Virus record (IMG/VR): IMGVR_UViG_3300012207_000103
Span: 1-43,134 of that record
Reading direction: 5' to 3' (one strand)
DNA: 43,134 nucleotides
Source: a virus
The translations under genes and the position numbers were made by a program. A model generated the notes under the pieces. The model ran no database searches. It was given only the letters and a program-made list of their open reading frames with translations, and was not told the origin of the DNA. This document shows, piece by piece, positions 1-43,134 of the stretch (position 1 is its first letter; each line of letters begins with the position of its first letter).

Positions 1-87
1 CAGAACTGGCAAATGCGGGCACGCCAGGTCCGCAGCAAACGCCCCATCGCCTGGCCGAAGAAAGAGTACGTGGGCTACGACGCCTGA
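1..87 (+). CDS. C-terminal end of an unidentified protein (partial)
   Basis: The window opens inside a reading frame that gives 28 residues ending in KKEYVGYDA before a TGA. The start lies outside the window. The tail is basic and has no recognisable motif. It is followed after 12 nt by a small membrane-protein gene and belongs to the same rightward structural operon. Its function cannot be judged from this fragment; a structural or assembly role is only inferred from the neighbours. Confidence 0.55.
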   Translation, partial: QNWQMRARQVRSKRPIAWPKKEYVGYDA

Positions 88-99
88 AAGGCAAAGGGC

Positions 100-186
100 A
101 TGGTACCGAACAACATTATCTGGACGATTGTGGGAGTCCTGCTCATCATCCTGCTGTTCATCCTCATCGTCCCTCACTTCCGTTGA
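100..186 (+). CDS. 28-aa single-pass membrane peptide
   Basis: ATG at 100 follows a purine-rich stretch (AAAGGCAAAGGG) suitable as a ribosome-binding site. The peptide MVPNNIIWTIVGVLLIILLF continues into a short I/L/V-rich stretch ending PHFR, so nearly the whole product is one transmembrane helix. The stop overlaps the next gene's start (TGATG), which supports translation. Such mini-proteins are common in phage late operons as holin-like or membrane-remodelling factors, but no family can be named. Confidence 0.6.
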   Translation: MVPNNIIWTIVGVLLIILLFILIVPHFR

Positions 187-665
187 TGACCACCGCGGAG
201 GTGATGGAAGTGCTCGTCAATCACCCCCTGGAATGGGTGCGGATCAAGGCGCCAGCCATTGCCCTGCCCGTGATCGCCAGCGCGCTGAATCGCACGCCTG
301 GGTTCGAGGTGACGAGCTTCGGCACCGATGTGCTCGCCCGCTGGAGCCCTACGGATGACACCGTGCCCACTCTGGCCGACATCCCGGAAGCGCCGCGGGG
401 CTTCGAAGCACCGACCGTGAAGGAGCTGGAGGGTGCCCTGGCGGTGAAGGCCAGGGAGCTGGCCCCCCCTACCTTCAGCGAGGTGAAGCCTTACGACCCG
501 AACGAGCCCGCTAGGCCCGAGGCGTTCCGGCCCAAGCCGTTTTTTGAATCACGCCCCAGCTTCGTGCCCACCGAGGCGCAGCTTCGCTCCAGGGAGGCGT
601 TCACGGCACGTCGCAAGGCAGCCACTGCGGCCAAGCAGCAACGCCTGAAGGATCGCCAGGGATGA
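186..665 (+). CDS. Hypothetical protein, 159 aa
   Basis: I chose the ATG at 186 because it overlaps the upstream stop as TGATG; a TTG at 183 is an alternative. The N-terminal half is an ordinary globular sequence (MEVLVNHPLEWVRIKAP). The C-terminal half is rich in P, E, K and R (PYDPNEPARPEAFRPKPFF) and looks extended, ending in a basic helix. The stop overlaps the following HAD gene as ATGA. I do not recognise the family; its place in the operon suggests an accessory virion or assembly protein. Confidence 0.65.
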   Translation: MTTAEVMEVLVNHPLEWVRIKAPAIALPVIASALNRTPGFEVTSFGTDVLARWSPTDDTVPTLADIPEAPRGFEAPTVKELEGALAVKARELAPPTFSEVKPYDPNEPARPEAFRPKPFFESRPSFVPTEAQLRSREAFTARRKAATAAKQQRLKDRQG

Positions 666-1171
666 GAGCACCGGCCCCGACGCACCGCACGCATCGGACC
701 TCACCCAACCTCATCATGCGTCAGGTGGATCCCGGTCCACGTGTGCTCCGAGCGCACCGGCCGAAGGCCATCGTGTCCGACATCGATGGCACGATCACCA
801 CGCTGCCGCATCACAACCCCGCTGGCGATGTCCCCGTGCCACAGATGATCCGCCTGTTGCGTCAGATGAAGGCCAAGGGCTACAAGGTGGTTGTTCTCAC
901 CGCCCGCAAGGCGAGTGAGAAGGCAATGACGTACCGCTGGTTACGCCGCCAGGGCGTGCCCTTCGACCTGCTCATCACCCGTGACGTGGGCGACGAAGAG
1001 TCCCCAGCGCTCTACAAGCTGCACGCCTTTCGCCGCCTCATCGAGCCGTACTTTCGGGTGGACTTTGCGCTGGACGACAAGGCGAATTGCTGGCACTACC
1101 TCGGCATTCACCGTCCCTACATCAACCGGGTGCGCTCCCTCGGAGCCGACGCCTACCGGCACATTGCCTGA
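662..1171 (+). CDS. HAD-superfamily phosphatase, PNKP-like
   Basis: 169 aa. The HAD motifs are in order: motif I SDIDGT (nucleophile D40, acid/base D42), motif II in VVVLTAR (T80), a lysine near residue 119 and motif III LDD (D138, D139). This short cap-less layout resembles the 3'-phosphatase domain of phage polynucleotide kinase and related acid phosphatases. No Walker A motif is present, so it is not a full kinase-phosphatase. The likely role is removal of phosphate from nucleic-acid ends or nucleotides. The start overlaps the previous stop (ATGA); an internal ATG at 716 is an alternative. It is unusual in sitting between structural genes. Confidence 0.8.
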   Translation: MRAPAPTHRTHRTSPNLIMRQVDPGPRVLRAHRPKAIVSDIDGTITTLPHHNPAGDVPVPQMIRLLRQMKAKGYKVVVLTARKASEKAMTYRWLRRQGVPFDLLITRDVGDEESPALYKLHAFRRLIEPYFRVDFALDDKANCWHYLGIHRPYINRVRSLGADAYRHIA

Positions 1172-3225
1172 TGCCAGCCCTCGTCACCCTCACCGACAAC
1201 TCGCTCCCGAACCTATACGACTGCGCTCTGAATGGCGTGGGTTACCGGGTGGCCTGGGAAATTGCCAAGCTGCTGCATTTTCAGCATGGTCCTTACCTTG
1301 AGATTGCCAGTGACATTGTTGTGGAACGAACGGACCTCAATGTTGAGGAGATGACGGAGAACAAGCTGGACAAGCTCTACTGGGAAAGCCAGCGATCCTG
1401 GCACAATGGTGCCGGTCAAATTCGCTTCGACGTGAAGAACGCATCCGACCCCTATGCTTTTCTATCCAGCCAGGGCGTGGACGTGCGGGTGCCCGGCCAG
1501 GCGTTTTTGCTCCCCGATATCCGAAACGTTCAGACTTCATCGGGCGCCCTCGCCCCACCCGCCAAGCTGTGCGTCGGCGGGGGGTTCCTGTACGTGGAGA
1601 ACGCGGCCGATGGCAACACCTACAGCCGGGTCACGATCCCCACTACCGACGCCGGTAGCGTCACCTCCACCGCTATCACGGCAGGGACCGGTGGTATCTG
1701 GGACGTGTGCAGCGATGGCCAGTACATGTATTTCGCCGACCCCAACGCCCCTGGCCCCACGCCGCAGATCCGCCAGCTCTCCCCTTCGGCTACCACGGCG
1801 ACCACGTGGGCATCGGGGACCTTCGGGACTGGCGCTGGTCCCTGCGATGCCCGCAGCATGGCCTGGGTCAAGCAGCGCCTGGTGTTCGCTGGGGCAGCAA
1901 CGGCAGGGATCTTCGGTACTCCCGTGACGGTGTGGCGTATCTCGCAGGTGGGCGCTACGGGTGGCACGCCCCAGGAGATAGCGCTGTTGCCGGCGGGCTA
2001 CACCGTGCCCCGCTTCGGCATCGTGGAGCTGGCCGGCTTCGTCCTCATCGCTGCGGTGAGCGACCACCAGAGCGTCATCTACGCCTGGGATCAATTCACT
2101 GCCCCATACATCGTCGCCTACCTGCCCGAGGGCGACCAGATCACCTCCATGCAGTCCTTCCTTGGCACCGAAGTCATCATCGGTTGTCGGCGCCTGAAGT
2201 CCACCGGAGCTGGCATCGGGACTGGGGTGCTCTACGTCGGCCAGGCGACGGGCGCTGGACAGCTTGTGCTCTCCGAAGTCGTGGAGATCGCCGACAGCGG
2301 CCAGCCCTACCCGATTGGGTTCCCAACCGACACCAACGATTACGCCATCACCGGTCTGGCCAACCGGGGGAAGTACACCTATTTCACCTGGCAGCCCTTC
2401 GGTGTCGGCGTATACGACCACCAGAACCAGAGCTACTCCCGCTATGTGGGCAACCTGAACTCCACCGGAGTTCCCCCGCAGCCTGCCACGGAAATTGGCG
2501 ACATCGTGGTCATTCAGCGCCGCATCGCCTTCGCTCAGCGCTCCACCGCGGGCTGCTGGCTCGAGAATATCGCCAAGCGGGTCGCTTCGGGCCAGCTTGT
2601 TGGCAGCGTCATGGACTGGAACATCGACAAGTCAAAGACGATCAACCAGTTTGAATTCGGGATGCTCCCGCTGTCTGCGGGCACCTCCATCTCGATGGAT
2701 TACTCCACCGACAACGCTGCGACGTGGACAAACGTGCTGAGCGATTCGGTGGCGGGCGACACCATTGCTACGACCACCTCCACCGTGGCTACGCAATTTC
2801 AGGTCAACGCTCAGACGATCAATTACCGCATCACGATGAACTCCGATGGGGCCACCAACCTGTTGACGCCGAAGCTGAAGAAGGCCGGCTTTGGAGCCTG
2901 GTACGGAGTCAAGGCCCGCAAGGAATGGAAGGTAGCTATTGATGTGAGCGACCGGCTCACTTGTAAGAACGGTGCCCCGTTCCGTCTCATCGGCCAGCCT
3001 ACTGCTATTACGGGACCCAACCCGCAACTCTGGGATCTCATCCTGGCGAATATACGCACGCTGCGTGACAACCAGACCATCGTGTCCTGGCAGCCGCCCG
3101 GCTATGGCGACACGCACAACGACGTCTGGGTCGTGCAGATTCGAGGCTATGACACCTACCGCTGGCTTGAGTCCCAGTCGGGCTTCGGCGGCATCATCAT
3201 GATCGACTTGAAGGAGGCGCCGTAA
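1171..3225 (+). CDS. Large tail-type structural protein, 684 aa
   Basis: The open frame runs from 1087, but ATG 1171 overlaps the HAD stop (TGATG) and is the credible start. The protein is rich in G, T, A and V with regular beta-type segments (TAGTGGIWDVCSDGQYMYF; GTFGTGAGPCDARSMAWVKQ), suggesting beta-propeller or beta-sandwich repeats in the middle. No catalytic motif was seen. Size, composition and position just before a fibre-like protein and the lysin suggest a minor tail or baseplate/tail-tip protein. It is coupled to the next gene by a TAATG overlap. Confidence 0.7.
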   Translation: MPALVTLTDNSLPNLYDCALNGVGYRVAWEIAKLLHFQHGPYLEIASDIVVERTDLNVEEMTENKLDKLYWESQRSWHNGAGQIRFDVKNASDPYAFLSSQGVDVRVPGQAFLLPDIRNVQTSSGALAPPAKLCVGGGFLYVENAADGNTYSRVTIPTTDAGSVTSTAITAGTGGIWDVCSDGQYMYFADPNAPGPTPQIRQLSPSATTATTWASGTFGTGAGPCDARSMAWVKQRLVFAGAATAGIFGTPVTVWRISQVGATGGTPQEIALLPAGYTVPRFGIVELAGFVLIAAVSDHQSVIYAWDQFTAPYIVAYLPEGDQITSMQSFLGTEVIIGCRRLKSTGAGIGTGVLYVGQATGAGQLVLSEVVEIADSGQPYPIGFPTDTNDYAITGLANRGKYTYFTWQPFGVGVYDHQNQSYSRYVGNLNSTGVPPQPATEIGDIVVIQRRIAFAQRSTAGCWLENIAKRVASGQLVGSVMDWNIDKSKTINQFEFGMLPLSAGTSISMDYSTDNAATWTNVLSDSVAGDTIATTTSTVATQFQVNAQTINYRITMNSDGATNLLTPKLKKAGFGAWYGVKARKEWKVAIDVSDRLTCKNGAPFRLIGQPTAITGPNPQLWDLILANIRTLRDNQTIVSWQPPGYGDTHNDVWVVQIRGYDTYRWLESQSGFGGIIMIDLKEAP

Positions 3226-4049
3226 TGCCCACGCCTCTTCTTCCGAACCCCGGCGATCCTGGTTCGCTCAGCCAGCGCAACCAGGTGCAGGCCATCTTCG
3301 GATCCGCCACTTTGTATAACCCAATCACCGTGGGCAATGCCTACATCGCTGCGGTTGCCGCCAACGGGGCTGAGTTGCGGGTTGCGACGTCCTCCCCGTT
3401 CTTTGGCAGTGGTTCGTTCCCTGTCATCTCTTTCGCCACAGGTAATTCGCTGGAGACGCAGCCCGGGATAGCTGGGGCGAGCGCCAGCGGCACGGGTGGA
3501 AATACTCGGGAGGCGCTATTCCTGCTCAGTCCAACGACCTCTGGGAAGTCGCAGGGTTCGCTGCAACTTTGGGGTGGCACGTCTGATGGCACCTCGTTGC
3601 TGGCCACGAGCATTCTAGACGCCTCCGATATCCAATTCGGTACAGGGCCATACCTTCGCCTGCTCAGCAATGGCGCTCCCGTGGCAGGCGATCCATTCTC
3701 CGGACCGAATTTTCACGTAGTCACAAGCGATACCGGGATCATCGGTAACGTTCCGAACCTCATCGGTTTTGTCAGTGGCAATGTCCAGACCACGCAATTC
3801 AGCATGCAGGCTGGTACCTCGGTCGTCACGCTCGCTGGCCCGGGTGCCCTGCATGCAAATATCACCATGCCTACCGCCTTTCATACCTCCACCGATGCCG
3901 TGTTGGTGACCAATGGCAACCCCGCAGCCAACGCTGTCATCCCCGGTGTCGCTACTGCCCCGTCCGCTTCCGTGTTCACCGTGGTGGACATCGCAGCTAC
4001 CGGAGCGGCAGCCACCGCGCAGATCAACTGGATCGCGTGGGGGCACTGA
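3225..4049 (+). CDS. Tail fibre or minor structural protein, 274 aa
   Basis: ATG 3225 overlaps the preceding stop (TAATG). The sequence is low in charge and rich in S, G, A, T and N (TQPGIAGASASGTGGNT), typical of beta-structured virion surface proteins. The C-terminal part (ALHANITMPTAFHTSTDAVL) looks like a small beta domain of the kind that ends tail fibres. No enzymatic motif is seen. It is the last sizeable structural gene before lysis, a usual position for receptor-binding or fibre proteins. The assignment is by composition and context only. Confidence 0.6.
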   Translation: MPTPLLPNPGDPGSLSQRNQVQAIFGSATLYNPITVGNAYIAAVAANGAELRVATSSPFFGSGSFPVISFATGNSLETQPGIAGASASGTGGNTREALFLLSPTTSGKSQGSLQLWGGTSDGTSLLATSILDASDIQFGTGPYLRLLSNGAPVAGDPFSGPNFHVVTSDTGIIGNVPNLIGFVSGNVQTTQFSMQAGTSVVTLAGPGALHANITMPTAFHTSTDAVLVTNGNPAANAVIPGVATAPSASVFTVVDIAATGAAATAQINWIAWGH

Positions 4050-4186
4050 TGGACGTCCCCGTGGATCGTGTCGTTGCGGCCGCCAAGGCGCAGCTCGCCG
4101 AATTGCTCTGGTCACTCATCCTGCGCCAGGCAGAGGTGGCGCAACTTACCGAGATGCTGAGTCCGAAGCGAGGTGATGACGAGTGA
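4049..4186 (+). CDS. 45-aa helical protein
   Basis: A short gene overlapping both neighbours: the start is in a TGATG with the fibre-like gene and the stop overlaps the lysin start (GTGA). The product (MDVPVDRVVAAAKAQLAELL...) is one long amphipathic helix with leucine/alanine heptad spacing, compatible with a small coiled coil. No transmembrane segment is present. Function is unknown; the double overlap suggests it is translated with the endolysin and may be a structural or lysis accessory factor. Confidence 0.6.
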   Translation: MDVPVDRVVAAAKAQLAELLWSLILRQAEVAQLTEMLSPKRGDDE

Positions 4187-4905
4187 GGATGCACGACTCC
4201 ATCACTGCCGCCCATATCCCTGTCGACGCGGTAGCAGTCGCTGGCTACGTGGACGGCTGGTATACGTGGTCTGCGCAGGACTGGGCGCTGTTTCCCAATG
4301 CCTACAAGCTGCGAGTTGCCGTCAAGGCCAGCACCAACGATGGCGACGTGCTCGACATCGAGCGTGGGGATGCCACTCCCGATCAGGCGCCTGGCTGGGT
4401 GGCCATGCGCCGGGCTGCAGGGCTTGCCCGACCCATCCTGTACTGCAGCCGCTTTAGCCTGGAAGCGGTCCGCTACTACATGGACAAAGCCGGGCAAACC
4501 GCCGATTACTGGGTAGCCGACTACACCGGAGCGCCGCACTCAATCGCTGGCGCCATCGCCGTGCAGTTTTCCGGCGACTCCACCTCTGGCGGGCACTACG
4601 ACCTGAGCGATATCGATGACACCTGGGTCCACGGAAAGGAACCTCCCATGTTCGACCCCCCGATTGGTCCTTTCGCTGCCATGCGCCCGTGGGTTGACGG
4701 CGGCTATTACGGGCTCGGCCCCGACGGTGCGATCTACGCCTTCGACGCTCCACCCTGCCACGGCGCCAACGGCCAGCCCTATTTCGTCGGGCGTACCGCC
4801 GCCGACTTCATTCACGGTGCAGACAACAAGATCGTTCGTAACTTCCTCGGTGGGGTGTCCATCCTCGCCACCTCCGGCGAACGATATGACCTCGCGCCGA
4901 GGTGA
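4183..4905 (+). CDS. Endolysin, GH25-like peptidoglycan hydrolase
   Basis: 240 aa from GTG 4183, which overlaps the preceding stop and lies 9 nt after GAGGTG; ATG 4189 is an alternative. The first ~155 residues form a GH25/DUF1906-type barrel: an aspartate in YVDGW (D24), the DIE motif at 58-60, WVADYTG and the closing AVQFSGDS...YDLSDID strand typical of these lysozymes. The ~85-residue C-terminus contains YYGLGPDGAIYAFD, resembling repeats of secreted actinobacterial proteins, and may bind the cell wall. No signal peptide is seen, so export probably depends on the small membrane proteins downstream. The expected reaction is cleavage of the peptidoglycan glycan strand. Confidence 0.8.
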   Translation: MRMHDSITAAHIPVDAVAVAGYVDGWYTWSAQDWALFPNAYKLRVAVKASTNDGDVLDIERGDATPDQAPGWVAMRRAAGLARPILYCSRFSLEAVRYYMDKAGQTADYWVADYTGAPHSIAGAIAVQFSGDSTSGGHYDLSDIDDTWVHGKEPPMFDPPIGPFAAMRPWVDGGYYGLGPDGAIYAFDAPPCHGANGQPYFVGRTAADFIHGADNKIVRNFLGGVSILATSGERYDLAPR

Positions 4906-5156
4906 TCGTCGCGGGCGGACCCTCGGCTGCGACCTGGGCAACCATCGCTGGGATCATCGGCACGTTGCTGACGGCGTTGGCGAGCCTTGGCGTGGCGCTC
5001 ATCAACACCCGAAAGACTTCCAACGTGGAGCGAACGGTCAACGGCCAGCTCTCCGAGTTCATGGCCCGTTGGGAGGCCGAGCACGAGGCTCGCATGACCG
5101 TAGAGGTGGAGCTGGCTCGGCTCCAGGAGCGGGAGAGGTTGCGCGATGAGCCTTGA
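4902..5156 (+). CDS. Holin-like membrane protein with coiled-coil tail
   Basis: GTG 4902 overlaps the lysin stop (GTGA). The 84-aa product has one hydrophobic segment, about residues 8-34 (ATWATIAGIIGTLLTALASL), followed by a charged helical tail rich in E, R and L ending in RLRDEP. One transmembrane helix with a cytoplasmic coiled coil, directly after the endolysin, fits a class III-like holin, antiholin or lysis regulator. The family cannot be named with certainty. Confidence 0.65.
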   Translation: MIVAGGPSAATWATIAGIIGTLLTALASLGVALINTRKTSNVERTVNGQLSEFMARWEAEHEARMTVEVELARLQERERLRDEP

Positions 5157-5667
5157 CCCGAGCCTTGACCCGGAGCAGGCACGTGTGGCCATCGCGGAAG
5201 CGGAGCAGCGTACCAGCGAGCGCCAGATTCACCAGATGCGCCTGCTTATCGTTGCCCTGGTCGCTCTCAGCGTCATTGCTGCTTTCAGTGCAGCGGGCTT
5301 CTTCATTACCTACGACCAGGCCCGCAAGAATACTGTGACCACCCAGCGCATATTGGCGCTCACTCAGAGCGTGGCGTCTCTGCAGTCCCAGCTTGTGACA
5401 GCAACAGCCATCGCTCAGATCGGGACCAACCGAATCCTCGACTGCACCACTCCCGAGGGCAACTGTCTCCACAACCTGCAGTCCCAGTCTGGGGGCGCCA
5501 TCGGTGCGCTCAACCAGGCGGCTGCGCAGGGACGCCAGGATCTGCTTCGCAAGCTAGGTGAGCTTGCCCGTGCTCTTGGGGCGCCGCAGTCAGTCGTAGA
5601 CCATGTGCTCAGCGAGCCCGAGCCCACGCCAGCTCCATTCGTCGTTCCTCCACCCCCGAGCCACTGA
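5146..5667 (+). CDS. Membrane protein of the lysis cassette, 173 aa
   Basis: ATG 5146 lies inside the end of the previous gene (11-nt overlap). A charged N-terminus (EQARVAIAEAEQRTSERQIH) precedes one transmembrane helix at about residues 33-54 (LLIVALVALSVIAAFSAAGF). A long, helical, probably extracytoplasmic domain follows, with two cysteines (DCTTPEGNC) that could form a disulfide, and then a Pro-rich end (PTPAPFVVPPPP). A type II membrane anchor with an extracellular Pro-rich end suggests a spanin-like or wall-spanning lysis accessory protein; this is inference from position and topology. Confidence 0.6.
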   Translation: MSLDPSLDPEQARVAIAEAEQRTSERQIHQMRLLIVALVALSVIAAFSAAGFFITYDQARKNTVTTQRILALTQSVASLQSQLVTATAIAQIGTNRILDCTTPEGNCLHNLQSQSGGAIGALNQAAAQGRQDLLRKLGELARALGAPQSVVDHVLSEPEPTPAPFVVPPPPSH

Positions 5668-5681
5668 AAGGAGGTGACCCA

Positions 5682-5780
5682 TTGCTCAGCAGCGTCCTGA
5701 ACGCCGTAGCGGACTTCATTGTCGGCACGGGGTCGTTTGTTCACGCCCTCGCGGCTCTGCTGCATTTCTTTGGAGCTTAA
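5682..5780 (+). CDS. 32-aa hydrophobic peptide (TTG start)
   Basis: A near-perfect Shine-Dalgarno sequence AAAGGAGGTGA at 5667-5677 precedes TTG 5682, and the frame closes at TAA 5778. The product MLSSVLNAVADFIVGTGSFV continues to HALAALLHFFGA: an amphipathic or membrane-inserting helix with almost no charge. The strong ribosome-binding site without another candidate start is the reason to call it. It resembles small membrane-active peptides found in holin clusters; its exact role is unknown. Confidence 0.55.
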   Translation: MLSSVLNAVADFIVGTGSFVHALAALLHFFGA

Positions 5781-5799
5781 CCAACGAAAGGAGAAGTAC

Positions 5800-6039
5800 A
5801 TGCTTGACCTCAACAAGCTCGCCGCAGACATGAGCACAGGTCTCGGCAAGGTCGATGACATCGCCGGCAAGGTCGAAGCGGCCATCACCACGGGTGGCCC
5901 CGAGGCCGTGAAGGTGCTTCAGGAGGTGCAGCAGGTGCTGGGCGAGGTTGGTCCGGTCTTCAAGACGATCATGCCGTTGGTGGGAATGCTCGCCAACTTC
6001 TTCCCGCACGCCAACCCTGCCCCGGCCGGCCAGCAGTAA
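5800..6039 (+). CDS. 79-aa helical protein of the lysis cassette
   Basis: A longer frame is open upstream, but ATG 5800 has GAAAGGAG about 6 nt before it and is preferred. The product (MLDLNKLAADMSTGLGKVDD...) is helical with VEAAITTGG and VLQEVQQVLGEVG segments and a weakly hydrophobic helix near residues 55-70 (TIMPLVGMLANFF). It is coupled to the next gene by TAATG. No family is recognised; the location among membrane genes suggests a lysis or membrane-associated role. Confidence 0.65.
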   Translation: MLDLNKLAADMSTGLGKVDDIAGKVEAAITTGGPEAVKVLQEVQQVLGEVGPVFKTIMPLVGMLANFFPHANPAPAGQQ

Positions 6040-6230
6040 TGCTGAAGCTTGTTCGGCGAGAGCCGGCGCTGGCGGTTTCATTGGCCAGCGCCGGCCTGTC
6101 CCTTGGGGTCGCCTTCGGCCTGCCGCTCACAGTTGCTCAGAGGGGGGCGATCGTGGTCGTGCTGCAGCTCGTGGCCGGGCTGGTTGTGCGCAGTCGGGTG
6201 AGCCCGGTGGTAGACCCGGAGCAGGGATAG
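6039..6230 (+). CDS. Small holin candidate, 63 aa
   Basis: ATG 6039 overlaps the previous stop (TAATG). Two hydrophobic segments are visible, about residues 10-28 (ALAVSLASAGLSLGVAFGL) and 36-52 (GAIVVVLQLVAGLVVRS), with a short charged N-terminus (MLKLVRRE) and a polar end. Two helices in about 60 residues is the class II holin pattern. It is the last gene of the rightward lysis cassette and converges on the GntR-type regulator gene. Confidence 0.65.
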   Translation: MLKLVRREPALAVSLASAGLSLGVAFGLPLTVAQRGAIVVVLQLVAGLVVRSRVSPVVDPEQG

Positions 6231-6274
6231 GTTTACCTCGTAGCGCTCCCGGGCGTTTCTGCCTGCCCTGGTTC

Positions 6275-7753
6275 TCACCGCTCCCGAGCGGTCTGCATCA
6301 ATTTCTCCAGCTCGCCCGGCTTCATGTTGAGGGCCGCCCCGATGTTGTTTCTAACATCGGGGCCGAAGGAGGCGAAGCCGTTGCGCTTCCGGCGCTCTAG
6401 CTGTCCCCGCAGCTCGGCGTTCTCCTCTTCCTGGCGGTGCATGACGCCACGCATCCTGTCGAGAGCTTCGCCAGTCTCTTTTGAAAGAGCCTTCAGTTGT
6501 GTCACCTCGTTTCGAAGGCTGAGGACGGTGGCCTTGTCGTCGGGACGCGCTTGAAGTTCCTTGATCTTGGCGTTTAGCTCCTCAACCCGAGCCCAGGAGC
6601 GGCGGGTTTCGGCAAGCATGCCCCGAAGCAGGTCCATGACAAACGACTCGCCTTCGCCGTCATCGCTGTCAGGGATAGGCGTGGGGGCAGGGGCCTGTTC
6701 CGCAGACCTCATCCTGCGCTCTAGCCGTTCGGTGGGCTCAGTCCGTAGAACTACCCACCCCCCAGCCCGATGTTCGATGTAGCCGTCTCGGGCGAGCTTT
6801 AAGTAGGTCCCCTCAATGGATTGATGCTTGACCCCTGCCATGTTGGCCATGACGGTCTCGCTTGGCAGGGTGCTGCCAACGGGGTGGATACCACTTTGGA
6901 TCTGACTGATGATGTGCTTACGCACGGTCGGGCGTTTATCTGCGGCTTGCTGGTCCTCTTTCACGTCGCTCCATTGGGTGTGAGCGTGCGTCTCGGGTTC
7001 GGGTTCGGGTGGAACCGGCTCTGGAAGCGGCTCTGGCTCTGGTTTCGGGTCGGGAGTCGTCTGCGCCGTGGGGGAGAGGGCAATCACTTCCCTGTGCTTG
7101 TTGACGAGACCTTGCGCCTCTAGGACTTTGACCGCCCGGTTAGCGGTGTCCTCTGACACATTGAACGACGCAGCAAGACTGGAGCCGACGGGTAGAGCCG
7201 ATCCGATGGGGTACCTGACGCCAAGCAAGCTTCGTAATTGCTCGGCAGTACGGGCGGTCTTTTTCGGCGGCGGTCTATCTTCTTTGCGCTTTGTGGCCGC
7301 CGCCGCTACCTCATCACTCATGACGTAGAACGCGCCTTCCTTTTGGTGAACGAGGGGTGGCGTCAGCCGGCCGAGCCTGTAGAACATTTGCCGCACACTA
7401 GTCGTGCCGATATCACCGTAGCGCCTCGATGTCTCCGCTATCCCCAGTCGTTGGCCCGGCCGGAGCGCCCCGCTTCGAATATCGCCTTCAAGGTTTGCCT
7501 GAGCGATCGCCACTGACTTACGAACGACCTCCGGCGTGATCTTTCCCTGCCGTATAGCTCTCTGGCGTAGCGTGCTTGGATCGGTGCTCTGCCAGTTGTG
7601 ATGCCTAGCCTTGTGCATGCCGAGGTGCTGATTCGCCTTGTTCGGCTGCACCCCTTCGAGCTGCCATGGGCCACCACCAGGCCCCATTCTGCAAGTCGGG
7701 TCATCGCAGTAGATGGTCATGGTTCTGGGCTGAGTCTCGGTAGCGGTTGGCAT
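6275..7753 (-). CDS. Triple winged-helix (GntR-type) regulator with coiled coil
   Basis: 492 aa. The N-terminus carries C16, C21 and a His cluster (H43, H47, H51), a possible zinc site. Three GntR-type winged-helix modules follow at roughly residues 83-145 (IRSGALRPGQRL), 169-228 (YPIGSALPVGSSLAASFNVS) and 275-337 (IQSGIHPVGSTLPSETVMAN). A P/E-rich linker lies around 234-256 between modules 2 and 3. The C-terminus (about 375-455) is a long coiled coil for oligomerisation. No ligand-binding effector domain is present. It is transcribed leftward and alone; a palindrome just upstream suggests autoregulation. The likely role is repression of lysogeny/lysis promoters or a partition-like DNA-binding function. 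Confidence 0.75.
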   Translation of the reverse strand: MPTATETQPRTMTIYCDDPTCRMGPGGGPWQLEGVQPNKANQHLGMHKARHHNWQSTDPSTLRQRAIRQGKITPEVVRKSVAIAQANLEGDIRSGALRPGQRLGIAETSRRYGDIGTTSVRQMFYRLGRLTPPLVHQKEGAFYVMSDEVAAAATKRKEDRPPPKKTARTAEQLRSLLGVRYPIGSALPVGSSLAASFNVSEDTANRAVKVLEAQGLVNKHREVIALSPTAQTTPDPKPEPEPLPEPVPPEPEPETHAHTQWSDVKEDQQAADKRPTVRKHIISQIQSGIHPVGSTLPSETVMANMAGVKHQSIEGTYLKLARDGYIEHRAGGWVVLRTEPTERLERRMRSAEQAPAPTPIPDSDDGEGESFVMDLLRGMLAETRRSWARVEELNAKIKELQARPDDKATVLSLRNEVTQLKALSKETGEALDRMRGVMHRQEEENAELRGQLERRKRNGFASFGPDVRNNIGAALNMKPGELEKLMQTARER

Positions 7754-7794
7754 GAGTCTCCTCTCCCTCCTGCTAGACGTTCCTGCATGAACGG

Positions 7795-7808
7795 GCTACG
7801 AACGTAGC
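7795..7808. promoter_or_regulatory. Candidate operator upstream of the GntR-type gene
   Basis: A perfect inverted repeat, GCTACG-AA-CGTAGC, lies about 40 bp upstream of the GntR-type start codon. GntR proteins bind short palindromes of this kind as dimers, so this is a plausible autoregulatory site. Binding is inferred. Confidence 0.4.
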
Positions 7809-7882
7809 GATCCGACTTCATGCTCTATACGGACACCCTACCTTAAGTGTCAAGTCGATTGGGACCTGTCGGAACAGGACGG

Positions 7883-8083
7883 GTGATGCTGAGTGATGCT
7901 GAGTGATGCTGAAACCTGGAAGCTGTTGTGATTTGGCGGGGTAGATTGAGACGAGACGGACGAACGAAGGCCACGAGAAGGCCCAGAATCACCCGAAAGG
8001 TACCAACCTGCGGATCTATCTCGTCTTTGACTTATAGCCTCTGACCTGCGGATATCCCGCGCTGATGCTGAACTTGATGCTGA
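7883..8083. other. Candidate attP with arm-type direct repeats
   Basis: Five identical copies of TGATGCTGA occur here, all in one orientation: 7884, 7894 and 7904 (10-bp period), then 8063 and 8075 (12-bp spacing). Two clusters of short direct repeats flanking about 150 bp next to a tyrosine integrase gene is the classical layout of integrase arm sites around a core (lambda, L5). An inverted pair AGACGAGA (7949) / TCTCGTCT (8019) lies between them. The exact core and the host attB cannot be read from this window. The same segment must hold the promoter for the GntR-type gene. Confidence 0.5.
8006..8053. repeat. Direct repeat ACCTGCGGAT, two copies
   Basis: ACCTGCGGAT occurs at 8006-8015 and 8044-8053, a 38-bp period, inside the candidate attP. 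It is distinct from the TGATGCTGA repeats and could be an excisionase or regulator site. No function is demonstrated. Confidence 0.4.
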
Positions 8084-8134
8084 ACGCTTCCCCTCCCGGG
8101 AACAGCAATCGAACATACGTTCCCCAACATGGGC

Positions 8135-8177
8135 AAAAAAGAAGAGGGGCTACCCAAGTGCGTCTCGGGCGCCCCTC
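8135..8177 (-). terminator. Intrinsic terminator of the integrase gene
   Basis: On the minus strand GAGGGGC and GCCCCTC (complements of 8171-8177 and 8144-8150) form a 7-bp GC stem. It is followed by TTCTTTTTT (complement of 8135-8143). It lies about 30 bp past the integrase stop and separates integrase transcripts from attP and the GntR-type gene. Confidence 0.75.
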
Positions 8178-8207
8178 CCCTTCTTAGCGTCATCCCCGCG
8201 GCGGATC

Positions 8208-9437
8208 CTATCCCTGCGCCTCGGCCGAGGGCAAAATGCGCCCCCACACGGCGTCAGCGGCGGCACGTCGGCGATCGTTGCTGTCCCTGGCATAGAACAT
8301 CGTCGTGGTAGCGATCTTGGAGTGGCGCATCATCTTGGAGACGTCGTAGATGCCCACACCCGCGTCGAGCGCCAGGTTGGCCGTGGCGTGGCGCTCGTCA
8401 TAGAGGCGCATGTAGGGCAAGCCCAGGGACTTGCGAAGCTGCTGGAATGCCTTCGACAGCTTCGAAGGCCACTGTGGGGAGCCGTTGGCCTGCGACACAA
8501 TCAGCGCATCGAGGGTACCCCAGACCAGGTTGTGTTCCATGCGGGCGAGCCGGTACTTGCTCACGAGGGGCATCAACTGTAGGGGGATGGGCACGACTCC
8601 CGCCGATCCCTCAGTCTTCGCCTGGCTCAGCTTCACGCCCCCACTGAGGCTCGGTGTCACGTTCTGCACGACGGAGACCGTGGCGGCGTCGAAGTCGAAG
8701 TCACGCCAGCGCAGGGCGCACACCTCGCCGGGCCGCAGGCCCAGCGCCAGGGTCAGAGCAAAGCACAAGCCCAGTGGGTGGTCCCAGAAGGCCACCATCA
8801 GCTTGTTCGCTTCCTCCGTGGTGATGTCGTGTGCCTGGTAGCGCCGGGGGTGCGGCTTGTTCGCCATCCCCATAATCGGATCTTGCGGCATCAGCTTGTA
8901 GGCCACCGCCTGGCGACACGGCGTGCGAACGGTGTTCAAGATGTTGGCCAACGACTGCTCGCCCAGGTCGGGCCTCGCCTTGCGTAACGCCTTCATCCAC
9001 TGGTCCATCTTCAGGCAGTCCATCTCCCAGCATGGCACCGCAGCTATGGCGTACGGCAACACGTGCAGCCGCAGCCGATTCTCAAGAGCCATCGGAGTTG
9101 CTTCGCTGGAATTCTCTCCGCCCCTGCTGTAGAGAAACGGAATCCATTGCGTCTCCAAAAAGGCGCCGAATGTCATGGTCCGCTCGACAGCAGTACCCAC
9201 CTCATCGGCGTTGTCAACCTTGCGAAACAACTCCAGCTTTGCCATCTCGGCGTCGCGCTGTGTGCCTTTGACTCGCTTGCTGAAACGGCGCTGTTCTGGC
9301 TTGCCACCAAGGCCCGGCACGTAGTACGTCACCTGCACGAACCACGTGCCGGGCTTGTTCTTCACTGCCTGCACGCTGCCGGTTGGTCGCTTCACTGCTC
9401 GCCTTTCTCGTGACCTGCCTTGTGGTCGGCTGCCCAT
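8208..9437 (-). CDS. int: Tyrosine-family site-specific integrase
   Basis: 409 aa. A basic N-terminal arm-binding part (about 1-65), a SAM-like core-binding domain (about 85-185) and a C-terminal catalytic domain are visible. Catalytic residues: R235 in GLRPGEV, K274 in QAKTEG, R349 and H350 in LYDERHATA, H372 in MMRHSK and nucleophile Y382 in MFYAR. The first histidine of the usual HxxR box is a tyrosine here (Y346). It integrates or excises phage DNA at attP, which is probably just downstream at 7883-8083. The start overlaps the end of the XRE repressor gene by 46 nt, so repressor and integrase are probably co-transcribed leftward. Confidence 0.93.
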   Translation of the reverse strand: MGSRPQGRSRERRAVKRPTGSVQAVKNKPGTWFVQVTYYVPGLGGKPEQRRFSKRVKGTQRDAEMAKLELFRKVDNADEVGTAVERTMTFGAFLETQWIPFLYSRGGENSSEATPMALENRLRLHVLPYAIAAVPCWEMDCLKMDQWMKALRKARPDLGEQSLANILNTVRTPCRQAVAYKLMPQDPIMGMANKPHPRRYQAHDITTEEANKLMVAFWDHPLGLCFALTLALGLRPGEVCALRWRDFDFDAATVSVVQNVTPSLSGGVKLSQAKTEGSAGVVPIPLQLMPLVSKYRLARMEHNLVWGTLDALIVSQANGSPQWPSKLSKAFQQLRKSLGLPYMRLYDERHATANLALDAGVGIYDVSKMMRHSKIATTTMFYARDSNDRRRAAADAVWGRILPSAEAQG

Positions 9438-9898
9438 TTGCGCAGCATCGAGTCCAGACGTGGACCCGGGTACCTCACGTTGTCCATCACCGAAGAGACC
9501 GTCGAGCAGGTCTCACAGCACATGAAGAAGGCTCGTACCGGCTCGGCGATCATCCCAGCGATCCGGGGAGCACGCGCCAGGTCGGCTTCGAGCACCGGCC
9601 ACAGGGTCGGGAACGCCGGAGCGAAGTGCGCCAGCCCTCCCGGGGGTCGGGTGACCGTTGCGATCAGCAGCAGCTCGGCAACGCTCGGGACGGCCCGAGC
9701 CCCTTCGATGTCGTACACCCTTTGCACTGCGGTCGGCCGTCCAGCTTTTGTCATGGCCTCGGCGAGATCCACCTGGTTGCCCATCGGCGGGTCGCCGATC
9801 ATCCGGGCAGCCTTGATGAGCCGAGCCAGCTCCCGTGCGTCCACCAACCCCTCTTCCTCCTTCGGTAACCCCCTCGTGTCTCCCTTCGTCCTCGGCAT
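9392..9898 (-). CDS. XRE-type repressor (cI-like)
   Basis: The open frame reaches 10225, but that part reads through the divergent control region. ATG 9898, preceded by GGAGACGGGGG, gives a 168-aa protein (MPRTKGDTRGLPKEEEGL...). Residues ~20-75 contain an XRE-like helix-turn-helix (NQVDLAEAMTKAG, VQRVYDIEGARAVPSVAELL). The rest is alpha-helical with a cysteine pair (CCETC) near the middle. It is divergent from a Cro-like gene and co-oriented with the integrase, the standard place for an immunity repressor. No LexA-type protease domain is visible. Confidence 0.75.
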   Translation of the reverse strand: MPRTKGDTRGLPKEEEGLVDARELARLIKAARMIGDPPMGNQVDLAEAMTKAGRPTAVQRVYDIEGARAVPSVAELLLIATVTRPPGGLAHFAPAFPTLWPVLEADLARAPRIAGMIAEPVRAFFMCCETCSTVSSVMDNVRYPGPRLDSMLRKWAADHKAGHEKGEQ

Positions 9899-10133
9899 TC
9901 CCCCGTCTCCATCCCGGGTCCCAATTGGTAGAGGCTGGGACCCTTTGGCCTCTCCTGGGGCAATCGTAGGGCTTGATCCTACGAAAAGCAACCATGTTGT
10001 TTGGAAAATGGCATGATCCGTGGCAGTTTGGGCCTTGACTCGGCAGGTTCTGATATGAGTAAGATCCCCCAACGAAGCGCCCAATCGGCTCAGAAGCCCG
10101 CCGAATGACAACCGAATCCAGGGAGGGACCCGA
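9899..10133. promoter_or_regulatory. Divergent lysogeny control region
   Basis: This 235-bp gap between the leftward XRE repressor and the rightward Cro-like gene holds two strong inverted repeats. One is GGGTCCCA / TGGGACCC at 9916-9923 and 9936-9943. The other is TCGTAGG / CCTACGA at 9964-9970 and 9978-9984. On the minus strand TAGGAT inside the second repeat could be the repressor -10 box. On the plus strand TTGACT with TATGAG or TAAGAT near 10033-10065 is a possible early promoter, with non-ideal spacing. The repeats are candidate repressor/Cro operators. Confidence 0.5.
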
Positions 10134-10370
10134 GTGCCGGAAAGCACCGCAGCGGTCCACGTTGATGGCAAAGCGCTCCATGAGCGGCGTATCGCAGCCG
10201 ACTTGAGCCCCGAGCAGCTTGGCATCGATGCGGGACTGCCCCAAGGCCAGATTCAGGCGCTCGAAGACGCAGGGTGGGGACCGATCGACCCCAGGGCGGC
10301 GCGGGGTCTGATCGAAGCTCTCGTCTGCCACTTCGATGATCTGTTCGTTGTGACGGAGGTGGATGACTGA
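10134..10370 (+). CDS. Cro-like XRE DNA-binding protein
   Basis: 78 aa from GTG 10134, with GGAGGGAC just upstream. The sequence LHERRIAADLSPEQLGIDAG and QGQIQALEDAGWG is an XRE helix-turn-helix filling about residues 14-60; the end is acidic. It is the first gene of the early rightward operon and opposes the XRE repressor across the operator region. This is the position of Cro, so it probably represses the repressor promoter during lytic growth. It overlaps the next start (TGATG). Confidence 0.75.
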   Translation: MPESTAAVHVDGKALHERRIAADLSPEQLGIDAGLPQGQIQALEDAGWGPIDPRAARGLIEALVCHFDDLFVVTEVDD

Positions 10371-10630
10371 TGGCAATCAATGCTGTGGATCTGGACTTTC
10401 CCGAGTTGAAGCCCGAGGTGCTGGCGCCGGAGGTTCCCCGCTCGCTGTTGCTGAAGCCCGAGGACGCCGCCAAGGTGCTCGGAGTCGGCCGGCAGTGGAT
10501 GTACGACCGTATCCACGACGGGTCGATCGTCTCCATTCGCATGCAGCGCAAGATCCTGGTCCCCTACCAGGCCCTGGTCGACTGGGTGACCCTTCGCATG
10601 CAGGAGGCCAGGGATGTTCGAGCCCACTGA
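10370..10630 (+). CDS. Excisionase-like HTH protein
   Basis: 86 aa. Residues ~27-75 form an excisionase/MerR-like winged helix: EDAAKVLGVGRQWMYDRIHD, then a wing (SIVSIRMQRKILVPY) and a final helix (ALVDWV). Proteins of this family direct excision by bending attP/attL DNA or act as early regulators. It is second in the early operon, overlaps the Cro-like gene (TGATG), and an integrase is encoded nearby. Xis function is likely but not proven. Confidence 0.7.
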   Translation: MAINAVDLDFPELKPEVLAPEVPRSLLLKPEDAAKVLGVGRQWMYDRIHDGSIVSIRMQRKILVPYQALVDWVTLRMQEARDVRAH

Positions 10631-10642
10631 TCTGCGCCAGCC

Positions 10643-10846
10643 ATGAGCGAGGTGCCGCAGTACACCAGCAAGGCGGACATGCGTGCCGACTGGCAGCGCC
10701 GCTTCGACCGCTCGTATCGCCTTGACGTGGCCGCTGCGGAGTCCATGCGCCAGCTCCTGGCCTTTGAGCGGCCACCGAAGTGGGAATTCGATCGGGCAGC
10801 GCTGCGACGGATGACTCGCCTGGCGAAGCTGCGGGAGGGCTTATGA
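10643..10846 (+). CDS. Hypothetical early protein, 67 aa
   Basis: ATG 10643 lies 12 nt after the excisionase-like gene. The product is helical and strongly charged (SKADMRADWQRRFDRSYRLD; RAALRRMTRLAKLREGL), net basic, with no membrane segment. It overlaps the next gene as ATGA. No family is recognised; a nucleic-acid-binding role would fit the charge and operon. Confidence 0.65.
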   Translation: MSEVPQYTSKADMRADWQRRFDRSYRLDVAAAESMRQLLAFERPPKWEFDRAALRRMTRLAKLREGL

Positions 10847-11121
10847 AACGCCCCTGTGGCTACTGTGGACGCCCGGATACGGCGAGGATGGTGCGCAAGG
10901 ACTACGGCACGGTTTGCTGGTCCTGTGCCCGCTACATCGACGCCAGGGGCACCACCGTTGCCTCAGCGATCCCGTACTCCCTCCGGCGCTGCGTGATGGA
11001 CCATTTCACCTGGGGGAGCCTGCGAGCGGAGCTGGATAACCGGGTCGTGGAAGACGACGGCTCGGACCCTTTCGACTTCCTCTTCCAGGATGAGCAATCG
11101 AACACCAGTTCTAGCCCATGA
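10843..11121 (+). CDS. Zinc-ribbon protein, 92 aa
   Basis: ATG 10843 overlaps the previous stop (ATGA). Two cysteine pairs, CGYCGRPD near residues 4-11 and CWSC about 21 residues later, form a treble-clef or zinc-ribbon. The C-terminal half is acidic (VVEDDGSDPFDFLFQDE). Such proteins commonly bind nucleic acid or a protein partner in phage replication operons; the target here is unknown. It is coupled to the next gene by ATGA. Confidence 0.65.
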   Translation: MKRPCGYCGRPDTARMVRKDYGTVCWSCARYIDARGTTVASAIPYSLRRCVMDHFTWGSLRAELDNRVVEDDGSDPFDFLFQDEQSNTSSSP

Positions 11122-11306
11122 CCGACCCCCTCGGTGCCGACCTTCTCGGGCGGACTGCATACGAGGCCTATGGCGCTGCCAGGGAGTGGCGAACCTTCGC
11201 TGGCGACCTGATGGCGCCGTGGGCCGTCCAATCTTCTGAGATACGCCAGGCGTGGATCGCCGCTGCGGAGGCCGTTGCCCAGGTCGTCAGGGACAACGTC
11301 AAGTGA
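11118..11306 (+). CDS. Hypothetical early protein, 62 aa
   Basis: ATGA overlap with the zinc-ribbon gene and GTGA overlap with the RecT gene. The product is a small helical protein (AYEAYGAAREWRTFAGDLM; AWIAAAEAVAQVVRDNVK) without recognisable motifs. Its place directly before recT suggests a recombination or replication accessory protein, by context only. Confidence 0.6.
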   Translation: MTDPLGADLLGRTAYEAYGAAREWRTFAGDLMAPWAVQSSEIRQAWIAAAEAVAQVVRDNVK

Positions 11307-12478
11307 GCACCCAGGCGCTCGCTACGGTCGAAGCCGACAGCCTGATCCAGCGCGTTGCCGAGGGACGATTCACGCCCTCAGAGACGGCCATGCTGCACCG
11401 TCTGGTGAAGCTACGCCCAGGCCAGAAGGCGCCGAGTCGAGACGAGCTGGCGCTGGTGGTCTCCGAGGCGCTGCACCTCGGCCTGGACCCCTTCGCCGGG
11501 CAGTGCTACTTCATCTCCTTCGGCGACGGCGCCTGGCAGTGCTACCCCCATTGGACGGGCCTGGTGAAGATCGCCGAGGACACGGGGGACTACCAGGGTC
11601 GGGATCCCATCCTCTACAGCGACGACGGCAAGGTCTGGACCTCGGCCTGGGTCCCCGACACGCCCCCCCGCTTCGCCCGTGCCACCGTCTACCGCCGCGA
11701 CCACCGGCCTACGCAGGTGACCGTGAAGTGGGTTCGGGTGAACAAGGGCACGCCCAACTGGCAGAAAGACCCCGAGGGCATGATGGCGAAGACGGCGCTG
11801 CGCCTCGCCATCAAAGAGGCGTTCCCGAAGGAGGCCGGCTCGCTCTCGACCCTGGCGGCAACCGCCGAGGCGACCGTAGGCGTTGAGAGCCTCATCGACG
11901 GCGCTCCGGATGAACCCATGAGCGACGAACAGCGCCGGGGGATCTTCGGGCGGCTCTCCGAGTACAACATGGACCGCTCGGAGCGCCTGCGCTGGGCGGG
12001 CGAGATTCTCGGTCGCGAGGTGGACAGCTTTTCCACGCTTACGGCCAGCGATGCCACGGCCTTGCTTGAGTGGCTCGGAGCGGCCGTGCAGAATACGGAG
12101 ACGGCGGGGGATGTGGGCGAATCCACCGTAACGAGACCTGGCGACTCCCAGAGGGCAACCGCTGACCTCGAGGCGGGTACAGTACCGCCTGCCTCAACGC
12201 CGCAAGGCAGGGGAGGGGATGCCGTAGCCACTTCCGGCGCCCCACTCGTGCATCCCTCGCCGTCCCCACCCCCCGAGGGCTGGGTTGACCGCCGTACCGA
12301 ACTCACGTTCCGTATCGCCGCAGCACACGCCGCCTGGGCAAAGACCATGCCGAAGGGGGCCAAAGCGTGGATGGACGGCTACCTCGCCCACGTGAATCGT
12401 AAGGATCTCAACGAGTGCAGTTTGGAGGAACTTGAAGCGGGCTGGGACTGGTTGGTCGCGCTGAACCGAGATCGGTGA
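11303..12478 (+). CDS. recT: RecT/Bet single-strand annealing protein
   Basis: GTG 11303 overlaps the upstream stop (GTGA); the open frame itself reaches 11252. The 391-aa product has the RecT/Bet family core in its first ~200 residues: GLDPFAGQCYFISF, WQCYPHWTGLVKIAEDTG, RARATVYRRD-like strands and the GTPNWQKDPEGMMAKTALRL helix. It anneals complementary single strands during phage recombination. A variable acidic/Ser-Pro linker (about 220-330) is followed by a helical C-terminal domain (WAKTMPKGAKAWMDGYLAHV). No RecE/lambda exonuclease partner is visible here. Confidence 0.88.
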   Translation: MSTQALATVEADSLIQRVAEGRFTPSETAMLHRLVKLRPGQKAPSRDELALVVSEALHLGLDPFAGQCYFISFGDGAWQCYPHWTGLVKIAEDTGDYQGRDPILYSDDGKVWTSAWVPDTPPRFARATVYRRDHRPTQVTVKWVRVNKGTPNWQKDPEGMMAKTALRLAIKEAFPKEAGSLSTLAATAEATVGVESLIDGAPDEPMSDEQRRGIFGRLSEYNMDRSERLRWAGEILGREVDSFSTLTASDATALLEWLGAAVQNTETAGDVGESTVTRPGDSQRATADLEAGTVPPASTPQGRGGDAVATSGAPLVHPSPSPPPEGWVDRRTELTFRIAAAHAAWAKTMPKGAKAWMDGYLAHVNRKDLNECSLEELEAGWDWLVALNRDR

Positions 12479-12479
12479 G

Positions 12480-12887
12480 GTGCCCGACCCCCTCACCGAG
12501 GCCGTCTGCCACGCATGCGGCATCAATCCTCAGGAAATTACCCCAAGTTTTCGGCACACTATCCACAATGCAGTAACAGAACTTAGAACGGTTCGAGCTT
12601 CACCGAGTGAGGTAGGACCAAGGGCAGCGGTGTATCGGGGGATGTTTCCCAGCATGCCGCTTACGCCGGCCAGCTTGGCGAAATGGTGGTCAGCGTGTGA
12701 CCCAGCTCGGCAATTCGAGGCACCCGCAGAGCCCAAAGGGTGGGCAGCGGTGAGGAAATGGAGAGGCCATGACGGAAGAGGAAGCGGAGTCGATTCTCCT
12801 GCTGCTCTGCGCGGCCTTCCCGTCGTACGAGATCACCCCGCCGACGGTCGGGCTCTGGGTACGAAAGCTGAGGGAGCGGGACGCTGA
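12480..12887 (+). CDS. Putative replication accessory protein, 135 aa
   Basis: GTG 12480 follows the recT stop by one base. The first ~95 residues look genuine: LTEAVCHACGINPQEITPSF, VTELRTVRASPSEVGPRAAV, LTPASLAKWWSACDP. This resembles small helical domains of phage replication proteins that precede helicase loaders. The last ~40 residues, read in the 119-nt overlap with the next gene, are G/R/A-rich (GHDGRGSGVDSPAALRG) and look like a by-product of the other frame. Either the overlap is real or translation changes frame here. Confidence 0.6.
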   Translation: MPDPLTEAVCHACGINPQEITPSFRHTIHNAVTELRTVRASPSEVGPRAAVYRGMFPSMPLTPASLAKWWSACDPARQFEAPAEPKGWAAVRKWRGHDGRGSGVDSPAALRGLPVVRDHPADGRALGTKAEGAGR

Positions 12888-13155
12888 CATTGCCTTCGGC
12901 GCCGCCAACCGCTGGATTGACGAACGCTCGAAGTTCCCCACGATCGCCGAGTTCTGGGATGAATACGAGAATGTATGGCGGGACCGCTGGGAGCAGGAGA
13001 AAAGGGTGCTGCGCCTCGTGCCTCCGATGCAGCCGCCGACAGAGCTGAGCCAGGAAGCCGTTCACCTTTGGCGGGCGTCACTCGGCCAGCCCGAAGAGGG
13101 TTGCCTGTGCGACTCCTGCACGATGGCACGGCAAATCATGGAGCGCCAGGGATGA
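12769..13155 (+). CDS. G39P-like helicase loader candidate
   Basis: 128 aa. The N-terminal ~75 residues match the general pattern of phage G39P-type loaders: an initial helix (EAESILLLLCAAFPSYEITP), VGLWVRKLRERDADIAFGAA and RWIDERSKFPTIAEFWDEY. Such proteins bring a replicative helicase to the origin. The C-terminal part is less conserved and carries a cysteine pair near its end (CLCDSC). No ATPase motif is present, consistent with this family. The position after recT supports a replication role. The stop overlaps the next gene (ATGA). Confidence 0.65.
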   Translation: MTEEEAESILLLLCAAFPSYEITPPTVGLWVRKLRERDADIAFGAANRWIDERSKFPTIAEFWDEYENVWRDRWEQEKRVLRLVPPMQPPTELSQEAVHLWRASLGQPEEGCLCDSCTMARQIMERQG

Positions 13156-13349
13156 TCGAAGAGAAGAATTGCCCCGGCTGTTTCCGGCTCCAGGGACGTA
13201 GAGTCCCGATCGCAGCATGGCTCGCTGACTGCCCCTGGTGTGGCTACCGCTTCATCATCGCTCCCCAGGTTCATCGCAGGCCCAAGCCACTGCCCGTCTC
13301 CGGCGTACTCAAGGACGGTACGCGCTGGGAGAACCTGGCACTGCTATGA
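13152..13349 (+). CDS. Zinc-ribbon protein, 65 aa
   Basis: ATG 13152 overlaps the loader stop (ATGA) and is chosen over a longer open frame from 12975. Two CxxC knuckles, CPGC at residues 7-10 and CPWC about 20 residues later, make a minimal zinc ribbon; the C-terminus is basic. It overlaps the VRR nuclease gene (ATGA). A nucleic-acid-binding adaptor role is likely; the specific partner is unknown. Confidence 0.65.
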   Translation: MIEEKNCPGCFRLQGRRVPIAAWLADCPWCGYRFIIAPQVHRRPKPLPVSGVLKDGTRWENLALL

Positions 13350-13675
13350 GCCCCCGCCGCCTCAGCGCTGCGCAGATCATGGCGCGCCTCGTCCCCGAGC
13401 AGCAATTCATGAACGACGTGATGGAACACGCGTTCTTGATGGGCTGGAGGCTGATCTACCATGTGCCCGATTCGAGGCGCGTGACTTGCCCGGGATTCCC
13501 CGATCTCGTTATGGTTCGTGCTGGTCGTTTGCTTTTCCTGGAGCTGAAGAAGGTCGGCGGGGTTGTCTCGCTGGCCCAACGAGCATGGCTGGATGCGCTG
13601 GGTGAGGTGCCTGGCGTTGAGGTGATGGTGGCCACGCCGGAGGAATGGCCCGCCCTTGAACGCCTGCTCCGATGA
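13346..13675 (+). CDS. VRR-NUC family nuclease
   Basis: 109 aa from ATG 13346 (ATGA overlap). The VRR-NUC/PD-(D/E)xK core is clear: PGFPDLVMVRAGRLLFLELK supplies the catalytic D and the ExK pair, followed by SLAQRAWLDAL. An N-terminal helix with an acidic residue (QQFMNDVMEHAFLMGWR) completes the fold. Family members are structure-specific or Holliday-junction endonucleases in phage replication modules. Position next to a helicase loader and RecT fits branch resolution during recombination-dependent replication. Confidence 0.82.
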   Translation: MSPRRLSAAQIMARLVPEQQFMNDVMEHAFLMGWRLIYHVPDSRRVTCPGFPDLVMVRAGRLLFLELKKVGGVVSLAQRAWLDALGEVPGVEVMVATPEEWPALERLLR

Positions 13676-13968
13676 ACGGGAGGGTCAATGGCATGGAAGG
13701 TGTTCTTCGTAGTGACGCTTCTCGCAGGTCTGACCGAATGCGGCGCCCCAAGGAACCTGAGACATACCACGCCCTCAGTTGCGTCCACGCCGCACGACGT
13801 GCTCTCGCCGATGCCGAGTCCTACCTCAACGGCACGTCCATTTGTCCCAACCCCTACGAGCGTGCCCGTGTCGCCCTCGCCCTCACCGAAGCCAATGTCC
13901 ACGCTGCGGCCGAAGAACTTGCGGGTTTCGTTGATACCCCTGGCACCGACGAACAGACGCACGCTTAA
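13672..13968 (+). CDS. 98-aa helical protein overlapping the 3D-domain gene
   Basis: ATG 13672 overlaps the nuclease stop (ATGA). The product is a credible helical protein: YHALSCVHAARRALADAESY and YERARVALALTEANVHAAAE are amphipathic helices. Nearly all of it (281 nt) shares DNA with the N-terminal part of the next gene in another frame. Composition and the operon-type start favour this frame being translated. Function is unknown. Confidence 0.6.
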   Translation: MNGRVNGMEGVLRSDASRRSDRMRRPKEPETYHALSCVHAARRALADAESYLNGTSICPNPYERARVALALTEANVHAAAEELAGFVDTPGTDEQTHA

Positions 13969-14212
13969 CTCGACTGCCTACTGCCAGGGTCCCACGATGG
14001 CGGATGGGCAGACGGTTCGCCTGGGGGCAGCCGCCATGAACGGCGTACCCTTCGGGACACGCGTGCAGATACTTTCCGGCTCGTTGGCCGGCGCGCTAGT
14101 TGTGATAGAAGATCGCATCGGCTGTTGCAGCGATCTGGACATCACGATGCCGTGGGCCTGTGCAGACGCACGCGTGTACGGTCGGCAGCGCATTACGGTA
14201 GCACTCGGATAA
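13688..14212 (+). CDS. Secreted 3D-domain (double-psi barrel) protein
   Basis: 174 aa. A hydrophobic signal segment (WKVFFVVTLLAGL) is followed by a P/S/T-rich linker of ~60 residues (VPTPTSVPVSPSPSPKP). The C-terminal ~75 residues form a 3D/RlpA-like barrel (STAYCQGPTMADGQ, PFGTRVQIL, VVIEDRIGCCSDLDITM) with the characteristic aspartates and four cysteines. Such domains act on or bind the cell wall. A ribosome-binding site GGGAGGG lies just before ATG 13688. The linker is written over the other-frame 98-aa gene. In an early operon, a role in cell-envelope modification or superinfection control is possible. Confidence 0.7.
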   Translation: MAWKVFFVVTLLAGLTECGAPRNLRHTTPSVASTPHDVLSPMPSPTSTARPFVPTPTSVPVSPSPSPKPMSTLRPKNLRVSLIPLAPTNRRTLNSTAYCQGPTMADGQTVRLGAAAMNGVPFGTRVQILSGSLAGALVVIEDRIGCCSDLDITMPWACADARVYGRQRITVALG

Positions 14213-14227
14213 CGAAAGGAAGACCAC

Positions 14228-14458
14228 ATGGACCCGTTCAGATTGCTGCGCCTGGTCTGGCACAACACCAAAACCGACACTCAGGTTGAGCAAGTTGCCG
14301 TGACGCCCGGCGAGAAGACGGCGGCACCCGACGACGTTGCCCCCGGCGTGCACGTGACGGTTGAGGAAATGCCTGAGCCGACACCGGAACCGGCGCCCGA
14401 AGCTGCGCCCAACATCGTGGCGCCGGAGACGCTGCCCCCTCCCGACGATATCGCGTAG
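14228..14458 (+). CDS. 76-aa acidic, proline-rich protein
   Basis: ATG 14228 has CGAAAGGAAG a few bases upstream. The N-terminus is short and basic/hydrophobic (MDPFRLLRLVWHNTKTDTQ). From residue ~45 the sequence is dominated by P, E and A (MPEPTPEPAPEAAP) and is probably disordered. It is the last gene of the early operon before a strong hairpin. No function can be assigned. Confidence 0.6.
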   Translation: MDPFRLLRLVWHNTKTDTQVEQVAVTPGEKTAAPDDVAPGVHVTVEEMPEPTPEPAPEAAPNIVAPETLPPPDDIA

Positions 14459-14485
14459 AACGGTCACGGAACGCGCTAGTAATTT

Positions 14486-14550
14486 AGCAGCAGGATTGAG
14501 TCCCGGGGCGCCCCTCGTAGTTTCATGCCCCGGGGCTCAATTCTGCTGCT
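14486..14550 (+). terminator. Long 24-bp hairpin between convergent operons
   Basis: Arms 14486-14509 and 14527-14550 pair over 24 positions (AGCAGCAG, ATTGAG and CCCGGGGC blocks with their complements) around a 17-nt loop. The only two non-Watson-Crick pairs are G-U when read as plus-strand RNA and would be A-C mismatches on the minus strand. The structure is therefore tuned for the rightward transcript. No T-run follows, so it may terminate with help, protect a 3' end or be an RNase III site. Confidence 0.6.
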
Positions 14551-14767
14551 ATTGGGCCTTGAGTTTCTGCCCAACATATTGGTGAGAACACCGGCAGACC
14601 TCGGCGATCTGCCGGTGCGTCATCCCCATTTCAGCCATCTCTATCATGTCCGCTATCTGATCGGCTCGCAATGGGTTCAGCTCAGCTTCCAGCTCGGCGA
14701 TACGCACTGCCCGTGCCCAGAAGGTAGCGACTCTATCCGCCTGGGCGGCTGGATCGCTAGTAGCCAC
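14549..14767 (-). CDS. Small HTH protein, 72 aa
   Basis: GTG 14767 begins one base after the upstream stop. The C-terminal half has a homeodomain-like or sigma-region-4-like helix-turn-helix: DMIEMAEMGMTHRQIAEVCR then SHQYVGQKLKAQ. The N-terminal half is a helical alanine-rich dimerisation-type segment. It is the last gene of the leftward accessory operon and may regulate it. Its stop codon overlaps the end of the large hairpin. Confidence 0.7.
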   Translation of the reverse strand: MATSDPAAQADRVATFWARAVRIAELEAELNPLRADQIADMIEMAEMGMTHRQIAEVCRCSHQYVGQKLKAQ

Positions 14768-14768
14768 C

Positions 14769-15287
14769 TCAGTGGCCCGACCTCTCGCCCGTGGCCGTAG
14801 CAGGCACCACGGCCACGCTAGGGGCCTCAGACGGGTCGCTGGGCATCACCCCCAGCACGTCCGTAGCGTCGATGCCGTCCACCAACGCCCAGCGCTCGGC
14901 CACGGCGCTCGGGTCACGTAGGTCAACCCAACAGCGCTCGGTGTAGTTGTACGGGGCGAAGCCGCCCAGGATGACCCCACCCCATCCCGTGACGTCGATA
15001 CGGAAGCTCACGCCCCAGAGGGTTTCGTCGTCCATACCCTCGTAAGCACGCTGCTCGGCGATTTCCACGGCGATGTCTACCGAGCCCTCCCTTTCCTTGC
15101 CGTCGTCATTCAGCGTGCTGAACGCCCAGCGGTAGTCATCCGCCGACATGTCCCACACTTCGCCGCACGGGTACCCGGCTTCGATCAGAGCGCCTCGCAC
15201 GCGCTCAAGTAGTGCGGTGATGCTCGGCGCCAGCTCGGCCGCGAGGCCGGCTACCGCAGCGCTGTAGTCCAGCTCCTTGACTTCCAT
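14769..15287 (-). CDS. Hypothetical accessory protein, 172 aa
   Basis: ATG 15287 is preceded by ATAGGGAGGC, which lies directly after hammerhead ribozyme copy A. The protein is acidic and mixed alpha/beta (WDMSADDYRWAFSTLNDDG; DIAVEIAEQRAYEGMDDETL; SFRIDVTGWGGVILGGFAPY), with a low-complexity end. No family is recognised. The acidic surface could suit a DNA mimic or host-interaction protein, but this is speculative. It is translated from the 3' product if the ribozyme cuts. Confidence 0.7.
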   Translation of the reverse strand: MEVKELDYSAAVAGLAAELAPSITALLERVRGALIEAGYPCGEVWDMSADDYRWAFSTLNDDGKEREGSVDIAVEIAEQRAYEGMDDETLWGVSFRIDVTGWGGVILGGFAPYNYTERCWVDLRDPSAVAERWALVDGIDATDVLGVMPSDPSEAPSVAVVPATATGERSGH

Positions 15288-15301
15288 GTTGCCTCCCTAT
15301 C

Positions 15302-15376
15302 CATTGCCCACGGGTCTCCTCAGACGGCGGTAGTGGGGTACGCCGTGACTCCCCCAGAGGGGAGTTTCGACTAATG
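15302..15376 (-). ncRNA. Type II hammerhead ribozyme, copy A (canonical core)
   Basis: Read on the minus strand: GUC at 15371-15369, GAA, then stem III (A + CUCCCC, loop UCUG, GGGGAG + U) and C17 at 15347, the predicted cut site. Stem I is ACGGCG/CGCCGU with an 11-nt loop. The core CUGAGGA (15323-15317) matches CUGANGA exactly, and GAC closes stem II with GUC. Loop I CCCAC (15337-15333) pairs with GUGGG (15311-15307) as a pseudoknot. An outer stem CAUU/AAUG extends stem II. It begins in the stop codon of the 15371-15910 gene and ends ~15 nt before the ATG of the next. Confidence 0.88.
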
Positions 15377-15910
15377 CTTGTCGTTCAGGACTTCCAGGAA
15401 GGCATCGAACCGCGCCGCAGCGGAGAACAATTGGTCTTGCCTTTCTGGAGGTAGCTCGTGTCCGAATGTTGCTAGGGCTTTCCGCAGATCGCTCGTGTCT
15501 CGCCGCGAGAACGCTGAGAGTTCCCGGGCCATGCGGTCCAGCGCGTGGTAGAACGCCGTCTGACGACTACGGGCGTAGCCCTCGCTCGCGAGCCACTCCC
15601 TGGCAACAGGGATGAGTTGCTCTCCCAGCCGGCGCCGTGCAAGGTCGGTCAGATCGTCCCCACGTCCCCCGTTGCGCTCAGGGTCGTGTTCCTTGGCATC
15701 GCTCGCGTACACGCGCCATTCGCTCATGCCGCCGCTGTGGCGGTACCGATCTGCGCTGAGCGTGACAAGCGCGGGGCGCCCACGCCACGTGGTCTCGAAG
15801 TAGAACCAAACCTCTTCTTTTGTGACTTCGAGTTGTCCATTGTGCCAGTCAATGTGCACGCTATGGCTACCGGTGCGCAGTGGTGCTCGAAGCGTTGCCG
15901 TGTCTGCCAT
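15371..15910 (-). CDS. Hypothetical accessory protein, 179 aa
   Basis: Two in-frame ATGs exist (15919, 15910). The second is preferred because the motif GGATGGGAGAC lies before it, as in the sister genes. The protein has a beta-rich N-terminal half (VHIDWHNGQLEVTKEEVWFY, ALVTLSADRYRH) and a helical C-terminal half (QTAFYHALDRMARELSAFSR). No family is recognised. The TAG stop forms part of hammerhead copy A, and the start follows copy B, so the gene sits between two predicted cleavage sites. Confidence 0.7.
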   Translation of the reverse strand: MADTATLRAPLRTGSHSVHIDWHNGQLEVTKEEVWFYFETTWRGRPALVTLSADRYRHSGGMSEWRVYASDAKEHDPERNGGRGDDLTDLARRRLGEQLIPVAREWLASEGYARSRQTAFYHALDRMARELSAFSRRDTSDLRKALATFGHELPPERQDQLFSAAARFDAFLEVLNDKH

Positions 15911-15927
15911 GTCTCCCATCCTTTTTG

Positions 15928-15998
15928 CTAGCCCGTGGTCTCATTCAGCGCCGGTTACGGGTGTACCAGACGGACGGGCCGTAGCCCGTTTCGACTAG
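15928..15998 (-). ncRNA. Type II hammerhead ribozyme, copy B (variant core)
   Basis: Minus strand: CUAGUC then GAA; stem III A + CGGGC, tetraloop UACG, GCCCG + U; C17 at 15973. Stem I has about six pairs with one bulge and an 11-nt loop. The core reads CUGAAUGA, one nucleotide longer than CUGANGA. GAC pairs with GUC (stem II), and CUA/UAG extends it. The pseudoknot CCCGU (15961-15957) with ACGGG (15936-15932) differs from copy A by two compensatory base-pair changes. Activity is less certain because of the inserted core base. Confidence 0.75.
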
Positions 15999-16378
15999 AG
16001 TAATTGCAGGCGCTTGCAGAACGTTTGCAGCGTGTCGGCAAGCTCCGAAGCTAGCTCAGCTTCGATCACCCGTCGGTACTCCGGCGTTGCGTCTCCGATG
16101 CTCCAAAGGGACGTCGTAACGTCATCTAGCGTGCCCGGGGAGATCGTCAACTTCGCTATGCATCCCTCCCGAAAGGTGGGTGTCTCGTCTCCGTCCCCAG
16201 AGTCGTCGTCATCGGGGACCCATGAGAATTCCACGTCCATTTTCTTCGCCCATGCTTCCGCTACGGCGAGATCGGTAGCGCACCTGCGGCGCCCGCCTTC
16301 GCGGGTTTCGGTCTTCGGGTCATACGACCAACCCGCGTGGTCGTAAAAGAACTGCTCGTCTTTGGTCAATGCCACCAT
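15995..16378 (-). CDS. Acidic accessory protein, 127 aa
   Basis: ATG 16378 follows AGGGAGACGACA, directly after hammerhead copy C. The product is strongly acidic around its middle (WVPDDDDSGDGDETPTF), with a helical end (RVIEAELASELADTLQTFCK). The N-terminus (DEQFFYDHAGWSYDPKTETR) is conserved-looking but of unknown family. The TAG stop is embedded in hammerhead copy B. The acidity could fit DNA mimicry or protein binding; no evidence decides. Confidence 0.7.
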   Translation of the reverse strand: MVALTKDEQFFYDHAGWSYDPKTETREGGRRRCATDLAVAEAWAKKMDVEFSWVPDDDDSGDGDETPTFREGCIAKLTISPGTLDDVTTSLWSIGDATPEYRRVIEAELASELADTLQTFCKRLQLL

Positions 16379-16397
16379 TGTCGTCTCCCTATCCGTT

Positions 16398-16466
16398 CCC
16401 GTTTGGACTCATCGGCACGGGCGTTACGGGGTACCCGTGTACGGGCCAGCTTCAGCCCGTTTCGTC
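16398..16466 (-). ncRNA. Type II hammerhead ribozyme, copy C (variant core)
   Basis: Minus strand: GAC (16466-16464), GAA, stem III A + CGGGC, 8-nt loop, GCCCG + U, then A17 at 16440. Stem I is CACGGG/CCCGUG with a 12-nt loop. The core is CCGAUGA, which differs from CUGANGA only at U4 (C here). GUC (16408-16406) closes stem II, the reverse of the GUC/GAC pairing in copies A and B, a compensatory swap. Pseudoknot CCCGU (16430-16426) pairs with ACGGG (16402-16398). It begins right after the TAG of the 292-aa gene. Confidence 0.75.
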
Positions 16467-16467
16467 G

Positions 16468-17346
16468 CTACTCGCCGTAGGCTTCAGCCCACTGCGCATC
16501 GGAGTTGAGGAAGAACTCCCCTTCCCACCATCCGAAGCTGAAACCCTCCGGTGCCACGTGCTCGTTCAACCATGCCTCGACCTCGTCTGATGCATCGGAG
16601 AGCGCCTGGTGCTCGTCATCGGTGATCTGAGGCGCCTCAGATGGGCCGATGGTGGCAAGGTGGCGGGTAGCGATATCGATAACCTCCGCGTCCGCGTAGC
16701 CCCAGTCCTGCGCCTTCTCAACCATGTGGGCAATGGCGTACTGCCCCCAGTGGCCATCGACCCAACAGCCGGCAACGGTCGGGGTAGCGCGCTGGATCTC
16801 CTCGAGCCGGTAGACGATCTCCGCCCACCCGTCGCCGATGTAGATGTAGCCATGCGACTCACCGGCCATCAGATCCGCGTCGCACAACGGGCAGGTCTCC
16901 GCGGTAGCGGGTATGGCGTTTGCGCTGCCCGGTTCCGCGCTACGCCCAGGGCATTCCGTCTCCCCCGAGTTGCGGTAGCGTGCGACGACGCGCCAGGTAC
17001 CCTCGTCACCGGTGACGATCTGCGGCACGTAGCCGAACATCTCGTCTTCGCAGACCGTACGGAATATGGCATCCGTGGGGTGCCATTCCGGACCTTCCAG
17101 GTAGTCGGGCACACCCTGATGCCAGTAGGTGAACACAACCTCCCCGGTTGCGGTAAGCGTGTTCGTGATGTTGCGCTCATACGTTGGCACCCATGCCACG
17201 TCCATCAGTTCCCCACCCGTCAGACCGAACACTTCCGCTACCTGCGCCCGCTCGTTGCTTGCGCGCTGCTCGTCTTCCGTGTTCTTCGGTGCCACGTTGC
17301 CGTGCTCGTCGTAGCTACCCCACGCGTCGACTCCCAAATGTGGCAT
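16468..17346 (-). CDS. Hypothetical accessory protein, 292 aa
   Basis: ATG 17346 follows AGGAGAGGGAGAC. The protein is acidic with several apparent subdomains: an N-terminal segment (DEHGNVAPKNTEDEQRASNE), a beta-rich middle (GEVVFTYWHQGVPDYLEG), a CPLC knuckle near residue 150 and an acidic Trp-rich end (EGFSFGWWEGEFFLNSDAQW). No named family is recognised. It is the largest gene of the ribozyme-separated operon, and hammerhead copy C starts at its stop codon. Accessory function, possibly against host defence, is only a guess from context. Confidence 0.7.
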   Translation of the reverse strand: MPHLGVDAWGSYDEHGNVAPKNTEDEQRASNERAQVAEVFGLTGGELMDVAWVPTYERNITNTLTATGEVVFTYWHQGVPDYLEGPEWHPTDAIFRTVCEDEMFGYVPQIVTGDEGTWRVVARYRNSGETECPGRSAEPGSANAIPATAETCPLCDADLMAGESHGYIYIGDGWAEIVYRLEEIQRATPTVAGCWVDGHWGQYAIAHMVEKAQDWGYADAEVIDIATRHLATIGPSEAPQITDDEHQALSDASDEVEAWLNEHVAPEGFSFGWWEGEFFLNSDAQWAEAYGE

Positions 17347-17357
17347 GTCTCCCTCTC

Positions 17358-17519
17358 CTATCCGTTGACCTTGGCAACAACGATCAGTACCGTCTGGCCT
17401 TCGTCGTCTTTCCCGACATACGCCTCAGCTACGTCACAAAGGTCGAATTCGGTTTTTACGACGACATCCATGTGCTTCCGCACGCCAAGCATTGCGTTAA
17501 ATAGCTCTCCTACCGTCAC
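17358..17519 (-). CDS. 53-aa protein heading the accessory operon
   Basis: GTG 17519 with AAGGGATGAAAG upstream gives MTVGELFNAMLGVRKHMDVV, continuing to a beta-rich end (GQTVLIVVAKVNG). The gap to the 292-aa gene is only 11 nt and has no ribozyme. The sequence has ordinary amino-acid composition and looks translated. No family is recognised. Confidence 0.55.
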   Translation of the reverse strand: MTVGELFNAMLGVRKHMDVVVKTEFDLCDVAEAYVGKDDEGQTVLIVVAKVNG

Positions 17520-17533
17520 CTTTCATCCCTTCG

Positions 17534-17788
17534 TCAATTGCTTCCCGAACCATCACGGACGGCGCCTGGAATTGACCACGGGCGCCTACCGTCATCGTTG
17601 GAAGACATAGGCCTCAGGGGGTGAGAGGAGAGGCCATGATCCTCAGTCCAGTTAGGACTATCATCCGGGCTGACGTACCGCTGGGCGGTAGCTCGTGCTA
17701 GAGCGATCGTTATCCGCTCCCGGCTCCCCAGCCCTACACGTCTGGGGTTCGCCTCCCGCTCCCGGGCGATCTGCTCCCGGCCTCTCAT
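17534..17788 (-). CDS. Possible 84-aa protein (weak)
   Basis: An open frame runs from beyond 18000, but ATG 17788 is the first start downstream of the promoter at 17829-17857. The start has no clear Shine-Dalgarno and is preceded by a hairpin (GGGAGA/TCTCCC with an A-rich loop on the minus strand). The product is basic then polar (REQIAREREANPRRVGLGSR; RITIALARATAQRYVSPDDS). The stop lies 14 nt before the next start, as expected in an operon, but coding potential is unconvincing. Confidence 0.35.
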   Translation of the reverse strand: MRGREQIAREREANPRRVGLGSRERITIALARATAQRYVSPDDSPNWTEDHGLSSHPLRPMSSNDDGRRPWSIPGAVRDGSGSN

Positions 17789-17828
17789 GTGGGGGAGATT
17801 TTTTCCGTCTCCCGAGCGCTGCAACTCT

Positions 17829-17857
17829 AAGGTAAAGCTACTTGCCAAGGATGTAAA
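17829..17857 (-). promoter_or_regulatory. Promoter of the leftward accessory operon
   Basis: On the minus strand TTTACA (complement of 17852-17857), 17 bp, then TACCTT (complement of 17829-17834) form a good sigma-70-type promoter. It would start transcription near 17822 and drive the ribozyme-containing operon. Confidence 0.6.
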
Positions 17858-17984
17858 GAGATTTCTTGGGACACGGTGGGTTCTGTCGGGATCACGACAA
17901 AGGTCAGGCCGAGTTGATGGGAGATCCTGGCAACCCCATGAGGTACTTGCACGTTTGGCGGGAACCTGATAGCAACCCAGGTGA

Positions 17985-18735
17985 TAGCTGAGCGCGCTCA
18001 GCTCTGGGCGACAGGGACGCACGAACGGTCGCCTTATCCGGGTCAGAGCCGGCACACGACAGGTGTGGCTCTTGCCTGGTGAGCTGATGACAACAACAGG
18101 ATTGGTGGATGATCGCCCCGAAAAATAAAGGGGAATGTGAGGCTGGGGAAGCTCTGTTCGGAGGCCGGAGGCCGGAGGCCAGAACTCAAGCAGAGCAACA
18201 AAGGCGAGTCGGGCTAGTGGTGGGCGCGTTGAACCTGTCTAACCGCCAGACGCTGAGGGATGGAAGTGCTTTGAAGCTTGTAAAGCGCTCAGAGCCGAAG
18301 GCGACGAGCGCGCTGAATTAAAAATCTTTAGCGCTCGTGCAACGCTGGGAAAGCAACACCTGAGCCGCTGAGTTACTGCACGGAATTCCCTGCCTAATTG
18401 CAGCTAAGCAACGAGCAGGGATGTGGACCATCCAGGACTGTGACGGCATTGAGACGAATGCTGGCCCAGCTCGAGGGATTTGAGTAACTATCTCAGCATC
18501 AACCGATGCTTAAGCCTGAGGCGAACCAGACGAATCGCCCAGGCGCAGGCGAGGGAGCACGGCAACCCGGGGGTGCAAATCGTTCGGTCGCTCCGCTCCC
18601 TCACTACCCCCGGAGAGATGCCACCTGGAATCTGAACCCGGTAGGCTCCAACCCTGGGGCACCGAGGCTCTGGTCGCGGGTAAGCCAGCCGGGAGGGATG
18701 CTAGCCGAGCCTGGACTCCCACTCGGTGCCTCTTT
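17985..18735 (+). ncRNA. About 0.7-kb large structured RNA candidate
   Basis: No credible gene lies here, but the plus strand is packed with local helices: AGAGC-CACAC/GTGTG-GCTCT (18045-18072); GCTCTG/CAGAGC (18151, 18191) enclosing three GGAGGCC repeats (18160-18180); TGGTGG/CCGCCA (18218, 18243); AGTGCTTT/AAAGCGCT (18265, 18282); ACGAGCGC/GCGCTCGT (18304, 18331); TCCCTGC/GCAGGGA (18387, 18415); AGCATC/GATGCT (18495); CCTG-GGCGA/TCGCC-CAGG (18515); GAGGGAGC/GCTCCCTC (18551, 18595); GGCACCGAG/CTCGGTGCC (18658, 18722). Several contain G-U pairs valid only on the plus strand. Size, phage setting and a nearby tRNA recall GOLLD/ROOL-type giant RNAs, but identity needs a model search. Confidence 0.6.
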
Positions 18736-18739
18736 GTGC

Positions 18740-18745
18740 TAGAAC
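18740..18745 (+). promoter_or_regulatory. -10 box of a leaderless transcript
   Basis: TAGAAC at 18740-18745 lies 7 nt before ATG 18753, the same spacing as TAAGCT before the 19572 gene. No good -35 hexamer is seen at 17-18 bp. Transcription would start at or near the start codon. Confidence 0.4.
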
Positions 18746-18752
18746 GTCCCAG

Positions 18753-18866
18753 ATGGATGCCCCCAGGTTCATCGAGATGACCTACGAGGACTTCAAGGAC
18801 CTTGTCTCCGCCTGCCTCAAGGGGGGCCTTCATACAGGCTATGAAGGATACGGATGGACCTTCTGA
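18753..18866 (+). CDS. 37-aa early peptide
   Basis: ATG 18753 lies 7 nt after a TAGAAC -10 box and has no Shine-Dalgarno, consistent with leaderless translation. The product MDAPRFIEMTYEDFKDLVSA continues for 17 residues to a Gly/Tyr-rich end. It has an ordinary helical pattern and overlaps the next start by 26 nt. Function is unknown. Confidence 0.5.
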   Translation: MDAPRFIEMTYEDFKDLVSACLKGGLHTGYEGYGWTF

Positions 18867-18975
18867 CCCAGCCTTTCCGGATGTTGTGATCGATTACATT
18901 GCTACCCACCTCTGGGAACTTGTGTTCTCTACCGCGGGACTCCAGGGCTGGAAGCCGCCTGCCAGTCAAAACTGA
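18841..18975 (+). CDS. 44-aa early peptide
   Basis: ATG 18841 gives MKDTDGPSDPAFPDVVIDYI followed by a hydrophobic/aromatic helix (THLWELVFSTAGLQGW). It ends one base before the GTG start of the HTH gene (TGACGTG), which suggests coupled translation and supports both calls. No family is recognised; a weak membrane-associated helix is possible. Confidence 0.45.
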   Translation: MKDTDGPSDPAFPDVVIDYIATHLWELVFSTAGLQGWKPPASQN

Positions 18976-18976
18976 C

Positions 18977-19195
18977 GTGGCCAACTCGGAGACGCTGGAT
19001 CTGATGGCGCTACGGATCTGGGGCTTGCTCGCTACCCAGGGTCACTCTCAGGCGTGGCTGGCCCGCCAATCGGGCTGTAGCCAGAAGCACGTGAGCCTGG
19101 TGCTCACCGGCAAGGCCGATGCTTCAGTGGAGATGCTGGAACGGTGGGCCAACCTGCTGGGGTATCGCTTCACTGTCGGGGTTCGTCGTCTCTAA
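18977..19195 (+). CDS. XRE-family HTH regulator, 72 aa
   Basis: The frame is open from 18899, but GTG 18977 just after the preceding stop gives a compact HTH protein. Residues ~10-60 are a classic XRE domain: ALRIWGLLATQGHSQAWLAR, QSGCSQKHVSLVLTGKADAS, VEMLERWANLLGYRF. It probably controls early or ncRNA-region promoters. Its 3' end overlaps the convergent zinc-ribbon gene by 26 nt. Confidence 0.78.
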   Translation: MANSETLDLMALRIWGLLATQGHSQAWLARQSGCSQKHVSLVLTGKADASVEMLERWANLLGYRFTVGVRRL

Positions 19196-19520
19196 TGTTC
19201 CCTCGGTACGTCTCAATCGCCCGCCAGATCTCGCCGGCCGTGAGGCCCCGCTGGGCGGCTGCGTGGATACGGGCTGCGGCATCGGGGGCCACCGCCGCGA
19301 TCTCGGCGAATTGGCCCGCCACCAGGCGAACCGGGGTGTCGGGGTCGCAGCCTTTCTGGGAGCAGGGTAGGCAGACGGTGGTGGTATCGGGGTGGGCGAA
19401 CAGGTAGGTGATGGAGGATCCTGACACCCAGATCGCCTGACCACACTCCGAGCAGACGTCATCGATGGTGCTCTCCGTGGTGGGACCGGGCCAGGCTACG
19501 GGCCAGCAGATGATGTGCAC
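19170..19520 (-). CDS. Zinc-ribbon protein, 116 aa
   Basis: GTG 19520 starts a protein with CSECG near residue 23 and CLPCSQKGC about 27 residues later, a zinc-ribbon or treble clef. A helical C-terminal part follows (AAARIHAAAQRGLTAGEIWR). A -10-like TAAGAT lies ~7 nt before the start, so it may be leaderless. It is divergent from the MazG-like gene and convergent with the HTH gene. Composition and the cysteine pattern support coding; function is unknown. Confidence 0.6.
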   Translation of the reverse strand: MHIICWPVAWPGPTTESTIDDVCSECGQAIWVSGSSITYLFAHPDTTTVCLPCSQKGCDPDTPVRLVAGQFAEIAAVAPDAAARIHAAAQRGLTAGEIWRAIETYRGNIRDDEPRQ

Positions 19521-19534
19521 GGGAGGATCTTACC

Positions 19535-19564
19535 TTGCCAGCCGGTCTCAAAACGTACTAAGCT
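19535..19564 (+). promoter_or_regulatory. Promoter, TTGCCA-18-TAAGCT
   Basis: TTGCCA at 19535-19540 and TAAGCT at 19559-19564 are 18 bp apart, with AAACGT just before the -10 box, as in the 20165 promoter. The -10 lies 7 nt before ATG 19572, so the mRNA should be leaderless. Confidence 0.6.
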
Positions 19565-19571
19565 CGCCTGT

Positions 19572-19898
19572 ATGACCATCTACAACAAACTTGTTCGGGA
19601 TGAGGTGGCTCGCCTCCTTCGGGAGCAGGGCCACACCACCGTCACCCGCGTCATTGAAGATCCAGAAGAGTTCCTTGTAGCCCTGGCAGACAAGCTCGTG
19701 GAAGAGGCCCAAGAGTTCCGCGATACCCTCGCCACTCCAGGTGCCGTCGAAGAGCTGGCCGACGTGTTGGAGGTTGTCTTTGCCCTGGAGGCACTCCCCG
19801 TCTTCCAGAACCTGGAGGCCACTCGTCAGATGAAGGCTGAGACCCGGGGGCTCTTTGATGGCAGGATCTTCCTGGAGTCTGTGGAGGACAATCAATGA
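19572..19898 (+). CDS. MazG-like NTP pyrophosphohydrolase
   Basis: 108 aa from ATG 19572, chosen over an upstream GTG because of the promoter spacing. The all-alpha NTP-PPase pattern is clear: IYNKLVRDEVARLLREQG, a helix with KLVEEAQEF and the metal-binding EELADVLEV. Enzymes of this fold hydrolyse (d)NTPs to monophosphates. In phages they may adjust nucleotide pools or affect host alarmone/stress signalling. It is coupled to the next gene by ATGA. Confidence 0.78.
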   Translation: MTIYNKLVRDEVARLLREQGHTTVTRVIEDPEEFLVALADKLVEEAQEFRDTLATPGAVEELADVLEVVFALEALPVFQNLEATRQMKAETRGLFDGRIFLESVEDNQ

Positions 19899-20080
19899 GG
19901 CGCTGGGTGCGCTTCTGCGAGTGGGTGGGCTACACCCAGAGCTACCGGGATCTGAAGGCCGAGCTGAAAGGGGCACAGGCCAGCTTGTCGCCGGCAGATG
20001 TCCTGGCCATGCGACCCCTCATCAGTGGCCCCTCTACCCGTTATCCCGTCGAGATGAAGCTGGCGAAGTGGCGGGGATGA
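19895..20080 (+). CDS. Hypothetical early protein, 61 aa
   Basis: ATGA overlaps on both sides. The product is basic and helical (MRRWVRFCEWVGYTQSYRDL; SPADVLAMRPLISGP) without a membrane segment or known motif. The operon position after the MazG-like gene is the only functional hint. Confidence 0.6.
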   Translation: MRRWVRFCEWVGYTQSYRDLKAELKGAQASLSPADVLAMRPLISGPSTRYPVEMKLAKWRG

Positions 20081-20181
20081 GACGCCACCGCCCGTCGCCG
20101 GAGACCTGCCTGGTGGTCGTCTTCGCCTTGTGCCTGGCTGGGGCAACTGCTGTGATGTTTCTTCTTGCCAGAAGATTCTGA
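20077..20181 (+). CDS. 34-aa membrane peptide
   Basis: ATG 20077 overlaps the previous stop (ATGA). The sequence has a basic N-terminus (MRRHRPSPE), one transmembrane helix (CLVVVFALCLAGATAVMFLL) and a basic tail (ARRF). A single-pass mini-protein of unknown function. Its 3' end overlaps the -35 region of the following promoter. Confidence 0.55.
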   Translation: MRRHRPSPETCLVVVFALCLAGATAVMFLLARRF

Positions 20182-20194
20182 AACGTCTTAGAAT
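20165..20194 (+). promoter_or_regulatory. Promoter, TTGCCA-18-TAGAAT
   Basis: TTGCCA 20165-20170, 18 bp, TAGAAT 20189-20194, with AAACGT just before the -10 box. The expected start is near 20201, exactly where the first RNA stem begins. It shares the architecture of the 19535 promoter and the -10 plus GCCCTGCGG of the 21675 one. Confidence 0.7.
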
Positions 20195-20200
20195 GGCCCT

Positions 20201-20362
20201 GCGGTCCCTCCAATGAGCCAGACACCTACCCCGGTGACTCCCACTCAAAAGGGGGACCGCACCATGGGCACCGCCACCCTGGCCCTCCGGTTGCGACGTC
20301 GGGTTTATTCGTCTGGGCTCGGCGCTCCAGCCGGAAACCGCAACCAGGGTGGCGGTGCCCTT
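20201..20362 (+). ncRNA. Structured leader or small RNA with 17-bp helix
   Basis: Starting at the predicted transcription start, GCGGTCCC (20201-20208) pairs with GGGACCGC (20253-20260). Then a perfect 17-bp helix joins 20266-20282 with 20344-20360, capping a 61-nt inner domain that includes TTGCG/CGCAA pairing. A short U-rich UUUC follows, and 12 nt later the AAAGGAGG of the next gene. It may be a 5' leader that regulates the 62-aa gene or a free RNA released at the 3' side. No known class is recognised. Confidence 0.6.
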
Positions 20363-20381
20363 TCAGGCCAAAGGAGGCAGC

Positions 20382-20570
20382 ATGGCAGAGCGGGAACACA
20401 AGGTCTATACCGCCGAGGGGTGTTTTCAGAAGGCCGCCGAGAGGCTGTTGGTCCTGGACGATGAAGTGGCAGCGATTCGTCGCGGCTACGAGGACCGTTC
20501 CACCGCGGCCGAGTGGCGCCGTCTCGGCCAGGCCATCCGGGGCGACGCTGTGAAGGAGTACGTGGAGTAG
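20382..20570 (+). CDS. Hypothetical protein, 62 aa
   Basis: ATG 20382 has a perfect AAAGGAGG 5 nt upstream. The product is helical and charged (GCFQKAAERLLVLDDEVAAI; DRSTAAEWRRLGQAIRGDAV), probably a helical bundle. It follows the structured RNA leader and precedes the tRNA. No family is recognised; expression probably depends on the leader. Confidence 0.65.
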   Translation: MAEREHKVYTAEGCFQKAAERLLVLDDEVAAIRRGYEDRSTAAEWRRLGQAIRGDAVKEYVE

Positions 20571-20643
20571 CGATCACGGCCACCGAGACCGTACCGTCGC
20601 CCAGATCGCTAGGTGGACGGGGAGCCGGGAAGGTGGCCGTGGC

Positions 20644-20715
20644 GGGGCCGTAGCTCAGTGGCAGAGCGAATGGTTTGCAACCAAGCGGTCGTCGGTTCGA
20701 GTCCGACCGGCTCCA
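20644..20715 (+). tRNA. tRNA-Ala (UGC)-like
   Basis: All arms are visible: acceptor GGGGCCG/CGGCTCC (7 bp), D stem GCTC/GAGC, T stem GTCGG/CCGAC with loop TTCGAGT, and A73. Anticodon TGC sits in loop TTTGCAA. The acceptor has the G3-U70 pair, the alanine identity element. No CCA is encoded. The anticodon stem AATGG/CCAAG has only three good pairs (A27-G43 and A28-A42 mismatch). A competing TGGTT/AACCA fold is possible. It could be functional, or altered or decayed. Confidence 0.8.
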
Positions 20716-20716
20716 C

Positions 20717-20884
20717 GTGAAGCTGAAGAAGAAGTACCGCCGGATGCTGGACCGGTTCTCCTGGTTCGGGCTGGGGGCCGTGTCGACTACTGTGCCTTTT
20801 GTCTTTCACGGTTGGGTGCAGGGGATTGTCCTCGTGGCCACTATCTCTATTGGTGTGGCGGTACTCGAACGGTTGTTCCCGTGA
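20717..20884 (+). CDS. Small membrane protein, 55 aa
   Basis: GTG 20717 begins two bases after the tRNA. The product has a basic N-terminus (MKLKKKYRRMLDRFSW) and two hydrophobic segments (FGLGAVSTTVPFVFHGW; GIVLVATISIGVAVL). An ATG at 20744 would shorten it. It overlaps the next gene (GTGA). Function is unknown. Confidence 0.55.
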   Translation: MKLKKKYRRMLDRFSWFGLGAVSTTVPFVFHGWVQGIVLVATISIGVAVLERLFP

Positions 20885-21123
20885 AGCTCTCCACCGCCGA
20901 ACGTCTCCCCGGCATCGGAGGCAACCTCAAGCGCTGGCCGTATATTCACCTCTGCCCACTGGACCTGTGGTGCTGGTACTGTTTCTTCGCCTTCGGGTCC
21001 CCGCTGCGGCTGCACTACAAGGATCGCTACACCGAGATCATTGGGCTGGCGTGGCTGGCCGACCGGATCTCGGATCACCGCTGGGATCATGAGCACGCGG
21101 TGAGAGGGGGTCCCCTGCCGTGA
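20881..21123 (+). CDS. Hypothetical protein, 80 aa, Cys/Trp-rich
   Basis: GTG 20881 overlaps the previous stop (GTGA). The middle (IHLCPLDLWCWYCFFAF) is unusually rich in Trp, Cys and Phe and may be a membrane or metal-binding element; HRWDHEHAVRGG near the end carries a His cluster. The stop overlaps the next GTG. No family is recognised. Confidence 0.55.
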   Translation: MKLSTAERLPGIGGNLKRWPYIHLCPLDLWCWYCFFAFGSPLRLHYKDRYTEIIGLAWLADRISDHRWDHEHAVRGGPLP

Positions 21124-21290
21124 AGGCGATTCGAAAGGACTGGCTGCTGCTCGTTGTCTTGGCAGCCATGGGTGTCCTCGGTACCGTGCGGATCCTTACG
21201 GCTGAGCATCCGGGGATCGAAGCGGTAGCGCAGTTGGCGTGGCTCAGCTTCGACGTGGTGGTGTACTGGGCGGTGAACCGGTGGATGTGA
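21120..21290 (+). CDS. Small membrane protein, 56 aa
   Basis: GTG 21120 overlaps the preceding stop (GTGA). Two hydrophobic helices, WLLLVVLAAMGVLGTV and AVAQLAWLSFDVVVYWAV, are separated by a short polar loop. It is the third small membrane-type protein in a row after the tRNA. Function is unknown; a membrane-targeted host-takeover role is possible. Confidence 0.55.
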   Translation: MKAIRKDWLLLVVLAAMGVLGTVRILTAEHPGIEAVAQLAWLSFDVVVYWAVNRWM

Positions 21291-21302
21291 AAGGAGACTG
21301 AA

Positions 21303-21452
21303 ATGCCGGCGAAGTCCAAGGCGCAATTCCGCTTCATGAAGGCGGCGGAGCGCGGTGACGTAAAAGACGGTCCCACGAAGAAGCAGGCGAAAGAATTTAC
21401 CAGGGGTCAATCGCCGAAGGGGCTGCCGGAGAAGAAGACGAAGAAGGGGTAG
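21303..21452 (+). CDS. 49-aa Lys-rich protein (DUF3008-like)
   Basis: AAAGGAGACTGAA precedes ATG 21303. The product MPAKSKAQFRFMKAAERGDV followed by a Lys/Gly-rich end (GLPEKKTKKG) carries the KSKAQxRFM signature of small basic DUF3008-type proteins frequent in phages. It is probably nucleic-acid binding or virion associated. It ends one base before the convergent gene. Confidence 0.65.
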   Translation: MPAKSKAQFRFMKAAERGDVKDGPTKKQAKEFTRGQSPKGLPEKKTKKG

Positions 21453-21453
21453 C

Positions 21454-21666
21454 TCAGTCGATGATGCGACCAGCTTGTAGGAAGCGCTCCACGTCGTGAG
21501 CGTAGATCACGCCCTTGTTGATGTCGTTGAGGCTCATGGTCTGGCCGGCCATCCAGGTCGTGAGGCGGCGGAATTGCTGTTCATCGAAGCGTGATGCGAG
21601 CAGCTCCGTGGTGTAGCCGAGCGGGTCATCGGGCTCGCCGAGTTCGAGCAGGTCCGTGATGAGCAT
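21454..21666 (-). CDS. Hypothetical protein, 70 aa
   Basis: GGAAGGAG before ATG 21666 makes this the better start; ATG 21681 overlaps the ribosome-binding site. The product is acidic and helical (LITDLLELGEPDDPLGYTTE; FDEQQFRRLTTWMAGQTMSL). It is convergent with the DUF3008-like gene and divergent from the structured RNA whose promoter overlaps its 5' end. Function is unknown. Confidence 0.6.
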   Translation of the reverse strand: MLITDLLELGEPDDPLGYTTELLASRFDEQQFRRLTTWMAGQTMSLNDINKGVIYAHDVERFLQAGRIID

Positions 21667-21674
21667 CAGATCTC

Positions 21675-21704
21675 CTTCCATTGGCCCCCAGGATGTCCTA
21701 GAAT
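21675..21704 (+). promoter_or_regulatory. Promoter of the structured RNA, CTTCCA-18-TAGAAT
   Basis: TAGAAT 21699-21704 lies 18 bp after CTTCCA 21675-21680 (compare TTGCCA-18-TAGAAT at 20165). The following AGCCCTGCGG is nearly identical to the GGCCCTGCGG after the 20165 promoter. The expected start is near 21711, at the first RNA stem. Confidence 0.55.
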
Positions 21705-21710
21705 AGCCCT

Positions 21711-22036
21711 GCGGGTCGAAACTGGGTCCTTAGCCAGGTTCGGGTGGGTAAAGCCCAGTGAGACCCGTCCAGGGATCTCCCAGCGGGACTGCAGCCGTGG
21801 TTACGGCCCCGGGGATTCGCTAGCCTCTCTGGGGGCGGAGCCGGGGAGATCCCTGGTTCATCGGAGGGGGAGGCTCGTTGATAACAAGATCCCCGAGATC
21901 CCCCGCAGCGAGCCCTTCCCCTCCGGCCGTATCACCCGCCCGGTAGAGCCTCGGGAAGCGCCACCTGCTTGTGTCGGCCCTCGCCCAGGGGCTGAGGTGG
22001 GTCAAGGCCCCAGACTAGACGGGGCTCTACCGGGGG
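21711..22036 (+). ncRNA. About 325-nt structured RNA candidate
   Basis: From the predicted start, GCGGGTC-ACTGGG pairs with CCCAGT-GACCCGT (21711-21768), with an internal GAA/GA loop. A perfect 12-bp helix joins 21769-21780 with 21845-21856. CGGAGGGG/CCCCTCCG and GGCTCG/CGAGCC form a hairpin (21862-21925). A second perfect 12-bp helix joins 21939-21950 with 22023-22034, enclosing CCACCT/AGGTGG. No credible gene lies here, and both flanking genes run the other way, so this is an independent rightward RNA. No known class is recognised. Confidence 0.65.
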
Positions 22037-22245
22037 TTGGGCCGGCGGTGTGGCGCTTTGCCCCGCTGCAGGACTGCGATCAGACCGCTCTGCTTGCGGA
22101 TGGTGGCGAGGCGGTCATCGAGCTTCCAGGCCACGGCTGCGGCGTCCTGGCAGAACTCCGGCCGGGGCAGGATGGGGGTACCTGGGTGCAGCAGCACGTG
22201 GGAAAGGATCTGGCCCCAGCAGGCGCAGCCGGGTTGGTGGTTCAT
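22027..22245 (-). CDS. Hypothetical protein, 72 aa
   Basis: ATG 22245 overlaps the upstream stop (ATGA). The product (MNHQPGCACWGQILSHVLLH; AAAVAWKLDDRLATIRKQSG) has two or three cysteines near the N-terminus and a basic C-terminus. It is the end of a chain of overlapping leftward genes. Function is unknown. Confidence 0.55.
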   Translation of the reverse strand: MNHQPGCACWGQILSHVLLHPGTPILPRPEFCQDAAAVAWKLDDRLATIRKQSGLIAVLQRGKAPHRRPNPR

Positions 22246-22496
22246 CGGTGACGGTTGCCGAATTGATCGAGGAAGGCTGCGACCGCATCGTTGGTACCTT
22301 CGAAGACGAGCCGATCGCAGAGCTTGCCCAGGACCATGATGAATTCGAAAAGTCGTTGCGGGGTGGGCTCGGCCATCATCTCGGCGACGAAGCTGAGGAA
22401 GTCGTCTTCAGTGTCTGCCGAATCGTCCATCTTGCGGAGCAGCATGACGAGGCGAACTATGTCCCTGGCGCAGCGGGCAACGTCTGGGTGCGTCAT
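22242..22496 (-). CDS. Hypothetical protein, 84 aa
   Basis: ATG 22496 overlaps the preceding stop (ATGA) and is preferred to an upstream ATG at 22520. The protein is all-helical and acidic (DIVRLVMLLRKMDDSADTED; FLSFVAEMMAEPTPQRLFEF; LDQFGNRHR). No motif is known. Both ends overlap neighbours, so the chain is translationally coupled. Confidence 0.6.
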   Translation of the reverse strand: MTHPDVARCARDIVRLVMLLRKMDDSADTEDDFLSFVAEMMAEPTPQRLFEFIMVLGKLCDRLVFEGTNDAVAAFLDQFGNRHR

Positions 22497-22870
22497 GGGA
22501 GGCGATCGACCTCGGCCCACAGCTCCAGGTCGACGCCCGTGGCCGCATAGCCGGTATCGAGCGTCTTCTGGCGGTGGGCGATGATCGCCGAGCGCAGGCG
22601 GTCCCGTTCGTCGTTGTGGGTTTCGATGTTGGCGTTGCGGATCATATCCTTCACCTGGCGTAGTTCATCCAGGGCATGCTGTTGGGCGGTGAGGGCAGAC
22701 GAGCGCCATCGCTCGTAGTCCCGGCGGTATTCCCGAAAGCTCTGGGGGTCGGTACGGGCGATGCGCTCTTGCAGCGCTTCGAGGTTCTCCCGTCGCCGGG
22801 TGAGATCCAGGTTGATCCCCTGGACCTTGGCTACCAGGTCTAGGCGCTGAGCTTCCAGCTCGGCGCTCAT
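22493..22870 (-). CDS. Coiled-coil protein, 125 aa
   Basis: Start and stop overlap neighbours (ATGA). Nearly the entire sequence is heptad-patterned and charged: LEAQRLDLVAKVQGINLDLT, RRENLEALQERIARTD, RREYRRDYERW-like and DELRQVKDMIRNAN segments. A long parallel or antiparallel coiled coil is expected. It may be a scaffold or accessory of unknown process. Confidence 0.65.
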   Translation of the reverse strand: MSAELEAQRLDLVAKVQGINLDLTRRRENLEALQERIARTDPQSFREYRRDYERWRSSALTAQQHALDELRQVKDMIRNANIETHNDERDRLRSAIIAHRQKTLDTGYAATGVDLELWAEVDRLP

Positions 22871-23007
22871 GGCCGACGGTTCCAGAAGACGAGGAAGAGA
22901 CAGACTCCTGCCAGGATGAACAGAAGCCCGAGCTGGGCTGCCACGGGGTAGAAGCTGGCCATGGTGAATCCGAGCCCTACGAGGGATCCGTCAAAAACCG
23001 TTTTCAC
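22867..23007 (-). CDS. Small membrane protein, 46 aa
   Basis: GTG 23007 lies inside the end of the upstream gene (17-nt overlap), with AGGAG 8 nt before it. One or two hydrophobic segments (LVGLGFTMASFYPVAA; QLGLLFILAGVCLFLVFW) and a basic end (NRRP). It lies between a coiled-coil gene and a 95-aa acidic gene. Function is unknown. Confidence 0.55.
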   Translation of the reverse strand: MKTVFDGSLVGLGFTMASFYPVAAQLGLLFILAGVCLFLVFWNRRP

Positions 23008-23278
23008 CGAGCAGCTCCTGCATTTGGCGGATCTCTTCGAAAGCGGCATCCAGCTCCTCGTCTACCCGGGCGATGCTGCGCAGACCGTGTGGCAGGAGCA
23101 CCAGCAGACGAGGGCGTTCCCCGAGATCGAAGCCCTGGTAGCGCTCGACGGCAATGCGGGCGGTGTAGCTCTCAAACTCGGAGTCGGTCGCGTCGGTTAT
23201 GCCACCCTCGCCGATGAAGTCTGCTTCGATGTCGATAGGCAGCAGCATGAGCTTGCGGAACAGCTCGGCTTTGGTCAT
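22991..23278 (-). CDS. Hypothetical protein, 95 aa
   Basis: ATG 23278 overlaps the upstream stop (ATGA). The product is acidic, mixed alpha/beta (DATDSEFESYTARIAVERYQ; PRLLVLLPHGLRSIARVDEE) and ends in a helix (AAFEEIRQMQELLGENGF). No family is recognised. Confidence 0.6.
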   Translation of the reverse strand: MTKAELFRKLMLLPIDIEADFIGEGGITDATDSEFESYTARIAVERYQGFDLGERPRLLVLLPHGLRSIARVDEELDAAFEEIRQMQELLGENGF

Positions 23279-23571
23279 GGTCCCCTTTCAGTTGGATCAT
23301 CGGGTGCCCATTCGAAGCGGATGACTGTACGGCTGGCCCTCAGCACCACGTGGTCGGGAGCCTTTTGGATCAGGTCCATCAGGGCCAGAATGTCGCCTGC
23401 CGGCGGTTCGTTGCGGCCGGATTCTGCAGCGTCGCGGCACGTGGCTTCGATGGTGTGGCGCATGAGGATGTTGCGTTTGTGTCGAGCGTAGGTGGCGAGT
23501 TTGTAGCCGAAGCTGAACCAGAAGATGGCTGCCAGAATCTGGCTTGCCAGGTAGAGCTGAATCAGGCTCAC
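23275..23571 (-). CDS. Membrane-anchored protein, 98 aa
   Basis: GTG 23571 overlaps the preceding stop (GTGA). An N-terminal transmembrane helix (LASQILAAIFWFSFGY) is followed by a cytoplasmic or external domain (RHTIEATCRDAAESGRNEPP; HVVLRASRTVIRFEWAPDD). Function is unknown; it is one of two membrane proteins in this leftward operon. Confidence 0.6.
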   Translation of the reverse strand: MSLIQLYLASQILAAIFWFSFGYKLATYARHKRNILMRHTIEATCRDAAESGRNEPPAGDILALMDLIQKAPDHVVLRASRTVIRFEWAPDDPTERGP

Positions 23572-23942
23572 AGGTACTGACCTGGCATCTCATCCGAGCT
23601 GGGCAGCGGCATCGGGCGGAAGCTCACCGAGTACCCCTGGAACATCTCGGCGAGTTGGTTTCTGATGTGAGCCTCGTGACGCTCCCTCATGCAGGGCCAG
23701 CAGTAGCGCACCTCGGTTATTTCCACGACACCTTCCGAGATTTGTCTCTGACGGCCGGCGTGAAATGAGAAGCCGCTCGGTGGGTAGGTGAGCAAGCACC
23801 CGTCACAGAGGTAGGCATCGGCCAGCTCACGGAGATCCTGTCTGAGTTCGTGGAAGCTGGCCACCTTGAGGGAGATCGGCCACTCTCGTATTTCGCGAAC
23901 GATGTTCTTCCACACGATCGCCTCATCACTCACCGACGGCAC
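23568..23942 (-). CDS. Zinc-binding protein, 124 aa
   Basis: Two cysteine pairs, CDGC near residue 47 and CWPC about 35 residues later, form a zinc ribbon with an intervening beta segment (GFSFHAGRQRQISEGVVEIT) followed by a helix with histidines (CMRERHEAHIRNQLAEM). It is coupled to neighbours by overlaps on both sides. The pattern resembles the 19170-19520 protein in having distant CxxC pairs; function is unknown. Confidence 0.62.
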   Translation of the reverse strand: MPSVSDEAIVWKNIVREIREWPISLKVASFHELRQDLRELADAYLCDGCLLTYPPSGFSFHAGRQRQISEGVVEITEVRYCWPCMRERHEAHIRNQLAEMFQGYSVSFRPMPLPSSDEMPGQYL

Positions 23943-24213
23943 GCTCCACGGCTTCGTTCGCAGCGAACAGGAGATCCAGTACGGTGTCGATGACCGCAGC
24001 GACCTTTGGCCATGCTTTCTCCAGCTCAGGGTCGCCTCGGCAGACCTTGAGCCATTCGACCTTGCCGGCGGCGTAGATCTCGGCTTCCACTTCTTCCCGG
24101 GAGAGCGCCGGCATCAGCGCACACCCGAGTCGTACCAACTGCCCCGTGAAGCGCTTCACTTCGGCCTCTTGCTCCTTCGTCAGCTTCAGCTCAGCAAGAT
24201 CGGCAACAGCCAT
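23926..24213 (-). CDS. Hypothetical helical protein, 95 aa
   Basis: ATG 24213 is preceded by GGGGAGGTGG, a strong ribosome-binding site; the longer frame to 24291 is not needed. The product is helical and charged (LTKEQEAEVKRFTGQLVRLG; LSREEVEAEIYAAGKVEWLK; AAVIDTVLDLLFAANEAVER). No motif is recognised. It overlaps the next gene by 17 nt. Confidence 0.62.
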   Translation of the reverse strand: MAVADLAELKLTKEQEAEVKRFTGQLVRLGCALMPALSREEVEAEIYAAGKVEWLKVCRGDPELEKAWPKVAAVIDTVLDLLFAANEAVERAVGE

Positions 24214-24297
24214 GGCTATGACCACCTCCCCATGAACGGTAACCCCCCAAACAAACCCCAAGAGGCTACATAAGATCCCGATACGACGCAATACGTA

Positions 24298-24639
24298 TTA
24301 GTCATGTTGGTCGGGTTCTTTCATGCGGCGTTGGATCTCGCCCTGGAGGTGCCTGGCCTTCGAGGCGAGGTTTGCTGCGACGGTCGGTAGGTCTGACCAG
24401 TCGTGCCATCCCAGGTCGGGAGGGGGTCCTTTCAGGGCGTTGGCCACGTTGACCAGCAAATCCTGAAGGCGGAAGTTGAGAGCGTCGGTTTCCTCGGCCT
24501 GGGCCTGGGCGTCCTGCAGCAGCTCGGCCAGGCGGACGGCCTCAGCCTTGTAGTGCTCGGCCTGTTCGTCGGCGAGCTTGACCTTGAGGCGCTGGGCTTC
24601 GCACTCGGCTATCAGCGCTTCGGTTGTCGGATCAGCCAC
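24298..24639 (-). CDS. Coiled-coil protein, 113 aa
   Basis: GTG 24639 follows GGGAAAGGGGAAAAA. The product is predominantly coiled coil (EALIAECEAQRLKVKLADEQ; AEHYKAEAVRLAELLQDAQA) with a short C-terminal domain containing WHDWSDLPTVAANLAS. It is the first gene of the leftward operon, behind the promoter at 24738-24766. Function is unknown. Confidence 0.62.
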   Translation of the reverse strand: MADPTTEALIAECEAQRLKVKLADEQAEHYKAEAVRLAELLQDAQAQAEETDALNFRLQDLLVNVANALKGPPPDLGWHDWSDLPTVAANLASKARHLQGEIQRRMKEPDQHD

Positions 24640-24737
24640 TTTTTCCCCTTTCCCGATCGCTATGCCCCCCGCCCCGCGCCCAGCGGCAGCAATCAGACGA
24701 TCTAGGCCGATACGGGAGCGTTTTGGCATTCGTCGGG

Positions 24738-24766
24738 ACCATATCAACTTCACGAAGTGGCCGCAA
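24738..24766 (-). promoter_or_regulatory. Promoter of the 21454-24639 leftward operon
   Basis: On the minus strand TTGCGG (complement of 24761-24766), 17 bp, TATGGT (complement of 24738-24743). The gap to the terminase gene is divergent, and no clear plus-strand promoter was found there. Confidence 0.5.
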
Positions 24767-24790
24767 CCTTTTGGGGTCAGGCGTCACAAT

Positions 24791-26881
24791 GTGGCAAGTT
24801 CATGGAAACTCACACGCAGTCCTGCACGAACATGGCACACTACGGCGGTGCCCCGGCGTCCGATAGGTCCCCCGGTCATCGGCCCCAATGGGGGGGTCAT
24901 CGAGCAGGTACGCCCAACACCGCGCCCTAACCCTCCGGGGCGAGGCTCAAAGAAGGTGGACTGGGCCACCAAAGAGGCCATCTACCAGTTGATGAACCAG
25001 TCGGGAAACGCCGCCGCCACGGCTCGCCAGCTTGGTTTGTCGTCCGAAACGGTCAGGACGCACTGGAAGAAATATGGCCTCAAAGACGCCAAGCTTCCCA
25101 TGCGTCTCGTTCAGCCCCTCGGTAGTTACGGCCGGGACATCCCCCCGCCGCTCGATGTCAACCTGCTGAAGCCCGACGCCATCGCCCTGCTGGACGACTT
25201 CCCGGCCTTCCGGGCGAAGTATTTCAACCGGATGACCCCGTGGTTCCAGGGCGAGGCGGCACGTCTGCTGGCGGACAACTCCGATCCCGCCCGGGTGATC
25301 CTGTGGCCCCCCGGCCACGGAAAGACCACGCTGGTTTCGCATGACTGGATCGTGTGGCAGATCGTGCGCATGCGGGCACGCCGGGAGTGGTTCTCCTGTT
25401 TATACGTCTCGAAGACTCAGGAGATGGCCGAGCGCTACGTGAACCGGGTGAAGCGCACCCTGGAAGTGCATGAGGCCCTTCAGCACGACTTCGGCCGGTT
25501 CCGCTCCCCCGAGCCCGAGATCTGGAAGAAGGGCGAGATCCTCGTGGAAGGCTTCACGGAATTCCACGACGAAAAAGAACCCACCCTCATCGCGGCCGGG
25601 GCGCAGACCCACATTTATTCACTCCGGGTAACCAACGTGCTGGTGGACGACCTGGTGGACAAGGAGCTGTCCCGATCCCCCGACGTGTCCGCCAAGGTGC
25701 ATGAGTGGTTGCGTGAGGAGCTGGAGACCCGGGTGAACGCCGGGGGGATGTTCGTTTACGTCGGCACCTTGTGGGCAGGCCATGACGTGCCATCCAAGCT
25801 GATCGCGATGAAGGACCCCGATACCGGGGAGAAGCTCTACAAGCTCATCACCTTCAAGGCGCATGACGTCAAGCGCTGCCGGGTGCCGGCGAACGGTTAT
25901 CCCGACCCCGATCTCCCCATCGATGCAACGGATTGCCACTGCAAGGGGCCGTGTCGCCATCATCCCTCGCAGCCTGAAGGCTGCACGCTGTGGCCCGATC
26001 GTTACTACTGGCGTCCCCGCAACAGCTTCGACCACATCCGCAGTCTCAAACTGCTGACCGAAAAGAACGGCAAAGGTCGGTTCGATTTCCAGTACAACCA
26101 GATCTCTTCGCCGGCCAGTAACCAGATCGTGCGGCCGGAGTGGATACCCCCATGTCTAGATCATGGCCGGGCCATGTGGCAATTCCCTGACGCCAATATC
26201 GCCATCTTCTGCTCCATTGACCCGACGGGTACCGCGGGCTACGCCGGCATCCAGGTCTGGGGCTATAGCCAGCTCCGGGACATGCACTACCTGATCGCCC
26301 AGTACCGAGACCACACGGTGATGCCGCAGTACAGCCACATCGTGAAGTCCTGGACGGAGCGTATCCGGGCGACGGGCTACGAGCCGACCTGGATTCTGGA
26401 AGAGAACATGGCGGACTTCCTCATCCGCTCCTACGACTTCCAGCAGCTCCGGTGGGCTCTAGGCGGTCTCAAATTGATCCAGCACCGCACCACGGGTAAG
26501 AACAAATGGGATGCCAACATGGGGGTGGAGACCCTCGGGCCGCTGTACGAAAATGCTCGGGTCTCGCTTCCTTACGGCGACCGGTCGGCCATCGAACAGA
26601 CCGACCTGCTCACCACCGAGCTGATCGCCTGGCCGACCGGCGAGACCGACGACCTGGTGATGGCGCACTGGATCTATTTGGCCCACGTCAAGCAGCTCGT
26701 GCGGGGTCCTCAGGCGGGCTTTCTGGACAACGCCAACATCCCCCCGTACCTGCTGGCCCGTCGGAAAATGATCGACCTTAACCCGAGCACTGCTGGACCG
26801 CTCGGCGATGTGCGGGTGCTGCGCAACGGGCTCGGCCGCAAGCTGGAACGTGGCGATGTCGTCACGGCTACGGCCCCATGA
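24791..26881 (+). CDS. terL: Terminase large subunit with N-terminal HTH
   Basis: The start is uncertain: the frame is open from 24578 but only GTG 24791 (used, 696 aa), GTG 24848 and similar codons are plausible, without a strong ribosome-binding site. Residues ~58-100 hold a helix-turn-helix (WATKEAIYQLMNQSGNAAAT, ARQLGLSSETVRTHWKKYG) like that of small terminases. The ATPase has Walker A PPGHGKTT (~172) and Walker B VLVDDLVD (~283). The RNase H-like nuclease has FCSIDPTG (~475), ILEENMAD (~535) and TDDLVMAHW (~620). It cuts and translocates DNA into the head through the portal encoded downstream. Confidence 0.9.
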   Translation: MASSWKLTRSPARTWHTTAVPRRPIGPPVIGPNGGVIEQVRPTPRPNPPGRGSKKVDWATKEAIYQLMNQSGNAAATARQLGLSSETVRTHWKKYGLKDAKLPMRLVQPLGSYGRDIPPPLDVNLLKPDAIALLDDFPAFRAKYFNRMTPWFQGEAARLLADNSDPARVILWPPGHGKTTLVSHDWIVWQIVRMRARREWFSCLYVSKTQEMAERYVNRVKRTLEVHEALQHDFGRFRSPEPEIWKKGEILVEGFTEFHDEKEPTLIAAGAQTHIYSLRVTNVLVDDLVDKELSRSPDVSAKVHEWLREELETRVNAGGMFVYVGTLWAGHDVPSKLIAMKDPDTGEKLYKLITFKAHDVKRCRVPANGYPDPDLPIDATDCHCKGPCRHHPSQPEGCTLWPDRYYWRPRNSFDHIRSLKLLTEKNGKGRFDFQYNQISSPASNQIVRPEWIPPCLDHGRAMWQFPDANIAIFCSIDPTGTAGYAGIQVWGYSQLRDMHYLIAQYRDHTVMPQYSHIVKSWTERIRATGYEPTWILEENMADFLIRSYDFQQLRWALGGLKLIQHRTTGKNKWDANMGVETLGPLYENARVSLPYGDRSAIEQTDLLTTELIAWPTGETDDLVMAHWIYLAHVKQLVRGPQAGFLDNANIPPYLLARRKMIDLNPSTAGPLGDVRVLRNGLGRKLERGDVVTATAP

Positions 26882-27081
26882 GTTTGATCTGCGATGTCTG
26901 CGGCCACGGCAGGGAGGCTTCCGTGCATGTCTCCAGCGTGATGTGGCGCTACATCAAAGGGCCTTCGGACATGGCCAGGGGACCTTTCGACCACTGCGAT
27001 TCGTGCATGGATCTGATCTGCGCCAGGAAATGGGACGAACTTTCGCAGCGTCAGATTCCTCGGTGGGACGCCAAGGCATGA
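26878..27081 (+). CDS. Zinc-ribbon protein, 67 aa
   Basis: ATGA overlaps with both TerL and the portal gene. CDVCGHG near residue 5 and CDSC about 35 residues later make a small zinc ribbon; the sequence between (VSSVMWRYIKGPSDMARGPF) is beta-like. A position squeezed between terminase and portal suggests a packaging accessory, but no family is named. Confidence 0.65.
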   Translation: MSLICDVCGHGREASVHVSSVMWRYIKGPSDMARGPFDHCDSCMDLICARKWDELSQRQIPRWDAKA

Positions 27082-28874
27082 ACGGCGACGAAATGCGCAT
27101 GCTCTACGAGGATCGCCGTGCTCGCTACCGCGACCGAGATCGCATCGGTAAGCGCCTGCGAGATGTGCTGACAAATGCCTACCAGGAGGGATGGCGTGAC
27201 ATCGTGCCGGCTGGGCAGGACCCCGTTGTTGGGAACCTGATATGGGCCGCGGCCCGCACTATCGCCCAGAGGGTTGGTCGCCACCCCCGGATCTCCGTGG
27301 CTGCGATGCGCAAAGAGACCGATGATGCCGCCAACGCCGCCGCTCAGGAGCATGAGATTCAGCTCCTGGACGACCTCGACAAGTTCAACTTTCGGGCGCT
27401 CCTTCCCCAGGCTGCCTACTGGCTGGTCACGCACGACCTGATGCCGCTCGTGGTTCGGCCGAGCCCTCGTGAATACCACGTACCGGTCATCGAGTGCAAG
27501 GATCCACTCACCTGCTATCCCGGCACCGTGTGGCCCCACAAGCCCGAGGTATACGACGTTCTATTCGCCGAGCGCATGCCGGCGCACCAGGCGGCACGGA
27601 CGTATCCCAATGTGCGCAAGGTGCTCTCGCTCATGGACGCCGACCGGGAGCGCATGGAGCACATCGTGCTCGGTGAGTATTGGGACACCGAGGGACTTAC
27701 CGTGGCCGTTTTGGAGCCGCAAGCCAGGGTGGTGGACTTCTTCCCTTCGCCGCTGCCCGGCACGATCTGCACCTTCCTCGGCCGGGGCTTCTCACCGGAC
27801 CTCGATTTCCATGGTCAATTCGACCACGTGGTCCCGATCCTGATCTCCCAGGCAAAGCTCACCTCATTGGTCATGGCCTTGGCGGAGCGCAACGTGTTCG
27901 CCGAGACCAATATCTTTGCCGAGCTTGCGTCGAACCAAACGAAGTACGCCTGGGGTCCCGACGCGGTGAACTACTTCATGCCGGGACCGGGCGCCCGGGT
28001 AGAGAAGTCCATCAACAACATGAGCCCGCAGGTGTTCTCCGAGCTGGACCGCCTGGAGCGGGAGCTTCGCCTCGGCGGTGGCTTCCCCGGCCAGCTTTCC
28101 GGTGAGCCGGTCGCCACCATTGCCACCGGTAAAGGCATCGAAGAGCTGACCGTCACCGTGGACGATAACGTCAGTTATTGGCAGAGCGTGTTGCAGGATG
28201 TGCTACGCCGGGCGCTGATCTGCTACGGCGAGATGGCCTGCGCTATGGGCAGCGATGGCTGCAAAAACTATCTCCCGAAGGGCGGCGCTCGCATTCAGGT
28301 GCGCCACCTCTCCAGCTCTGACCCTGCCCAGACGGTGGGATTCCTGCAGAAAATCGATTCCAAGCTCCTCGCCCGCCGCAGCGTCAGGGAGCGCCTCGAT
28401 GAGGTGGACTACCCCGAGGTGGAAGAGATCCTCATTGAGACTGAGGGGCTGCGGGACGCCCTGCTGAAAGGCATCGAGGAGCGGGCGATGATGCCGGCGG
28501 AACAGGGTGGGATGGACCCCGCCGAGGTGGCCAAGATCATTCGGTACCGTCGGGAGGGTACCCCGCTCGAAGATGTCATCGAGCAGATCGCCGCCGAGAA
28601 GGCTGCTGCTGCCCAGATGGCGCAGGCGTCGGGCATGGGACCGGGTGGCGCCCCGTCGATCCAGTCGATGCTGGCACAGGCTGCGGGCAAATCTGGCCCT
28701 GCCGGCACGATGGGCCTCGGTGAGGCACGTACCGCCGAGCGCCTCGGTGGCCAGGCGCCCTTCGCTGCCGAGGGCCAGCAGGCGGCGGGTATTGGAGCCG
28801 TTCAGGGCCAGTTGGCCGGTCAGCCCTCGATGACTCCTGCGGGCGTTCCCCCTGGCATGGCTCCCCGAGTGTAG
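27078..28874 (+). CDS. Portal protein
   Basis: 598 aa from ATG 27078 (ATGA overlap with the zinc-ribbon gene); the frame itself is open from 26808. The helical N-terminus (MRMLYEDRRARYRDRDRIGK), central alpha/beta clip and wing (NLIWAAARTIAQRVGRHPRI; CKDPLTCYPGTVWPHKPEVY) and a long helical C-terminus (ELDRLERELRLGGGFPGQLS) fit the SPP1/HK97-type portal pattern. The C-terminal ~80 residues are A/G/P/M-rich and probably disordered. It forms the ring through which TerL packages DNA. Its place after terL strongly supports the call. Confidence 0.82.
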   Translation: MNGDEMRMLYEDRRARYRDRDRIGKRLRDVLTNAYQEGWRDIVPAGQDPVVGNLIWAAARTIAQRVGRHPRISVAAMRKETDDAANAAAQEHEIQLLDDLDKFNFRALLPQAAYWLVTHDLMPLVVRPSPREYHVPVIECKDPLTCYPGTVWPHKPEVYDVLFAERMPAHQAARTYPNVRKVLSLMDADRERMEHIVLGEYWDTEGLTVAVLEPQARVVDFFPSPLPGTICTFLGRGFSPDLDFHGQFDHVVPILISQAKLTSLVMALAERNVFAETNIFAELASNQTKYAWGPDAVNYFMPGPGARVEKSINNMSPQVFSELDRLERELRLGGGFPGQLSGEPVATIATGKGIEELTVTVDDNVSYWQSVLQDVLRRALICYGEMACAMGSDGCKNYLPKGGARIQVRHLSSSDPAQTVGFLQKIDSKLLARRSVRERLDEVDYPEVEEILIETEGLRDALLKGIEERAMMPAEQGGMDPAEVAKIIRYRREGTPLEDVIEQIAAEKAAAAQMAQASGMGPGGAPSIQSMLAQAAGKSGPAGTMGLGEARTAERLGGQAPFAAEGQQAAGIGAVQGQLAGQPSMTPAGVPPGMAPRV

Positions 28875-28883
28875 GAGGCAGGT

Positions 28884-29159
28884 ATGGCCAAGCCCAAGGC
28901 AGAAAAGACCACTCCAGCCGATGACACTCGTACTGTTGCCCACCACCTGGACTCGGCCACCTTCAACCTTGCTCATGCTGGTCGCCACGTGGAGTCGGCC
29001 CAGGCTTCGCCCGCTACGGCGCCGTTCAATCTTTCCCACGCGGCCAAGCATCTCGCCGAGACAAAAGACACCCTCGCCAAGCTCCGGGCTTCGGTGGTGA
29101 AGAAGGTCCCCGGCGTTGAGCCAGAGTTGGGGAAGCTACAGAAGGCGAAAAAGAAGTGA
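28884..29159 (+). CDS. Hypothetical Lys/Ala-rich protein, 91 aa
   Basis: TAGGAGGCAGGT precedes ATG 28884. The product is basic and helical, with a repeated unit: TFNLAHAGRHVESAQ and PFNLSHAAKHLAETK are two copies of a ~15-residue motif. The C-terminus is Lys-rich (LGKLQKAKKK). A DNA-binding or minor virion component seems possible. It overlaps the next GTG (GTGA). Confidence 0.65.
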   Translation: MAKPKAEKTTPADDTRTVAHHLDSATFNLAHAGRHVESAQASPATAPFNLSHAAKHLAETKDTLAKLRASVVKKVPGVEPELGKLQKAKKK

Positions 29160-29671
29160 CGTCGTATCGCGATGGTTCCACGTTAAACGTTGAGTCGGGC
29201 ATCGAAGTCGTTGGCGGCAAGGGCACCGACGGGCTTGCTCATCCCTTCAACCTTGACACCGTGGGCCGGCTCTACGTCAACGTCCAGGGCTTTGTGGCGG
29301 GTGCCTTTACCCCGGCGACGGATGGTGTATATATCGGGCTGCAGACCACGGCTCTCGTTGCCAGCGGGGTGGTGTCGTCGAGCGGTGTCAACGCTTTTGT
29401 TGCCGCAACGCCAGCTAAATCCATTCAGGTGCTGGGCTACGAGCTGCAGGCGAAGTCCTCCGCGGTGGGAACTGTCACGGTGAAGTTCTACGACGACACG
29501 CCTGCTCAGATTCTGGGCTCGCCCGAATGGGATTTCAACGCCCGGGAGGGTGTGGTCTCGATGGCGCCTCCTGGCACCTTCAAATGGCAGGGAGGGTCGG
29601 GCAAAGCTTTGCAGGTCAACCTGTCCGTAGGTCAGCCGGTCATGGCCCATGTCGTCTACACCCTTGTGTAA
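29156..29671 (+). CDS. Structural protein, 171 aa
   Basis: GTG 29156 overlaps the preceding stop. Beta-rich, low-charge sequence (LDTVGRLYVNVQGFVAGAFT; TTALVASGVVSSSGVNAFVA; VTVKFYDDTPAQILGSPEW), typical of head-decoration or fibre-base beta-sandwiches. No catalytic motif. It lies in the portal-proximal structural block and is coupled by TAATG to the next gene. Confidence 0.6.
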   Translation: MTSYRDGSTLNVESGIEVVGGKGTDGLAHPFNLDTVGRLYVNVQGFVAGAFTPATDGVYIGLQTTALVASGVVSSSGVNAFVAATPAKSIQVLGYELQAKSSAVGTVTVKFYDDTPAQILGSPEWDFNAREGVVSMAPPGTFKWQGGSGKALQVNLSVGQPVMAHVVYTLV

Positions 29672-29886
29672 TGGCCATCCCCATCACCTCCATGGTGCCG
29701 GGCACGATGTACCAGGTTACCTACCTGGGTTCGGATGCTCGCGTGCTGAGTGTCATGGCGCAACACGTTGCAACCGTAGGACTTACTCAACTCACGCTGC
29801 TCTCGAAGAGCGGCACGATGACCGTGGATCAACCTGGTGTCAGCCTCGTGGTTTTGGGCTCACCCCCGCCGGGAGATCCCTCCTGA
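29671..29886 (+). CDS. Small beta protein, 71 aa
   Basis: ATG 29671 overlaps the previous stop (TAATG). Beta-strand pattern throughout (SMVPGTMYQVTYLGSDARVL; LTLLSKSGTMTVDQPGVSLV). It abuts the next gene without a gap. Probably a minor structural protein; no family is recognised. Confidence 0.55.
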   Translation: MAIPITSMVPGTMYQVTYLGSDARVLSVMAQHVATVGLTQLTLLSKSGTMTVDQPGVSLVVLGSPPPGDPS

Positions 29887-30600
29887 ATGGCGATTACGGC
29901 CAACGGCTCCCTGGACTCGGCCACGGGTACGGCCTTGACGTCTCTGACGCTTACCGCCACGTCTGCAGTGGGCGACGTCCGCTGTTTCTATTCCAAGGTC
30001 AATTCCAACACCATCACCGTGTCGTCGCTGTCGGGGGGTAACGTGACGACCTGGGCTCGGGTTGCGGGTCCCAGCGTGGACACGAATGCCACGGTGGCTA
30101 CGCACGAGCTATGGATCGGTACCGCGACGGGCGCTGGTACCACCTCCATCACCGTCACGTGGTCGTCCACGCCAACCGGGCTCGGGACAGATCTCGATTG
30201 CCGCACCTTCTCCAACTCCAATTCGGCCACGAGCTGGGCCAAAGATGGTACTGCGAGTGGCTTCAACAACAACGCCTCTTCAAGCACGATCACGTATCCA
30301 TCCTTGACTGCGGCGGGCAGTGGCGAGCTGTATATCGGCCATGCTCGCTGTCCGTCGGGTGGATCGTACGGGACGCCTACCGGCTCGGGCGACACCTGGG
30401 TAACCGCAACGGACGCCAACGGGAACCCCTACATCTACACGCTGTCGTCGGCATCGGGGACAAATGCGCCTACGCAGAGCACCACCGCGTCGCTTTCGTA
30501 CGCGATCGGGGTGCTCATCATTGCCACCGTCCCTGCTGCTGGGGGATTCGTACGTTCCAAAGCCGTCGCCCAAGCGTTGAACCGAGGCGCTGTTATCTAA
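29887..30600 (+). CDS. Structural protein, 237 aa
   Basis: ATG 29887 directly follows the previous stop. The sequence is rich in S, T, G, N and A (TSLTLTATSAVGDVRCFYSK; TTSITVTWSSTPTGLGTDLD), indicating a beta-sandwich or Ig-like virion protein. The C-terminal segment turns helical and basic (FVRSKAVAQALNRGAVI). It may decorate the head or form part of a fibre; composition and neighbours are the only evidence. Confidence 0.6.
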   Translation: MAITANGSLDSATGTALTSLTLTATSAVGDVRCFYSKVNSNTITVSSLSGGNVTTWARVAGPSVDTNATVATHELWIGTATGAGTTSITVTWSSTPTGLGTDLDCRTFSNSNSATSWAKDGTASGFNNNASSSTITYPSLTAAGSGELYIGHARCPSGGSYGTPTGSGDTWVTATDANGNPYIYTLSSASGTNAPTQSTTASLSYAIGVLIIATVPAAGGFVRSKAVAQALNRGAVI

Positions 30601-30611
30601 GGAGGGATTCA

Positions 30612-31118
30612 ATGTCCGCTGCCTGCTACACCGTCAACAACGGCCCGATGGTCACAACTGCTGGGCCGGTCAAGGTGACGACTGGCAACGTCATCAAGAC
30701 CATGCTCCAGATCAAGACTGGCTCCACGGTAGCCGCCAGGATCGTGGAGTGGGGCATCTCTTTCGACGGCGCTGCCCTTGCCACCCCCATCCTTTGCGAG
30801 CTGGTGGAGACTGGGACCATTGCGGCGACGGTGACAGCCTATCTTGCTGCCGACATCCAGCCCTACAACGACCCCAACGCCCCTGCCTCCAGCATCCAGA
30901 TCGGTTCCACCACCAATAGCGGGTTTACGGCTTCTGCGGAGGGATCGATCACCGCCACCCGCTCCTTGGACACGCAGTTGGTGGACCCGGCGATGGGCTA
31001 CTGGAAGCAGTTCCCGCTTGGCCGTGAGCCGGTCATCAAGGCAGCCAATATCGGGCGCATTCGGGTGACTGCCCCCGCCGCGGTCAACGCTATCTGCTAC
31101 CTCGTCTGGGAGGAGTAG
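30612..31118 (+). CDS. Structural protein, 168 aa
   Basis: GGAGGGATTCA precedes ATG 30612. Beta-rich sequence (VKVTTGNVIKTMLQIKTGST; AARIVEWGISFDGAAL; RVTAPAAVNAICYLVWEE) resembling small phage surface/decoration domains seen repeatedly beside major structural genes. The function is inferred from context. Confidence 0.62.
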   Translation: MSAACYTVNNGPMVTTAGPVKVTTGNVIKTMLQIKTGSTVAARIVEWGISFDGAALATPILCELVETGTIAATVTAYLAADIQPYNDPNAPASSIQIGSTTNSGFTASAEGSITATRSLDTQLVDPAMGYWKQFPLGREPVIKAANIGRIRVTAPAAVNAICYLVWEE

Positions 31119-31412
31119 GTGCCCCGCCTCGGACGTGCCTACCCGCCGCACCCGCCACCTCGGGTCGCTCCACCGACTCGCACCGCTTTTGTTCGGGCGC
31201 CGGCTGCCAAGCTCCCCTCCCGCCCCGCCATCCGTCGGCCGCATGCTGCTCAATTCACCGTGGCATCGGGGAGGCAAATCATGGCCCCAGCGCACCGTTT
31301 CATGTCCCGACGGCCCTCGGTGGTAGTGGCTCCCCGTCACGCTGTCGTGTTCATGCAGGCGGCGGCGCCCCTGGTGGTTCACCGCCGCCTCATGGTCGGA
31401 GTTGGGTTGTGA
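31119..31412 (+). CDS. Basic Pro/Ala-rich protein, 97 aa
   Basis: GTG 31119 directly follows the previous TAG, and the stop overlaps the next start (GTGA). The product is rich in P, R, A and H (AYPPHPPPRVAPPTRTAFVR; RRPSVVVAPRHAVVFMQAAA) with almost no acidic residues. It is probably disordered and DNA-binding, compatible with a minor internal head protein. The biased composition also leaves some doubt about translation. Confidence 0.5.
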   Translation: MPRLGRAYPPHPPPRVAPPTRTAFVRAPAAKLPSRPAIRRPHAAQFTVASGRQIMAPAHRFMSRRPSVVVAPRHAVVFMQAAAPLVVHRRLMVGVGL

Positions 31413-31732
31413 GCCCCTTCGAGATGCACCTCGGTGACAACGCTGAGCTGGAGATGGCGCAGCGTCAGGCGTCTTTGGACCAGGCTTTGACCCAGGCTCG
31501 CCAGGTCATAGACCACCACAACAACGCGGTAGCTGAGATTGAGAGCTGGGCTGGCAGCTTCAAGGAAGAGTCTCGGGAAGTTCGTACGCTCATCGGGCGA
31601 GTGGAGCGTGACATCGATCTCTGGGACGTCCGTGCCGGGGGACTGAACCGTCTCTGTCGTCTCGCTGTCGGCCTTTCCGCCATCGTGGGCCTGACTGAGA
31701 TCGCCTGGGTAGCAGGTCACCTCATCCGCTGA
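31409..31732 (+). CDS. Helical protein with C-terminal membrane helix, 107 aa
   Basis: GTG 31409 overlaps the preceding stop. An amphipathic helical region (LEMAQRQASLDQALTQARQV; FKEESREVRTLIGRVERDID) is followed by a hydrophobic C-terminal helix (LAVGLSAIVGLTEIAWVAGH). The layout resembles small phage membrane-associated coiled-coil proteins. It overlaps the HNH gene (TGATG). Confidence 0.58.
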   Translation: MSPFEMHLGDNAELEMAQRQASLDQALTQARQVIDHHNNAVAEIESWAGSFKEESREVRTLIGRVERDIDLWDVRAGGLNRLCRLAVGLSAIVGLTEIAWVAGHLIR

Positions 31733-32124
31733 TGCCTGATACCTCGTGTGTGCCGTGGAAGGGCGCTCGAACGGGTCCGCCTCCGAACCACTATGGCCAC
31801 CTTCGGGTTGGGGGTCGCGATTGGAAGGCTCACCGCTGGGTGTGGACGCAGATTCATGGAGCTATCCCGGCAGGTATATGCGTGCTCCACGCCTGCGATA
31901 ACCCGACGTGTATCAATCCTGACCACCTCTTTCTTGGGACCCATCGGGACAATATGCGAGATCGGCGCAACAAGGGTCGGGATTTCAATAGCCGGAAAAC
32001 GGAGTGCTGTCACGGTCATTCACTGTCGGGAGAAAACCTGTACCTCAGACCCGACGGTGCACGGGCGTGTCGGGTCTGCAAGCGTGAGCTGAAGAGGCGG
32101 CTGCGGGAGGTGCGTCGTTCCTGA
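31732..32124 (+). CDS. HNH homing-type endonuclease
   Basis: 130 aa, TGATG overlap with the previous gene. The HNH_3-type core is clear: H53 in CVLHACDNPTC, N62 and H65 in INPDHLFLG, then THRDNMRDRRNKGR. Upstream GHLRVGGRDWKAHRWVW is the substrate strand/helix; downstream cysteines (CCHGHS, CRVCKREL) form a zinc-binding DNA-recognition element. Free-standing HNH genes of this type are mobile and spread by cutting related phages. It lies directly before a gene that seems to lack a start codon. Confidence 0.85.
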   Translation: MPDTSCVPWKGARTGPPPNHYGHLRVGGRDWKAHRWVWTQIHGAIPAGICVLHACDNPTCINPDHLFLGTHRDNMRDRRNKGRDFNSRKTECCHGHSLSGENLYLRPDGARACRVCKRELKRRLREVRRS

Positions 32125-32257
32125 CTCCAGGACGCCCGCCGCCGGCAGCCCTCCCGGGCGTAGCTCCCAGCGTGCCGACCTGTCGCCGGCAAGGGCTTTT
32201 CAGCCTCAGCGAATTCCAACCGGACAGCCCTACGGGCAGGCGAAGGCCGTAGAGCAG

Positions 32258-32611
32258 ATGATGGCAGCGCGGCCACTCCGTGACGAGGGAGCTGCCGGGC
32301 CTGGCGGCCCCCCCCCGGGACCCGGCTCCTCGTCACCACCGCCAGGTCCCCCTACGAGCGCTGGAGGAGGACCGTTTGGCGGTGGCGGGCACGATCCTAA
32401 CCAGGTACTGGCCACGGTCTCCGGCAATCCGAGCGCCCGACCTGGCGAGCCGATCACTGCCGGCAATCCGACTGCTGCGCTTGGCGCTGGCTTCAAGCTT
32501 GACGTGCTGCGCCACGTTGCGCAGTTGCCCTTCGCTGGCCCGGAAATTATGCAGTTGGTCCAGAAGGCATACAACGAGGCGAACTACGGCAACCGAGCCC
32601 AGGTGTACTGA
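32258..32611 (+). CDS. Gly/Pro-rich structural protein; true start unclear
   Basis: ATG 32258 gives 117 aa (MMAARPLRDEGAAGPGG...), with a G/P/S-rich stretch and a helical C-terminus (AGFKLDVLRHVAQLPFAGPE; IMQLVQKAYNEANYG). The same frame stays open upstream to 32093 and reads plausibly as protein (RIPTGQPYGQAKAVEQ), but it has no ATG, GTG or TTG. The original start may have been lost when the HNH gene inserted, or translation may use frameshifting or a rare start. It overlaps the giant gene (TGATG). Confidence 0.55.
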   Translation: MMAARPLRDEGAAGPGGPPPGPGSSSPPPGPPTSAGGGPFGGGGHDPNQVLATVSGNPSARPGEPITAGNPTAALGAGFKLDVLRHVAQLPFAGPEIMQLVQKAYNEANYGNRAQVY

Positions 32612-35600
32612 TGGCTACGCCTGATCCGTATGGCGGGGTCAGCCCGCAGCTCACCCAGACCGGCACGGCCACCGGAGGGACCACCGATCCGGGCGTGGGG
32701 ACGGGCACTGAGATCGCCCAGACGCTGGCGGATCTGAACAACGTCGATGCCAACTCCCTGGTACTCGGACGGCGGCTTGCCTCGTTGCAGAAAAAGAACC
32801 CGGGTATCACCGCCAGCCTTGCCTTCGACGCTGCCTCCGGGATCAACGATTCCACCTCGAACACGGTGGACCTGTCGCCGAACCTGCCGAGCTACGCCAC
32901 TCCCAACGCCCTCTCCGTGTTGGTGTCAAACACCCTCGGATCTTCAACGCTGGCGCCGATCACCGACCTGCGGGCCTACCAGCAGAACCTCCAGGCGCTG
33001 GGCTACATCACCGACCCCACCTGGCAGCCCACGGGCAACGTGGACCAGCAGACCCTGAACGCCAGCTACCAGCACATCTCCGATCTCACCGGCACGATCA
33101 ATCAGGGCAAGGGGCGCCTGCTGTCGATGTCGGCTACCGATGGGCTACGCCTGCTGAATGCCACCATGCCGACCAACCTGTGGAAGGCGTTCATGGGTGT
33201 CACGCACGGCATCGTGAAGTCCTTTTCCAACACCGGCAAGGATCTCTGGCTCGGCGGTAGCAACCTGCCGGGGCTGCTCTTCGGTGGCGAGACGGGCACG
33301 CAGCTCAACGACAAGATTCAGAAGGCAACCGGCCGGCGGTTTGGGCTGGGGGCGCTCGGTGAGGACGCTGCCAATGTCCTCACAATTGCCTCCCTGGCTA
33401 CCGGCGTAGGTGAGCTGGGCGCGGTGGTGACCGGCGCCGGAGACCTGATGGGCGTGGCTGCCGATCAGGGTCTCGGCGCGGTCATCCGTCCCGTGGCGGG
33501 AGACGCTGGCTACGTGGCCCGTGGTTTTGGCTCGTTGGTGGGTCAATTCTCCGGGGACGAAGCCAAGCAGGGCATCACCGAGTTCTTCGGCAAGTACGGT
33601 CCCAAGGCCATCGCTCGCTCCCCGCTGATGGAACTAGTTGGCCGGGGCTATGGCGCCGCTCGCTGGACGTTGCTTCCCCAGGCGGCGCTGTCCACCTTCG
33701 AGCCCAACTCGCCTGTCGGCGCTGCTGCTGCGAAGACGCACGCTCCCTGGTGGCTGGACGCACCCGTGATCTTCGGCGTGGTGCATCCCGAAGAGGGCAT
33801 CGTGGCCCAGGCCACGAAGCTGCTGCGGGTGGGCCAGCTCCGAGACGCCGTGGGAGTCACGCCGGAGTTTTTGCTTGGCATGGGCAAGGATGCTCACTGG
33901 ACCAACGGTCAATACAGCCAGCTCGCCACCGGGGCCTACCTGCACGCCATCCTCACCGGCCAGGCTGGAGATGCGGCCACCTACGCTGGCATCGGCACCC
34001 GTAATGCGGCGGCGTGGAACGCGGCGCAGGACAAAGGAGGTGCTTTCTTCGCCAGCCACGTGGCCGATCAGATGGACAAACTGGTGAACCGAGTGGTCGA
34101 AAACGTAGACGACCCGACCCTGCGCCAGATCACTCCGGCGTTTGCTCAGGAGGCTACTGCCTGGGCAGGTGAGAACCCCAGCCTGATCGCCCGCCACTAC
34201 GTCGACATCGTCAACTCGGCTCACATGCGGCAAGCTGGCGGGCTCATGGGCTCGGGCGAGTGGGATGGCTTCGACAACGCCAATCGGGCAGCGGACGAAC
34301 TCTCCCGCCAGGTCACCCCGCAGATGGTCCAGGAGGCCATGGGGACGCTGTTTCAGCGCCGGCCGATGCCATTGCCTACGGAAGCTCCGGTGCTTACCGG
34401 GGAGGCTCCCCCTGGTCGGGTGCTGGCGATGCGGGCCGACAATCCCAGCTACAAGCAAAACCTGCAGAACCTGCTTAGCCGCTGGAAGGTGGCCACTGAA
34501 GGCGTCAAGACGCCGGATGGTCGGTACTCGATGACGCCACCCAATCCCACCGAGATCGCTGCCATCGAAAAGGAGGTGGCGAAGATCCCCGAGATGGTGG
34601 GGGTGAACCAACGGGACTGGGTGAACCACCTCACGCACCTCGCAGCCAAGGCTCCCACCGATATTACCGACCTACTCTCTCAGGGGCCATCGAGTACCGA
34701 AGCGGCTGTGGTGAGCGATGCCACCCAGCTCGCCCGCCTGAAGTACGGCGAGGATCTCTCCCGCATGGGCTTCAAGTTCTCAGCTACCGATCCGATCCGT
34801 CGTGGCCCGCTCAACATCGAAGAGCAGAAACTTGTTGGCGAGTATCGAGATTGGGCTTCCACGCAGCGTGCGCAGGGCAGACCTACGGCGTTGCCCTCGG
34901 AGGCGGGTCCTGGTCGCGGTCCCGTCGTTTCCCCCGACCTACGTAGCTACACGGATCATTTCGCTGCCCTTGGCTATCGCCCGGTGTATGGCGGTACGGG
35001 CGTGCTGCTGCCCTCGGACATGGGGCCGTTCGTGATGAACGCCCCGAGGATGAAGACGTGGGAGTACGCCCTGGCGCAGCTCGGCATGGGCACCCAGATG
35101 GTGGACGCAAACGCCCTGGCGCACTCCACGCAGATGGCGAGAGCCAACGACTACGCGGCCGAGGTGGATCCCAGCCGTTGGGGCTATGGCACAGGCGAGC
35201 GGATGATGCAGGACGTCTCCCGTACCTTCGCCCAGCAGATGGGCGACCGGGCAGCGTTGGTTGGCGGTGGGGTTACGAAGGTGGGCCGGATGGTCGACCG
35301 GGTGGGCCGCACGGTACAGACCGCCCAGGGACCGTCGCAGGCGTTCATTCGCTCCGTGCTTGAGGGTGACAACTGGGGACTCACGCAGACCGAATCGAAG
35401 TACATGGCGCGGGCCCTCTACTCGGCTATGCGGGACGGTGCCGCTGCGCCAGGGTTGGTGACCCGGCCGAGCGGCATGTTCAACATCATGCACACCCTCG
35501 CTGCCGGCATGCGGGTGAATGGGTTGCAGGGCATCTCGGACACCATGCGAGCCTTCACCTTGGGCGGTGGCCCCACCATCGAGAAGACGCTCTTCGGAGC

Positions 35601-37227
35601 TGGCATTGGTGCTGGTATTGGTGCTGCTTCCGGTCGGGGGGTTAAGGGGGCGGTTACGGGTGCTGCCCTCGGCGCTGGAGCTACTGCTCTCGCAGGGGGA
35701 CTACCCGATCACTATGGCCACCTTTTCGACGCACCCATGCGTATCGCTCAAACGCTGCGGTTCCAACTCAATCCCATGTTCGAGGCTCGCAAGCTCACGA
35801 AGGGCGAGATGCTGGCCGGAGAGTACGAGGGGTTGGCCCCGTCGTTGTGGCCGTATAAGGCGATGCAGGCCGAGGACCCCATGGGCCGGCTCGGTTTCGA
35901 CCAGAGCAAGGTCCCCGCTGGCTACGGCGTCCAGGCAGGCGGCAAGCTCATCGATCGCTACAGCCAGATCTTCACCCGCACGCAGGGCCAGGACGTCGCG
36001 GTCGTCAACGATGTAGACAAGGCGTTCAAAGACTCAGGCGTGCTCGGCTACAACCTCCAGCATCACGGGATCTACGACGTCGGCCGGATCTGGGATAAGC
36101 AATTCTCAGCTTCGCTCGCAGCAGGCAAGAGCGTGGAAGATGCCACCACCATCGCTGACACCTACGCCCAGGCGCACGGTCCCAAGCTCTACACCTTCGG
36201 CGCTCAGTCCCCCATCGGCCGCTCGGCCAACTTCCTGTTTTTCCCGTTCAGCTTCGAAGCCAAGGCTGCCACCGCTGCTGCGGACTACCTCACCGCTGAG
36301 CCGGTGCGTCTCTTCCTCACCCATGAGTTGGCCCGTCGTGCCGGATTGGTGGACACGCAGCTCACGCCCGGTCAGAAGTCCAAGCTCGGCCAGCTCGTTG
36401 ATCGCTACGCCCCGGTCATGAATGACGTACAGAAGTTGAATCCGTGGAAGTACGGCATCGGACCGGGCGAGTTCCTCGGGCTTTACCGGCCTATCGCCGA
36501 GGCGCTTGCCCTGCCGGTGGAGAACGTGGCCAACGTGCTGCACCCCGGCGTCATCCCTGCCGACAAGGTGACCACCTTTAAGCAGCTCGTGCCTCGAATG
36601 CTCAGTGGCTACAAGGCTATCGGGACCTTCTGGAACGATGTGAACTCACAGGCGCACGTGTTTACCTCGCCCACGCATGAGTCCACAAAAACCGAGATCA
36701 ATGACTACTACACCAACAAGGACGGACTCGATGCTCTGTACGCCCAGCAGGGGCTACCCTTCGGCACCGATGGCTCCATTGCGGGCTTCCGGCAGTCCCA
36801 GAAGGTCCCGGCGCAGTTTCGCCAGCAGTACATCACGGACTTGACGAAGCTCCAGGCGCTGTACCCGGCCGGTCCTCAGCACGCGGCGATGATCTCGAAC
36901 CGTGCTCAGATCCAGTCGAACCAGATCGATTCGATCTTGCAGAAGGTGACCAAAACCACGCCGGAGAAAGGCATCACCACGCTGGAAGCGACCCGGCTGC
37001 AACTGAACCAGATTTATACTCTGTCCCAGCAGGCCCCGGTGATGAAGCACATCGTGCATGACCTGGAGACAACTCAGATGAGGAATGCTGCCATCCGACT
37101 CTTCGAGGGAATGAGCCGCTCGGATCAGGTGGCCTTCAATTCGCTGTGGAAGTCCCTCGGTTACGAGACTCAATACGGTCCGTTAGCCGTGCCGGTCGTC
37201 AACCGCCTCGAACCTGGTACGAGCTGA
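32611..37227 (+). CDS. Giant virion protein, 1538 aa
   Basis: ATG 32611 overlaps the previous stop (TGATG). The N-terminal ~150 residues are S/T/N/Q-rich; a peptidoglycan-binding-like repeat is hinted at by LQALGYITDPTWQPTGNVDQ. A long region (about 170-500) alternates helices with hydrophobic A/G-rich segments (ANVLTIASLATGVGELGAVV), and a second (near 990-1030) is GAGIGAGIGAASGRGVKGAV, both able to insert into membrane. The C-terminal third is helical and Q/N-rich. No catalytic motif is certain. Length, membrane-active segments and the adjacent transglycosylase resemble internal ejection proteins of podoviruses; a tape-measure-like role is an alternative. Confidence 0.68.
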   Translation: MATPDPYGGVSPQLTQTGTATGGTTDPGVGTGTEIAQTLADLNNVDANSLVLGRRLASLQKKNPGITASLAFDAASGINDSTSNTVDLSPNLPSYATPNALSVLVSNTLGSSTLAPITDLRAYQQNLQALGYITDPTWQPTGNVDQQTLNASYQHISDLTGTINQGKGRLLSMSATDGLRLLNATMPTNLWKAFMGVTHGIVKSFSNTGKDLWLGGSNLPGLLFGGETGTQLNDKIQKATGRRFGLGALGEDAANVLTIASLATGVGELGAVVTGAGDLMGVAADQGLGAVIRPVAGDAGYVARGFGSLVGQFSGDEAKQGITEFFGKYGPKAIARSPLMELVGRGYGAARWTLLPQAALSTFEPNSPVGAAAAKTHAPWWLDAPVIFGVVHPEEGIVAQATKLLRVGQLRDAVGVTPEFLLGMGKDAHWTNGQYSQLATGAYLHAILTGQAGDAATYAGIGTRNAAAWNAAQDKGGAFFASHVADQMDKLVNRVVENVDDPTLRQITPAFAQEATAWAGENPSLIARHYVDIVNSAHMRQAGGLMGSGEWDGFDNANRAADELSRQVTPQMVQEAMGTLFQRRPMPLPTEAPVLTGEAPPGRVLAMRADNPSYKQNLQNLLSRWKVATEGVKTPDGRYSMTPPNPTEIAAIEKEVAKIPEMVGVNQRDWVNHLTHLAAKAPTDITDLLSQGPSSTEAAVVSDATQLARLKYGEDLSRMGFKFSATDPIRRGPLNIEEQKLVGEYRDWASTQRAQGRPTALPSEAGPGRGPVVSPDLRSYTDHFAALGYRPVYGGTGVLLPSDMGPFVMNAPRMKTWEYALAQLGMGTQMVDANALAHSTQMARANDYAAEVDPSRWGYGTGERMMQDVSRTFAQQMGDRAALVGGGVTKVGRMVDRVGRTVQTAQGPSQAFIRSVLEGDNWGLTQTESKYMARALYSAMRDGAAAPGLVTRPSGMFNIMHTLAAGMRVNGLQGISDTMRAFTLGGGPTIEKTLFGAGIGAGIGAASGRGVKGAVTGAALGAGATALAGGLPDHYGHLFDAPMRIAQTLRFQLNPMFEARKLTKGEMLAGEYEGLAPSLWPYKAMQAEDPMGRLGFDQSKVPAGYGVQAGGKLIDRYSQIFTRTQGQDVAVVNDVDKAFKDSGVLGYNLQHHGIYDVGRIWDKQFSASLAAGKSVEDATTIADTYAQAHGPKLYTFGAQSPIGRSANFLFFPFSFEAKAATAAADYLTAEPVRLFLTHELARRAGLVDTQLTPGQKSKLGQLVDRYAPVMNDVQKLNPWKYGIGPGEFLGLYRPIAEALALPVENVANVLHPGVIPADKVTTFKQLVPRMLSGYKAIGTFWNDVNSQAHVFTSPTHESTKTEINDYYTNKDGLDALYAQQGLPFGTDGSIAGFRQSQKVPAQFRQQYITDLTKLQALYPAGPQHAAMISNRAQIQSNQIDSILQKVTKTTPEKGITTLEATRLQLNQIYTLSQQAPVMKHIVHDLETTQMRNAAIRLFEGMSRSDQVAFNSLWKSLGYETQYGPLAVPVVNRLEPGTS

Positions 37228-38426
37228 TGGTCGTCGCTCCTGTTCCGAAGCCATCCCCGCAAGGCTCCCCTCCAGCGCCTTCACCTTCAGCTCCAGCGTC
37301 GGCCGCGCAGCCCACCAATATCAAGGATCCCAAGGCGTGGTATCGCCCCGGCGATAGCGCGAACACGAAGCGGGCGATTGACCAGTATGTCGTCACTCGC
37401 AATAAGGGCGAGGGGCTGGCCAACGAGCTGCGCTACATCACCAGCGTGTATGGCTCAGGGGTCGCCGATACCATTCGCCAGCGCGCATCGCAGATGGGCC
37501 AGGGGTTTGGCGGCAGCGTTATGCCTGCTACTCCCACTGCTCCCAAGACCGCCACGACAGCCCTGGGTGAAGTCGTTGGGGACATCACCGCTCAGGACCT
37601 GCTGGACGCCAATCCGGGGTACGTGGATCTCGCTACGGCCCAGCAGGCGCTGAACTTAGCCAAAACCAATCCCACCAGCATGGCGGCGCTGCGTACCACC
37701 GTGGTCACCGCCAAAAACCAGTTCTTTCTGAGCCTCGCCGGAGTAACTCCTAGCTACGCAGACAAGCGGGTCCAGCTCGCCCCCTCGCAGCCACTCACTG
37801 TGACGGGCGGTACCGGCACGGGGACGCTGGGCAATGTCCTGGCAGCCGGTGCGGCGGGTGGGGCAGGTGATCCCAACAGCACCACTTTTGCCAACGCCCT
37901 CGCAGCGCCCCGGGCAGCCGGCTACGACGTGGCAGGGTTACAGCGTCGGCTGAACGCTGCGGGAATCCTGCCCGACGGTACCTACACGCCGGGGATTTAC
38001 GACCCAGCGACGATCAAGGCGTACTCCGGGGTCATTCAGGCAGCCTCAGAGATGACCATCCCCATCTCCACCCGGCTCGACCAGATGGTGGCCAACCCCA
38101 CCCTGCAGCAGGCGATTGCTCCCCAGACCCGGGCAGACCCTAAGCAGGTGACCGACTACATCACGAGCACCTTTCAGAGGGCGGCAGGGCGCCTGCCCAC
38201 CTCTGAAGAGATGGCGCAATACACCTCGGACTACCGCATGTTCGAAGACAAGCAGTACCAGGGTGCGGTGCAGCAGGCCCGGGGATCTACCCAGGCAGCG
38301 GGCGGCACGATCTACAACTACGACCCGGTGAAAGATGTGGCTGCTGAGATTGCCCAGGGTCAGCCGGCGCAGAGCTACGTCGGTCAGGACTGGGTGGGCA
38401 GCATCAATAAGATCCTTGGCAAATGA
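37227..38426 (+). CDS. Hypothetical virion protein, 399 aa
   Basis: ATG 37227 overlaps the giant gene's stop (TGATG); a longer frame to 37146 lies inside that gene. The N-terminus is P/S/A-rich (PKPSPQGSPPAPSPSAPASA). The body is helical and polar (NKGEGLANELRYITSVYGSG; YVDLATAQQALNLAKTNPTS), with a G/T-rich linker and a peptidoglycan-binding-like segment (DVAGLQRRLNAAGILPDGTY). It precedes the transglycosylase by an ATGA overlap and is probably part of the same internal complex. Confidence 0.62.
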   Translation: MVVAPVPKPSPQGSPPAPSPSAPASAAQPTNIKDPKAWYRPGDSANTKRAIDQYVVTRNKGEGLANELRYITSVYGSGVADTIRQRASQMGQGFGGSVMPATPTAPKTATTALGEVVGDITAQDLLDANPGYVDLATAQQALNLAKTNPTSMAALRTTVVTAKNQFFLSLAGVTPSYADKRVQLAPSQPLTVTGGTGTGTLGNVLAAGAAGGAGDPNSTTFANALAAPRAAGYDVAGLQRRLNAAGILPDGTYTPGIYDPATIKAYSGVIQAASEMTIPISTRLDQMVANPTLQQAIAPQTRADPKQVTDYITSTFQRAAGRLPTSEEMAQYTSDYRMFEDKQYQGAVQQARGSTQAAGGTIYNYDPVKDVAAEIAQGQPAQSYVGQDWVGSINKILGK

Positions 38427-39238
38427 GCATGACCGCGGGGGCACTCGACCCCAACGCCACGGCGGTTCCGATCCCGCCGCAGTACCTGGCGATGTTCCAG
38501 GACGCAGCACAGCGCAATGGGGTTCCACTCAATGTGCTTGCCGTGGTGGTGAAAGCGGAGTCAGGTTTTGACCCCAACGCCATCGGCGACAACGGCACCA
38601 GCTACGGGTTCGGCCAGATCCACCTTCCGATGCACCCCGACGTGACGGCAGCTCAGGCAGTGGACCCGCAATTCAACATCAACTGGATTGCTCAGAGCCT
38701 CGGCAATGCGTACAAGCGCTACAACGGCAACGTCGCGGCCACGATCCTCTACAACAACTGCCCGGTGTGTGCCGACCACTTCGCTGCCACTGGTACTTAC
38801 GGTCCCACTCAGGCTCTGGCACAAGCCTCCCAGCGTTACCTCGGTGCGGTGCTGAAGCCTGTCGGGGGTCTTGTCGGGGTGGGTACGGTGGGTACGGAGT
38901 GGATGGCGCCGGGCACGGGCTCATCTCCTACCAACCCTGCGATGCCGCTGCAACCCACGACCGCAACGTCCAGTGATCCCGTGGTTGCAGGTTTTCAGGC
39001 GATGCTGCGGGGCGACCAGGTTGCGGGCACGACGACCACGAGCACCGATGTGATCCCCGGCAGCGATCTGGCCAGCGCCATCGGGGTGTCCTCTACGGGT
39101 GGGGGGCAGGCCACGGGGCAGGCCACGGGTTCGTCATCCAGCGCAAGCACCGATGCCCCCGCTCCTACGGACACCACGACGATCACTACTCCCCACCCGG
39201 TGCAGATCGTGCCCACCGGGGGCAACAAGGCGGAGTAG
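38423..39238 (+). CDS. Virion lytic transglycosylase (SLT domain)
   Basis: 271 aa, ATGA overlap with the previous gene. Residues ~20-150 are a soluble lytic transglycosylase domain: catalytic glutamate E46 in VVKAESGFDPNAIG, GFGQIHLPM (62-70), INWIAQSLGNAYKRYNGN and AATILYNN. The C-terminal ~110 residues are T/S/A/G-rich and probably disordered. The enzyme cleaves peptidoglycan during DNA entry. Being in the head operon rather than next to the lysin argues for an injected virion enzyme. Confidence 0.85.
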   Translation: MSMTAGALDPNATAVPIPPQYLAMFQDAAQRNGVPLNVLAVVVKAESGFDPNAIGDNGTSYGFGQIHLPMHPDVTAAQAVDPQFNINWIAQSLGNAYKRYNGNVAATILYNNCPVCADHFAATGTYGPTQALAQASQRYLGAVLKPVGGLVGVGTVGTEWMAPGTGSSPTNPAMPLQPTTATSSDPVVAGFQAMLRGDQVAGTTTTSTDVIPGSDLASAIGVSSTGGGQATGQATGSSSSASTDAPAPTDTTTITTPHPVQIVPTGGNKAE

Positions 39239-40030
39239 ATGGTCAGCGCTGTTGCCACGAAGACTCCGGTTCCCAAGCCGACGGCCAAAAAGGCCCCGGT
39301 TTCCAAGCCACCCGTCGCACCGAAGAAGCCCACCGACACGGGCTTCTGGGACCAGAGCCCGGCCACCATCGAAGCCGCGCTACGCCAGGAGCCCACCTGG
39401 CCGTCGATCGCCCAGATCTGGAACATCCCCGAGCTGCAGCAGGCTTTCATTTACGCGCACCAGAAGGGTTGGTCTGCTGCAGACACTCAGACCTACCTTC
39501 AGGGAACCAACTGGTACAAGGCAACCCCCGCCGCCGCTCGCACCTGGTTGGGCATGTCACCTGCAGACCAGCGGGTTGCAATTGACGACCAGATCACCAA
39601 GGTCCGCACAGCCGCCCGGGAGACGTACTGGGTGCCGATGACCGACGGGGCGATGTCGGACTGGGCTACGAAGCTCGCCAGTGGAGCGGTGGACCAGAAT
39701 ACCTTCGACCAGTATTTGCGGGACCAGGCGAAGGGGCTCTTCGGTAACAACCCGACGATGGCAGCAGCGATTGACCGCGGTGTCACACCGCAGACCCTGC
39801 TGTCCCCCTACCTGCAGCTTGCGTCCACGGAGCTGGAGCGCCCCAGCGATCAGCTCGTTGGGGATAGCCGGGTCTTTGGTGGAATCATGGGCGGGACCAT
39901 GCCCACCATGAGCGATTTCACGTCGTCGCTGCGCCACCTCCCCGAGTGGCAGACCACCCAGAAAGCCAACGACGAAACGTCGACCCTCATGAAGCAGATG
40001 CTGTCCACGTTCGGTGGCCCAAAGGTGTGA
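39239..40030 (+). CDS. Hypothetical virion protein, 263 aa
   Basis: ATG 39239 directly follows the previous TAG. A basic K/P-rich N-terminus (TPVPKPTAKKAPVSKPPVAP) precedes a helical body (PATIEAALRQEPTWPSIAQI; TYLQGTNWYKATPAAARTWL). The recurring W-centred helices suggest repeated ~50-residue units. It is adjacent to the transglycosylase and a similarly built 300-aa protein. No family is recognised. Confidence 0.6.
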   Translation: MVSAVATKTPVPKPTAKKAPVSKPPVAPKKPTDTGFWDQSPATIEAALRQEPTWPSIAQIWNIPELQQAFIYAHQKGWSAADTQTYLQGTNWYKATPAAARTWLGMSPADQRVAIDDQITKVRTAARETYWVPMTDGAMSDWATKLASGAVDQNTFDQYLRDQAKGLFGNNPTMAAAIDRGVTPQTLLSPYLQLASTELERPSDQLVGDSRVFGGIMGGTMPTMSDFTSSLRHLPEWQTTQKANDETSTLMKQMLSTFGGPKV

Positions 40031-40035
40031 TGTAG

Positions 40036-40938
40036 ATGCCTGTCGTAGACGATACCGGCCAGATTATTTGGGACCCCGTGTGGGGGCCGAACGGCAGCAT
40101 CGTGTCCTCCTCCAACCCCAACCAGGTCGCCAGTGTCGGTACTCCGGTGGATGCCATTCCTCCTGCCATTCCCCCAGGGCCGTACCTGCCGTATGCGGGG
40201 GAGTCCCCCTCCGTTCCGGCCGCTGTAGCAGCGGGACCGACCGCCGACCAGAAGAGTGCTCAGGCTCGCCTACAGCTCATGTTCGACACGTATGGGCTGA
40301 GCAGCCTCTCCGGCTGGCTGTGGGATCAGATCACCTCTGGTGCCAGCGCCGACACCATTATGCTGAATCTGACCTCTCAGCCGGCGTACCAGGCTCGGTT
40401 CCCGGGCAACTCCGCTCGGCAGTCCAACAAATTTGCCGAGCTGTCGCCCGACGCCTACCTCGCCACCGAGGCTGCCTACAAGCAGGCGATGCGTAGCAAT
40501 GGATTGGTTCCTCCGAGCGACCCCACAGCCTTCGCCAACCTGTTCGCCAACGACATATCAGCGAGCGAACTCGATGCGAATTTGAAGATCTACCATAACG
40601 TGGCGCTTAACTTTTCGCCCACGATGCGCCAGCATTTCGAGATGTACGCCGGTATGAACGTGAGCCACGATGACCTCTACAACATGTTCCAGGGCAACCG
40701 CCCAGATTTGGTCAACCAGTACGCCATGGCGACCGGCACGACCACCGCTAGTGCAGCCGATTTCGCTACTGCTCTTCCCACCGGCACTTCCTGGGCGACT
40801 CAAGCTGGGTTGCAGTACGCGGCTGATCGGGCAACGAAGGAGGAGCAGGCTCTATTCCATCCGCTCACAAGAGATCCCATTATGGGTACGGCTGGCATGC
40901 CGACCGACATGGCAAAAGCAGAAAAAGCAGGTTTTTAG
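40036..40938 (+). CDS. Hypothetical virion protein, 300 aa
   Basis: ATG 40036 follows the previous gene by 5 nt. The N-terminal ~60 residues are P/V-rich, followed by helical sequence (DQKSAQARLQLMFDTYGLSS; LWDQITSGASADTIMLNLTS; AFANLFANDISASELDANLK) resembling the 263-aa and 399-aa proteins in style. It may be a third helical component of the ejection or head-internal complex. It is followed by a strong terminator. Confidence 0.6.
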   Translation: MPVVDDTGQIIWDPVWGPNGSIVSSSNPNQVASVGTPVDAIPPAIPPGPYLPYAGESPSVPAAVAAGPTADQKSAQARLQLMFDTYGLSSLSGWLWDQITSGASADTIMLNLTSQPAYQARFPGNSARQSNKFAELSPDAYLATEAAYKQAMRSNGLVPPSDPTAFANLFANDISASELDANLKIYHNVALNFSPTMRQHFEMYAGMNVSHDDLYNMFQGNRPDLVNQYAMATGTTTASAADFATALPTGTSWATQAGLQYAADRATKEEQALFHPLTRDPIMGTAGMPTDMAKAEKAGF

Positions 40939-40947
40939 AAAAAAGTA

Positions 40948-41022
40948 TTGACAAATGGAAATCGCGCGTACACGCTGACGGTGTAGCCCACTCGCTGGGA
41001 GCCCATCCGGGGCTCCTTTTTT
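40948..41022 (+). terminator. Terminator upstream of the capsid genes, with a -35-like box
   Basis: GGAGCCC/GGGCTCC (40998-41004, 41010-41016) with a 5-nt loop and six Ts at 41017-41022 is a textbook intrinsic terminator. It lies after the 300-aa gene and 16 nt before the scaffold start. Upstream, TTGACA (40948-40953) is a strong -35 candidate, but the -10 (TACACG, 15 bp away) is weak. The site may limit read-through or regulate capsid expression. Confidence 0.72.
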
Positions 41023-41038
41023 ATTGCCCGGAGGCCGC

Positions 41039-41605
41039 GTGGCAGACGAGCCAGAGCCGCAGAATCCCGAGGTTGATGCACTGCGCCAGCAACTCGCAGC
41101 CAAGGATGCTGACATGCGCAAGTTGCAACTCACGACGATTCTGAAGGGCCTCGGTGCGCCGGCTACTTTTGCCGACATCTATCAGGGCGAGCTGGACGAA
41201 GCCAAGGTGAAGACCTTTGTGTCCTCGCTGCAGATCCCTGCACCCGAGCCAACCCCGCAGGAGGGTGCTGCCGACACATCCGCATGGGGACGCTACGAGG
41301 GCACGCAAGCTGGTAGCGCTCCCGCCGGAGGCGAGCCCAGCGACGTAGACAAGCTACTGGAGCGGGGTCGTACGGCCATTGAGAAGTCCAAGCCCTCGAT
41401 GAATCCGTTCCAGGTCGGCGAGGCCGACATCCTCGACCAGAAGCAATTCGCCGCCGACGTGAACCGGATGCACCGGGAATGGGAGCGCATGGTGCGTCGT
41501 CGCCAGATGCAACCTGCCTACCGGGGCCTGGAAGGTTTCGGCGGCCGAATGGACCCACCGGACTACGCCTACGTGGCGCAGGACCGGGAACTCATCAGCC
41601 CGTAG
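41039..41605 (+). CDS. Capsid scaffold protein candidate, 188 aa
   Basis: GTG 41039 follows CCGGAGGCC. The product is acidic, helical and coiled-coil-like (EVDALRQQLAAKDADMRKLQ; ATFADIYQGELDEAKVKTFV), with a disordered P/E/G-rich middle and a basic C-terminus (MHREWERMVRRRQMQPAYRG). Helical acidic protein with a basic end, directly before the major capsid gene, is the usual scaffold pattern. It is transcribed after the terminator at 41022. Confidence 0.7.
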   Translation: MADEPEPQNPEVDALRQQLAAKDADMRKLQLTTILKGLGAPATFADIYQGELDEAKVKTFVSSLQIPAPEPTPQEGAADTSAWGRYEGTQAGSAPAGGEPSDVDKLLERGRTAIEKSKPSMNPFQVGEADILDQKQFAADVNRMHREWERMVRRRQMQPAYRGLEGFGGRMDPPDYAYVAQDRELISP

Positions 41606-41619
41606 AAAAGGAGTAGCTC

Positions 41620-42591
41620 GTGGCACTGGGACCGTCTGTCACCACACAGAGCCTGAGCCAGGTTGTTCGCCAGGCGTATGACCGCCAGCTCTACTTTGCC
41701 CTTCGGTCTCAGCCGCTCTTCGAAAGTGTGGCCGACGTCAAACCTGCCCTTCAGGCCATGCCGGGCAATACGGTCACATGGACCATTATGGATAATCTGG
41801 CGCCTGCCACTACGACCCTCGCCGAGCAGTCTGACGTCACTCCGGTGTCGCTCACCAGCTCCCAGGTTTCGGTTTCCCTTTCCGAGTACGGCACTGCAGT
41901 TGTGCTTGACGCAGCGGTGCGGGCTACCGGGTTCATCGACGTGGATGAAGCCACCTTGAATGTGATCGGCTACAACCTCGTGGACAGTTTGGACCTCGTG
42001 GCCCTCACCCAGCTTGTTGCCGGTGTGAATGTGCGCATCGCCAACGGCAAGGCGGCTCGGGCCAACCTTGTCGCCAACACCGCTACCAACACCTTCGACA
42101 CCATCCAGCCGGCGGACATCCGCTACGTCACGGCCAAGTTGCGCGGTAACAAGGCGGCGCCGAAAAAGCAGAGCTACTTCATCGCCTTCATCCACCCCGA
42201 TGAGTCGGCCGACTTCCGGGCGACCACCGGGTCGTTCTCCGGCTGGCGTGACGCCCACATTTACAGCTCTCCGCAGGCGATTTTCGCCGGGGAAATCGGG
42301 GCTTTCGAGGGCGAAATCTTCGTGGAAACTCCGAGGGCGCCGATCCTGCTCAACGCCGGAGGTAACAACCCCGGCACCGGCAACTCCAGCTCCGTTTACC
42401 AGACGCTGGTGTGTGGGGAGCAGGTGTTGGGACGCGCTGCTGCCATTGATCCCCACGTCGTCGCCTCGCCCGTTGTGGATGCTTTGAGGCGCTTTATCGG
42501 ATTTGGGTGGTATGGCTTACTCGGGTACACCCGGTTTCGCGAGGCCGCGCTTTTTCGAATCGAATCCGTCTCTAGCCTCGGGAGCAACTGA
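41620..42591 (+). CDS. Major capsid protein, N4-gp56-like family
   Basis: 323 aa from GTG 41620, preceded by AAAAGGAG. The N-terminal arm (LSQVVRQAYDRQLYFALRSQ) and the segment PGNTVTWTIMDNLAPATTTL, SLSEYGTAVVLDAAVR and the following helix (TLNVIGYNLVDSLDLVALTQ) match the HK97-fold N4-gp56 type capsid family pattern. FIAFIHPDESADFRATTGSF continues the core. It forms the icosahedral shell assembled around the scaffold protein encoded upstream. It overlaps the next gene (TGATG). Confidence 0.85.
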   Translation: MALGPSVTTQSLSQVVRQAYDRQLYFALRSQPLFESVADVKPALQAMPGNTVTWTIMDNLAPATTTLAEQSDVTPVSLTSSQVSVSLSEYGTAVVLDAAVRATGFIDVDEATLNVIGYNLVDSLDLVALTQLVAGVNVRIANGKAARANLVANTATNTFDTIQPADIRYVTAKLRGNKAAPKKQSYFIAFIHPDESADFRATTGSFSGWRDAHIYSSPQAIFAGEIGAFEGEIFVETPRAPILLNAGGNNPGTGNSSSVYQTLVCGEQVLGRAAAIDPHVVASPVVDALRRFIGFGWYGLLGYTRFREAALFRIESVSSLGSN

Positions 42592-42968
42592 TGCCTCAGT
42601 ACACCACCGCAGGCGATGTCTTCTCGGCCACCGCAGTCCGGTCGGGCTCGCAGCTCAACTCCTACACCGTGGCCACCTCGGTCACCACGGGAGGCATCGC
42701 CGCCTCCATCGTGGATCTCGGTGGTCCGTACGGCAATACGTTTCTCCACTCCATTGGTAGCGCTTCCGTAGCTGCCGGTGCGGTGGGTGTGGACGGCTCC
42801 ATGGATGGCGTGAACTTCTACAATTGCATCGTGACCAGCACGGTGGTGCCGACCAGCACCACTTCAACGATCACGGTGGTTACCAACAAGCCTGCTCGCT
42901 ATCTTCGGCTGAACGTTGGTACCCAGCTCAGTGGTGCCTCGGGCACGCTCGTTTACGGCGGGTTCTAA
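42591..42968 (+). CDS. Capsid-adjacent beta protein, 125 aa
   Basis: TGATG overlap with the capsid gene. Beta-rich, low-charge sequence (VFSATAVRSGSQLNSYTVAT; STITVVTNKPARYLRLNVGT) like the structural proteins at 29-31 kb. A head-decoration protein is likely from its place directly behind the major capsid gene. No family is named. Confidence 0.65.
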   Translation: MPQYTTAGDVFSATAVRSGSQLNSYTVATSVTTGGIAASIVDLGGPYGNTFLHSIGSASVAAGAVGVDGSMDGVNFYNCIVTSTVVPTSTTSTITVVTNKPARYLRLNVGTQLSGASGTLVYGGF

Positions 42969-42979
42969 AGGAGGCTCTC

Positions 42980-43134
42980 ATGGGTAATTGGTCCCCTCCG
43001 GCATCCGGTGGTTCTCCCTCTCAGGAGACCTCTGGCGACACCATTCTTTCGCCCCAGAAGGGCACGACAGGTACCGGCCAGGAGTCCTCGCCCATGGCGC
43101 CACTGTGGGAGCGGGGGTTGTCGCTCATGGAGAA
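42980..43134 (+). CDS. Start of an unidentified structural protein (partial)
   Basis: AAAGGAGGCTCTC precedes ATG 42980. The visible 51 residues start MGNWSPPASGGSPSQETSGD, a polar S/G/P-rich segment, and continue into APLWERGLSLME. The frame runs past the window end. As the next gene after the capsid and decoration proteins it may be a head-completion or connector protein, but the fragment is too short to tell. Confidence 0.55.
   Translation, partial: MGNWSPPASGGSPSQETSGDTILSPQKGTTGTGQESSPMAPLWERGLSLME

Follow-up and report, generated by a model that had tools for sequence, protein, structure and literature searches.

Why should three consecutive gene junctions of one phage operon each carry what looks like a self-cleaving RNA, and what would become of the operon transcript if all three cut it? 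The question is raised by a 43,134-base virus record (IMGVR_UViG_3300012207_000103), which we analyzed whole and refer to as the window. The record carries integrase, RecT-like and terminase genes, so its source is a tailed, probably temperate phage; its terminase can be aligned in part with annotated phage records, at ∼27–30% identity; most of these are Streptomyces phages and some are Bacillus phages. A short operon of five genes runs along the minus strand from 17519 to 14769 (Table 1). Its first gap, between the 53-aa ORF and the 292-aa gene, measures 11 nt and holds a ribosome-binding site alone, without a hammerhead. The last three gaps (89, 75 and 83 nt between the longest ORFs) each hold one hammerhead and one ribosome-binding site, which places a hammerhead on the coding strand at all three gene junctions between 17346 and 14769. 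For the 182-aa gene an alternative ATG, giving a 179-aa product, has the better-placed ribosome-binding site.

The products of the last four operon genes gave no match in Pfam or PHROG. Relatives were sought by DNA search of annotated phages, by tblastn with three operon proteins, by pattern searches of IMG/VR with the terminase and two operon proteins, and by a terminase pattern search of GTDB genomes; none of these yielded anything usable. Upstream of the operon, the region 17534–18200, in which convincing ORFs are few and a short motif, ctggcctccggcctccggcctccg, is repeated, may hold the operon promoter. Elsewhere the record has a single tRNA gene, tRNA-Ala (anticodon TGC), at 20644–20716, and a 492-aa protein encoded next to the integrase (6275–7753, minus strand), a candidate regulator with a GntR-type helix-turn-helix at residues 169–218.

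Table 1. Genes of the minus-strand operon and elements of its three type II hammerheads, in order of transcription; positions are those of the window.
Feature	Position	Strand	Description	RF02276 (bits)	R1 (bits)	R1 E-value
Small ORF	17358..17519	-	53 aa, GTG start, first in operon
Operon gene	16468..17346	-	292 aa, no known family; UAG stop ends 1 nt before stem II of copy C
Copy C	16398..16466	-	GAC-GAA-ACGGGC...GCCCGU-A-CACGGG...CCCGUG-CCGAUGA-GUC	no match	24.2	4.5e-5
C, stem II	16464-16466/16406-16408	-	GAC/GUC
C, stem III	16441-16460	-
C, cleavage base	16440	-	predicted cleavage after A16440
C, stem I	16416-16439	-
C, core	16409-16415	-	variant CCGAUGA (U4C at 16414)
C, pseudoknot		-	CCCGU/ACGGG
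Operon gene	15995..16378	-	127 aa, no known family; last base (G) of UAG stop is first base of copy B stem II
Copy B	15931..15995	-	GUC-GAA-ACGGGC...GCCCGU-C-CGUC(U)GGU...ACCGGCG-CUGAAUGA-GAC	17.6	31.7	2.9e-7
B, stem II	15993-15995/15938-15940	-	GUC/GAC
B, stem III	15974-15989	-
B, cleavage base	15973	-	predicted cleavage after C15973
B, stem I	15949-15972	-	5′ bulge U15968
B, core	15941-15948	-	variant CUGAAUGA (extra A)
B, pseudoknot		-	CCCGU/ACGGG
Operon gene	15371..15919	-	182 aa, no known family; last base (G) of UAG stop is first base of copy A stem II
Copy A	15306..15371	-	GUC-GAA-ACUCCCC...GGGGAGU-C-ACGGCG...CGCCGU-CUGAGGA-GAC	23.4	28.4	2.7e-6
A, stem II	15369-15371/15314-15316	-	GUC/GAC
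A, GAA	15366-15368	-
A, stem III	15348-15365	-
A, cleavage base	15347	-	predicted cleavage after C15347
A, stem I	15324-15346	-
A, core	15317-15323	-	consensus CUGAGGA
A, pseudoknot	15307-15311 (tail strand)	-	CCCAC/GUGGG
Last operon gene	14769..15287	-	172 aa, no known family

All three copies follow exactly the order that defines the type II permutation: 5′ strand of stem II, GAA, stem III, the cleavage base H17, stem I, core and 3′ strand of stem II (Table 1). The initial annotation had proposed such an element for each of these minus-strand gaps, and every part of it was found where it had been placed, including the stem II pairs and the three predicted cleavage bases. Stem III is closed by A15.1–U16.1 in every copy, and H17 is never G. 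The pairing proposed between loop I and the tail, which many but not all type II hammerheads have, is borne out as complementarity, with 5 bp per copy; shuffled loop/tail pairs reach at least 5 bp in 4.1% (A), 2.5% (B) and 1.9% (C) of trials. The further claim of a CUGANGA-type core stands for copy A alone: the extra A of copy B and the U4C change of copy C are deviations that the initial annotation had overlooked.

We searched for these elements with a descriptor scan and with a covariance model. The descriptor, which tolerated up to one core change, found copies A, B and C only, and the same scan of 10 dinucleotide shuffles of the minus strand gave no matches, nor did 1.1 Mb of loci, scanned as five one-strand shuffles and with any single core change permitted. 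The covariance model, R1, was built from 33 hammerheads of other phages, with the window left out; in its training sequences, which had been chosen by pairing, stems I and III and the pseudoknot covary strongly (153 double-change cells, compared with 39.6 in shuffles). R1 finds exactly the three copies in the window, the next best score being 11.5 bits, and neither scan returned any further hammerhead there. The observation is thus confirmed: the three elements are type II hammerhead folds in three consecutive minus-strand gaps.

A search with the Rfam type II model (RF02276), the check that had originally been suggested, fails at the cut-off. The gathering score is 37, and the model leaves copies A and B below it and misses copy C, since the consensus core is confined to copy A. 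This score is a threshold curated for detection and does not describe any feature of the structure, and RF02276 passes several hammerheads of other phages. Thermodynamic folding without a pseudoknot term was unhelpful. It puts the hammerhead fold 7.2 (A) and 9.8 (B) kcal/mol above the minimum-energy fold, where typical hammerheads have a median of ∼1; these modeled energies, in which the pseudoknot is uncounted, would speak against high activity of the two copies.

This leaves a puzzle: how are the two non-consensus cores to be read? We searched IMG/VR for this frame combined with changed cores and filtered the distinct matches for stems I and III. With near-identical 5′ parts removed and kinship ignored, so that related contigs may be among the matches, U4C was accompanied by intact stems in 46 of 89 pattern matches, U4A in 0 of 29 and U4G in 0 of 27 (together 0/56), and changes of G5 in 2 of 45 (G5A 0/8, G5C 2/21, G5U 0/16). 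An insertion after A6 was accompanied by stems in 13 of 46 matches, copy B of the window probably being included via loci L001/L002; all structured cases had A as the inserted base. Among the structured U4C hammerheads, 35 lie against a stop codon, and in 25 the pseudoknot reaches at least 4 bp; consensus and U4C members stand together in the arrays of loci L216, L233, L253 and L266. The first IMG/VR scan covers consensus hammerheads among the matches listed, and the relative frequencies of altered-core and consensus classes are not comparable from these counts.

The cores with the extra A have a further peculiarity, a single-base 5′ bulge in stem I, which is present in 7 of 12 of them and in 6 of 166 consensus hammerheads among the matches listed (Fisher p 1.2e-6, with near-identical stem I sequences removed and kinship ignored); without the window copy the proportion is 6/11. 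From these sequences we propose a +A/bulged-stem-I class, with the core CUGAANGA and often a 5′ bulge in stem I after 3–5 bp. Copy B, with both its extra A and its bulge, fits this class. The GTDB bacterial and archaeal genomes gave at least 118 matches to the +A pattern, and no hammerhead stems were present among the matches listed, which yields no named strain with this class and makes this search a false-positive control for the stem filter.

The placement of the elements is equally regular in other phages. Among the matches listed, a stop codon begins 1–8 nt before stem II in 94 of the 137 evaluable IMG/VR type II hammerheads, most commonly at a distance of 2 nt, with one base shared. A stop codon upstream combined with a ribosome-binding site and start codon downstream was likewise found for 94/137 among the matches listed, and for 8% of random positions and 5% of positions on the antisense strand. 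Phage type II hammerheads in IMG/VR also appear to fall into two groups, one combining a 3-bp stem II with a long loop I and a pseudoknot, the other combining a 4-bp stem II with a short loop I and lacking the pseudoknot.

The initial annotation had regarded a tandem series between genes as unusual. This view does not hold, since clustered hammerheads have been published (PMC3088659) and IMG/VR contains arrays of 8 to 31. When R1 was run on 16 source contigs, a 64.8-kb contig (IMGVR_UViG_3300033551_000003) proved to carry 31 same-strand hammerheads, U4C cores included, within 18.6 kb (42.6–61.2 kb), and other contigs carried 13, 11, 11, 9, 8 and 8. Over these seven arrays and the window, 70 of 94 hammerheads lie in gene gaps and 7 inside an ORF called by a crude gene caller; several of the remaining ones in the 31-copy array overlap the last 16–19 nt of the called upstream gene. 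In the stretch of that contig from 42000 to 61999 (L400), most hammerheads stand between small genes, with UUAGGAG and a start codon directly 3′. L400 also contains cores of other kinds (e.g. at its positions 16993–17067, 19182–19250 and 4141–4206): one type gains an A after A9 (CUGAUGAAGAC), the insertion known from the CChMVd viroid, and another is C3U/G8A-like (UUGAAAA).

What would such elements do to the transcript? As each gap is transcribed, stem III would form, followed by stem I, and loop I would pair with the tail after stem II, whereupon the RNA would cut itself 3′ of the H17 base. The polycistronic RNA would be converted into shorter messages, single-gene ones between hammerheads, and the coding sequences would stay intact because each cut lies ∼22–28 nt beyond a stop codon, ahead of the ribosome-binding site that follows. 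Hammerhead cleavage leaves a 2′,3′-cyclic phosphate and a 5′-OH. The upstream piece would end in the cyclic phosphate, with the stem III hairpin just past its stop codon, and the downstream piece would begin with the 5′-OH and the stem I hairpin, followed by the ribosome-binding site; such ends should resist 3′ exonucleases and 5′-monophosphate-dependent RNases. Both cleavage and end groups we infer from the established chemistry of the hammerhead family, and copies B and C are predicted to be active, though probably slower than copy A. Stem II and part of stem III would lie under a ribosome at the stop codon, so upstream translation could delay folding. On balance we consider it likely that type II hammerheads cut the operon transcript into shorter, end-protected messages. 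Separation into such messages fits best with a hammerhead placed between stop codon and ribosome-binding site, and we infer that separation and protection may be the function under selection.

The variant cores invite a different account, one that we regard as unlikely, in which copy A alone is active and copies B and C, duplicates in decay, owe their odd cores to drift. Both cores are indeed off consensus, the fold energy of copy B is poor, and the stem III and loop I sequences common to B and C suggest a duplication. In earlier work, moreover, an insertion after A6 (A6a) gave low activity and U4C was weaker in vitro, yet U4C supports viroid infectivity (PMC3088659). Drift, however, should strike any core position and should not spare the stems, whereas those of B and C differ in sequence and have kept their pairing. 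Furthermore, U4C and the extra A recur in phage contigs together with intact stems, stop-codon placement and pseudoknots, and U4A, U4G and changes of G5 hardly do, which argues that copies B and C are not like products of random decay. As far as these sequence patterns can tell, random decay does not explain the cores; tolerated or selected alternative cores would.

Could the hammerheads instead be regulated switches, whose cleavage responds to ions, upstream translation or a ligand and sets downstream expression? Stem II overlaps the stop codon, so part of the fold would lie under any ribosome that terminates there, and A6C, a natural phage core variant, shifts the preference between Mn2+ and Mg2+ (PMC7151607). 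The overlap may, however, be mere economy of space, and each gap consists of a hammerhead and a ribosome-binding site only, without an aptamer-like domain; we find regulation of this kind quite improbable. It would be still harder to believe that the gaps contain common hairpins, such as terminators or RNase sites, whose likeness to a hammerhead is accidental. Stem III is a strong G+C-rich hairpin directly after each stop codon, and the Rfam scores are under the cut-off. Against this stand the core, GAA, A-U closure, stem II and pseudoknot, a full set that never arose in shuffles and recurs in more than 100 phage contigs. A U-run after stem III is absent in all three copies, and on this ground we rejected terminators as the identity of the gaps.

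The separation of one operon's transcript into end-protected messages may have a wider counterpart. Tentatively, and with rather more doubt than for the window itself, we suggest that many phages punctuate whole operons, a hammerhead at most junctions, between stop codon and ribosome-binding site, producing hairpin-ended single-gene messages without protein; alternative cores (consensus, U4C and +A/bulge) with different rates would then set the extent of cutting at each junction. If this is true, the window is one case of it, with three copies that represent all three core classes. Given the placement, the recurrence of alternative cores and arrays that reach 31 copies, a role in separating and protecting messages can be tested directly, and a recurrent part of the natural phage hammerheads is missed by the Rfam model at its cut-off.

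How much of this was known? In the literature searched, which included few subscription papers, ribozyme processing of phage operons appears only in the 2011 paper of Perreault et al. (PMC3088659) and in reviews, one of which (2017; PMC6155905) describes hammerheads on either side of small unconserved ORFs and regards their role in bacteria and phages as an open question. The same literature yielded no mention of stop-codon sharing as a rule, of arrays of tens of copies, of U4C and +A/bulge as recurrent classes, or of a demonstrated benefit of message separation.

Perreault et al. described type II hammerheads with the pseudoknot, rare core variants and gene-flanking clusters in prophages, so the window is of a known kind, with recurrent core variants. 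It shares with RF02276 (PMC3088659) the permutation, the GAA, the A-U-closed stem III, the short stem II and the pseudoknot between loop I and the 3′ tail; unlike that family, two of its three cores are non-consensus and its scores lie under the gathering cut-off. The published prophage clusters, in Agrobacterium tumefaciens (a triple set with ardA), Azorhizobium caulinodans and Clostridium scindens, likewise have several same-strand hammerheads around consecutive small phage genes, and a triple prophage set cleaves itself both in vitro and in E. coli; there too it was proposed that long transcripts are processed into single-gene mRNAs (PMC3088659). In the window each hammerhead abuts or shares the stop codon and fills the gap. 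Natural core variants have been reported (PMC3088659, PMC3705267) and include both deviations of the window, the U4C of copy C and copy B's insertion after A6; the extra A of CChMVd, after A9, lies at a different position. Those were described as rare cases, whereas here they form recurrent classes of phage type II hammerheads, the extra A in company with the stem I bulge. The genes differ from those of the published clusters, and what sets the window apart is the presence of three different core classes within one operon.
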